Positions 1 through 29,121 of a stretch of DNA of 29,121 bases are shown here, in pieces; the stretch's first letter is position 1; every line of letters starts with the position of its first letter. This DNA is from a virus. The stretch covers positions 1 through 29,121 of IMG/VR virus record IMGVR_UViG_3300046009_013966; one strand, 5' to 3'. The notes below the pieces were generated by a model. That model did no database searches. It was not told where the DNA came from and saw only the letters and a list, made by a program, of their open reading frames with translations. The translations under genes and the position numbers were made by a program.

Positions 1-2
1 CG

Positions 3-1436
3 GAGAAATATTGGATAGCCGATCTCGAAGAACGATCGGGACAATACTATACCAAAACCGGAAGGTTAAAGCAAAACCCAACAAATCCTAGTGGGCTGTC
101 TAAGAAATATTCGGGCGAACTATCTCATGCTACGCAGTTAGCTCGTCGCCAACATTTCAAGAAACATGGTGCCAAGGCCAGCTCTGATGCCAGCGCCTAT
201 GTACCTGCGCCTGGCGACACTGAAGCCACCACTAAACTCAGCAAATACACCAAACGCTATCACGAACGATATCGTGTTCGTGAACAACATCTGCCCTGGA
301 TACTCATGTCAGCCGAACAGCGCATGATCATCAAGGAATCCGAACAGCAATTAAGTTTCAATGGCTATACAACGGTCAACCTAGATCTTTGTCCAGGTGC
401 AGTGATCACCCTCAAACAGGTCATAGACAATCCTGCTCTGAATCCCGAATTTGTCATCAAAGCCATACAGGCTACGGATGCCATGCTGGGTGTAGAACGC
501 GAAGCCATGAATCAGGGTTTTGCCACCACAGAACTCATACATGATTTTACCATGTACATGGGCATAGCTCATGATACCCTGCACTTGTTGGGTTTGACCG
601 ATGCCGACTTTGCCACCAAATACGGCAAGAATTGGTTTGAAACGCACATGCGTAAAATGTCAGAGCTGGGCATGCACAACGATGGCATCATGATGCAGCA
701 ATATGGAACGCATCTGCCCGTAGAGCAAGGAGAGGTTGAAGAAAGCATGAAACCCATAAAAAGCACTCACGCCGTGCAGAGCATTCTTTTGCACCGAACC
801 GATGGCAAAACTATCAAACGCCATAACTTAGTCAAGAAACTAGACTTCAAAGACGATACGGAAAACAGCAAAATGGATACAGAAATCAAAGAAGCTGCTG
901 ATGCCGCTCTTAGCAAAAAAGCATCTGAGAGTGGTGTTAGCCTGGGTACCTTGCGTCAGGTCTACAAGCGTGGCGTAGCGGCCTGGCGCACTGGCCACAG
1001 ACCCGGAACTACTCCGCAGCAATGGGGCATGGCCAGAGTCAACAGCTACATCACCAAAGGCAAAACCTATCACACTGCAGACAAAGACCTGCGTGAAGCC
1101 GAAGAAGCCCAGAATTTGCCTGACAATCAAAACATTAAAAAAATGGGTCCCTACAAGCACATGGGCGATCCACAGCGCGATGAACGCGATATTAATTTTA
1201 ACGATGGCAAAGACGTTTTTCATGGCATAGACAAAGCCGTGACCGACGAAGTTGGTTTCGATGGCAAGCCCGTAGGATTTGTTAGCTTCAAGAGTTTCAT
1301 GCACGAGCCTGAAAACATCAAAACAACTGCTCAACACGATGCTGCACGAGCCAGCATTCATGCAGCTCAGGTTACTGATTTCGCCCAGCACGGTCCAGCC
1401 TATAGAGCCCAAGTCAAAGCACGTAAAATGGAGTAG
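3..1436 (+). CDS. 5'-truncated phage head-region protein with DUF5824-like motif
   Basis: The reading frame is open from the first bases of the window, so the real start lies upstream and 477 codons are visible; the first ATG in the frame is at 306 but is not needed as a start. The N-terminal visible part is basic and rich in Ser/Lys/Tyr (SKYTKRYHERY around nt 240-275). Around nt 930-1075 there is a strongly recognisable stretch (SGVSLGTLRQVYKRG, AAWRTGHRPGTTPQQW, ARVNSYITKGK) that I associate with the DUF5824 family of phage and plasmid proteins, function unknown. It is followed by a charged region and a C-terminal tail rich in His/Ala. It lies upstream of the Dps-like gene with only two bases between stop and ATG. 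Its position at the head of the capsid-associated block suggests a virion or morphogenesis role, but this is inference. No catalytic motif is seen. Confidence 0.75.
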   Translation, partial: EKYWIADLEERSGQYYTKTGRLKQNPTNPSGLSKKYSGELSHATQLARRQHFKKHGAKASSDASAYVPAPGDTEATTKLSKYTKRYHERYRVREQHLPWILMSAEQRMIIKESEQQLSFNGYTTVNLDLCPGAVITLKQVIDNPALNPEFVIKAIQATDAMLGVEREAMNQGFATTELIHDFTMYMGIAHDTLHLLGLTDADFATKYGKNWFETHMRKMSELGMHNDGIMMQQYGTHLPVEQGEVEESMKPIKSTHAVQSILLHRTDGKTIKRHNLVKKLDFKDDTENSKMDTEIKEAADAALSKKASESGVSLGTLRQVYKRGVAAWRTGHRPGTTPQQWGMARVNSYITKGKTYHTADKDLREAEEAQNLPDNQNIKKMGPYKHMGDPQRDERDINFNDGKDVFHGIDKAVTDEVGFDGKPVGFVSFKSFMHEPENIKTTAQHDAARASIHAAQVTDFAQHGPAYRAQVKARKME

Positions 1437-1438
1437 TA

Positions 1439-1873
1439 ATGGAAGAATTAATTCAAGCATTAAGACAAACGTTGGCCAATACCTTTGGCATGTATTTCCA
1501 GGCTCATAGCGGTCACTGGAATGTCGAAGGACCGGACTTTGCTGAGTATCATGATTTCTTGGGCGAGCTCTATGAAGAGTTGCACGGAGCCGTAGATCCC
1601 ATAGCCGAGTACATCAGAATACTAGATGCCTATGCTCCAGGCGACATCAGCGAAATGATGATGTCCACCAGCATTAGTGCCATGGGCGTTAAAAGCAACC
1701 CCAGGGACATTGTTAGCAGCCTAGTGGACAGCAACAACATCTGTCTTTTGACTCTCATGACAGCCTTTAAAGCCAGTGAAGCTGCTGGAGAAGTTGGTTT
1801 GTCAGACTTTTTAACACAACGCATCAATGCACACCAGAAACATGCCTGGCAGATGCGTAGCATGCTAAAATGA
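1439..1873 (+). CDS. Dps/ferritin-like DNA-binding or iron-storage protein
   Basis: This 144-aa protein has the length and helical pattern of the Dps subfamily of ferritin-like proteins, which oxidise Fe(II) with peroxide at a site between subunits and can protect DNA. The signature region HWNVEGPDF at residues 26-34 is typical. Aligning by spacing with E. coli Dps (H51, H63, D67, D78, E82), the likely ligands are H26, H38, D53 and E57. The residue matching D67 is G42, so one ferroxidase ligand appears to be missing. There is no long basic N-terminal tail as in E. coli Dps. A GGAG ribosome site lies just before the ATG within the end of the preceding gene, and the stop overlaps the next ATG (ATGA). 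In this setting it could be a packaged or early-infection DNA or oxidative-stress protector; that role is inferred. Confidence 0.85.
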   Translation: MEELIQALRQTLANTFGMYFQAHSGHWNVEGPDFAEYHDFLGELYEELHGAVDPIAEYIRILDAYAPGDISEMMMSTSISAMGVKSNPRDIVSSLVDSNNICLLTLMTAFKASEAAGEVGLSDFLTQRINAHQKHAWQMRSMLK

Positions 1874-2358
1874 AAAGCTTCGTAGAAATCATTTGGGAAT
1901 CAAAATCCCAAGATGACGTTATTTCGGACACCGATCTCGAACAAATGGCCGAGGCTTTAACCTGGGACGACATTGCGGATCTTTACGATGCCGATGAACT
2001 CATCGAAGTCGACGAAGCCGAAGAAGACATCAATGAAGCTCTAAGTGCTCAGGCTCGTCTGCGTAAGCGCATGACCTTTGCCAGACACAAGGCCAAGCGG
2101 GTGCAATTGCGTGGCATCAAGCTTCGCAGAGCCAGTGACTTTGCCACTCTCAAGAAACGTGCCACCAATGCTGCACGCAGATCCATAACCAAAAGATTGC
2201 TCAGAGGTCGTGACAAAGCGTCTCTGAGTCCAGCGGAAAAAGATAGAATAGAGCAACAAGTACGTCGCATGAAGAACATACAGAACATTCTGGCTCAGCG
2301 AATGATTCCCAAGATTAAAAAGATTGAGCAGGGTCGTCTGTACAAGAAACGCAAATGA
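1870..2358 (+). CDS. Basic hypothetical protein with capsid-targeting-like leader
   Basis: 162 aa, starting MKSFVEIIWESKS. The leader resembles the short N-terminal capsid-targeting sequence of T4 internal head proteins, and I8-W9-E10 followed by Ser fits the [L/I]-x-E cleavage pattern of T4-type prohead proteases. An acidic segment (residues about 15-55, rich in Asp/Glu) is followed by a strongly basic, Arg/Lys-rich helical half (residues about 60-162), with SLSPAEKDRIEQQV around residues 116-130. The basic half looks like a family of conserved hypotheticals in marine T4-like phages. The bipartite acidic/basic composition would suit a DNA-associated internal or scaffold-core protein, but no function is established. 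ATGA overlaps join it to both neighbours, so it is probably translationally coupled. Confidence 0.75.
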   Translation: MKSFVEIIWESKSQDDVISDTDLEQMAEALTWDDIADLYDADELIEVDEAEEDINEALSAQARLRKRMTFARHKAKRVQLRGIKLRRASDFATLKKRATNAARRSITKRLLRGRDKASLSPAEKDRIEQQVRRMKNIQNILAQRMIPKIKKIEQGRLYKKRK

Positions 2359-2777
2359 AAAAATTCTTTGAACTAAGAAACGAACTCTATGAATCTGCTT
2401 GCCCTGTGGCTACGCAGCATCTGGACACCAACGTTAAAAATCGCCAGCATGCCATTGATGAATATCTGTACGGCCCAGCCAACCCCAACGAGCCCGGTGA
2501 TCATTGGAATAAAATAGCCAAGGTCTGGAGCATCAGTGTAGAAAATGCCAAGACCATGACCTGTGGCAACTGTGCGGCATTTGATATTTCGGACAAGATG
2601 CGCAAGTGCATAGAAGTGGGCATGCAAGGTAAAGAAAAATCGGCCGATGCTCTGGCCACCGCAGAAAAAGCAGACCTGGGTTACTGCAACATCTTACATT
2701 TCAAATGTGCTGGTACCAGAACCTGTAAGCTATGGTTGACCGACGGTCCCATAGATAATAAAGACCGAACCATGTAA
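2355..2777 (+). CDS. Cys-rich conserved phage protein, putative metal binding
   Basis: 140 aa, beginning MKKFFELRNELYES, another short leader of the MK-x-F-x-E-L-R type with L11-Y12-E13 followed by Ser. The body carries a CxxC at C70/C73 (MTCGNCAAFD), C85, and a second cluster C111, C118 and C124 (GYCNILHFKCAGTRTC). This Cys pattern is conserved, to my recollection, in hypothetical proteins of marine T4-like phages and suggests a bound zinc or iron-sulfur centre. No enzyme motif is visible. The gene overlaps its upstream neighbour by ATGA and the downstream ATG by one base (TAATG). Function unknown; a structural or capsid-internal metal protein is one possibility. Confidence 0.7.
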   Translation: MKKFFELRNELYESACPVATQHLDTNVKNRQHAIDEYLYGPANPNEPGDHWNKIAKVWSISVENAKTMTCGNCAAFDISDKMRKCIEVGMQGKEKSADALATAEKADLGYCNILHFKCAGTRTCKLWLTDGPIDNKDRTM

Positions 2778-3385
2778 TGTTCAGCATTGCCAGAATCGAT
2801 TTTATAACCGATCCTGTAATTAACGTAGGCATAGATGATGTTTTTTACAAGGATCCGCAGGCCATGGACTTCTTTGATAAAGATGGCTATGAGCTCACTA
2901 GACTCGAACAGACCTATTATGCCTGCCAGGGACTAGAAGTAAGTCGTTATACTGCTGGTCATCCCGGAGTATTTCAGCCCTGGATTGCCGTTGATCATGA
3001 ATATTTGAGCATAGATCATAGCTGTGCCATGTATCGCTGCAATTTTGAGGGTATGGCCCTGGCACAGATTCAACGACAGACCAAGAAGTATCCCCGCGTA
3101 GGTTGGTTATTGACCTGCAAGAAGAAATGGGGGCTGGATTTAAACATAGATTATTGTGATGGCAACATAGCACTAGAAGTTATACATCTAGAATGGGATA
3201 GTCCTAGTCTAGAGTACATAGAACAAGAAAGAGTCAAAGCCGAAGAATTAGTTAAGAATACAGATTGGGTGGATGCTGCCAAGCGAGTTTGGTCACTACG
3301 AGATGAATGGCAAAACCTCAAAGGCTGGTATGCGCAGGCTCATTGGAAAGCAACCTATTTTGGATTAGAAAGGCCCTGGTATTAA
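2777..3385 (+). CDS. Conserved hypothetical phage protein
   Basis: 202 aa, MFSIARIDFITDPVINVG. It is rich in aromatic residues, especially Tyr and Trp, without signal peptide or membrane segment. The segment YPRVGWLLTCKKKWGLDLNI (residues about 105-124) followed by YCDGN and EVIHLEWD resembles hypothetical proteins I recall in cyanomyovirus-like genomes. Unlike its neighbours it does not begin with the MK-x-F leader, so it may not be targeted to the capsid. It starts on the A of the previous stop codon (TAATG) and ends directly against the next ATG, so it is part of the same tightly coupled operon. No function can be assigned. Confidence 0.7.
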   Translation: MFSIARIDFITDPVINVGIDDVFYKDPQAMDFFDKDGYELTRLEQTYYACQGLEVSRYTAGHPGVFQPWIAVDHEYLSIDHSCAMYRCNFEGMALAQIQRQTKKYPRVGWLLTCKKKWGLDLNIDYCDGNIALEVIHLEWDSPSLEYIEQERVKAEELVKNTDWVDAAKRVWSLRDEWQNLKGWYAQAHWKATYFGLERPWY

Positions 3386-5545
3386 ATGAAGACATTCAAA
3401 GATCTAAGAACTGTTCAAGAACAAGCATCACCCATGATCAAACCACCTACGAATGAGTTTGGTAAAAAAGAAGATGCCTTTGCCCATGCCAAGCAACATG
3501 GTGGTAAGGTGTTTAAAAAGACATTTACCCATCCTACTTCTGGTATGAAGAATGTTAGTTATGTTGTTAGAGAAGATGCCGAACAGATTGATGAGCTAAA
3601 AAGAACAACACTTGCCAATTATGTTAGCAAGGCAGCAGGTAGCTATGGTCGTGACAAACAGAACATAGGCAGAGAAAGCCCAGATGGTACCGTGGCCAAG
3701 GCTCGACCAGAACTCAAACGCGCAGTAAAGAATCGTCTAACTGGTATCAATCGTGCAGCCGAAAGACTGGCCAAAGAAGAAACCGAAATCGACGAAGCAT
3801 CCAAGAAACCTAATGCCACTACTCGTCATCTAAGACAATATCCAGTTAGTGATAAGGACGTGGCTAAACCTGTTAAGCAGTCAGAGTATCAACATCATGT
3901 CGTATCAAAGTTAGATGGTAATGTTTTGGCCTCTTATAAATCACGGGAAGATGCGCATAAAAATGCTCATGGTAATCCAGTTGTTTCCGGTTCTCTAGAA
4001 ACCATCGGTGATCGTAAATATGTTAGAGAGCAAAGTGAGTCTAAACCCGTAACATATTACTCATTAGTACATAAAGCAACTAATAAAGTACTAAGCACAC
4101 ATAAAGATTTAGAATCTGCTAAAGACGAACATAGGGGCATGGATCAGGGTGAACGAGCACATTACAGAATTGCCACGACAACAAAAGCGCCTAAGTCTTT
4201 TAGTATGAAAGAAGATGCCGAAGGTGTGGCGGAAGACATTTCCTCTACTAAAAAGAAAATATCAAAATACGAAGAACTTGCGTTGGCTGCGAATCGTGCT
4301 GGTGATGATGCAAAAAGCAAACAATATCAACAAAAGATTCAAGTACTTAAACAAAAAATGTCTCAAGGTGTGGCAGAAGAAAATATTCTTGAAGGTGCAT
4401 ACGAAAAATCTGAAGAAAATAAACGTTCTGCTGATGCTGCTAAGAAGCAAGGTGATATGTTCGCCCATCACCTACACATGGCTGACCATCACGATAATTT
4501 AGCTCAATGGCATGCTGAGAGAGGTCGTCATAGCGTAGCAGATAGTCATGCAGCCAAGGCTGAAGAACATCAAGAAAAGGCTATGGAACATAAAAAGCAA
4601 GGTGTGGCGGAAGCTGCATTCAAAGATCCTAGTCCTATGATGAAAGACAGCATCAAGCAAGATAGAATTCGCAGTCTAAAAAATCTTATTGCTGTTGCCA
4701 AAGTAAAAGGCGTCCATCATAAAGTCAAAGAATATGAATTAGAATTGAAAAAATTGAAGGAAACGACGGAAGTGACAGAAGCCGGTGCATTTTCCTATGG
4801 AGCTAAACCACCACGTAAAGGTTCGGTTGCCTACAATGCTCTCATGAAACGCAAAGAGCAGGATAAAAATCGTGTCAAAGAAATCGAAGCCATTGGTACT
4901 AAAAATCATCATGTAGGTGTAGCCAAAGTCACAAAAGCTGTGGCGGAAGGCTATACCGGTCGTGAAACCAAAGACGGAACCTGGCGTGTGTTCAAGGATG
5001 GGCAAGCGGTAGCAGTGGCGGGACCATTCAAGAGCAGAGATGAAGCACATGCCTGGATTAAAAAACACAAGCAAGGTGTCTCGGAAGCCAAAGATACTGA
5101 GATGTACAAGTACATAGATCAGTCTGGTGGTCATCAAATAAAAGGAAAATCAGGAACCTATGTAGGTTATACGCATTCTGCCACCAAAGGCAAGGGTGCC
5201 AACATTCTAAAGCATAACACGACAAAAAAGTATTATGCAGCAGGTGGTTCATCCACAGCATTTACTGCAAAAACTACTCTACACGATACACCCCAAGCAG
5301 CAGCCAGGGCATATCACAAAGGTAACCTAGCCGAACAAGACGAAAAAGAAGCACAAGAGTATGATTACGAAGGCGACATGGCTAGATCCGATCTGCGCAG
5401 CATTATATTCAATGCACAAGAGGTGCATGACATGCTGGAGCCCAACACCAATTTACCTGAGTGGGTACAGGCCAAGATTACCAAGGCCGAGGACTACATG
5501 AGTTCCGTAAGATCCTATATGAAGGCCGAAAATGAAGACCTTTAA
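3386..5545 (+). CDS. 719-aa modular protein with repeated protease-like junctions, capsid-internal candidate
   Basis: The protein begins MKTFKDLRTVQE, a capsid-targeting-like leader, and is built of about ten short Lys-rich modules. Module borders are marked by recurring sites: IDE-L (68-70), IDE-A (135-137), VAE-D (281-283), VAE-E (329-331), VAE-A (407-409), VTE-A (463-465), VAE-G (519-521), VSE-A (565-567) and LAE-Q (648-650). Four of the five VAE/VSE sites are preceded by Gly, three of them by Gln-Gly. These fit the [LIV]-x-E|A/G/S-like rule of T4-type prohead proteases. Two modules are internal paralogues (around residues 167-195 and 222-252, both with a K-x-L/V-S/A pattern). The last module (about 660-719, ARSDLRSIIFNAQEVHDMLE) resembles a small domain I recall widely in marine phages. 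The protein may be a polyprotein of injected or internal head peptides; this is inference. It overlaps the next gene by 14 bases. Confidence 0.75.
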   Translation: MKTFKDLRTVQEQASPMIKPPTNEFGKKEDAFAHAKQHGGKVFKKTFTHPTSGMKNVSYVVREDAEQIDELKRTTLANYVSKAAGSYGRDKQNIGRESPDGTVAKARPELKRAVKNRLTGINRAAERLAKEETEIDEASKKPNATTRHLRQYPVSDKDVAKPVKQSEYQHHVVSKLDGNVLASYKSREDAHKNAHGNPVVSGSLETIGDRKYVREQSESKPVTYYSLVHKATNKVLSTHKDLESAKDEHRGMDQGERAHYRIATTTKAPKSFSMKEDAEGVAEDISSTKKKISKYEELALAANRAGDDAKSKQYQQKIQVLKQKMSQGVAEENILEGAYEKSEENKRSADAAKKQGDMFAHHLHMADHHDNLAQWHAERGRHSVADSHAAKAEEHQEKAMEHKKQGVAEAAFKDPSPMMKDSIKQDRIRSLKNLIAVAKVKGVHHKVKEYELELKKLKETTEVTEAGAFSYGAKPPRKGSVAYNALMKRKEQDKNRVKEIEAIGTKNHHVGVAKVTKAVAEGYTGRETKDGTWRVFKDGQAVAVAGPFKSRDEAHAWIKKHKQGVSEAKDTEMYKYIDQSGGHQIKGKSGTYVGYTHSATKGKGANILKHNTTKKYYAAGGSSTAFTAKTTLHDTPQAAARAYHKGNLAEQDEKEAQEYDYEGDMARSDLRSIIFNAQEVHDMLEPNTNLPEWVQAKITKAEDYMSSVRSYMKAENEDL

Positions 5546-5837
5546 AGAACTCAGGGAAGCCACCTACAAGGGCAAGACCGTGCCCTTGAACAAGCCCATG
5601 GCTGGTGATATTAAAAAACGCAAGGTCTATGTTGATCCAGATGGTGACGGCAAAGCCAAGAAAGTAGAATTTGGTGATACTACGGGGCTGACCATCAAGA
5701 CATCGGACCCCAATCGTCGCAGAAATTTCAGAGCGCGTCATAATTGTGACCAGAAGAAGGATAAAACAACAGCAGGATATTGGTCCTGTAAAGCCTGGAG
5801 TGCACCTACAGTCAAACAGGGACTGGGCACTAAATGA
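5532..5837 (+). CDS. Small basic conserved phage protein (DUF5872-like), leader with LRE|A site
   Basis: 101 aa, beginning MKTFKELREATYKGKTV. The leader has L7-R8-E9 followed by Ala, an excellent fit to the T4 prohead-protease rule. The body (YVDPDGDGKAKKVEFGD, then RRRNFRARHNCDQKK and AGYWSCKAW) matches a domain I know from many marine phage proteins, named DUF5872 as far as I recall; the family name should be checked. The conserved Cys/Trp/Arg core (RARHNCD, YWSCKAW) suggests a small folded basic domain. The ATG lies inside the end of the 719-aa gene, and ATGA joins it to the next gene. A capsid-internal or packaged DNA-binding role is plausible but unproven. Confidence 0.8.
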   Translation: MKTFKELREATYKGKTVPLNKPMAGDIKKRKVYVDPDGDGKAKKVEFGDTTGLTIKTSDPNRRRNFRARHNCDQKKDKTTAGYWSCKAWSAPTVKQGLGTK

Positions 5838-6574
5838 AAACTCTAGCAGAGCTACGGGAAAAATGGTCCAACAAATACAAACGCAGCATAGATTGCAACG
5901 ACCCTAAGGGCTTCAGTCAACGTGCGCATTGTCAGGGTAAAAACAAAACCAATGAAGGTGTTAGTACTTCATATAATAAGCCCGATGAGCAAACTGGTGT
6001 AATGTCGTACCATGATCTAGAAGCTCATATCGGTAAACCAAAGGCTCTTTTGATTGCTAAGCACGAACAATTTCAAAAACATATGTTTCCGCAAATGAGT
6101 TTAGGGGCTCAGGTAGGTTTTAAGTTTGAAAGACGTCATGGTTTTGAACATGTTTATGCTGTTCATGGTCCCAATAAGTACGTTGACAAAGAAAAGCCTG
6201 GATACAGAACCATGCTTAGATTTCATTTAAGTGGTAGTGGTAAAAAGGTTACTCAGGTTGATCGTTCTGTTAATCACAACAATGAACGACATCATGAAGG
6301 TAGTCTAGTTTGGGATCATCGTGAGACCTGGGAACATCCGGTAAACAAACGTGAGGATAAACAAATAGCTAAGAGAATGGCTGCATCTAAAGCTACTAAT
6401 GAAAATTTTCAAGACGGACGTAATCCACAGGATCGGGGTGATAGTGCTAGACACGGCATACCCAAGGGAGCTACCATAGCTCTCCTAAAGAAAATTCGTA
6501 GCAGTCCCAATTCTAGTCCACGCAAGAAACAGCTTGCGCATTGGCAGATAAATATGCGAAAGGGTCGCACCTAA
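5834..6574 (+). CDS. Modular basic protein with capsid-targeting-like leader
   Basis: 246 aa, starting MKTLAELREKWSNKYK. Three parts can be seen. Residues about 17-37 (RSIDCNDPKGFSQRAHCQGK) form a small Cys-containing motif I recognise from marine phage proteins. The middle (about 45-190) is a His/Tyr-rich domain unlike its flanks. The C-terminus (about 195-246; GDSARHGIPKGATI, KKQLAHWQINMRKGR) is another widespread phage module. The DNA of the middle part is more AT-rich and uses codons such as GTT/AGT/CAT more than the flanks, suggesting insertion of a separate domain. ATGA overlap with the upstream gene. Function unknown; the leader groups it with the internal-protein candidates. Its 3' end contains a late-promoter motif for the following fibre gene. 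Confidence 0.75.
   Translation: MKTLAELREKWSNKYKRSIDCNDPKGFSQRAHCQGKNKTNEGVSTSYNKPDEQTGVMSYHDLEAHIGKPKALLIAKHEQFQKHMFPQMSLGAQVGFKFERRHGFEHVYAVHGPNKYVDKEKPGYRTMLRFHLSGSGKKVTQVDRSVNHNNERHHEGSLVWDHRETWEHPVNKREDKQIAKRMAASKATNENFQDGRNPQDRGDSARHGIPKGATIALLKKIRSSPNSSPRKKQLAHWQINMRKGRT
6547..6554 (+). promoter_or_regulatory. T4-type late promoter (GATAAATA)
   Basis: GATAAATA matches the NATAAATA/TATAAATA -10 element read by T4-like late sigma factors (gp55 type), which need no -35 box. It lies in the end of the upstream gene, 46 bases before the ATG at 6600, and would start a transcript for the fibre genes and the subtilase. Assignment is from the motif and position only. Confidence 0.5.
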
Positions 6575-6599
6575 ATTTTAATGACAAACTGAGAAAAGC

Positions 6600-7130
6600 A
6601 TGCCTAATCTTAAATTAAGTCAATTGCCTGTAGCCAACAATGCTGTAGCCGGTGATTATGTTTATCTTGTGCAAGGTGGTGTTAGCAAGAAACTAACTGC
6701 TTCGAATCTGTTAGTTGGTCTGAACATGAACATCATACCCAGCACCAATGATGTCTATAGCATGGGCAACAGCACCAATAGATTCCGAGCCATCTATGTT
6801 GCTTCGGATGGAATCTTCCTGGGCAATACCAACCTCAGAGCCGATGCCAATGGCAGTGTAACTTTTTCCGGCAATCTAGCAGCCAATGCTTTTGTTTCAT
6901 TGGGATCAGGCGTACCAACTTTGCGCAGCAATAGCAACATCAATCTTAGAGCAAATTCCAATGGCGGTGGTGGAGCGGTTGTCATCACCAACAGTCCTCT
7001 GAGATTTACTGGTTTCACCACAACACAAAGAAATTCGTTGATTGGCGTAGCCAATGGTGATGTAATCTATAACACTACCACTAATAAACTTCAGGCCTAT
7101 GTCAATAATAGCTGGACGGATTTACACTAA
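6600..7130 (+). CDS. Tail-fibre/adhesin-like structural protein, copy 1
   Basis: 176 aa. The N-terminus (LSQLPVANNAVAGDYVYLVQ, then SKKLTASNL) is the typical start of short phage fibre or head-decoration proteins in this lineage. Residues about 55-80 hold the module with RFRAIYVAS and LGNTNLRADANG that recurs in the other fibre genes of this window. The C-terminus (AVVITNSPLR, FTTTQRNSL, GDVIYNTTTNKLQ, NSWTDLH) is closely similar to the following gene. Low Cys, rich in Asn/Ser/Gly, with no signal peptide: a beta-rich virion surface protein is likely. A late promoter lies 46 bases upstream. The stop overlaps the next ATG by one base. The exact fibre or whisker role is not determined. Confidence 0.75.
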   Translation: MPNLKLSQLPVANNAVAGDYVYLVQGGVSKKLTASNLLVGLNMNIIPSTNDVYSMGNSTNRFRAIYVASDGIFLGNTNLRADANGSVTFSGNLAANAFVSLGSGVPTLRSNSNINLRANSNGGGGAVVITNSPLRFTGFTTTQRNSLIGVANGDVIYNTTTNKLQAYVNNSWTDLH

Positions 7131-7660
7131 TGCCTGATAATTTAACCATTGATGCCTCATCAGCATCCGGAGCCGATACTACCTATCTGGTAAAAGTCGA
7201 TCCTGGATTGACCAGCAATCAGATCAGTATTGCCAATCTTCTGAACAGCACGAGTGGTAATGTCGGATTTACTACTAGCAATATCCATACTTTGGGTAAT
7301 ACAAATCGTAAATTTCGCGGCATTTATCTGTCTCAGGAAATCAACGCCAACTCTCTGGTGATTAATGAGACTGCTGGAACCATCAACTTCAAGTCCAATG
7401 TATCAGCCAATGGTTTTGAAATTGTTAACAGCACAGCGGAACCTGCCCTAAAAAGCTTGTTTGATTTGCGCATATATGCCAATGCCAACAGCAGAGGTGG
7501 CGCGGTTGTGGTTACCAATAGCCCTCTGAGGCTTGCAAGTTTTACTACGACCGATCGCGACAATCACATTATTTCACCAGCCAACGGTGATGTAATTTTA
7601 AACATAACCACCAATAAAATACAGGTGTTTGCTGATAAAGTTTGGACGGATTTACACTAA
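7130..7660 (+). CDS. Tail-fibre/adhesin-like structural protein, copy 2
   Basis: 176 aa, a paralogue of the gene before it with the same length and layout: an N-terminal YLVKVDPG segment, a central RKFRGIYLS module, and a C-terminus with GGAVVVTNSPLR, GDVILNITTNKIQ and VWTDLH. The 3' ends and following start codons of both copies are identical over 19 bases (7114-7132 and 7644-7662), which supports tandem duplication. Divergence is greatest in the N-terminal third, as expected for paralogues that attach to different partners or targets. Its last base is the A of the next gene's ATG. Probable virion surface protein. Confidence 0.75.
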   Translation: MPDNLTIDASSASGADTTYLVKVDPGLTSNQISIANLLNSTSGNVGFTTSNIHTLGNTNRKFRGIYLSQEINANSLVINETAGTINFKSNVSANGFEIVNSTAEPALKSLFDLRIYANANSRGGAVVVTNSPLRLASFTTTDRDNHIISPANGDVILNITTNKIQVFADKVWTDLH

Positions 7661-9633
7661 TGAGCACAGCCAACGTAATCTATAATTTCCAAGGACACGA
7701 AGATCTTTTCAGATCAGATCTCTTTGCCCAGATTAATAATCTACCCCCTAATCTGTCTTCTGGTCACTTGTATAATCCTACGTCAGCAGATTTGGTGGAT
7801 GGCAAACGTGAATATATTGTTATTGCGCACGATGGATGCCTAGAATCTCTTGAACAGGATCTAGAACTTGATACTACAGCCAACAACGAAGTTGATGGCA
7901 ACATTGTACCTGATAGGCCTGTAGAAGTTGCTAATCGCAGAATCACATCAGATATTCAAACACATTACTGGCTAACCGATCAAGAAGCTGCAAATCTTCA
8001 GTCTGATCCTAGAGTCCGATTTATTCATCCCACCATTGAACATGATACTGGTCTAGCTCTAACCCAGTTTGGTTTGGACTATCAGCCGTATTATTCATTT
8101 CAAAGCAGATACAATGTAATTCGCCAATCGATAAACTTTCCTGGCGGAGCTCGTAATTGGGCCCTGCACCTATGCGGTAATGGCAATGTTGATTATGGTT
8201 CTGGTCTTACTAGTCCGTCTGATGATCGCACCTATCGTTACATATTGGATGGCGATGGTGTGGATGTGGTCATATCTGACGGTGGTCTTGATCCAGCGCA
8301 CATGGAATGGTTGGATCCAACAGGTAGGGTTAGTAGATTCCAACGAGTTAACTGGTATACCCTTGCTGGCATCAGTGGAGCACAGGCTACAGCCCTACAG
8401 GCCAACATCAACAACGGTACATTTTACCAATCCGATGATGGTGGCCATGGCATGCACGTTGCCAGCATAACTGCAGGCAGAGTGTTTGGTTGGGCCAAAC
8501 GGGCCAACATCTACAACATGAAATTTTTTGGCTTTGGCGCCATTGGTGTTGATGAAGGCCTAGATCTCATAAGACTCTGGCACAAAAATAAACCCATAGA
8601 TCCCAAAACCGGACAAAAAAGACCCACCATAGTCAATGGAAGTTGGGGGGTATCTAGATTTGTTGCCATACCTAAGCAAAAGGGGTTTGAACATCCAAGT
8701 TTTTTCCCGGGTTCCGGTAATAAAGTTTACAGTGGTGTTGCCGCAGCCAACATTACCTACAGAGGTACTAATATTGGTACAGTCAATGTATTCGATGATG
8801 TTGCCAATACTGGCCTTAACGGAACCACAAGATTAGATAATTTTGATGCGGGCTCAAATTCTTCGGGAGTTCCTATAACAATTAGATTTTTTGGCTTCAA
8901 TGGACAAGTTGGCTCTTGGGATACTTCAGCTGAATCAATGATCAAAGAGGGCGTAATCTTTGTACACGCCGCAGGTAACGATCATCATAAACTAGATGTT
9001 CCAGGTGGTCCTGACTATAACAATCAAATTTCAGTTTGGTATACCCCAATATCTTTTCTTCCCCCAATTTTTCAACAATCTTATTATTATCATAGACCAA
9101 GTAGCCCTGACCTTGGTAACGTCATACACGTGGGCAGTGTTAACAGCATATGTTCCCAAAAACCCAATATTTTAGAAAGCTCACCATTCAGTGCCTGGGG
9201 ACCAGGAGTAACTGTCTGGGCGCCTGGCTCGGCAATTGTAGCTGCTTATTCTGCCAAGTACGGTAATCTGCCGGCTAATGATGATTTTGTCTATAAAAAT
9301 CCCACGACCGGAGCATCAGTCGCTGGCAACGCAATGGTAGCCTTGTCTGGTACCAGCATGGCTGCTCCACAGGTAACTGGGTTTTTGGCCCTATATCTGC
9401 AAGCCAACCCCGCAGCCAACCAGTTGGCCTGTTTGCAATGGTTACAAAATGTAGGCAGCAACAGCAACTTACTGTATACAGGCAATGTTGATGATTATGC
9501 CAATGCCTACATAGTTGGTAATTCTGGTAAATTCATGTATACACCTTGGAAAACAGGCGTTGCTACGCAGTCTACGCAAGACAACATAGAGGGTAGTTTG
9601 GTTCTAGAGAATTTAACCATCAACACCATCTGA
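7660..9633 (+). CDS. Subtilisin-like (S8) serine protease, probable virion-associated
   Basis: 657 aa from the ATG that overlaps the preceding stop (TAATG); an ATG 18 bases earlier lies inside the fibre gene and is less likely. The catalytic set of S8 peptidases is complete: Asp207 (VVISDGGLD), His263 (GGHGMHVASITAG), oxyanion Asn440 (HAAGND) and Ser566 (LSGTSMAAP). The Asp-His and His-Asn spacings are larger than in subtilisin BPN', so there are insertions. No signal peptide or membrane segment is seen. Residues 1-200 may act as an attachment domain or propeptide. Placement between fibre genes under a late promoter suggests a virion enzyme that cuts host surface proteins or processes phage proteins, but this is inference. 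It is very unlikely to be host DNA, since it is fused into the operon by overlapping codons. Confidence 0.92.
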   Translation: MSTANVIYNFQGHEDLFRSDLFAQINNLPPNLSSGHLYNPTSADLVDGKREYIVIAHDGCLESLEQDLELDTTANNEVDGNIVPDRPVEVANRRITSDIQTHYWLTDQEAANLQSDPRVRFIHPTIEHDTGLALTQFGLDYQPYYSFQSRYNVIRQSINFPGGARNWALHLCGNGNVDYGSGLTSPSDDRTYRYILDGDGVDVVISDGGLDPAHMEWLDPTGRVSRFQRVNWYTLAGISGAQATALQANINNGTFYQSDDGGHGMHVASITAGRVFGWAKRANIYNMKFFGFGAIGVDEGLDLIRLWHKNKPIDPKTGQKRPTIVNGSWGVSRFVAIPKQKGFEHPSFFPGSGNKVYSGVAAANITYRGTNIGTVNVFDDVANTGLNGTTRLDNFDAGSNSSGVPITIRFFGFNGQVGSWDTSAESMIKEGVIFVHAAGNDHHKLDVPGGPDYNNQISVWYTPISFLPPIFQQSYYYHRPSSPDLGNVIHVGSVNSICSQKPNILESSPFSAWGPGVTVWAPGSAIVAAYSAKYGNLPANDDFVYKNPTTGASVAGNAMVALSGTSMAAPQVTGFLALYLQANPAANQLACLQWLQNVGSNSNLLYTGNVDDYANAYIVGNSGKFMYTPWKTGVATQSTQDNIEGSLVLENLTINTI

Positions 9634-9639
9634 CCAAAA

Positions 9640-9657
9640 AATAAATACGGATAAATA
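9640..9657 (+). promoter_or_regulatory. Two overlapping-phase late promoter motifs (AATAAATA, GATAAATA)
   Basis: AATAAATA at 9640-9647 and GATAAATA at 9650-9657 both fit the T4-type late -10 element. The second lies 32 bases before the ATG at 9690, almost the same spacing as the motif before the large fibre gene at 20604. The 56-base gap also holds a GAGGAAA ribosome site just before the ATG. Confidence 0.6.
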
Positions 9658-9689
9658 AACGTATAACTAATTTCTGACGAGGAAATAAC

Positions 9690-10733
9690 ATGTCCAATTT
9701 TGTTGCAAAAACCAGAGCCCTCATGGAGCAGATGTCTGAGGCTCAGGACAAGCCTGTAGACAAAGCGCATTTTTGTGCTACGCACGTCGAACATCTGCTT
9801 TTTGGTCCAGGGACCTGCATTAGCGAAGCTCATGCCGAGCCCGATGACAATGGACATGTCGCCTGGTACACTGTTCAGTTTACCGATGGTGTGCGTAAAA
9901 TTGACACCAAGGATCTAAAGGTTACCGAAGGCAAGAGCCACATGCACAAGAAGCCCATGAAGGAAGCAGAGGTTGCCGAAGCCAACATTAAACATCCCAA
10001 TCAGCAGAAGCTCGATGTACATGAGCCCGAAAAGGATGAGCTAACAGCCAAGGACTTCGAAATGTTCCGCAAGGGCAAGAAAGTCGAAAAGACTGTTGAC
10101 ACAGAAAAAGAAGAACAGAAGATGACCAACGAAGCTCAGACAAGTGCTGCTGCTAGATACACCAAAGCTAAAATGAGTCATCAGGCATCAACCACCATGA
10201 AACACATAGCCAATCCGACAGCAGGCGAAACTAAAGCTGCCAAGGACATCAAGCCTGGCATAGCTGGTTATCGTGACCGTATTGCTATGCTTAAAAGTGC
10301 CCAAGCAAGAGGTGCTTTGAAAGCAGAAGAAGTCGAAACGGAAAATTTCGAATTGATTGATATTACTACAACCTATGAAATGACTGAACATGTTGCTATA
10401 CCTAAAAATCCATCCTTTGAGAATTATTTGGATGCTGTAAGTTTTCTAATTAACAATGACAGCGAAGAAATTCAGAAAGAAATAATTTCATTGGCTCAAG
10501 AAGCATTTGCCAACAAAGAAATTGATGTCCTTATCAAAGCCGAATTGCAGGCCATGAACGAAGCAGGCGCCATCAAGATGCCAACAGCAACAGGCATGCG
10601 CGTCATGGGCACACGTTACGGAAATAGTGCTGAGGCTGAACGTAATAGTACCAAGAAGTTCATAGACACAATGAAAGGCCCTAGCTCTGCGGCTATGGCT
10701 AAATTGGAAAAACCAGCCAAAGCCAAGAAATAA
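9690..10733 (+). CDS. Modular head-type structural or scaffold-like protein
   Basis: 347 aa, Lys/Glu/Ala-rich and mostly helical. It contains a segment (ANIKHPNQQKLDVHEPEKDE, residues 98-117, then LTAKDFEMFRKGKK) that I recognise from head-associated proteins of marine T4-like phages. The C-terminal part (GMRVMGTRYGNSAEAERN, MKGPSSAAM) is also shared with such proteins. Several [MIV]-x-E|A sites occur (MSE-A at 15-17, ISE-A at 44-46, VAE-A at 95-97), as in the 719-aa protein. A late promoter and a strong ribosome site precede it. A capsid or prohead-core role is likely. It could equally be another multi-module internal protein; the evidence does not separate these. Confidence 0.7.
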   Translation: MSNFVAKTRALMEQMSEAQDKPVDKAHFCATHVEHLLFGPGTCISEAHAEPDDNGHVAWYTVQFTDGVRKIDTKDLKVTEGKSHMHKKPMKEAEVAEANIKHPNQQKLDVHEPEKDELTAKDFEMFRKGKKVEKTVDTEKEEQKMTNEAQTSAAARYTKAKMSHQASTTMKHIANPTAGETKAAKDIKPGIAGYRDRIAMLKSAQARGALKAEEVETENFELIDITTTYEMTEHVAIPKNPSFENYLDAVSFLINNDSEEIQKEIISLAQEAFANKEIDVLIKAELQAMNEAGAIKMPTATGMRVMGTRYGNSAEAERNSTKKFIDTMKGPSSAAMAKLEKPAKAKK

Positions 10734-10749
10734 TCAAGGGGAAACCAAA

Positions 10750-11616
10750 ATGTCTCTATGGGGAATTTACGACGATAAGACCAGTGCCGGTACAGTCAAT
10801 GTATGGGCCAACGGTCAGGTAGTAGGATCTAGCACATTCTTTGCTGATCCTACAGTTGCCAAGGTAGGCGACTACATTACCATTGATGCAACAGGTCAGA
10901 ATCTGTTGATCACTGAGATTACCAGCAACACCATTGCCACGGTGATAGCCGGTACAGCCGGTGAAAGTGTAGTTAATGTTAATGCTGGTGCTGCTTTTGC
11001 TCTCAGCGAAAAACCCAAGTATGTTAGCTATTATAGCATAGGCAGTACTGTGGGTCAGGGAGCTGCCAATGTATATGGTGTTAGCAACGTCGAAATAGCA
11101 GCCAACAGCCACAATGCTGGCATTCAGCATGCTGGTTGGGTAAAAAGACTGGAAAGCGCAGGTCCTGGCGGTGTAGGTACACGTGTCCGCTACGAAACAC
11201 TGGTGGCTACTCGTCGTATCAATGGCGATGCTCTTGACGACAGCATTCTTCTTGACTTCTATGCTGCCATTACCACACAGCCTAGTGCTACAACAGCCAA
11301 CCTCATTGCCAATGCCAATCTACAGCCAACCTTTACGGTGGTCAACAGTGTAGCTCCAGCGACTGGCAACATTGGTTATTACTGGCAGATTAGTACCGAT
11401 AATGGTGCTAACTGGGCAAACATCAGCAATGCTACAGCATATGCTGGTTTCTCAAGCAGCGGTCTTGGCAACACATCGTCAACACTCACTGTATTACAAC
11501 CGCTGGGCAAAGACACTTATGAATATCGTGTCAAGATCTTTGCGGGCGATGGTTATGCATCAACTGGATTCAATGAAATAACCAGTACCAATGTCATTCT
11601 GACCATCATCCAGTAA
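10750..11616 (+). CDS. Virion structural protein with C-terminal Ig-like domain
   Basis: 288 aa. The start MSLWGIYDD, the Ala/Gly/Val-rich beta pattern and the segment HAGWVKRLESAGPGG with RVRYETLVA around residues 127-152 match a conserved structural protein of T4-like marine phages as I recall it. Residues about 180-288 (TQPSATTANL, GYYWQISTDNGANW, YEYRVKIFAGDG) look like an Ig-like fold, which is common on phage capsid and tail surfaces where it binds sugars or host material weakly. A ribosome site (AAGGGGA) lies just upstream, and the gene follows the modular head protein after 16 bases, so it is probably in the same late operon. Confidence 0.75.
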   Translation: MSLWGIYDDKTSAGTVNVWANGQVVGSSTFFADPTVAKVGDYITIDATGQNLLITEITSNTIATVIAGTAGESVVNVNAGAAFALSEKPKYVSYYSIGSTVGQGAANVYGVSNVEIAANSHNAGIQHAGWVKRLESAGPGGVGTRVRYETLVATRRINGDALDDSILLDFYAAITTQPSATTANLIANANLQPTFTVVNSVAPATGNIGYYWQISTDNGANWANISNATAYAGFSSSGLGNTSSTLTVLQPLGKDTYEYRVKIFAGDGYASTGFNEITSTNVILTIIQ

Positions 11617-11650
11617 TTGATGTTTAAATTTTCTACGCTAGGAGTATATA

Positions 11651-12358
11651 ATGGCCGATAGTAAGGTAAGTCAGCTAGCACCGGCTACACAGGCCGCAGC
11701 AGCTGACCTCATGTATTTGGTACAATCCAATACCAGTAAACGACTTACCGTTGGTAATTTGTTTAGCAATGTTGCTGTGGACCTAGTGCCAACTGTGAAC
11801 AATGCCAACAACATAGGTTCGGCTTCGTTCCGTTGGCGCCAGGTTTTTGCAGCCAATCTCAACATATCTACATCGGCCAGCATAGCCAATGCCAATCTTA
11901 CAGGATTTGCCACTACCATTAGCAGCAATGTATTGCCTGCTGCTACTGGTGTATGGAGTTTGGGCAACACTGATTATAGATTTAGATCCATCTGGTTAAC
12001 GGGCAGCAGTTCCATCTACCTGGGCAGCAATACAGCCATTAGGTCTGATGATGAAGGTAATGTAACCATCAGCATGGGACAGAATACCCTGTTTGCCAAT
12101 GCCGATGGTTCAGTGAAGGTGGGTACATTCAGCATCAAACCTACCAATACAGCCAACGGTAGTCCAGTGCGTCCGTTGGTGTTTACCAATGCCGAACTAG
12201 ACATTTCCAATTTGCCCAACATAGCCAACGTTGACTTTGGTCGAGGGCCCAGCACCGTAGGAATGGGTCCGCTGGTAGGTGACCTAGCCTTCAATTTGAC
12301 CACCAGTAAGCTCATGATCTATCTAGGAAACGTACTTGGTTTTGCCAATGTAGCATAA
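11651..12358 (+). CDS. Tail-fibre/adhesin-like structural protein, third paralogue
   Basis: 235 aa with the same plan as the genes at 6600 and 7130: N-terminal VSQLAPATQAAAADLMYLVQ with SKRLTVGNL, then two RWRQVFAAN / RFRSIWLTG modules instead of one, and a C-terminus ending GDLAFNLTTSKLMIYL. The extra module explains its greater length. An AGGAG ribosome site precedes the ATG. Separation from the tandem pair by the subtilase and two head-type genes suggests older duplication or shuffling. A beta-rich virion surface protein is likely; its partner is unknown. The stop codon overlaps the next ATG by one base. Confidence 0.72.
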   Translation: MADSKVSQLAPATQAAAADLMYLVQSNTSKRLTVGNLFSNVAVDLVPTVNNANNIGSASFRWRQVFAANLNISTSASIANANLTGFATTISSNVLPAATGVWSLGNTDYRFRSIWLTGSSSIYLGSNTAIRSDDEGNVTISMGQNTLFANADGSVKVGTFSIKPTNTANGSPVRPLVFTNAELDISNLPNIANVDFGRGPSTVGMGPLVGDLAFNLTTSKLMIYLGNVLGFANVA

Positions 12359-12747
12359 TGAATGTCATAGAATTGAATGATGAAACCTTTATCATGTATG
12401 CCATTAAAAATTATGATAACCCAAACTGTACAGGACTCACAGAATTTCATGATGACGTACAGAGATTTAAATATCTAAAAAGATTGTTTCGCAAGGCCAA
12501 TCGCGGTGAGCTCAAAGAAAGACTCATACTAAATCATCTGGTTGTCCTTTATAATTTGTTTGGTGCAGAAGCTGCGACACGCATGCTGTTCTACAAGATA
12601 GACAACATTGATTGGCCGCAGCTTAAAACCTTCTTGGTGTTTTTGAACTTCATGCCTGAAAATTTAGTTTTGGCTGATGGGTCAAACATGCCCAGTGCAG
12701 ACATAGCTCTTGTACCTGCACTCATAGATGTGCTAAGGAAAATTTAA
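12358..12747 (+). CDS. Conserved T4-like phage hypothetical protein A
   Basis: 129 aa, a compact helical protein. Residues about 35-85 (RFKYLKRLFRKANRGELKER, LILNHLVVLYNLFGAEAATR, MLFYKID) match a hypothetical protein conserved, to my recollection, across marine T4-like phages, where it also sits directly before a protein like the next one here. The C-terminal half is rich in hydrophobic residues but has no convincing membrane segment. TAATG overlaps link it to both neighbours. Conservation of the pair suggests a joint morphogenesis role, perhaps in virion assembly; no function is known to me. Confidence 0.75.
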   Translation: MNVIELNDETFIMYAIKNYDNPNCTGLTEFHDDVQRFKYLKRLFRKANRGELKERLILNHLVVLYNLFGAEAATRMLFYKIDNIDWPQLKTFLVFLNFMPENLVLADGSNMPSADIALVPALIDVLRKI

Positions 12748-13268
12748 TGGGACGTTTTGTAGACAACATCATAGCTTTTAGAATACTGCGTCTGCTTACC
12801 ACGCCCTTTGAAGAAACCGATGCATTCAAGCAGGGCATCATAGATGCTAAAGGGCGTGAACTTAAACGCATGCGTGATCTGCATACCGATGCCGAGCTCG
12901 AAGCCTATACCCTATTGCATAGACTGGTGTTTAGACTCAAAAAAATCATTGAAAAAGTACCCATTGACAATAAAAAGATCGTTAGTTATGCTGCAGCCAT
13001 AGCGTTAATTCGCGAACATCTGGACAACAATGTCGAGCCTGCTGATCTAGAAGCCAGATTTGTTGTCAAAATGCGTTCCGAACTTACCGAAGAAATAAAC
13101 TGGGTAAACGACAATCTAAATAAAGGTAGCTTGTTTACCTTCAAACAGTTCCGAGAAGATGCACCAGCTAACAATTCCATGGCTACTGGTGGCATAGCAA
13201 GACCCGAAGGCAAACCCTTGTTTGGTAAAATGACTCGCAGGAGCAATGTAAATGTTAAAGTGGTTTAA
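12747..13268 (+). CDS. Conserved T4-like phage hypothetical protein B
   Basis: 173 aa, beginning MGRFVDNIIAFRILRLLTTP, with a highly helical body (ETDAFKQGIIDAKGRELK, LHRLVFRLKKIIEKVP). This N-terminus is a hallmark of a protein that I recall directly following hypothetical protein A in related phages. The last 45 residues are different in character: FKQFREDAP followed by a Gly/Asn/Pro-rich tail ending in basic residues. No enzymatic motif, signal or membrane segment. It overlaps the next gene by 17 bases. Function unknown; part of the late structural cluster by position. Confidence 0.75.
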   Translation: MGRFVDNIIAFRILRLLTTPFEETDAFKQGIIDAKGRELKRMRDLHTDAELEAYTLLHRLVFRLKKIIEKVPIDNKKIVSYAAAIALIREHLDNNVEPADLEARFVVKMRSELTEEINWVNDNLNKGSLFTFKQFREDAPANNSMATGGIARPEGKPLFGKMTRRSNVNVKVV

Positions 13269-13512
13269 GACGTTATTTTTTGGACCCGAACCACGCCCGG
13301 TTACGGAGCCCGTCACACCCATGCCCCCGCCAGTGCCTGCACCTGTCATAGAGGAGCCCATGGTTACTGCTGCACCCGCAGAAACCAAAGCTCAACCCAA
13401 ACCTGCAACACGGACCAAAACCACAGCAGTCAAGGCCAAGGCCAAACCGCAGCCTAAAAAGACTGAAACAAAACACTCTACCACTCGTGGCCGACCCAAG
13501 AAAAATGGATGA
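13252..13512 (+). CDS. Pro/Ala/Lys-rich protein with AT-hook-like tail
   Basis: 86 aa. A short hydrophobic start (MLKWFKTLFFGPEP) is followed by a Pro-rich acidic-to-neutral stretch (residues about 14-45), an Ala/Lys/Thr-rich basic stretch (45-75) and RGRPKK at 79-84. That last motif resembles the AT-hook core G-R-P, which binds the minor groove of AT-rich DNA. Low complexity means homology is hard to judge. An AGGAG site eight bases before the ATG supports translation even though the gene overlaps its upstream neighbour by 17 bases. A DNA-associated or linker role is possible; no function is established. Confidence 0.6.
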   Translation: MLKWFKTLFFGPEPRPVTEPVTPMPPPVPAPVIEEPMVTAAPAETKAQPKPATRTKTTAVKAKAKPQPKKTETKHSTTRGRPKKNG

Positions 13513-13831
13513 AGCCTCTAGGATAGCCAAATTGGAAGCTCAAGTAGACGCCATCAAAGAAGACGTAAGTGAGCTTAAATCCGATGTACGTGACCTCCAT
13601 TCCCGTATTACTACGGGCAATAGAGAAATCATGGAAAAGATTGACTCAAAATTCGATACCTTGACCAGCTCTGAAAAATCTGCTCATGTAGAAATGATGC
13701 AGAGCGTTGACACTCTAAGTGAACGAGTCAACGTCCTGGAGCGCTGGCGCTGGATGATTGTTGGTGCTTCCATAGTAGCTGGCTATGTAGTTGGTCAAAT
13801 AGACATCAAAGCATTATTAAATCTGCACTAG
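13505..13831 (+). CDS. Coiled-coil protein with C-terminal membrane segment, holin-like (XhlA type)
   Basis: 108 aa from the ATG overlapping the previous stop; an in-frame GTG at 13487 is the alternative start. Residues 5-80 form heptad-rich helices (IAKLEAQVDAIKEDVSELK, LSERVNVLERW), followed by one hydrophobic segment at about 82-98 (RWMIVGASIVAGYVVGQ) and a short tail. This plan recalls XhlA-type proteins, small membrane proteins encoded next to holins in some phages. The spanin-like genes lie 2.4 kb downstream, which makes a lysis role plausible, but a simple membrane-anchored structural accessory cannot be excluded. It is the last gene before the promoter of the primase operon. Confidence 0.6.
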   Translation: MDEASRIAKLEAQVDAIKEDVSELKSDVRDLHSRITTGNREIMEKIDSKFDTLTSSEKSAHVEMMQSVDTLSERVNVLERWRWMIVGASIVAGYVVGQIDIKALLNLH

Positions 13832-13834
13832 GCA

Positions 13835-13863
13835 TTGACCCCTAGCCTCTAAGACTCTATAAT
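13835..13863 (+). promoter_or_regulatory. Sigma-70 promoter of the primase operon
   Basis: TTGACC at 13835-13840 and a perfect TATAAT at 13858-13863 are separated by exactly 17 bases. Transcription would start near 13870, 13 bases before the primase ATG, which has a GGAGG ribosome site at 13872-13876. This is the expected form of a host-polymerase early or middle promoter. Confidence 0.8.
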
Positions 13864-13871
13864 TAGAGTCT
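13852..13871. repeat. Inverted repeat spanning the -10 box
   Basis: AGACTCTA and TAGAGTCT form perfect 8-base arms around TAAT, and the whole element covers the -10 box and the predicted start site. This is the usual position for a repressor operator. It is not followed by a T run, so a terminator is less likely. Confidence 0.65.
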
Positions 13872-13882
13872 GGAGGATCATA

Positions 13883-14905
13883 ATGTCGTTATACGTTGAT
13901 ATCAAATACCTAAGACTCATCAGCCACAGACTTGATAAATTCAAACAAAAGTCTGAGGACAAATTCAACTGCCGTTGTCCTATCTGCGGCGACAGTCAGG
14001 TCAAAACCAACAAGGCTCGTGGATACTTCTACCCCAGCCCCAACAGAAACGATCTCCAGTACAAGTGCCACAACTGCGGCGTAAGCATGATGTTCGGTAC
14101 CTTTCTCAAGCAACTGGACAGCAATCAATACGGCGACTATGTTGTAGAAAATTTTGGCGAACGACCCAAACGCAGCAATGCAACGGTCAAGTTGGAATAC
14201 AGTCGGCCCATGCCCGAAGTTCAAACCACAACCAAAAGAAATCTTCTGGATGAACTGCTGCCCAGACTCAGCGCCCTGCCCACAGACAACGAAGCCGTAG
14301 TGTTCTGCAAAAGCCGCCACATACCCGAACATTGTTTTGACTACTTGTACTTTGTAGACGATGTGCGCAAGATAGAACAGCTGAGCGACAAGTATACCAA
14401 TAAATTACAGACCTCAGAGCCCAGATTGGTGCTGCCTTTCTACGATCATCGACTTCAACTAAGCGGCATAACCTGCAGAGCACTCAGAGGCGAAGCTCTC
14501 CGATATCTAACCATCAAGATCAAAGACAATGTTCCCTTGATCTTTGGCCTGGATCGCGTAAATGTCCGTAAACCCATTTTGGTGGTCGAAGGTCCCATAG
14601 ACAGCCTGTTCTTGGACAACTGCATAGCCGTTGGCGGAACAGCCTTTGGCAAGATTCATGAACTTGGTCTGCCCGATGTCACGGTTATCTTTGACAACCA
14701 GCCACGCAACCGTGAACTCACCAAGCTCATGTCAGCCATCATAGATAGCAATACCAAAGTGGTTGTGTGGCCACAAAAATACGAAGCCCACAAAGACATC
14801 AACGACATGGTGCTGGCCGGCATTGATGTACGTGCCATTGTCAGGCATCATACCTATCAGGGGCTCGAAGCTCGTTTAAAATTTACAGCGTGGAAAAGAT
14901 GCTAG
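13883..14905 (+). CDS. 61: DNA primase, T4 gp61 family
   Basis: 340 aa. The N-terminal zinc ribbon is clear: C32-x2-C35 (CRCPICGDSQ, with another Cys at 30) and C62-x2-C65 (YKCHNCG), with the conserved NKARGYFY between them, as in T4 gp61. A Toprim-like core follows with E236 (VVEGPIDS), D240 and D271 (VIFDN). This enzyme makes the short RNA primers for lagging-strand synthesis and works with a gp41-type helicase, which is not in this window. Length is as expected for gp61. It is the first gene after a sigma-70 promoter, consistent with early or middle expression of replication and nucleotide genes. The stop lies inside the start of the following MazG-like gene. Confidence 0.9.
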   Translation: MSLYVDIKYLRLISHRLDKFKQKSEDKFNCRCPICGDSQVKTNKARGYFYPSPNRNDLQYKCHNCGVSMMFGTFLKQLDSNQYGDYVVENFGERPKRSNATVKLEYSRPMPEVQTTTKRNLLDELLPRLSALPTDNEAVVFCKSRHIPEHCFDYLYFVDDVRKIEQLSDKYTNKLQTSEPRLVLPFYDHRLQLSGITCRALRGEALRYLTIKIKDNVPLIFGLDRVNVRKPILVVEGPIDSLFLDNCIAVGGTAFGKIHELGLPDVTVIFDNQPRNRELTKLMSAIIDSNTKVVVWPQKYEAHKDINDMVLAGIDVRAIVRHHTYQGLEARLKFTAWKRC

Positions 14906-15180
14906 ACGAAAAACAACGTGAAACACTACTAATCATGCAAGAAGAATGTGCAGAAGTTATTCAGGCAGTCAGTAAGATTTTTAGATTTGGTCCTGAAAAT
15001 TTCAAGCCCGGTAAACCTCTGACCAATACAGAACATCTGGAAACTGAGCTAGGTGATCTTTTATGCATGATAGAAATTTTATATGATCAGGGCATGATCA
15101 AAGCCGAAGCCATAGAACAGGCCATGCAGAACAAACGCGAAAAACTTAAAATTTACAGCAGGATTTATCATGAAAGTTAA
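14899..15180 (+). CDS. MazG-like NTP pyrophosphohydrolase 1
   Basis: 93 aa from the ATG at 14899 (a GTG nine bases upstream is possible). It has the MazG-superfamily metal site: E15-E16-x2-E19 (EECAEVIQ) and E50-x2-D53 (ETELGDLL). Such all-alpha enzymes hydrolyse (d)NTPs or related nucleotides to monophosphates, and phage versions may adjust nucleotide or alarmone pools. The gene overlaps the primase end by seven bases and the ThyX start by 11, so it belongs to the replication/dNTP operon. The substrate cannot be inferred. It differs clearly from the second NTP-PPase at 15864. Confidence 0.82.
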   Translation: MLDEKQRETLLIMQEECAEVIQAVSKIFRFGPENFKPGKPLTNTEHLETELGDLLCMIEILYDQGMIKAEAIEQAMQNKREKLKIYSRIYHES

Positions 15181-15880
15181 ACTAATCAGCTATTCACAGG
15201 CATCCAAGGAGATGCTAGAAACCTATGATAAGCACATTATACCCGATGTACAGGACCTCATTGCCTATTGCGCCCGAGTCTCGAACCCAAACAACCAATC
15301 CAACACAGAAACCACGGACCGATTACTCAGATACCTCATCCGGAACCAGCACTGGTCACCCTTCGAAATGGTCAGCGCCTGTCTCGAAGTTACCACCACA
15401 CGAGACATTGCCCGACAAATGCTCCGACATCGAAGCTTTACCTTCCAGGAGTTCAGCCAGCGATACGCTGACCCTACTAAGGACCTCGATTTTGTTCTTA
15501 GAGAAGCAAGGCTACAGGACACCAGCAACCGACAGAATTCCATCAAACTGGATCTCACAGACCCAGAAAGTCGAGAGCTGAACAATCTCTGGATAGAAAA
15601 ACAGCAAAAGGTTCTTCGAGTAGTCCGTGCTGCGTATGAATGGGCTACGTTCAACGGCATTGCCAAAGAGCAGGCCCGTGCAGTTTTGCCAGAGGGCTTG
15701 ACAGTTAGCAGGTTATATATACATGGCACCATTAGAAGCTGGATTCATTATTGTGAACTACGTAGCGCTCATGGTACGCAGCTCGAACATCAGGAAATCG
15801 CTCGGGCCTGTGCAGACGTTATATCTAAAGTATTTCCTTTGATGAATCATATCAGGAGTGATGATGAACACAAGGCTTGA
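15170..15880 (+). CDS. thyX: Flavin-dependent thymidylate synthase ThyX
   Basis: 236 aa. The family signature RHR-x7-S is intact: R86-H87-R88 ... S96 within RHRSFTFQEFSQRY. Other conserved parts include FEMVSACLEV (65-74), the GIAKEQARAVLPEGL region near residue 165 and the C-terminal HYCELRSAHGTQLEHQEI. ThyX makes dTMP from dUMP using methylene-tetrahydrofolate, NAD(P)H and FAD, in place of ThyA. A ribosome site (CAGGA) precedes the ATG. Together with dCMP deaminase (24483) and class I ribonucleotide reductase it forms a complete route to dTMP. Length and motifs are normal. Confidence 0.95.
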   Translation: MKVKLISYSQASKEMLETYDKHIIPDVQDLIAYCARVSNPNNQSNTETTDRLLRYLIRNQHWSPFEMVSACLEVTTTRDIARQMLRHRSFTFQEFSQRYADPTKDLDFVLREARLQDTSNRQNSIKLDLTDPESRELNNLWIEKQQKVLRVVRAAYEWATFNGIAKEQARAVLPEGLTVSRLYIHGTIRSWIHYCELRSAHGTQLEHQEIARACADVISKVFPLMNHIRSDDEHKA

Positions 15881-16244
15881 TGTGGCTACGTTTATGCGAG
15901 CCGGTCAACAGAATGTTGACACCATGAATGCTGGATTTTATCCGGGACGTTTGACTCAGGCCGATCTGTACATGGATCTAGTCACTGAGGAATTCAATGA
16001 ATTAACTCAAGCAGTCATTAAAAAAGACATTGTCGAGACTGCCGATGCCTGTGCAGATCTAATCTGGGTAGTTGAAGGACTCATGTACAGCCTGGGCATA
16101 GATCCGCAGACAGTATGGGACGAAGTAGCCCGTTCCAATCACAGCAAAACCGTCGATGGCATGCTCATCAAGCGTGAAGATGGTAAGGTACTAAAGCCTG
16201 CATCATATTCACCACCCAACATACAAAGAGTACTGGGACTATAA
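15864..16244 (+). CDS. MazG-like NTP pyrophosphohydrolase 2 (HisE/PRA-PH-like type)
   Basis: 126 aa from the third possible start (ATG 15864), chosen because AGGAG at 15854-15858 gives five-base spacing; GTG 15858 and ATG 15861 sit on or too near it. Metal-site residues: E42-E43-x2-E46 (EEFNELTQ) and E58-x2-D61 with D65 (ETADACADLIWV). The C-terminal SNHSKTVDG ... REDGKVLKPASYSPPNI is typical of a phage and bacterial all-alpha NTP-PPase group often annotated as phosphoribosyl-ATP pyrophosphohydrolase-like, although no histidine pathway is present. The role is probably dNTP house-cleaning. It directly follows and overlaps thyX. Confidence 0.82.
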   Translation: MNTRLDVATFMRAGQQNVDTMNAGFYPGRLTQADLYMDLVTEEFNELTQAVIKKDIVETADACADLIWVVEGLMYSLGIDPQTVWDEVARSNHSKTVDGMLIKREDGKVLKPASYSPPNIQRVLGL

Positions 16245-16247
16245 TAC

Positions 16248-16751
16248 ATGTGGCAAATCACCTATATGCTAGGGTTCTTACCCGAATGGTTATGGACAGC
16301 TTTGTTCTTTGTTGGTGTTGCTCTGCTGATTGCAGCGCAATTTCTCCGAGCATTGCCCAGCATAGCTGCATATAGATATCCCATTGTTATGGTTGGTGGC
16401 TTCAGCCTCATGCTAAGCATCTGGCAATTGGGCGCAGCCAGCAATGAAGCCAAGTGGCAGGAACGCATCAAAGAAGTCCAAGCACAGCTAGATGCAGCCA
16501 AAGCAGAAAGTGCTGCCATCAACGATAAACTCAAGGCCGAACAAGCCGAAAAAGCCAAAATTGCCGAACAGAAAAGCCGAACCGTAGTACAGTATGTTGA
16601 CAAATTCCGTGATCGTGAAGTACTCAAGACTGTCGAAGGTCCTGAGCGTGTCAAGATTGAAAAAGTCATAGAGTACGTTGAGAAATGCCCAGTCCCCAAG
16701 GAGCTACTAGATGCACACAATGCAGCTGCCAAACGTGAGGGCATGAAATGA
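16248..16751 (+). CDS. Inner-membrane spanin-like protein
   Basis: 167 aa. Two hydrophobic segments are visible, about residues 7-32 (LPEWLWTALFFVGVALLIAA) and 43-63 (YPIVMVGGFSLMLSIW). They are followed by a long Ala/Glu/Lys-rich coiled coil (about 70-115) and a C-terminal part with VVQYVDKFRDREV and KCPVPKELLDAHN. The periplasmic coiled coil after a membrane anchor, and overlap with a lipoprotein gene, are the hallmarks of an i-spanin, which joins the outer-membrane lipoprotein to fuse the membranes at the last step of lysis. Most i-spanins have one membrane segment, so two is slightly unusual. ATGA overlap with the next gene. Confidence 0.72.
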   Translation: MWQITYMLGFLPEWLWTALFFVGVALLIAAQFLRALPSIAAYRYPIVMVGGFSLMLSIWQLGAASNEAKWQERIKEVQAQLDAAKAESAAINDKLKAEQAEKAKIAEQKSRTVVQYVDKFRDREVLKTVEGPERVKIEKVIEYVEKCPVPKELLDAHNAAAKREGMK

Positions 16752-17032
16752 GAGCCATGATCATACTATTTTGCCTGTTATTTTCGGGTTGTAGCCTGTT
16801 CCAGAAGCAGCCTGTTCCCATGGTACCAGATTTTCCACAGCCCTACAGCACCGAAAAGTGCAAGCAGCTCATGACCATCGAAGGCGATCAGGTACCCATG
16901 ACCGATGTGCTTAAAGTAATCGTGGAAAACTACAAACTATATTATTATTGTTCAGACATGGTAGATGGCTGGAATGATTGGTACAAACAACAGCGCGATG
17001 TCTACGAAAAGCTCGGTAAGGATAAGAAATGA
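16748..17032 (+). CDS. Outer-membrane lipoprotein, o-spanin candidate
   Basis: 94 aa. It starts with a basic residue, a hydrophobic stretch and a lipobox-like LLFSGC with Cys15, so the mature lipoprotein would begin at Cys15. The mature region is Pro-rich at first (KQPVPMVPDFPQP), as is common in o-spanins, then helical with Tyr-rich segments. ATGA overlaps connect it to both the i-spanin-like gene and the next lipoprotein gene. It would pair with the upstream inner-membrane protein across the periplasm of a Gram-negative host. The -3 residue of the lipobox is Phe, which is less usual. Confidence 0.7.
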   Translation: MRAMIILFCLLFSGCSLFQKQPVPMVPDFPQPYSTEKCKQLMTIEGDQVPMTDVLKVIVENYKLYYYCSDMVDGWNDWYKQQRDVYEKLGKDKK

Positions 17033-17286
17033 AAAAGCTCGTAATAGTATTCACAGCACTTATGCTTTCGGCCTGCGTTGTCAACAAAGAGCAGATGTAT
17101 TATGATACGGCCAAGAGCATCAGCAAGGACAACACCATGGCTCAGACAGCTTGCTGGAGTGCCATCAGTGAAATAGCCAAAAGTGGCGATAGCGGTGCCA
17201 AGGTAGGAGCAGTTGCCCTGGCAGATAAATGTAAGAACGAACCCATTAAGATTGAAGCGCCCAAGCGTAACTGGCTGGGCTTGTGA
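17029..17286 (+). CDS. Second small lipoprotein of the lysis cassette
   Basis: 85 aa. MKKLVIVFTALMLSAC is a textbook lipoprotein signal with L13-S14-A15-C16. The mature part is short, polar and contains two more Cys (TACWSAISE, ADKCKNE). It overlaps the o-spanin candidate by ATGA. It may be the true o-spanin partner, an accessory lysis lipoprotein or an outer-membrane superinfection-exclusion protein; the sequence alone does not decide. It is the last gene before nrdA, from which it is separated by 27 bases containing a CGGAG ribosome site. Confidence 0.7.
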   Translation: MKKLVIVFTALMLSACVVNKEQMYYDTAKSISKDNTMAQTACWSAISEIAKSGDSGAKVGAVALADKCKNEPIKIEAPKRNWLGL

Positions 17287-17313
17287 TCTAGAAAAACAAC
17301 AACGGAGCAGTAT

Positions 17314-19113
17314 ATGACCCCAGCTACGGTACATGGGATCAGGATGGATCTTTCTCGCGACGATCTGTTCGATGATCTGGGACGCATGCGTCTCAAAGAA
17401 AGCTACATGCGTGAAGAAGAAAACAGTCCACAGGAAAGATTTGCATATGTCTCAGCAGCGTTTGGAAGTAATCCAGAGCACAGTCAGCGTCTTTATGATT
17501 ATAGCTCTAAGCATTGGCTTAGCTATAGCACTCCCATACTATCATTTGGACGTTCAAAGCGTGGTCTCCCTATCAGTTGCTTTTTACCTTATCTGGATGA
17601 TAGTGCTGAAGGTCTGGTCGATACTCTATCAGAGGTCAACTGGCTCAGCATGCTCGGCGGAGGCATAGGCATTGGCATCGGTATTCGTAGTGCTGATGAT
17701 AAGTCTGTTGGCGTTATGCCTCATCTACGCACATATGATGCTAGCTCGCTTGCCTACAGACAGGGCCGAACACGTCGTGGCTCATATGCTGCTTATCTGG
17801 ACATATCTCACCCTGATATTCATATGTTCCTGGACATGAGAAAGCCTACGGGTGATCCCAACATGCGAGCGCTTAATCTGCATCATGGCATCAACATCAC
17901 CGACGATTTCATGCACATCGTTGAACGATGCATGATGGATCCAACGGCCGATGACAGCTGGCATCTGCGTGATCCCAACAATGGCGAAATACGAGAAACC
18001 GTAAGTGCTCGTCAGCTCTGGCAAACCATTCTAGAACTCAGAATGCACACCGGTGAACCCTATCTGCATTTCATTGATACCAGCAATCGACACATGCCAG
18101 AGTTTCAAAAGAAACTAGGACTGAGCATCAAACAAAGCAATCTATGCAGCGAAATCATCCTGCCAACAGACAAGGATCGCACGGCTGTATGCTGTCTGAG
18201 TTCAGTAAACCTAGAGTACTATGATGAGTGGAAAAACAATAAACAGTTCCTCCGTGATGTTGCTGAGATGCTTGATAATGTTTTACAATATTTCATTGAT
18301 CACGCACCTAGTTCCATTTCCCGAGCCGTTTACTCTGCTAGCCGTGAACGTTCTATTGGCATTGGAGCCCTAGGATTTCATGCTTACCTCCAAAAAGTAC
18401 AAGTCCCGTTCGAATCAGCCTTGGCTGTAAGTAAAAACAAACAGATGTTCAAACATATTCGTGAAGGATTAGATCATGCAAATATCGAACTGGGAAAAGA
18501 AAGAGGCGAGGCTCCTGATGCTGTTGGTACAGGTAAGCGTTTTAGCCACATGCTTGCCATTGCTCCTAATGCTTCAAGTTCCATTATTATGGGCAACACT
18601 AGTCCCTCCATTGAACCTTATCGTGCTAATGCTTATAGACAAGACACTCTTTCAGGTGCTTTTCTGAATAAGAATAAGTGGTTAGATTATATTATAAAGG
18701 AAAAATGTCATGCCGATGCTAAGTTGGACTACAACGAAATCTGGTCAAGTATCATCGCCAACGATGGAAGTGTTCAACATCTGGAGTTCCTTGACGACTG
18801 GACCAAAGATGTTTTCAAGACTTCCATGGAAATTGACCAAAGATGGGTCATACAACATGCCGCTGATCGCCAGACCCATATTGATCAAGCGCAAAGTGTC
18901 AATCTCTTTTTCAGACCCGACTCAAACATCAAATACATACATGCAGTACATTTCATGGCATGGAAGCAAGGACTCAAAACGCTTTACTACTGCCGCTCAG
19001 AGAAGATTGGCAAAGCTGATAAAGTCTCTAAGCGCATCGAAAGACAGGTAATTCAAGAGATAGATATGAAGGCTCTGGCCGAAGGGACTGACTGCCTAGC
19101 ATGTGAGGGATAA
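17314..19113 (+). CDS. nrdA: Ribonucleoside-diphosphate reductase large subunit (class I), no ATP cone
   Basis: 599 aa. Catalytic residues match E. coli NrdA: C89 (ISCF), N276/C278/E280 (SNLCSEI), C293 (AVCCLSS), the tyrosine pair Y558-Y559 (LYYCR) and the C-terminal redox pair C594/C597 (DCLACEG). Glycine-rich GGGIGIGIGI (115-124) and APNASSSIIMGNTSPS are conserved. The first catalytic Cys is about 136 residues nearer the N-terminus than in E. coli (C225), so the N-terminal allosteric ATP cone is absent and dATP shut-off via that domain should be lost. It reduces NDPs to dNDPs with NrdB and is re-reduced by thioredoxin, both encoded next to it. An alternative description is a phage-type compact NrdA. 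Confidence 0.96.
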   Translation: MTPATVHGIRMDLSRDDLFDDLGRMRLKESYMREEENSPQERFAYVSAAFGSNPEHSQRLYDYSSKHWLSYSTPILSFGRSKRGLPISCFLPYLDDSAEGLVDTLSEVNWLSMLGGGIGIGIGIRSADDKSVGVMPHLRTYDASSLAYRQGRTRRGSYAAYLDISHPDIHMFLDMRKPTGDPNMRALNLHHGINITDDFMHIVERCMMDPTADDSWHLRDPNNGEIRETVSARQLWQTILELRMHTGEPYLHFIDTSNRHMPEFQKKLGLSIKQSNLCSEIILPTDKDRTAVCCLSSVNLEYYDEWKNNKQFLRDVAEMLDNVLQYFIDHAPSSISRAVYSASRERSIGIGALGFHAYLQKVQVPFESALAVSKNKQMFKHIREGLDHANIELGKERGEAPDAVGTGKRFSHMLAIAPNASSSIIMGNTSPSIEPYRANAYRQDTLSGAFLNKNKWLDYIIKEKCHADAKLDYNEIWSSIIANDGSVQHLEFLDDWTKDVFKTSMEIDQRWVIQHAADRQTHIDQAQSVNLFFRPDSNIKYIHAVHFMAWKQGLKTLYYCRSEKIGKADKVSKRIERQVIQEIDMKALAEGTDCLACEG

Positions 19114-19116
19114 ATC

Positions 19117-19320
19117 ATGAGTAAGATTGTTCTTTTAAAAGATGTCTATGAACTCAAAGAACAAAAAGAAAGAGAGCTGGCTTTTTACAAGGAAAAGCTA
19201 GCCGAGCTGCAGGAGAAAATGTATTGGGTTGAGCGCGAACTGCGTTTAACCAAGGATATTATTAAGATGATCCAAGAAGAAAAACTAACCAACATAGAGG
19301 CGCGGGATGAAACTACTTAA
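19117..19320 (+). CDS. Small coiled-coil protein between nrdA and thioredoxin
   Basis: 67 aa, almost entirely predicted helix with strong heptad pattern (ELKEQKERELAFYKEKLAEL, then QEKMYWVERELRLTKDIIK). Very high Lys/Glu content; no Cys and no signal. It follows nrdA after three bases and overlaps the thioredoxin gene by 14. A role linked to the reductase, such as assembly or recruitment, is possible only by context. It is retained here because its frame is clean, its start follows the nrdA stop closely, and the operon has no other gap. Confidence 0.6.
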   Translation: MSKIVLLKDVYELKEQKERELAFYKEKLAELQEKMYWVERELRLTKDIIKMIQEEKLTNIEARDETT

Positions 19321-19561
19321 GTTTTACGGCGAGTGGTGCGGGCCCTGCAAGACGCAGAACAGCATCATAAAGAATTTAGGTTCTAGAGTAACCATACCCA
19401 TCGAAGAAATAGACATAGACGAAAAATTTGATCTGGTAAAAAGCTACAAAGTAACCTCAGTACCCACCATGATCATCATCGATGAGAATGGCGAAGTAAA
19501 AAGACATACCGGTGTATTAAAAGAACAACAATTCCTAGAGTTCATCCAAAATGCCTCCTAA
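19307..19561 (+). CDS. trx: Thioredoxin-like protein
   Basis: 84 aa, short but with a full thioredoxin active site: WCGPC with C11 and C14 near the N-terminus and the cis-proline loop SVPTMIII with P53. The beta-alpha pattern fits a minimal thioredoxin or glutaredoxin-size fold, as in T4 NrdC (about 87 aa). It probably supplies electrons to NrdA through the C-terminal Cys pair. It lies between nrdA and nrdB and overlaps nrdB by 11 bases, which ties its expression to the reductase. WCGPC is the thioredoxin form rather than the glutaredoxin CPxC form. Confidence 0.9.
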   Translation: MKLLKFYGEWCGPCKTQNSIIKNLGSRVTIPIEEIDIDEKFDLVKSYKVTSVPTMIIIDENGEVKRHTGVLKEQQFLEFIQNAS

Positions 19562-20546
19562 AAAACCAGCCACACTGCTGACCAACGAACGCAACAACTT
19601 TAAGCCCTTTGCCTATCCCTGGGCCTATGAAGCCTGGCTCAAACATGAGCAGAGTCACTGGCTGCATACCGAAGTACCCATGCTGGAAGATGTCAAGGAC
19701 TGGAAAAATCGCCTCAACGAACACGAGCGCAAGTTCCTGACCAACATTTTTCGTTTCTTTACGCAGGGCGACATCGACGTAGCCGGTGGCTATGTTAAAA
19801 ACTATCTGCCCTACTTTCCTCAGCCCGAAGTAAGAATGATGCTGTTGGGCTTTGCGGCTCGGGAAGCCCTGCACATTGCTGCCTATAGTCATCTCATCGA
19901 GAGCCTGGGCATGCCCGATACCACCTACAATGAATTCCTGCAATATTCAGAGATGAAGGAAAAGCATGATTACCTTCTGGATCTCAGCTCGAAAAATGGT
20001 ACTAAGGAATCTACAGCCGCACACATCGCAGCATTTAGCGCGTTTACGGAAGGCATGCAGCTCTTTAGTAGTTTTATCATGCTGCTTAATTTTCCTCGCC
20101 ACGGAGTCATGCGTGGCATGGGTCAGATAGTGACCTGGAGCATTGTGGATGAGACACAGCACACCGAGAACATGATCAAACTGTTCCGTACCTACATCGA
20201 AGAAAACAAAGAGATCTGGAATGACGATCTTAAATCTCGAATCTATACCATTGCCACTAAGATGGTGGATCTGGAGGATAAGTTTATTGACCTGGCATTT
20301 GGCGTGGCACCTATGGCTGATCTGGACCGTAGTGACGTTAAATCTTACATCCGCTATATTGCTGACCGTCGCCTTATTAGCCTGGGCCTTAAGGGAATCA
20401 TGAAGGTTAAGAAGAATCCCTTGCCTTGGGTCGAAGAAATGATCAATGCTCCCACACATACTAACTTCTTTGAAAACCGTGCTACGGACTATGCCAAGGG
20501 TGCCCTGAGTGGCGATTGGTCGGACGTCTGGGGGCGTGCAGCCTAG
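19551..20546 (+). CDS. nrdB: Ribonucleoside-diphosphate reductase small subunit (class I, tyrosyl radical)
   Basis: 331 aa. All metal ligands can be placed by E. coli spacing: D74 (TQGDID), E105 and H108 (AREALHI), E167 (FTEGMQ), E201 and H204 (VDETQHTEN). The radical tyrosine Y112 (IAAYSHLIE) is present, so a standard di-iron tyrosyl-radical (class Ia-like) mechanism is expected rather than a Tyr-less variant. The ATG lies inside the thioredoxin gene end. The C-terminus (DYAKGALSGDWSDVWG) is likely the NrdA docking tail. No promoter is visible inside the nrdA-trx-nrdB run, so the genes are probably co-transcribed. Confidence 0.95.
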   Translation: MPPKKPATLLTNERNNFKPFAYPWAYEAWLKHEQSHWLHTEVPMLEDVKDWKNRLNEHERKFLTNIFRFFTQGDIDVAGGYVKNYLPYFPQPEVRMMLLGFAAREALHIAAYSHLIESLGMPDTTYNEFLQYSEMKEKHDYLLDLSSKNGTKESTAAHIAAFSAFTEGMQLFSSFIMLLNFPRHGVMRGMGQIVTWSIVDETQHTENMIKLFRTYIEENKEIWNDDLKSRIYTIATKMVDLEDKFIDLAFGVAPMADLDRSDVKSYIRYIADRRLISLGLKGIMKVKKNPLPWVEEMINAPTHTNFFENRATDYAKGALSGDWSDVWGRAA

Positions 20547-20565
20547 ATCGGGCAAAGTTGTACCA

Positions 20566-20573
20566 GATAAATA
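20566..20573 (+). promoter_or_regulatory. T4-type late promoter (GATAAATA)
   Basis: GATAAATA is followed by AACTAA-rich sequence and lies 30 bases before the ATG at 20604, matching in motif and spacing the element before 9690. It would separate late expression of the large fibre from the early or middle nucleotide genes upstream. Confidence 0.6.
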
Positions 20574-20603
20574 AACTAATATACCCATATCTGGAATGCT
20601 AAC

Positions 20604-23600
20604 ATGGATCTAAAAAAATTCATAGCCTTTAATTCCGAAGCCAAGTCCGAGGCGCATGATCCGGCAGTGCTCGAGAGCTATGCCCGTAGCCTGGAAGTTG
20701 TAAACGAGAACCTGGGCAAGATGCTGCTCATGAGTGCTGAGATTGAAAAGATCCGTGAAGATCTCAAGCATGTAGTCAAAGAAGGCGAATTCAAAGGCGC
20801 CATGGTGGCCCTGCTCAGTCAGATAGAACCCTTGCGAGAAGAAATTGCTCGCCAGGTCAATACCGAAGTGCAGGCCATCCGAGAAAGTTTTCGTACTCTA
20901 ACCACCAAGACCACCAGTCTACAGAAGCTGGTCGACGAAGCCGTTGACCAGCAAAACCTCCGCATCATCAATCACTTTGAGACCCAGGAACAGAAGCTTC
21001 TGGATCTGCGCCAGGCCGTAGAAGACCGTGCCGATCTTGGTCCCATGAAGACCAAACTGGAGCACGTAGCCGAGGATGTCGACTATCTCAAAAAGCTAGA
21101 CATCTATGACAATCTCAATGCCACTCAAGAAGCCGCAGTGGCTCTGGGTCAGCACATAGACGACATCGATGGCAATGTGGTCAAGTTGGCCAAGGAAATA
21201 CTAGAGTTCAAACAGGACATGCTGGACACCAGCCTGGTGCTGGAACGTTCAACCAATGCTCGCTACCAGGAAGCCCTGGAAGCTCTGGATGAGAATTTGC
21301 GCAATGTTACCACCCTGCAAGAAAATCTGCAGGACATAGAAAAGCGCTATGATGATCTAAACAAAGAGCTTACTGAAAGCAATCTAGCACATGATGTAGC
21401 CACCGCAGAGCTAGGCAAGGTGTTGGAGAACATTCAAAAGGCCAACCACGAACATGCTGAGGTACTGGACGAGCAGGTCACGCACATTGTAGGCAACATT
21501 ACCACACTCAAGCAAGAGCTAGATGCACTAGGTCAGGGACTGGATCAAGGCACCGAAGCTCATGCACAATCCGTAGCACGCATCCAAGAACTAACCACTC
21601 ACATACCTCGCCTGGATGCCAGAATCGATGAGCATGTTGGTTTGGTTGAACAGGAAATAAAGAGTCTGAGCAAGACTCTATTAGAACAAAATACTCGCAT
21701 ACAGGATTCACATCGTGACCTCAAGGCCCAGGTAGCCAAGGTCATTACCGATGGTAAAATGCTATTAGAACGAGAACAGTCTCGCATCGACGGTGATACC
21801 TTGTTCGAAGATCGCTATGACCGCATCATCAAACGCGTTGAAGAAGTCGAAGGCATGCTGGCTGACATTGATGCCAAGACCGAGCATAACGATGTAATCT
21901 ATGAACACGTACGCACCAGTTCGGATCGTTTGGATGCTCATGCTGATAGATTGATGCAGAAACTGCAAGAGACTGCCAACCAATCCATCAGTGATCTCAA
22001 GAAAAAGACCAAACTACTCAATGAAGCTGCCCCTACGGACATTGCAGGCATCAATGCCGGACTAGGCGTAGACACTCGCGACCTAGACAAAAAGTTTGTT
22101 ACCTTCCAGCAGCTCCGCGATCACTATAGACAGTTTGTGGATCGCGTACAACGTCAACTAGCCGAAAACATCGGCGGTGGCGGTGCTCAGTTCCTATGGG
22201 ACCTGGACGATGTAGACATTAATACGGTTCGATATCCTGGCAATGGAGAATTGCTGATCTGGAGCGGCGCTCTTAGGAAGTGGATATCAGGCAATGCCTT
22301 TACCATCAGTACAGTGCAAGGCAACTTGACTGTTCAGGAAAGCATCGAAGTGCTGGGCAATGCCAACATCTATGGGTTCCTGACTGTCGGTGGCAACATC
22401 ATCCTGGGTGATGCCACTACGGATAATTTTACCCTAGGTGCCGATGTAAACAGCGACATCCTACCAGATGTAAGCAGCACGTATAACCTTGGTTCAGTGT
22501 CACAGACCTGGGGCAACATACATGTTGACAGTGTTTATGTAGACAATCTTTGGGCTGCTGGCAACATCATGCCCGCAACCGATAATGTGCATGATCTGGG
22601 CAATGCAACGCATCGTTGGCGAGACCTTTATCTAAGCGGCAATAGTTTGTACATTGGTACTACGTCGTTTCACGATACCGGGGCACAACTAGAAATAAAA
22701 TACAATGGTAACGTAGCACTTAGATCAGACACCACAGGCAACATCAGAGCCAACTTATTCATAGGCGACCTAGATGGTAGGGTCAGCAACATAGCCAACC
22801 ACACCACAGATGCACTGCGAGAAGGTACAGCCAATCTCTATCATACTGTTGCTAGAGTCAGAACCAATATCTTTGCTGGTACGGGTGTACTGTACAACAA
22901 TGTCACAGGTCAGATAAGAATCAGCCAGAACGTCGACCCTGAGGTAGACGTACAGTTTAGCAATGTTACCATTACGGGCAATCTTAATGTCCTGGGTGCA
23001 GCAGCTAACTTCGAAGCAAATATCCTGAACGTTCAAGATCCCAGCATTATCTTTGGCGATGGCAATCCCAGCGATACCTATGATCTGGGCATACATGGAG
23101 AATATGTCAGCTCTGGTACACGTTACAGTGGATTGTTCAGAGATGCCAGTGCCGACGGACGCTGGAAACTCTATGCCAATCTTACCAACATGCCACAAAA
23201 CTTTGTGGACACATCCAGCATCAGTTTTAATTTTGCCAACCTAGAACTTAATCACGTTCATGGCAGAGTTACTTTAATAGATAACTTTACTACTACGGAT
23301 CTGGTCGAAGGGGCTAACCTATACTTTACCAATACCCGAGTATGGGCCAATGTAGGTACCAACATTGGTAACCTTAATAGCTGGGTCAGCTCCAACAGCA
23401 GCAACATTGGCAACATCAACAGCTGGCTGCGTACTACTAATAGCAATGTTGGCAACCTAAACGCCTGGACTAGTTCCAACAGCAGTAACATTGGCAACCT
23501 AAACGCCTGGACTAGTTCCAACAGCAGTAACATTGGCAACATCAACAGCTGGCTGCGTACAACCAACAGCAACATCGGCAACATCAACGGTTGGGTAAGT

Positions 23601-24137
23601 TCCAATAGCACCAACATCGGTAACCTTAATGCCTGGACCAGTAATAATAGTGCCAACATTGGCAACATAAACACTTGGCTAAGAACCATAACCACCACTG
23701 GCGTTGCCGAAGGTGCTAACCTGTACTACACTGATGATCGTGTATGGGGTAATGTTGGTACCAACATCGGTAACCTAAATGCCTGGGTCAGCTCTAATAG
23801 TACCAACATTGGCAACCTTAATAGTTGGGTTAGCTCCAACAGCAGCAACATCGGTAACCTAAATGCCTGGACTAGCTCTAATAGTACCAACATCGGTAAC
23901 CTAAACGCCTGGACTAGTTCCAACAGCAGTAACATCGGCAACCTAAATAGTTGGGTCACCAATGTATACACCAGCATACCCACCAGCGCCAACAACATCA
24001 ACAGCATAACCACCCTGGCAGCTCCAGCTACTACGGGCGATGCTGGTACAGCTGGCGAAGTAAGATTTGATGGTAATTATTTCTATGTGTGCATAGCCAG
24101 CAATACCTGGCGACGCGCTAACCTACATACCTGGTAA
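20604..24137 (+). CDS. Large tail-fibre-like protein with coiled-coil stalk and 14-residue repeats
   Basis: 1177 aa. Residues about 10-500 are nearly continuous coiled coil (Glu/Leu/Lys heptads). Residues 525-560 hold a linker (FLWDLDDVDINTVRYPGNGE) typical of marine phage structural proteins. Residues about 565-900 contain the same LG-x-R-W-R-D-L-Y-L-S module as the fibre genes at 6600, 7130 and 11651, plus EGTANLYHTVARVRTN and VEGANLYFTNTRVWAN elements. Residues 920-1123 carry thirteen copies of a 14-residue repeat (consensus NIGNLNAWTSSNSS) in blocks of eight and five. The C-terminal 40 residues (TTGDAGTAGEVRFDGNYFYV) are a usual fibre end. It is probably a trimeric host-contact fibre; the exact tail position is unknown. 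A late promoter lies just upstream. Confidence 0.82.
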   Translation: MDLKKFIAFNSEAKSEAHDPAVLESYARSLEVVNENLGKMLLMSAEIEKIREDLKHVVKEGEFKGAMVALLSQIEPLREEIARQVNTEVQAIRESFRTLTTKTTSLQKLVDEAVDQQNLRIINHFETQEQKLLDLRQAVEDRADLGPMKTKLEHVAEDVDYLKKLDIYDNLNATQEAAVALGQHIDDIDGNVVKLAKEILEFKQDMLDTSLVLERSTNARYQEALEALDENLRNVTTLQENLQDIEKRYDDLNKELTESNLAHDVATAELGKVLENIQKANHEHAEVLDEQVTHIVGNITTLKQELDALGQGLDQGTEAHAQSVARIQELTTHIPRLDARIDEHVGLVEQEIKSLSKTLLEQNTRIQDSHRDLKAQVAKVITDGKMLLEREQSRIDGDTLFEDRYDRIIKRVEEVEGMLADIDAKTEHNDVIYEHVRTSSDRLDAHADRLMQKLQETANQSISDLKKKTKLLNEAAPTDIAGINAGLGVDTRDLDKKFVTFQQLRDHYRQFVDRVQRQLAENIGGGGAQFLWDLDDVDINTVRYPGNGELLIWSGALRKWISGNAFTISTVQGNLTVQESIEVLGNANIYGFLTVGGNIILGDATTDNFTLGADVNSDILPDVSSTYNLGSVSQTWGNIHVDSVYVDNLWAAGNIMPATDNVHDLGNATHRWRDLYLSGNSLYIGTTSFHDTGAQLEIKYNGNVALRSDTTGNIRANLFIGDLDGRVSNIANHTTDALREGTANLYHTVARVRTNIFAGTGVLYNNVTGQIRISQNVDPEVDVQFSNVTITGNLNVLGAAANFEANILNVQDPSIIFGDGNPSDTYDLGIHGEYVSSGTRYSGLFRDASADGRWKLYANLTNMPQNFVDTSSISFNFANLELNHVHGRVTLIDNFTTTDLVEGANLYFTNTRVWANVGTNIGNLNSWVSSNSSNIGNINSWLRTTNSNVGNLNAWTSSNSSNIGNLNAWTSSNSSNIGNINSWLRTTNSNIGNINGWVSSNSTNIGNLNAWTSNNSANIGNINTWLRTITTTGVAEGANLYYTDDRVWGNVGTNIGNLNAWVSSNSTNIGNLNSWVSSNSSNIGNLNAWTSSNSTNIGNLNAWTSSNSSNIGNLNSWVTNVYTSIPTSANNINSITTLAAPATTGDAGTAGEVRFDGNYFYVCIASNTWRRANLHTW
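23361..23972 (+). repeat. 42-bp tandem repeats in the fibre gene
   Basis: Thirteen 42-base units encode the 14-residue fibre repeat: eight at 23361-23696 and five at 23763-23972. The two blocks are separated by a segment encoding VAEGANLYYTDDRVWGNV, which itself repeats the segment before block 1. Several units are identical over 30 bases or more, so unequal recombination could change the copy number. Confidence 0.9.
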
Positions 24138-24145
24138 GGATGAAC

Positions 24146-24493
24146 ATGAGTTTTGTTGATGAACGTCTTAAAATCTGTAGCACCTGTCCTGAATATCGAC
24201 CTCTGGCCCTGGGCATGTCACAATGCCAGGCCTGTGGTTGTGTGATCCAAATGAAGGCCCTGGTACCCTGGGCCAGCTGTCCAAAAAATCTCTGGCCTTC
24301 GTCTGACAACATCAAACAACAGGAAATCGATGACATCATCATCAACGATGTTGCCATGGGCCGCATGAACGGCGCACACGACACTCCCTATGGTCAGCAC
24401 CTGGAACGACAGTTTACCGAACGTTTCGGAGCCAATGCCGACATCAACGCACTCTGGATGGACCTTGTTGATCGGAGAAGTCGTGCCAACTAA
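24146..24493 (+). CDS. Small Cys-rich zinc-binding phage protein
   Basis: 115 aa from the second ATG, preferred over 24140 because AAGGA at 24136-24140 then has correct spacing. Residues C11-x2-C14 (KICSTCPEY), C27-x2-C30-x-C32 (CQACGCV) and C45 (ASCPKNLW) match a short zinc-finger-like family common in phages (ERLKIC..CPE, CGC, ASCP). The C-terminal half is acidic and helical without clear motifs. Function unknown; a nucleic-acid or protein adaptor is possible. It begins a run of small Cys-rich genes and overlaps the dCMP deaminase start by 11 bases. Confidence 0.75.
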   Translation: MSFVDERLKICSTCPEYRPLALGMSQCQACGCVIQMKALVPWASCPKNLWPSSDNIKQQEIDDIIINDVAMGRMNGAHDTPYGQHLERQFTERFGANADINALWMDLVDRRSRAN

Positions 24494-24905
24494 GTGGGAT
24501 GGTGCTCACATGCAGGCAGCACATGTCTATGCTGGCCTGAGCTCGGCTCGACGTTTGAAGGTGGGTTGTGTGTTGGTTCGAGACGATCGCATCATTGGCA
24601 TAGGCTACAATGGCATGCCCGCTGGCTGGGACAACAATTGTGAGTCTCTTGAACCCGATGGTTCCTTGCAGACCCGACCCGAAGTCCTGCACGCAGAATC
24701 AAACGCCATAGCCAAGCTGGCCCGATCAACCGAAAGCGCATCCGGAGCAACATGCTATGTTACGCATGCCCCGTGTCTGGACTGTGCCAAGTTGCTGTAC
24801 CAGGCCGGCATAACAAGAGTGATCTATGGCATGGCCTACAGAGATACCAGGGGCATGGATTTTCTAGAACGTTGCAACATAGAGGTTGTGCAGCATGACC
24901 GTTAA
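24483..24905 (+). CDS. cd: dCMP deaminase
   Basis: 140 aa from the GTG at 24483, chosen because GGAG at 24474-24477 precedes it by five bases and the protein then begins MPTKWDGAHMQAA, as usual for the family; an ATG at 24390 would add 31 unrelated residues lying within the previous gene. Zinc and catalytic residues are H70-A-E72 (LHAESNAIAK) and PC98-x2-C101 (APCLDCAKLL). It converts dCMP to dUMP, feeding ThyX for dTTP synthesis. YNGMPAGWDNNCE is a conserved family segment. It is the remaining step linking the reductase products to thymidylate in this genome. Confidence 0.9.
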   Translation: MPTKWDGAHMQAAHVYAGLSSARRLKVGCVLVRDDRIIGIGYNGMPAGWDNNCESLEPDGSLQTRPEVLHAESNAIAKLARSTESASGATCYVTHAPCLDCAKLLYQAGITRVIYGMAYRDTRGMDFLERCNIEVVQHDR

Positions 24906-25044
24906 ACGCTACCATTGCTGGCATTGCGATGCCGAATACACAATGCGCTGGGACATGAACGAAGAATACTACGAAGCCCTGTACTGTGCATTCTGTGGTG
25001 AAAGCATAGACGATGACGACTACAGAACCGACGAAGAAGAGTGA
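24895..25044 (+). CDS. 49-aa zinc-ribbon-like microprotein
   Basis: A short frame beginning MTVKRYHCWHCDAEY with C8-x2-C11 and C31-x2-C34 (YCAFCGE), ending in an acidic tail (DDDDYRTDEEE). The two CxxC pairs 20 residues apart suit a single zinc ribbon. The ATG lies 11 bases inside the end of the dCMP deaminase gene, as with other neighbours here, and it fills the gap before the next gene, which it overlaps by 32 bases. No function is known. The paired CxxC motifs are the best evidence that it is real. Confidence 0.65.
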   Translation: MTVKRYHCWHCDAEYTMRWDMNEEYYEALYCAFCGESIDDDDYRTDEEE

Positions 25045-25516
25045 CTGGCGGTTCCAGGGTCAGCTGTTTGATGATGCTGCTGATTGGTTGGGCTTTGTGT
25101 ATGTCATTCACAACACCAGGGATGATCGAAGATACATAGGCAAGAAGCTGTTCAAGCAGACCCGCACAAGAATGGTCGGAGGTCGACGTCGGCGCATGAC
25201 CACAGAGTCAGACTGGCGCGCATACTGGGGATCAAATCCGCATGTTCACGCAGACAGAGACAGATTGGGCGTGGATGGCTTTCACAGACAGATTGTCTAT
25301 CTGGTACGATCAAAGGGCGTGCTGAGCTATCTGGAAGCAAAAACGCAATTCGATGCCCATGTGCTGTTGCATCCTGACAGATTCTACAATGGCATCATTA
25401 ACTGTCGCATCAATGCTACGCATGTTCGCAGCATTCAGGACATAGCATGTGATCAACAATGCCTTGAGGAAATTCATCATGCAAAGACATTTTTTGGAAA
25501 CCCTGGGATGGGTTGA
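25013..25516 (+). CDS. GIY-YIG-like nuclease-family protein
   Basis: 167 aa. GFVYVIHNTRDDRRYIGKK (residues 27-45) contains the two halves of a GIY-YIG domain: F28-V29-Y30 in place of GIY, and Y41-I42-G43. E108 (SYLEAKTQF) is in the place of the catalytic Glu. The pattern with KKLFKQTRTRM, SDWRAYWGS and YNGIINCR matches a T4-like phage family usually annotated as putative nuclease or homing-endonuclease-like. Role uncertain: DNA processing, mobility or host DNA degradation. The start overlaps the zinc-ribbon gene by 32 bases; no better in-frame start is seen. Confidence 0.75.
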   Translation: MTTTEPTKKSDWRFQGQLFDDAADWLGFVYVIHNTRDDRRYIGKKLFKQTRTRMVGGRRRRMTTESDWRAYWGSNPHVHADRDRLGVDGFHRQIVYLVRSKGVLSYLEAKTQFDAHVLLHPDRFYNGIINCRINATHVRSIQDIACDQQCLEEIHHAKTFFGNPGMG

Positions 25517-26087
25517 GGATTGCATGCCGCAACGCATGCTACGATCACTGCAGACCTGGTGCAATGCACAGATTGCACAGAACTTCGCTGGCCTGCAGTC
25601 CCGACGTCAGGGTCTGGTGGGCCAGATCGAACACGAGTACGACGTACCCTGGGCAACGTGGATGAGCATCGAACCCTGGATCATGAAACTGGTGCAGAGC
25701 TATGCAGACCCTGAATTGACTCCGAACTTCGAAGGTTGTCGAACCAGAACTGGTCTGCAGCCCTGGATAAACTTTGCTAAACCCGGAGAATACAATCCCC
25801 TGCACGTACACGAAGGCAGCCTGAGCTGGGTGCTGTGGATCAACATTCCTCCACAAAAGCGGCCCGTAGCAGACAGCGTATTAGAGGGTCAGGTACGAAA
25901 CCGAAGCTACTTTGGCTTTGTATGGGCCAGCACACGCAATGGTCTGGGTCTGGCTCAACGAGCTCTGGACGTTGATTCTGACTGGATGGGTCGATGCATA
26001 GTATTCCCCAGTTGTCTGTCACATCATGTACAGCCCGCTAGTCACGAAGCAGGCTATCGCATCAGCATGGCTGGCAATGTGTGGTGA
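25479..26087 (+). CDS. 2OG-Fe(II) oxygenase family protein
   Basis: 202 aa from ATG 25479, with GAGGA at 25466-25470 upstream; a GTG at 25449 is less likely. EYNPLHVHEGSLSWVLWINI (residues 104-123) carries the first metal-site histidines (H109, H111). SCLSHHVQPA (178-187) supplies the distal His and R194 (AGYRISMAGN) the likely 2-oxoglutarate contact. This layout is common in phage 2OG oxygenases related to the prolyl-hydroxylase-like fold. The substrate is unknown: candidates include DNA bases, proteins or small metabolites. It overlaps the nuclease-like gene by 38 bases. No partner glucosyl- or methyltransferase is visible in the window. Confidence 0.8.
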   Translation: MQRHFLETLGWVEDCMPQRMLRSLQTWCNAQIAQNFAGLQSRRQGLVGQIEHEYDVPWATWMSIEPWIMKLVQSYADPELTPNFEGCRTRTGLQPWINFAKPGEYNPLHVHEGSLSWVLWINIPPQKRPVADSVLEGQVRNRSYFGFVWASTRNGLGLAQRALDVDSDWMGRCIVFPSCLSHHVQPASHEAGYRISMAGNVW

Positions 26088-26149
26088 TGCTCTGAATGAG
26101 AATGTATTCGCAATAACTGTGATCGCACTCTAGACAATAGGGGTAAACC

Positions 26150-26455
26150 ATGGGCAGAAAGCGGAGAGAACCCAGAACATGTCCCCGATGCGGTATCATA
26201 CACCAGCTACGTGGACCGTACTGTAGCCAGAGCTGCGGCAACGTACGCGAGTATACGCCCGAGCTACGACAGCAACGCAGCAACGCAGCGCGCGCCTACA
26301 TGCAGGCCAATCCCGACGTAGCGCACAATCTGCAGAACATCCGACAGCTGCAACAGTCAAGCAACGGAGACATACGCACCTTCGATGACTGGATGGTCGT
26401 ACCGCCCCTTGACGACGATGATGAGCTCGCTGACTGGGACGTAAACAGTTACTGA
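26150..26455 (+). CDS. Small zinc-finger phage protein
   Basis: 101 aa. The N-terminal finger has C11-x2-C14 (RTCPRCG) and C25-x3-C29 (GPYCSQSCGN), a pattern recurrent in phage proteins near HNH-type or zinc-ribbon genes. The rest is Arg/Gln/Asn-rich, then acidic (PPLDDDDELADWD) at the end. There is no HNH catalytic motif, so it is not called a nuclease. A ribosome site (AGGGG) precedes the ATG after a 62-base gap without other signal. The TGA stop lies in the first arm of an inverted repeat (26452-26469). Confidence 0.7.
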   Translation: MGRKRREPRTCPRCGIIHQLRGPYCSQSCGNVREYTPELRQQRSNAARAYMQANPDVAHNLQNIRQLQQSSNGDIRTFDDWMVVPPLDDDDELADWDVNSY

Positions 26456-26515
26456 GAACGCATTCTCAGCAGGCACCCAGAGATGCTTTGGCTTAGTAAG
26501 AACGCATTCTCAGCA
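26452..26515. repeat. Repeated palindromic element upstream of early promoter P1
   Basis: GAACGCATTCTCAGCA occurs at 26456-26471 and 26500-26515. In the first copy it is part of a perfect inverted repeat, CTGAGAA/TTCTCAG with a CGCA centre (26452-26469). The second copy keeps shorter arms (AGAA/TTCT). A shortened copy (AACGCATTCT) lies at 28058-28067, also upstream of a promoter cassette. There is no T run, so a binding site is more likely than a terminator. Confidence 0.6.
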
Positions 26516-26543
26516 TTTCCCACCCAAACCAAAGACCCTTTGC

Positions 26544-26572
26544 TTGACTCGGGTATAGAACGGTGCTATAAT
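26544..26572 (+). promoter_or_regulatory. Early sigma-70 promoter cassette P1 (extended -10)
   Basis: TTGACT, 17-base spacer ending GGTGC, and TATAAT. The TG one base before the -10 makes an extended -10. Transcription should begin near 26579, the A of an in-frame ATG of the AAA+ gene. The 13 bases before the -35 (AAAGACCCTTTGC) are shared with cassettes P4 and P5. Confidence 0.85.
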
Positions 26573-26605
26573 CGTAGCATGTTAAGTGATAAAGGCCAAG
26601 TTCAA

Positions 26606-27523
26606 ATGCAAGCTACCAGTTCCATTAAGTTCGATGCTCAAAGTCGACAGTTCTATGCGTTCGTAGGCAGTAAGAAAGTGCGCAGCACCCGCAGAGAATA
26701 CGTTGAAATGCGCATCCTGCAGCTGGGTGGCAACATAGCACCCCAGGCTACGACAGCTGCCGTGAGTCAGGCAGCCACAGAGAGCTTTGGCATTACGGAA
26801 CGCTTTGGCTTCGTAGAGCAGATGGTGCAGATGGTAAGCAGCCGTACCATGGCAAGTGCCATTGTCAGCGGTCCGGGCGGATTGGGCAAGACCCATACCG
26901 TGTTGCAGAGCCTTAGAAAGGTCGGACTTACAGATGTTACCGACATGGCTGACTTTGAGGTTGGGGCTAGAGTGAACCGCAGTCGTAGCTTCAGAGTCAT
27001 CAAGGGCTTTAGCACAGCCAAGGGACTGTTCCGTAGCCTGCAGGAAGGCAATGGCATGACCCTGGTGTTCGATGATTGCGACAGCGTGCTCAAGGATCCC
27101 GTAGCGCTCAACCTGCTCAAGGGAGCCCTGGATAGCTACAGTGACCGTTGGATTTCCTGGAATGCAGATTTGAAGGACGACGATCTGGATCGTACCTTCA
27201 AGTTCACGGGATCGATCATATTCATTACCAACCGCAGTCTCAACGACATTGACCAGGCCATCCGCACCCGGGCCATGTGCGTGGATCTAACCATGACTGC
27301 AGCTCAGAAGCTAGAGCGCATGACTACGATTGCCGGTAGTGCAGAGTTCATGCCCGAGGCTACGGATGCCGAGAAGACCGAAGCCCTGGAGTTGTTGAAG
27401 AGCTTTGTTGACAGCGTAGAGACCCTGAGCCTCCGCAGCCTGATCCAGGTTGTGAAGATTCGTCAGACCGCTGGTGATAACTGGAAGAACTTTGCCCGTT
27501 ATGTCCTGACCCAGGGCGCCTGA
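26606..27523 (+). CDS. AAA+ family ATPase
   Basis: 305 aa from ATG 26606; an in-frame ATG at 26579 lies exactly at the predicted transcription start of P1 and would add nine residues. Walker A is GPGGLGKT (89-96), Walker B LVFDDCDS (153-160), sensor-1 IIFITNRS (204-211) and the likely Arg finger R220/R222 (AIRTRAMC). The N-terminal 80 residues lack known domains. Size and motif order fit single-domain phage and plasmid AAA+ proteins of clamp-loader or RarA-like form, but the specific role cannot be named. It is the first gene of the early-type region, under its own promoter, and ends just before P2. Confidence 0.85.
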   Translation: MQATSSIKFDAQSRQFYAFVGSKKVRSTRREYVEMRILQLGGNIAPQATTAAVSQAATESFGITERFGFVEQMVQMVSSRTMASAIVSGPGGLGKTHTVLQSLRKVGLTDVTDMADFEVGARVNRSRSFRVIKGFSTAKGLFRSLQEGNGMTLVFDDCDSVLKDPVALNLLKGALDSYSDRWISWNADLKDDDLDRTFKFTGSIIFITNRSLNDIDQAIRTRAMCVDLTMTAAQKLERMTTIAGSAEFMPEATDAEKTEALELLKSFVDSVETLSLRSLIQVVKIRQTAGDNWKNFARYVLTQGA

Positions 27524-27531
27524 GCCTAGGC

Positions 27532-27560
27532 TTGACAAAGGTTGGAAACGGTGCTAGAAT
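27532..27560 (+). promoter_or_regulatory. Early sigma-70 promoter cassette P2
   Basis: TTGACA, 17-base spacer ending in GGTGC, and TAGAAT. It is the most divergent cassette in the spacer but keeps the extended -10 TG. It begins eight bases after the AAA+ stop codon and drives the 61-aa membrane protein. The initial transcribed region has ATG at 27568 and AAAGGA at 27576-27581. Confidence 0.8.
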
Positions 27561-27588
27561 CAAGGTTATGATGATAAAGGAAATTGCG

Positions 27589-27774
27589 ATGAGAAAAATC
27601 ATGGGTACAGCAGGTCTGATTGTGGGTATGCTGGTGTTGATCGGCATCGCTGGTCATGTTACCGAGCTAGGTCCCGAGGCTGGCATCAACGAAGCGCTGA
27701 ATGTGCTGGCAACCTTGCTGGTCACGGGCTGTCTGATCAATCTAAGCTGGTTCATGATAGAACACGACGTCTAG
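27589..27774 (+). CDS. Small early membrane protein
   Basis: 61 aa from ATG 27589, seven bases after AAAGGA; in-frame ATGs at 27568 and 27571 are possible leaderless starts. Two hydrophobic segments, about residues 5-24 (MGTAGLIVGMLVLIGIAGHV) and 38-57 (VLATLLVTGCLINLSWFM), are separated by a short acidic loop. No signal peptidase site. Small two-segment membrane proteins under early promoters are often involved in superinfection exclusion or host envelope changes, but nothing specific is shown here. Confidence 0.65.
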   Translation: MRKIMGTAGLIVGMLVLIGIAGHVTELGPEAGINEALNVLATLLVTGCLINLSWFMIEHDV

Positions 27775-27973
27775 GCTGATATCCAGCAGGTCGGGAGATC
27801 TGCTTGGAAAAAAGTGCTTGTAAATCAATGACTTAGCTACGGGGATTTCTGTGTTTTTCATGAAAATCCTCTGAATCTACGTTTGCTTAGGGGCTAGTGT
27901 ATCAAGCCCCATGCAGGAACATTTGAAGCCAAGCAAACACGGGGATCATTATAGATGTTAAAAACCCCTTGAT

Positions 27974-28002
27974 TTGACTCTGGTATAGATTGGTGCTAGT
28001 AT
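27974..28002 (+). promoter_or_regulatory. Early sigma-70 promoter cassette P3 with no ORF
   Basis: TTGACT, 17-base spacer identical to that of P4, and TAGTAT. No credible coding frame follows before P4. Transcription would start near 28009, at the T-arm-like motif, and could run on into the gene at 28142 or make a short RNA. Confidence 0.7.
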
Positions 28003-28010
28003 GTAGTTGT

Positions 28011-28021
28011 GGTTCGAATCC
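28011..28021 (+). other. tRNA T-arm-like motif (remnant)
   Basis: GGTTCGAATCC is the usual T-loop consensus of tRNA genes, here flanked by TGT and GACA, which could pair with one bulged base. Upstream sequence is a promoter and no cloverleaf can be completed, nor is there a matching acceptor stem or CCA. It may be a tRNA fragment left by recombination, or chance. Confidence 0.35.
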
Positions 28022-28084
28022 GACACGGAGGGGTGGACGGCGGGGGTTCTTCGCAAAAACGCATTCTGTGCAAAGACCCGTTGC

Positions 28085-28113
28085 TTGACTCTGGTATAGA
28101 TTGGTGCTAGACT
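28085..28113 (+). promoter_or_regulatory. Early sigma-70 promoter cassette P4
   Basis: TTGACT, 17-base spacer identical to P3, and TAGACT, preceded by AAAGACCCGTTGC. The weaker -10 differs from consensus at two positions but keeps the extended TG. It serves the 74-aa gene at 28142, with ATG at 28121 near the expected start site. Confidence 0.75.
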
Positions 28114-28141
28114 GTATGTTATGATGACAAAGGAAATGAAA

Positions 28142-28366
28142 ATGATCCGCGATACCGTATATGTTAGCCCATTCTTCGGACACGTTTGCCGCATCCCAGC
28201 AGCAGCTGTCAAGACCTACATGGAGCGTGATGCAGCCCTAACCAAGATGCGTGAGCTGGGTGGAATTCATGCAGCTCCCAGTCCTGCGATGCTGAAGCTT
28301 CGTGCTAAGATGCTCCGCTGCAAGCGCCGGATCGAGCGCGAAGGCTGGTACAGCGTAATCCTCTGA
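28142..28366 (+). CDS. Small basic early protein
   Basis: 74 aa from ATG 28142, seven bases after AAAGGA (28129-28134); in-frame ATGs at 28121, 28124 and 28136 also exist. N-terminus VYVSPFFGHVCRIP, C-terminal half rich in Lys/Arg (KLRAKMLRCKRRIEREGW). No recognised domain. It lies between cassettes P4 and P5 with its stop 13 bases before P5. Short basic proteins from strong early promoters are commonly host-takeover factors in phages; that is only an expectation here. Confidence 0.6.
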   Translation: MIRDTVYVSPFFGHVCRIPAAAVKTYMERDAALTKMRELGGIHAAPSPAMLKLRAKMLRCKRRIEREGWYSVIL

Positions 28367-28378
28367 AAGACCCGTTGC

Positions 28379-28407
28379 TTGACTCGGGTATAGATTGGTG
28401 CTATAAT
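28379..28407 (+). promoter_or_regulatory. Early sigma-70 promoter cassette P5
   Basis: TTGACT, 17-base spacer and a perfect TATAAT with extended -10 TG. The upstream box AAAGACCCGTTGC starts at the stop codon of the previous gene. It is the closest match to P1 across spacer and -10. ATG at 28414 lies at the predicted start of transcription. Confidence 0.85.
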
Positions 28408-28443
28408 CAAGACATGTTAAATAAGAAATTGAAGGAAAAGCCG

Positions 28444-28668
28444 ATGTTCGAAAGTCGTTATGGAATGTTCAGTGCCGAAGGTGATGAAGCAGTGTCAAGA
28501 GTCATTGACACCGCAAAGAACTTCAACATGACCTGGGACCGGGTCGTTGATTTCATTGACAGCATTTGCACCATGCGTCCCAATGTACGTGAGATGCGTG
28601 ACACCGCAGTGCTCGAAGAAATCTTCGACGCCATTGGCTACGACGAATCCGTTGACTTTTACCAGTGA
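28444..28668 (+). CDS. Small acidic early protein
   Basis: 74 aa from ATG 28444 with AAGGA at 28432-28436; an in-frame ATG at 28414, at the predicted transcription start of P5, would add ten residues. The sequence is helical and acidic (VIDTAKNFNMTWDRVVDFID, EIFDAIGYDESVDF) without recognised domain, Cys cluster or membrane segment. It is followed closely by the next small gene, so both are probably on the P5 transcript. Function unknown. Confidence 0.65.
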   Translation: MFESRYGMFSAEGDEAVSRVIDTAKNFNMTWDRVVDFIDSICTMRPNVREMRDTAVLEEIFDAIGYDESVDFYQ

Positions 28669-28676
28669 GATTGACG

Positions 28677-28886
28677 ATGTCTAGAATGAAAGACCTATAC
28701 ATGGACATCATGGAAGAGCTTGAGTTAGCTGAGCTGAATTTCCATGAGATTGCAGCCAAGTTTGGTGTGACCCATGAAGATGTCTGCATAGTCTGGGATG
28801 AGCTCAGCCTGCAGCATGAAGAACTATTGTCAGATCGTCACAGGCCCATAGAGGCTGACGCAAGCTGGTACGATCTCGAATACTAG
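28677..28886 (+). CDS. Small protein with possible helix-turn-helix
   Basis: 69 aa from ATG 28677 (a GTG at 28665 is possible). Residues about 21-44 (NFHEIAAKFGVTHEDVCIVW) have the spacing of a helix-turn-helix: a helix ending at A26-A27, a Gly turn at 30, and a second helix from T32. The C-terminus is acidic. If the HTH is real this could be an early regulator, perhaps of the repeated cassettes nearby, but HTH calls in short proteins are unreliable. Its only upstream signal is a weak GAGA, so translation may depend on coupling to the preceding gene. Confidence 0.6.
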   Translation: MSRMKDLYMDIMEELELAELNFHEIAAKFGVTHEDVCIVWDELSLQHEELLSDRHRPIEADASWYDLEY

Positions 28887-28901
28887 AATGCAGGAGCAAC
28901 C

Positions 28902-29121
28902 ATGGGAATGTGGACCACAGAACTTCAGGACGAGATGAAGACCGTCGTAGCCGAGCTCAGTAACGCCAGCCAGGCCTGCTACGGAAACCACAGTTATGCT
29001 GCGGGTTACCTGGAAAGCGTTGTCGTAGACCTGCTTCGACACGCACCCAAGCGTCGACAGCGAGCGTTAATCAGCGACCTGTGTCGAGTCTCCCAGGAGC
29101 TCAGAGCTCGGGCTCAGAACC
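28902..29121 (+). CDS. 3'-truncated small hypothetical protein
   Basis: The frame opens at ATG 28902, five bases after AGGAG (28892-28896), and stays open for 73 codons to the window end. Visible start MGMWTTELQDEMKTVVAEL, then a helical region with GYLESVVVDLLRHAPKR and an Arg-rich end. No domain recognised. It follows the HTH-like gene by 15 bases and is probably on the same P5 transcript. Its full length lies outside the window. Confidence 0.6.
   Translation, partial: MGMWTTELQDEMKTVVAELSNASQACYGNHSYAAGYLESVVVDLLRHAPKRRQRALISDLCRVSQELRARAQN

Follow-up and report, generated by a model that had tools for sequence, protein, structure and literature searches.

A mosaic protein family of T4-like aquatic phages with an x-E motif at module junctions, and the case for a head-core polyprotein

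The window analysed here is a virus record of 29,121 bases, and the term refers to that whole stretch of DNA. It contains an open reading frame for a modular protein of 719 aa, which is surrounded by genes that begin with short leaders. The genes that matter for the analysis are given below. A stroke within a sequence marks the point after the Glu of a leader or border.

3..1436, plus strand: 3' part of an open frame that leaves the window; DUF5824 (1.4e-19); the NMNAT in syntenic position in S-SCSM1 carries a virion-protein annotation
1870..2358, plus strand: gene with leader MKSFVEIIWE/S and a basic C-terminal domain, homologues of which are C-terminal (36) or internal (3) modules
2355..2777, plus strand: gene with leader MKKFFELRNELYE/S
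3386..5545, plus strand: putative modular polyprotein gene, 719 aa, net charge +22 (K+R-D-E)
5532..5837, plus strand: DUF5754-like domain as a gene of its own with leader MKTFKELRE/A; Pfam match below cut-off, PHROG 7595 at 6.9e-15
5834..6574, plus strand: gene with leader MKTLAELRE

Leaders occur in 5 of the 36 window genes examined (up to 27523), all of them among the six genes of 1870-6574. The modular gene lies outside a head operon, among fibre-like, primase-like (a weak Toprim match) and nrdA (by tblastn) genes. The upstream part of frame 3..1436, as found in L003, reads by eye like an NMNAT/cytidylyltransferase domain. Between this NMNAT-type gene and the leader-bearing genes, 1439-1873 matches PHROG 3636 'DNA binding protein' (3.4e-28). 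A subtilase gene (7642-9633; Peptidase_S8, E 2.7e-23) is found amid fibre-like genes, and the fibre-like protein of 20604-24137 has many repeats of the type SNIGNLNAWTSSNS. A second polyprotein candidate of 347 aa (9690-10733) contains several [VILM]xE sites, and in four of these A comes next (MSE/A, ISE/A, VAE/A, MNE/A); it matches PHROG 22379 at 1.7e-5 and nothing in the phage collection at E 1e-5.

The 2160-nt modular gene has 0 differences from its counterparts in three other contigs (L001-L003), which speaks against an assembly artefact. Compared over 13,542 bases with L002 and L003 and over 8,217 with L001, the window shows 0 differences. Because these contigs represent one virus population, their identity is not independent evolutionary evidence.

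The 719-aa protein has no Pfam family above the cut-off and no PHROG match. The best match in a PDB sequence search is a designed helical repeat (E 0.061), and Foldseek gave no match to viral models at E <=0.001. The AF2 model (44 sequences) has a mean pLDDT of 66.3 and a pTM of 0.36; confident helices in it run through E331 and E409. By eye, residues ~168-200 and ~224-256 resemble diverged copies (YQHHVVSKLDGNVLASY / YYSLVHKATNKVLSTH).

The first-pass annotation had described the frame as a chain of modules with x-E sites at E70, E137, E283, E331, E409, E465, E521, E567 and E650. This description is confirmed. All nine are [VIL]xE, four have the form G-V-[AS]-E, and after seven of them the next residue is A, G, D or E. 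The nine are a selection from the 17 [VIL]xE of the protein, of which, by judgement, E12, E63, E215 and E336 look like further borders and E449, E459, E499 and E692 do not. Shuffles of the same composition give 8.6 [VIL]xE (p 0.002) and 0.06 GV[AST]E compared with the 4 that are present, a number that 0 of 5000 shuffles reach. V is at P3 in 9 of the 13 border-like sites of the protein. The modules had also been called Lys-rich, which fits some of them and fails as a general description, since their net charges range from +7 to -10. The parts of the protein are as follows, with border counts over distinct homologues after L001-L003 were dropped.

3386..3421, plus strand: N-terminal leader MKTFKDLRTVQE/Q of the capsid-targeting-sequence type; the first five residues are those of T4 IpI
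3422..3574, plus strand: module 13-63; follows module 568-650 directly at NLAE/A in L004, L005, L007, L008 and L009
3575..3796, plus strand: module 64-137; motif in homologues at the right border in 39/43, at the left in 22/44
3797..4030, plus strand: residues 138-215, composite; E215 unsupported as a border (0/3 homologues)
4031..4234, plus strand: module 216-283; motif at the right border in 3/4, at the left in 0/4
4235..4378, plus strand: module 284-331; 97-98% nt identity to L018 and L021, stopping at GVAE codons
4379..4612, plus strand: module 332-409; net charge -5; the spacer ENILE336 precedes GAYE, cf. VVE/GAYE in L011
4613..4780, plus strand: residues 410-465; outside L001-L003 no distinct homologue passes the 60% coverage filter
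4781..4948, plus strand: module 466-521; motif at the left border in 4/4, at the right in 2/4
4949..5086, plus strand: module 522-567; abuts module 284-331 in L018 and L021, where the window has 190 residues between them
5087..5335, plus strand: module 568-650; dN/dS 0.15-0.21 versus L004, L008 and L009
5336..5542, plus strand: module 651-719, C-terminal, without x-E at its end; x-E in 71/76 internal homologues of its core 657-713

Mosaic proteins related to the 719-aa protein form a large family among T4-like phages of aquatic habitats. A single viral-contig scan gave at least 599 pattern matches, at least 554 of which encode relatives; the best 80 were kept and represent 79 loci. Three more scans brought the collection to 295 loci. 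From 271 of these (L080-L103 left out), 430 ORFs of >=100 aa were picked by homology to four query proteins and reduced to 218 representatives. Contigs from bacterial genomes gave 44 pattern matches, none of which is a relative. Relatives other than L001-L003 share one or a few modules with the window protein, often in a different order. A tblastn search of the phage collection with the protein (E up to 10) matched 37 records, among them three Escherichia phage matches (two in a baseplate wedge gene, one in an unannotated record). The modular protein of S-SM2 has matches in 502 phage records, and it matches residues 660-712 of the window protein weakly (E 0.04).

Homology breakpoints were taken from BLASTP alignment ends alone, without use of the motif, where both proteins continue for 20 aa; a common Glu may lengthen an alignment and bias such ends. 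At >=60% identity, [VILM]xE lies <=3 residues from 1004 of 1932 right ends (52.0%, versus 15.8% of random positions) and at 856 of 1958 left ends (-4 to +3; 43.7% versus 17.6%). Right ends at 45% identity have the motif in 1660 of 3944 cases (42.1% versus 15.6%). When each of the 20 residues is placed at Z in [VILM]xZ, only E is clearly enriched at the ends (6.3x), with the rare C at 1.7x and L at 1.1x. Enrichment by P3 residue is 7.6 for V, 6.5 for M, 6.4 for I, 5.2 for L, 5.2 for N, 4.3 for Q, 3.3 for A and 1.8x for S. The ends are likewise enriched, 2.6x, in Glu that follows a non-aliphatic P3, which makes P3 a weak element of the motif. The density of the motif over whole proteins, 1.48x in the family and 1.26x in 600 other ORFs that were chosen mechanically and may include non-genes, is weak evidence alone.

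Homologues of the window modules show the same tendency. On the right side 157 of 188 borders carry the motif and on the left 112 of 196, compared with 8.7% inside modules and 11.0% at random positions. Homologues that keep the modules and lose the motifs, which the first-pass annotation had named as evidence against its reading, are mostly not what is seen. Some junctions are without x-E, namely E215 and the left border of 216-283. In L004, L008 and L010, a stretch that ends at ~163 fuses by eye to one that starts at ~220 at a shared KPV and without x-E. A chance motif is ruled out by the shuffles, the enrichment at homology breakpoints and the conservation of borders in homologues.

The x-E motif marks junctions and is present mainly where another module comes next. 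Core 657-713 is followed by x-E in the internal copies tabulated above versus 0 of 8 C-terminal ones (Fisher 3e-8; several copies are related, and incomplete ORFs were dropped). The last 12 aa contain the motif in 3 of the 207 representatives with a complete 3' end versus 20.7% of interior 12-mers; for other ORFs of >=250 aa the figures are 71 of 526 (13.5%) and 17.0%. In a comparison of 68 terminal modules with their closest internal homologues, for which the internal search window was slightly longer, 44 differ as expected, 0 differ in the opposite direction and 24 agree.

Several modules can be traced as cassettes. Module 284-331 has 97.2% and 97.9% nt identity to L018 and L021, and module 522-567 has 97.1% to L018. 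Identity drops to 29-60% in the 14-codon flanks of these modules, and the change sits at, or <=2 codons from, the GV[AS]E codons. The breakpoints, the near-identical cassettes and the altered module order in related phages show that modules have been shuffled with x-E at most junctions, as had been proposed from the regularity of the linkers. The modules are under purifying selection, with dN/dS of 0.08-0.21 in 7 computable of 8 comparisons. The GV[AS]E linker DNA of the window is near-uniform (GGT GTG GC[AG] GAA at 3 of 4). Family-wide, 703 border sites comprise 66 tripeptides and 297 distinct 9-mers, so the motif is conserved as protein and not as DNA. This variety rules out a DNA-level repeat as the sole cause across the family; for the GV[AS]E linker, in the lineage of the window, such a repeat may still be the cause.

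Leader-bearing genes and modules interchange. The DUF5754-like domain that follows the modular gene as a separate gene is a C-terminal polyprotein module in relatives. Of 11 such separate genes, 10 have a leader whose final x-E stands at the start of the domain (e.g. MLSFKEFIAE/ATYQGK), and x-E is found at the same point in 51 of 53 fused proteins and 14 of 15 intermediate cases. L147 and L043 are intermediates between leader and module. A leader pattern is matched by 32 of 203 family ORFs versus 60 of 1588 other ORFs. Internal leader-like stretches number 25, in 22 of 218 representatives (several related), versus 5.8 expected and a maximum of 12 in 20 shuffles.

Two further arrangements were observed outside the window. 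The basic C-terminal domain of ORF 1870-2358 has a match (35.8%, E 3e-6) in Stenotrophomonas phage DLP_6 (KU682439 54753-55067); it lies within a gene that carries the annotation cytitidyltransferase and is another case of a module in an NMNAT. A divergent T4-like contig (L332, 4360-6740) has five small genes between gp21 and the scaffold; four of the five products carry MIKLK..L(K/S/G/N)E near the start and form a tandem array of leader-bearing genes.

Leaders and internal borders differ at P3. Among 85 distinct leaders of the loci, P3 is L in.61 and I in.33 (94% L/I), whereas at internal borders (n=814) it equals the background, with V.33, L.31, I.20 and M.16. The leader site of the window protein, VQE, has V at P3 and not L/I. 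T4 gp21 is described as cutting after L/I-X-E (PMC9026906). The presumed gp23 site, taken by eye as the last x-E before the conserved core in 19 of 19 cases, is [LIM]xE in 18 and FTE in one; at P3, 16 of the 19 have L, single ones have M, I or F, and none has V. In gp22 sites P3 falls between that of leaders and that of internal borders. Internal borders are rich in V at P3, unlike the L/I of leaders, so cutting may be confined to some of the borders. Were it limited to L/I sites, the pieces would be fewer and larger.

The prohead protease was sought in two sets of 25 and 24 records, which share G007 and G018 and comprise 47 distinct ones. PF03420 (S77), the gp21-type protease, is found in 8 of 25 and 15 of 24, gp23 in 8 of 25 and 13 of 24, and the HK97-type protease PF04586 in 0 of 24. 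All 11 searched contigs of >=100 kb that carry relatives have the gp21-type protease. Neither protease nor gp23 lies within the 29-kb fragment or near relatives. In 8 contigs the order is T4-like: a portal-position gene, a small gene (6 of 8), the slot with one or two genes, a 98-143-aa gene, the protease, the scaffold and gp23. Of these, only protease and gp23 were identified by profile; the portal was assigned by size and position. The 98-143-aa gene before gp21 is missing from T4. In L297 a polyprotein of 751 aa fills the slot that separates the portal-position gene from gp21; in L301 the polyprotein in this place has 423 aa, and in L303 the slot has a single-module relative of 124 aa. Relatives therefore occupy the slot in 2 of 8 contigs, or 3 of 8 when the single-module one is counted, and the slot genes of the other five contigs are outside the membership count. 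The pooled site excess is 2.48 for gp22, 2.54 for gp21, 2.21 for the slot, 1.32 for gp23 and 1.01 for the portal-position gene.

Relatives are annotated as virion proteins in cyanophage S-SCSM1. The gene order of this phage resembles that of the window: NMNAT (91, with the leader MKSFLQFLKE/A), a 520-aa modular protein (92), 93, and further on 96, primase and nrdA. S-SCSM1_96 resembles window 12358-12747 by eye, and S-SCSM1_29 is a relative of the S-SM2 modular protein. The annotation as virion protein applies to genes 29, 91, 92 and 93 and does not extend to a place in the head. According to the original report, mass spectrometry identified 45 virion proteins of S-SCSM1, and its authors noted that the NMNAT may merely have stayed in suspension (PMC9602691). 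Sullivan et al. reported that S-SM1 virions contain gp21 as well as a putative cytidylyltransferase (PMC3037559). Detection in the virion alone does not show cutting.

For the relatives, a location in the head is supported by the leaders of the capsid-targeting type, the nearness to the protease gene and the syntenic virion-annotated relative. The status of the window protein as a head polyprotein is supported indirectly. The first-pass proposal of a prohead-protease-cut chain with swappable modules is thereby partly borne out. We consider it probable that the protein is a head-core polyprotein of a T4-like phage that is cut, at least in part, by the gp21-type prohead protease. The leader (MKTFK...VQE) would carry the chain into the prohead core, where the protease would cut after Glu at the [VIL]xE borders. 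Cutting would free a number of small internal proteins or peptides, which would remain with the DNA or be ejected together with it. The pieces may serve as core peptides associated with the DNA or, like T4 IpI, as injected factors. Modules that end in a short cutting site could fuse, separate as genes with leaders and be reordered, all without loss of function. The broadest form of this idea is rather doubtful: an arsenal in which the head protease makes about ten injected mini-proteins from one chain, and the cutting site doubles as a cassette adaptor across T4-like aquatic phages.

Alternatively, the chain may be packaged in the head and work whole after removal of the leader only, with x-E as a linker favoured by recombination or fusion. 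The V and M at P3 of borders, unlike leaders, would agree with this, as would the helices that span E331 and E409 in the model and the near-identical linker DNA in the window. We regard it as unlikely because E persists at P1 while the border DNA varies, because fused forms of the DUF5754-like domain almost always retain x-E at the domain start, and because a mere linker would presumably have no need of Glu. The excess of internal leader-like stretches and the intermediates L147 and L043 suggest another origin, in which x-E is the leftover end of leaders from fused internal-protein genes and has no present role. Neutral relics should decay, however, and x-E persists in these fused DUF5754-like forms though the leader is unrecognisable, and also in the internal copies of core 657-713; persistence without a role is very improbable.

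The protein could also be a modular one that acts in the cytoplasm or is associated with the tail, with some other cause behind its x-E borders. The setting of the gene among fibre-like, primase-like and nrdA genes and the lack of a recognised domain would fit such a protein. The cluster of leaders around the gene, the relatives just upstream of gp21 with one small gene between, and the syntenic virion-annotated genes of S-SCSM1 speak for the head instead, and a protein unrelated to it seems very improbable. The reading as a partly cut head-core polyprotein would have wider consequences. Many genes without a function share this layout, as the counts of viral-contig stretches and of S-SM2 matches given above indicate. 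If they are head polyproteins, much phage 'dark matter' would turn into packaged mini-proteins that can be listed and whose ends can be predicted, and the way in which phages swap injected factors would be revealed. In this way the virus head may be supplied with many small proteins from a single gene.

T4 IpI, IpII and IpIII are internal head proteins with a CTS leader that is removed by gp21, and IpI is an injected factor of the anti-restriction or host-takeover kind. Like the window protein, they have an MKT-type leader that ends in x-E; as read from AF158101, these are MKTFKEF... in IpI and MKTYQEFIAE/A in IpII and IpIII. Unlike them, the window protein has one leader followed by about ten modules, and V at P3. 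Sequence homology to the Ip proteins was not detected, as T4 is absent from the 37 tblastn records at E up to 10. The core proteins gp67, gp68 and gp22 are a second point of comparison: the relatives in L297 and L301 occupy a similar position between portal and protease, and gp22 has a similar site excess. T4 gp22 and gp67 are cut into several fragments, and the available sections of the same source do not describe T4 core proteins as shuffled chains of many modules (PMC9026906). Unlike the gp67/gp68 region, the contigs have the extra gene before gp21, and the window gene is outside the head operon.

The cyanophage 'structural/virion protein' cluster T4-GC119 (S-SM1, S-SM2, S-P4, S-SCSM1_29) has the same modular [VILM]xE layout. 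Its members are annotated only as hypothetical, structural or virion proteins, and processing is absent from those parts of the descriptions that are available. A description of such a polyprotein was not found in the open-licence literature, which is a weak absence. The inner-head (E) proteins of phiKZ and SPN3US receive multiple prohead-protease cuts after Glu, inside propeptides that are long and, in the excerpts at hand, not described as swappable modules (PMC5694885, PMC10052503). The SPN3US motif is given there as A-X-E, with S-x-E among the processed sites, whereas the window family favours V, M, I and L at P3. Polyvalent proteins of phages have recognisable enzyme domains and some have a peptidase of their own, whereas the window protein has none above the Pfam cut-off. 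They are likewise multi-module, mosaic and proposed to be packaged (PMC5512222).
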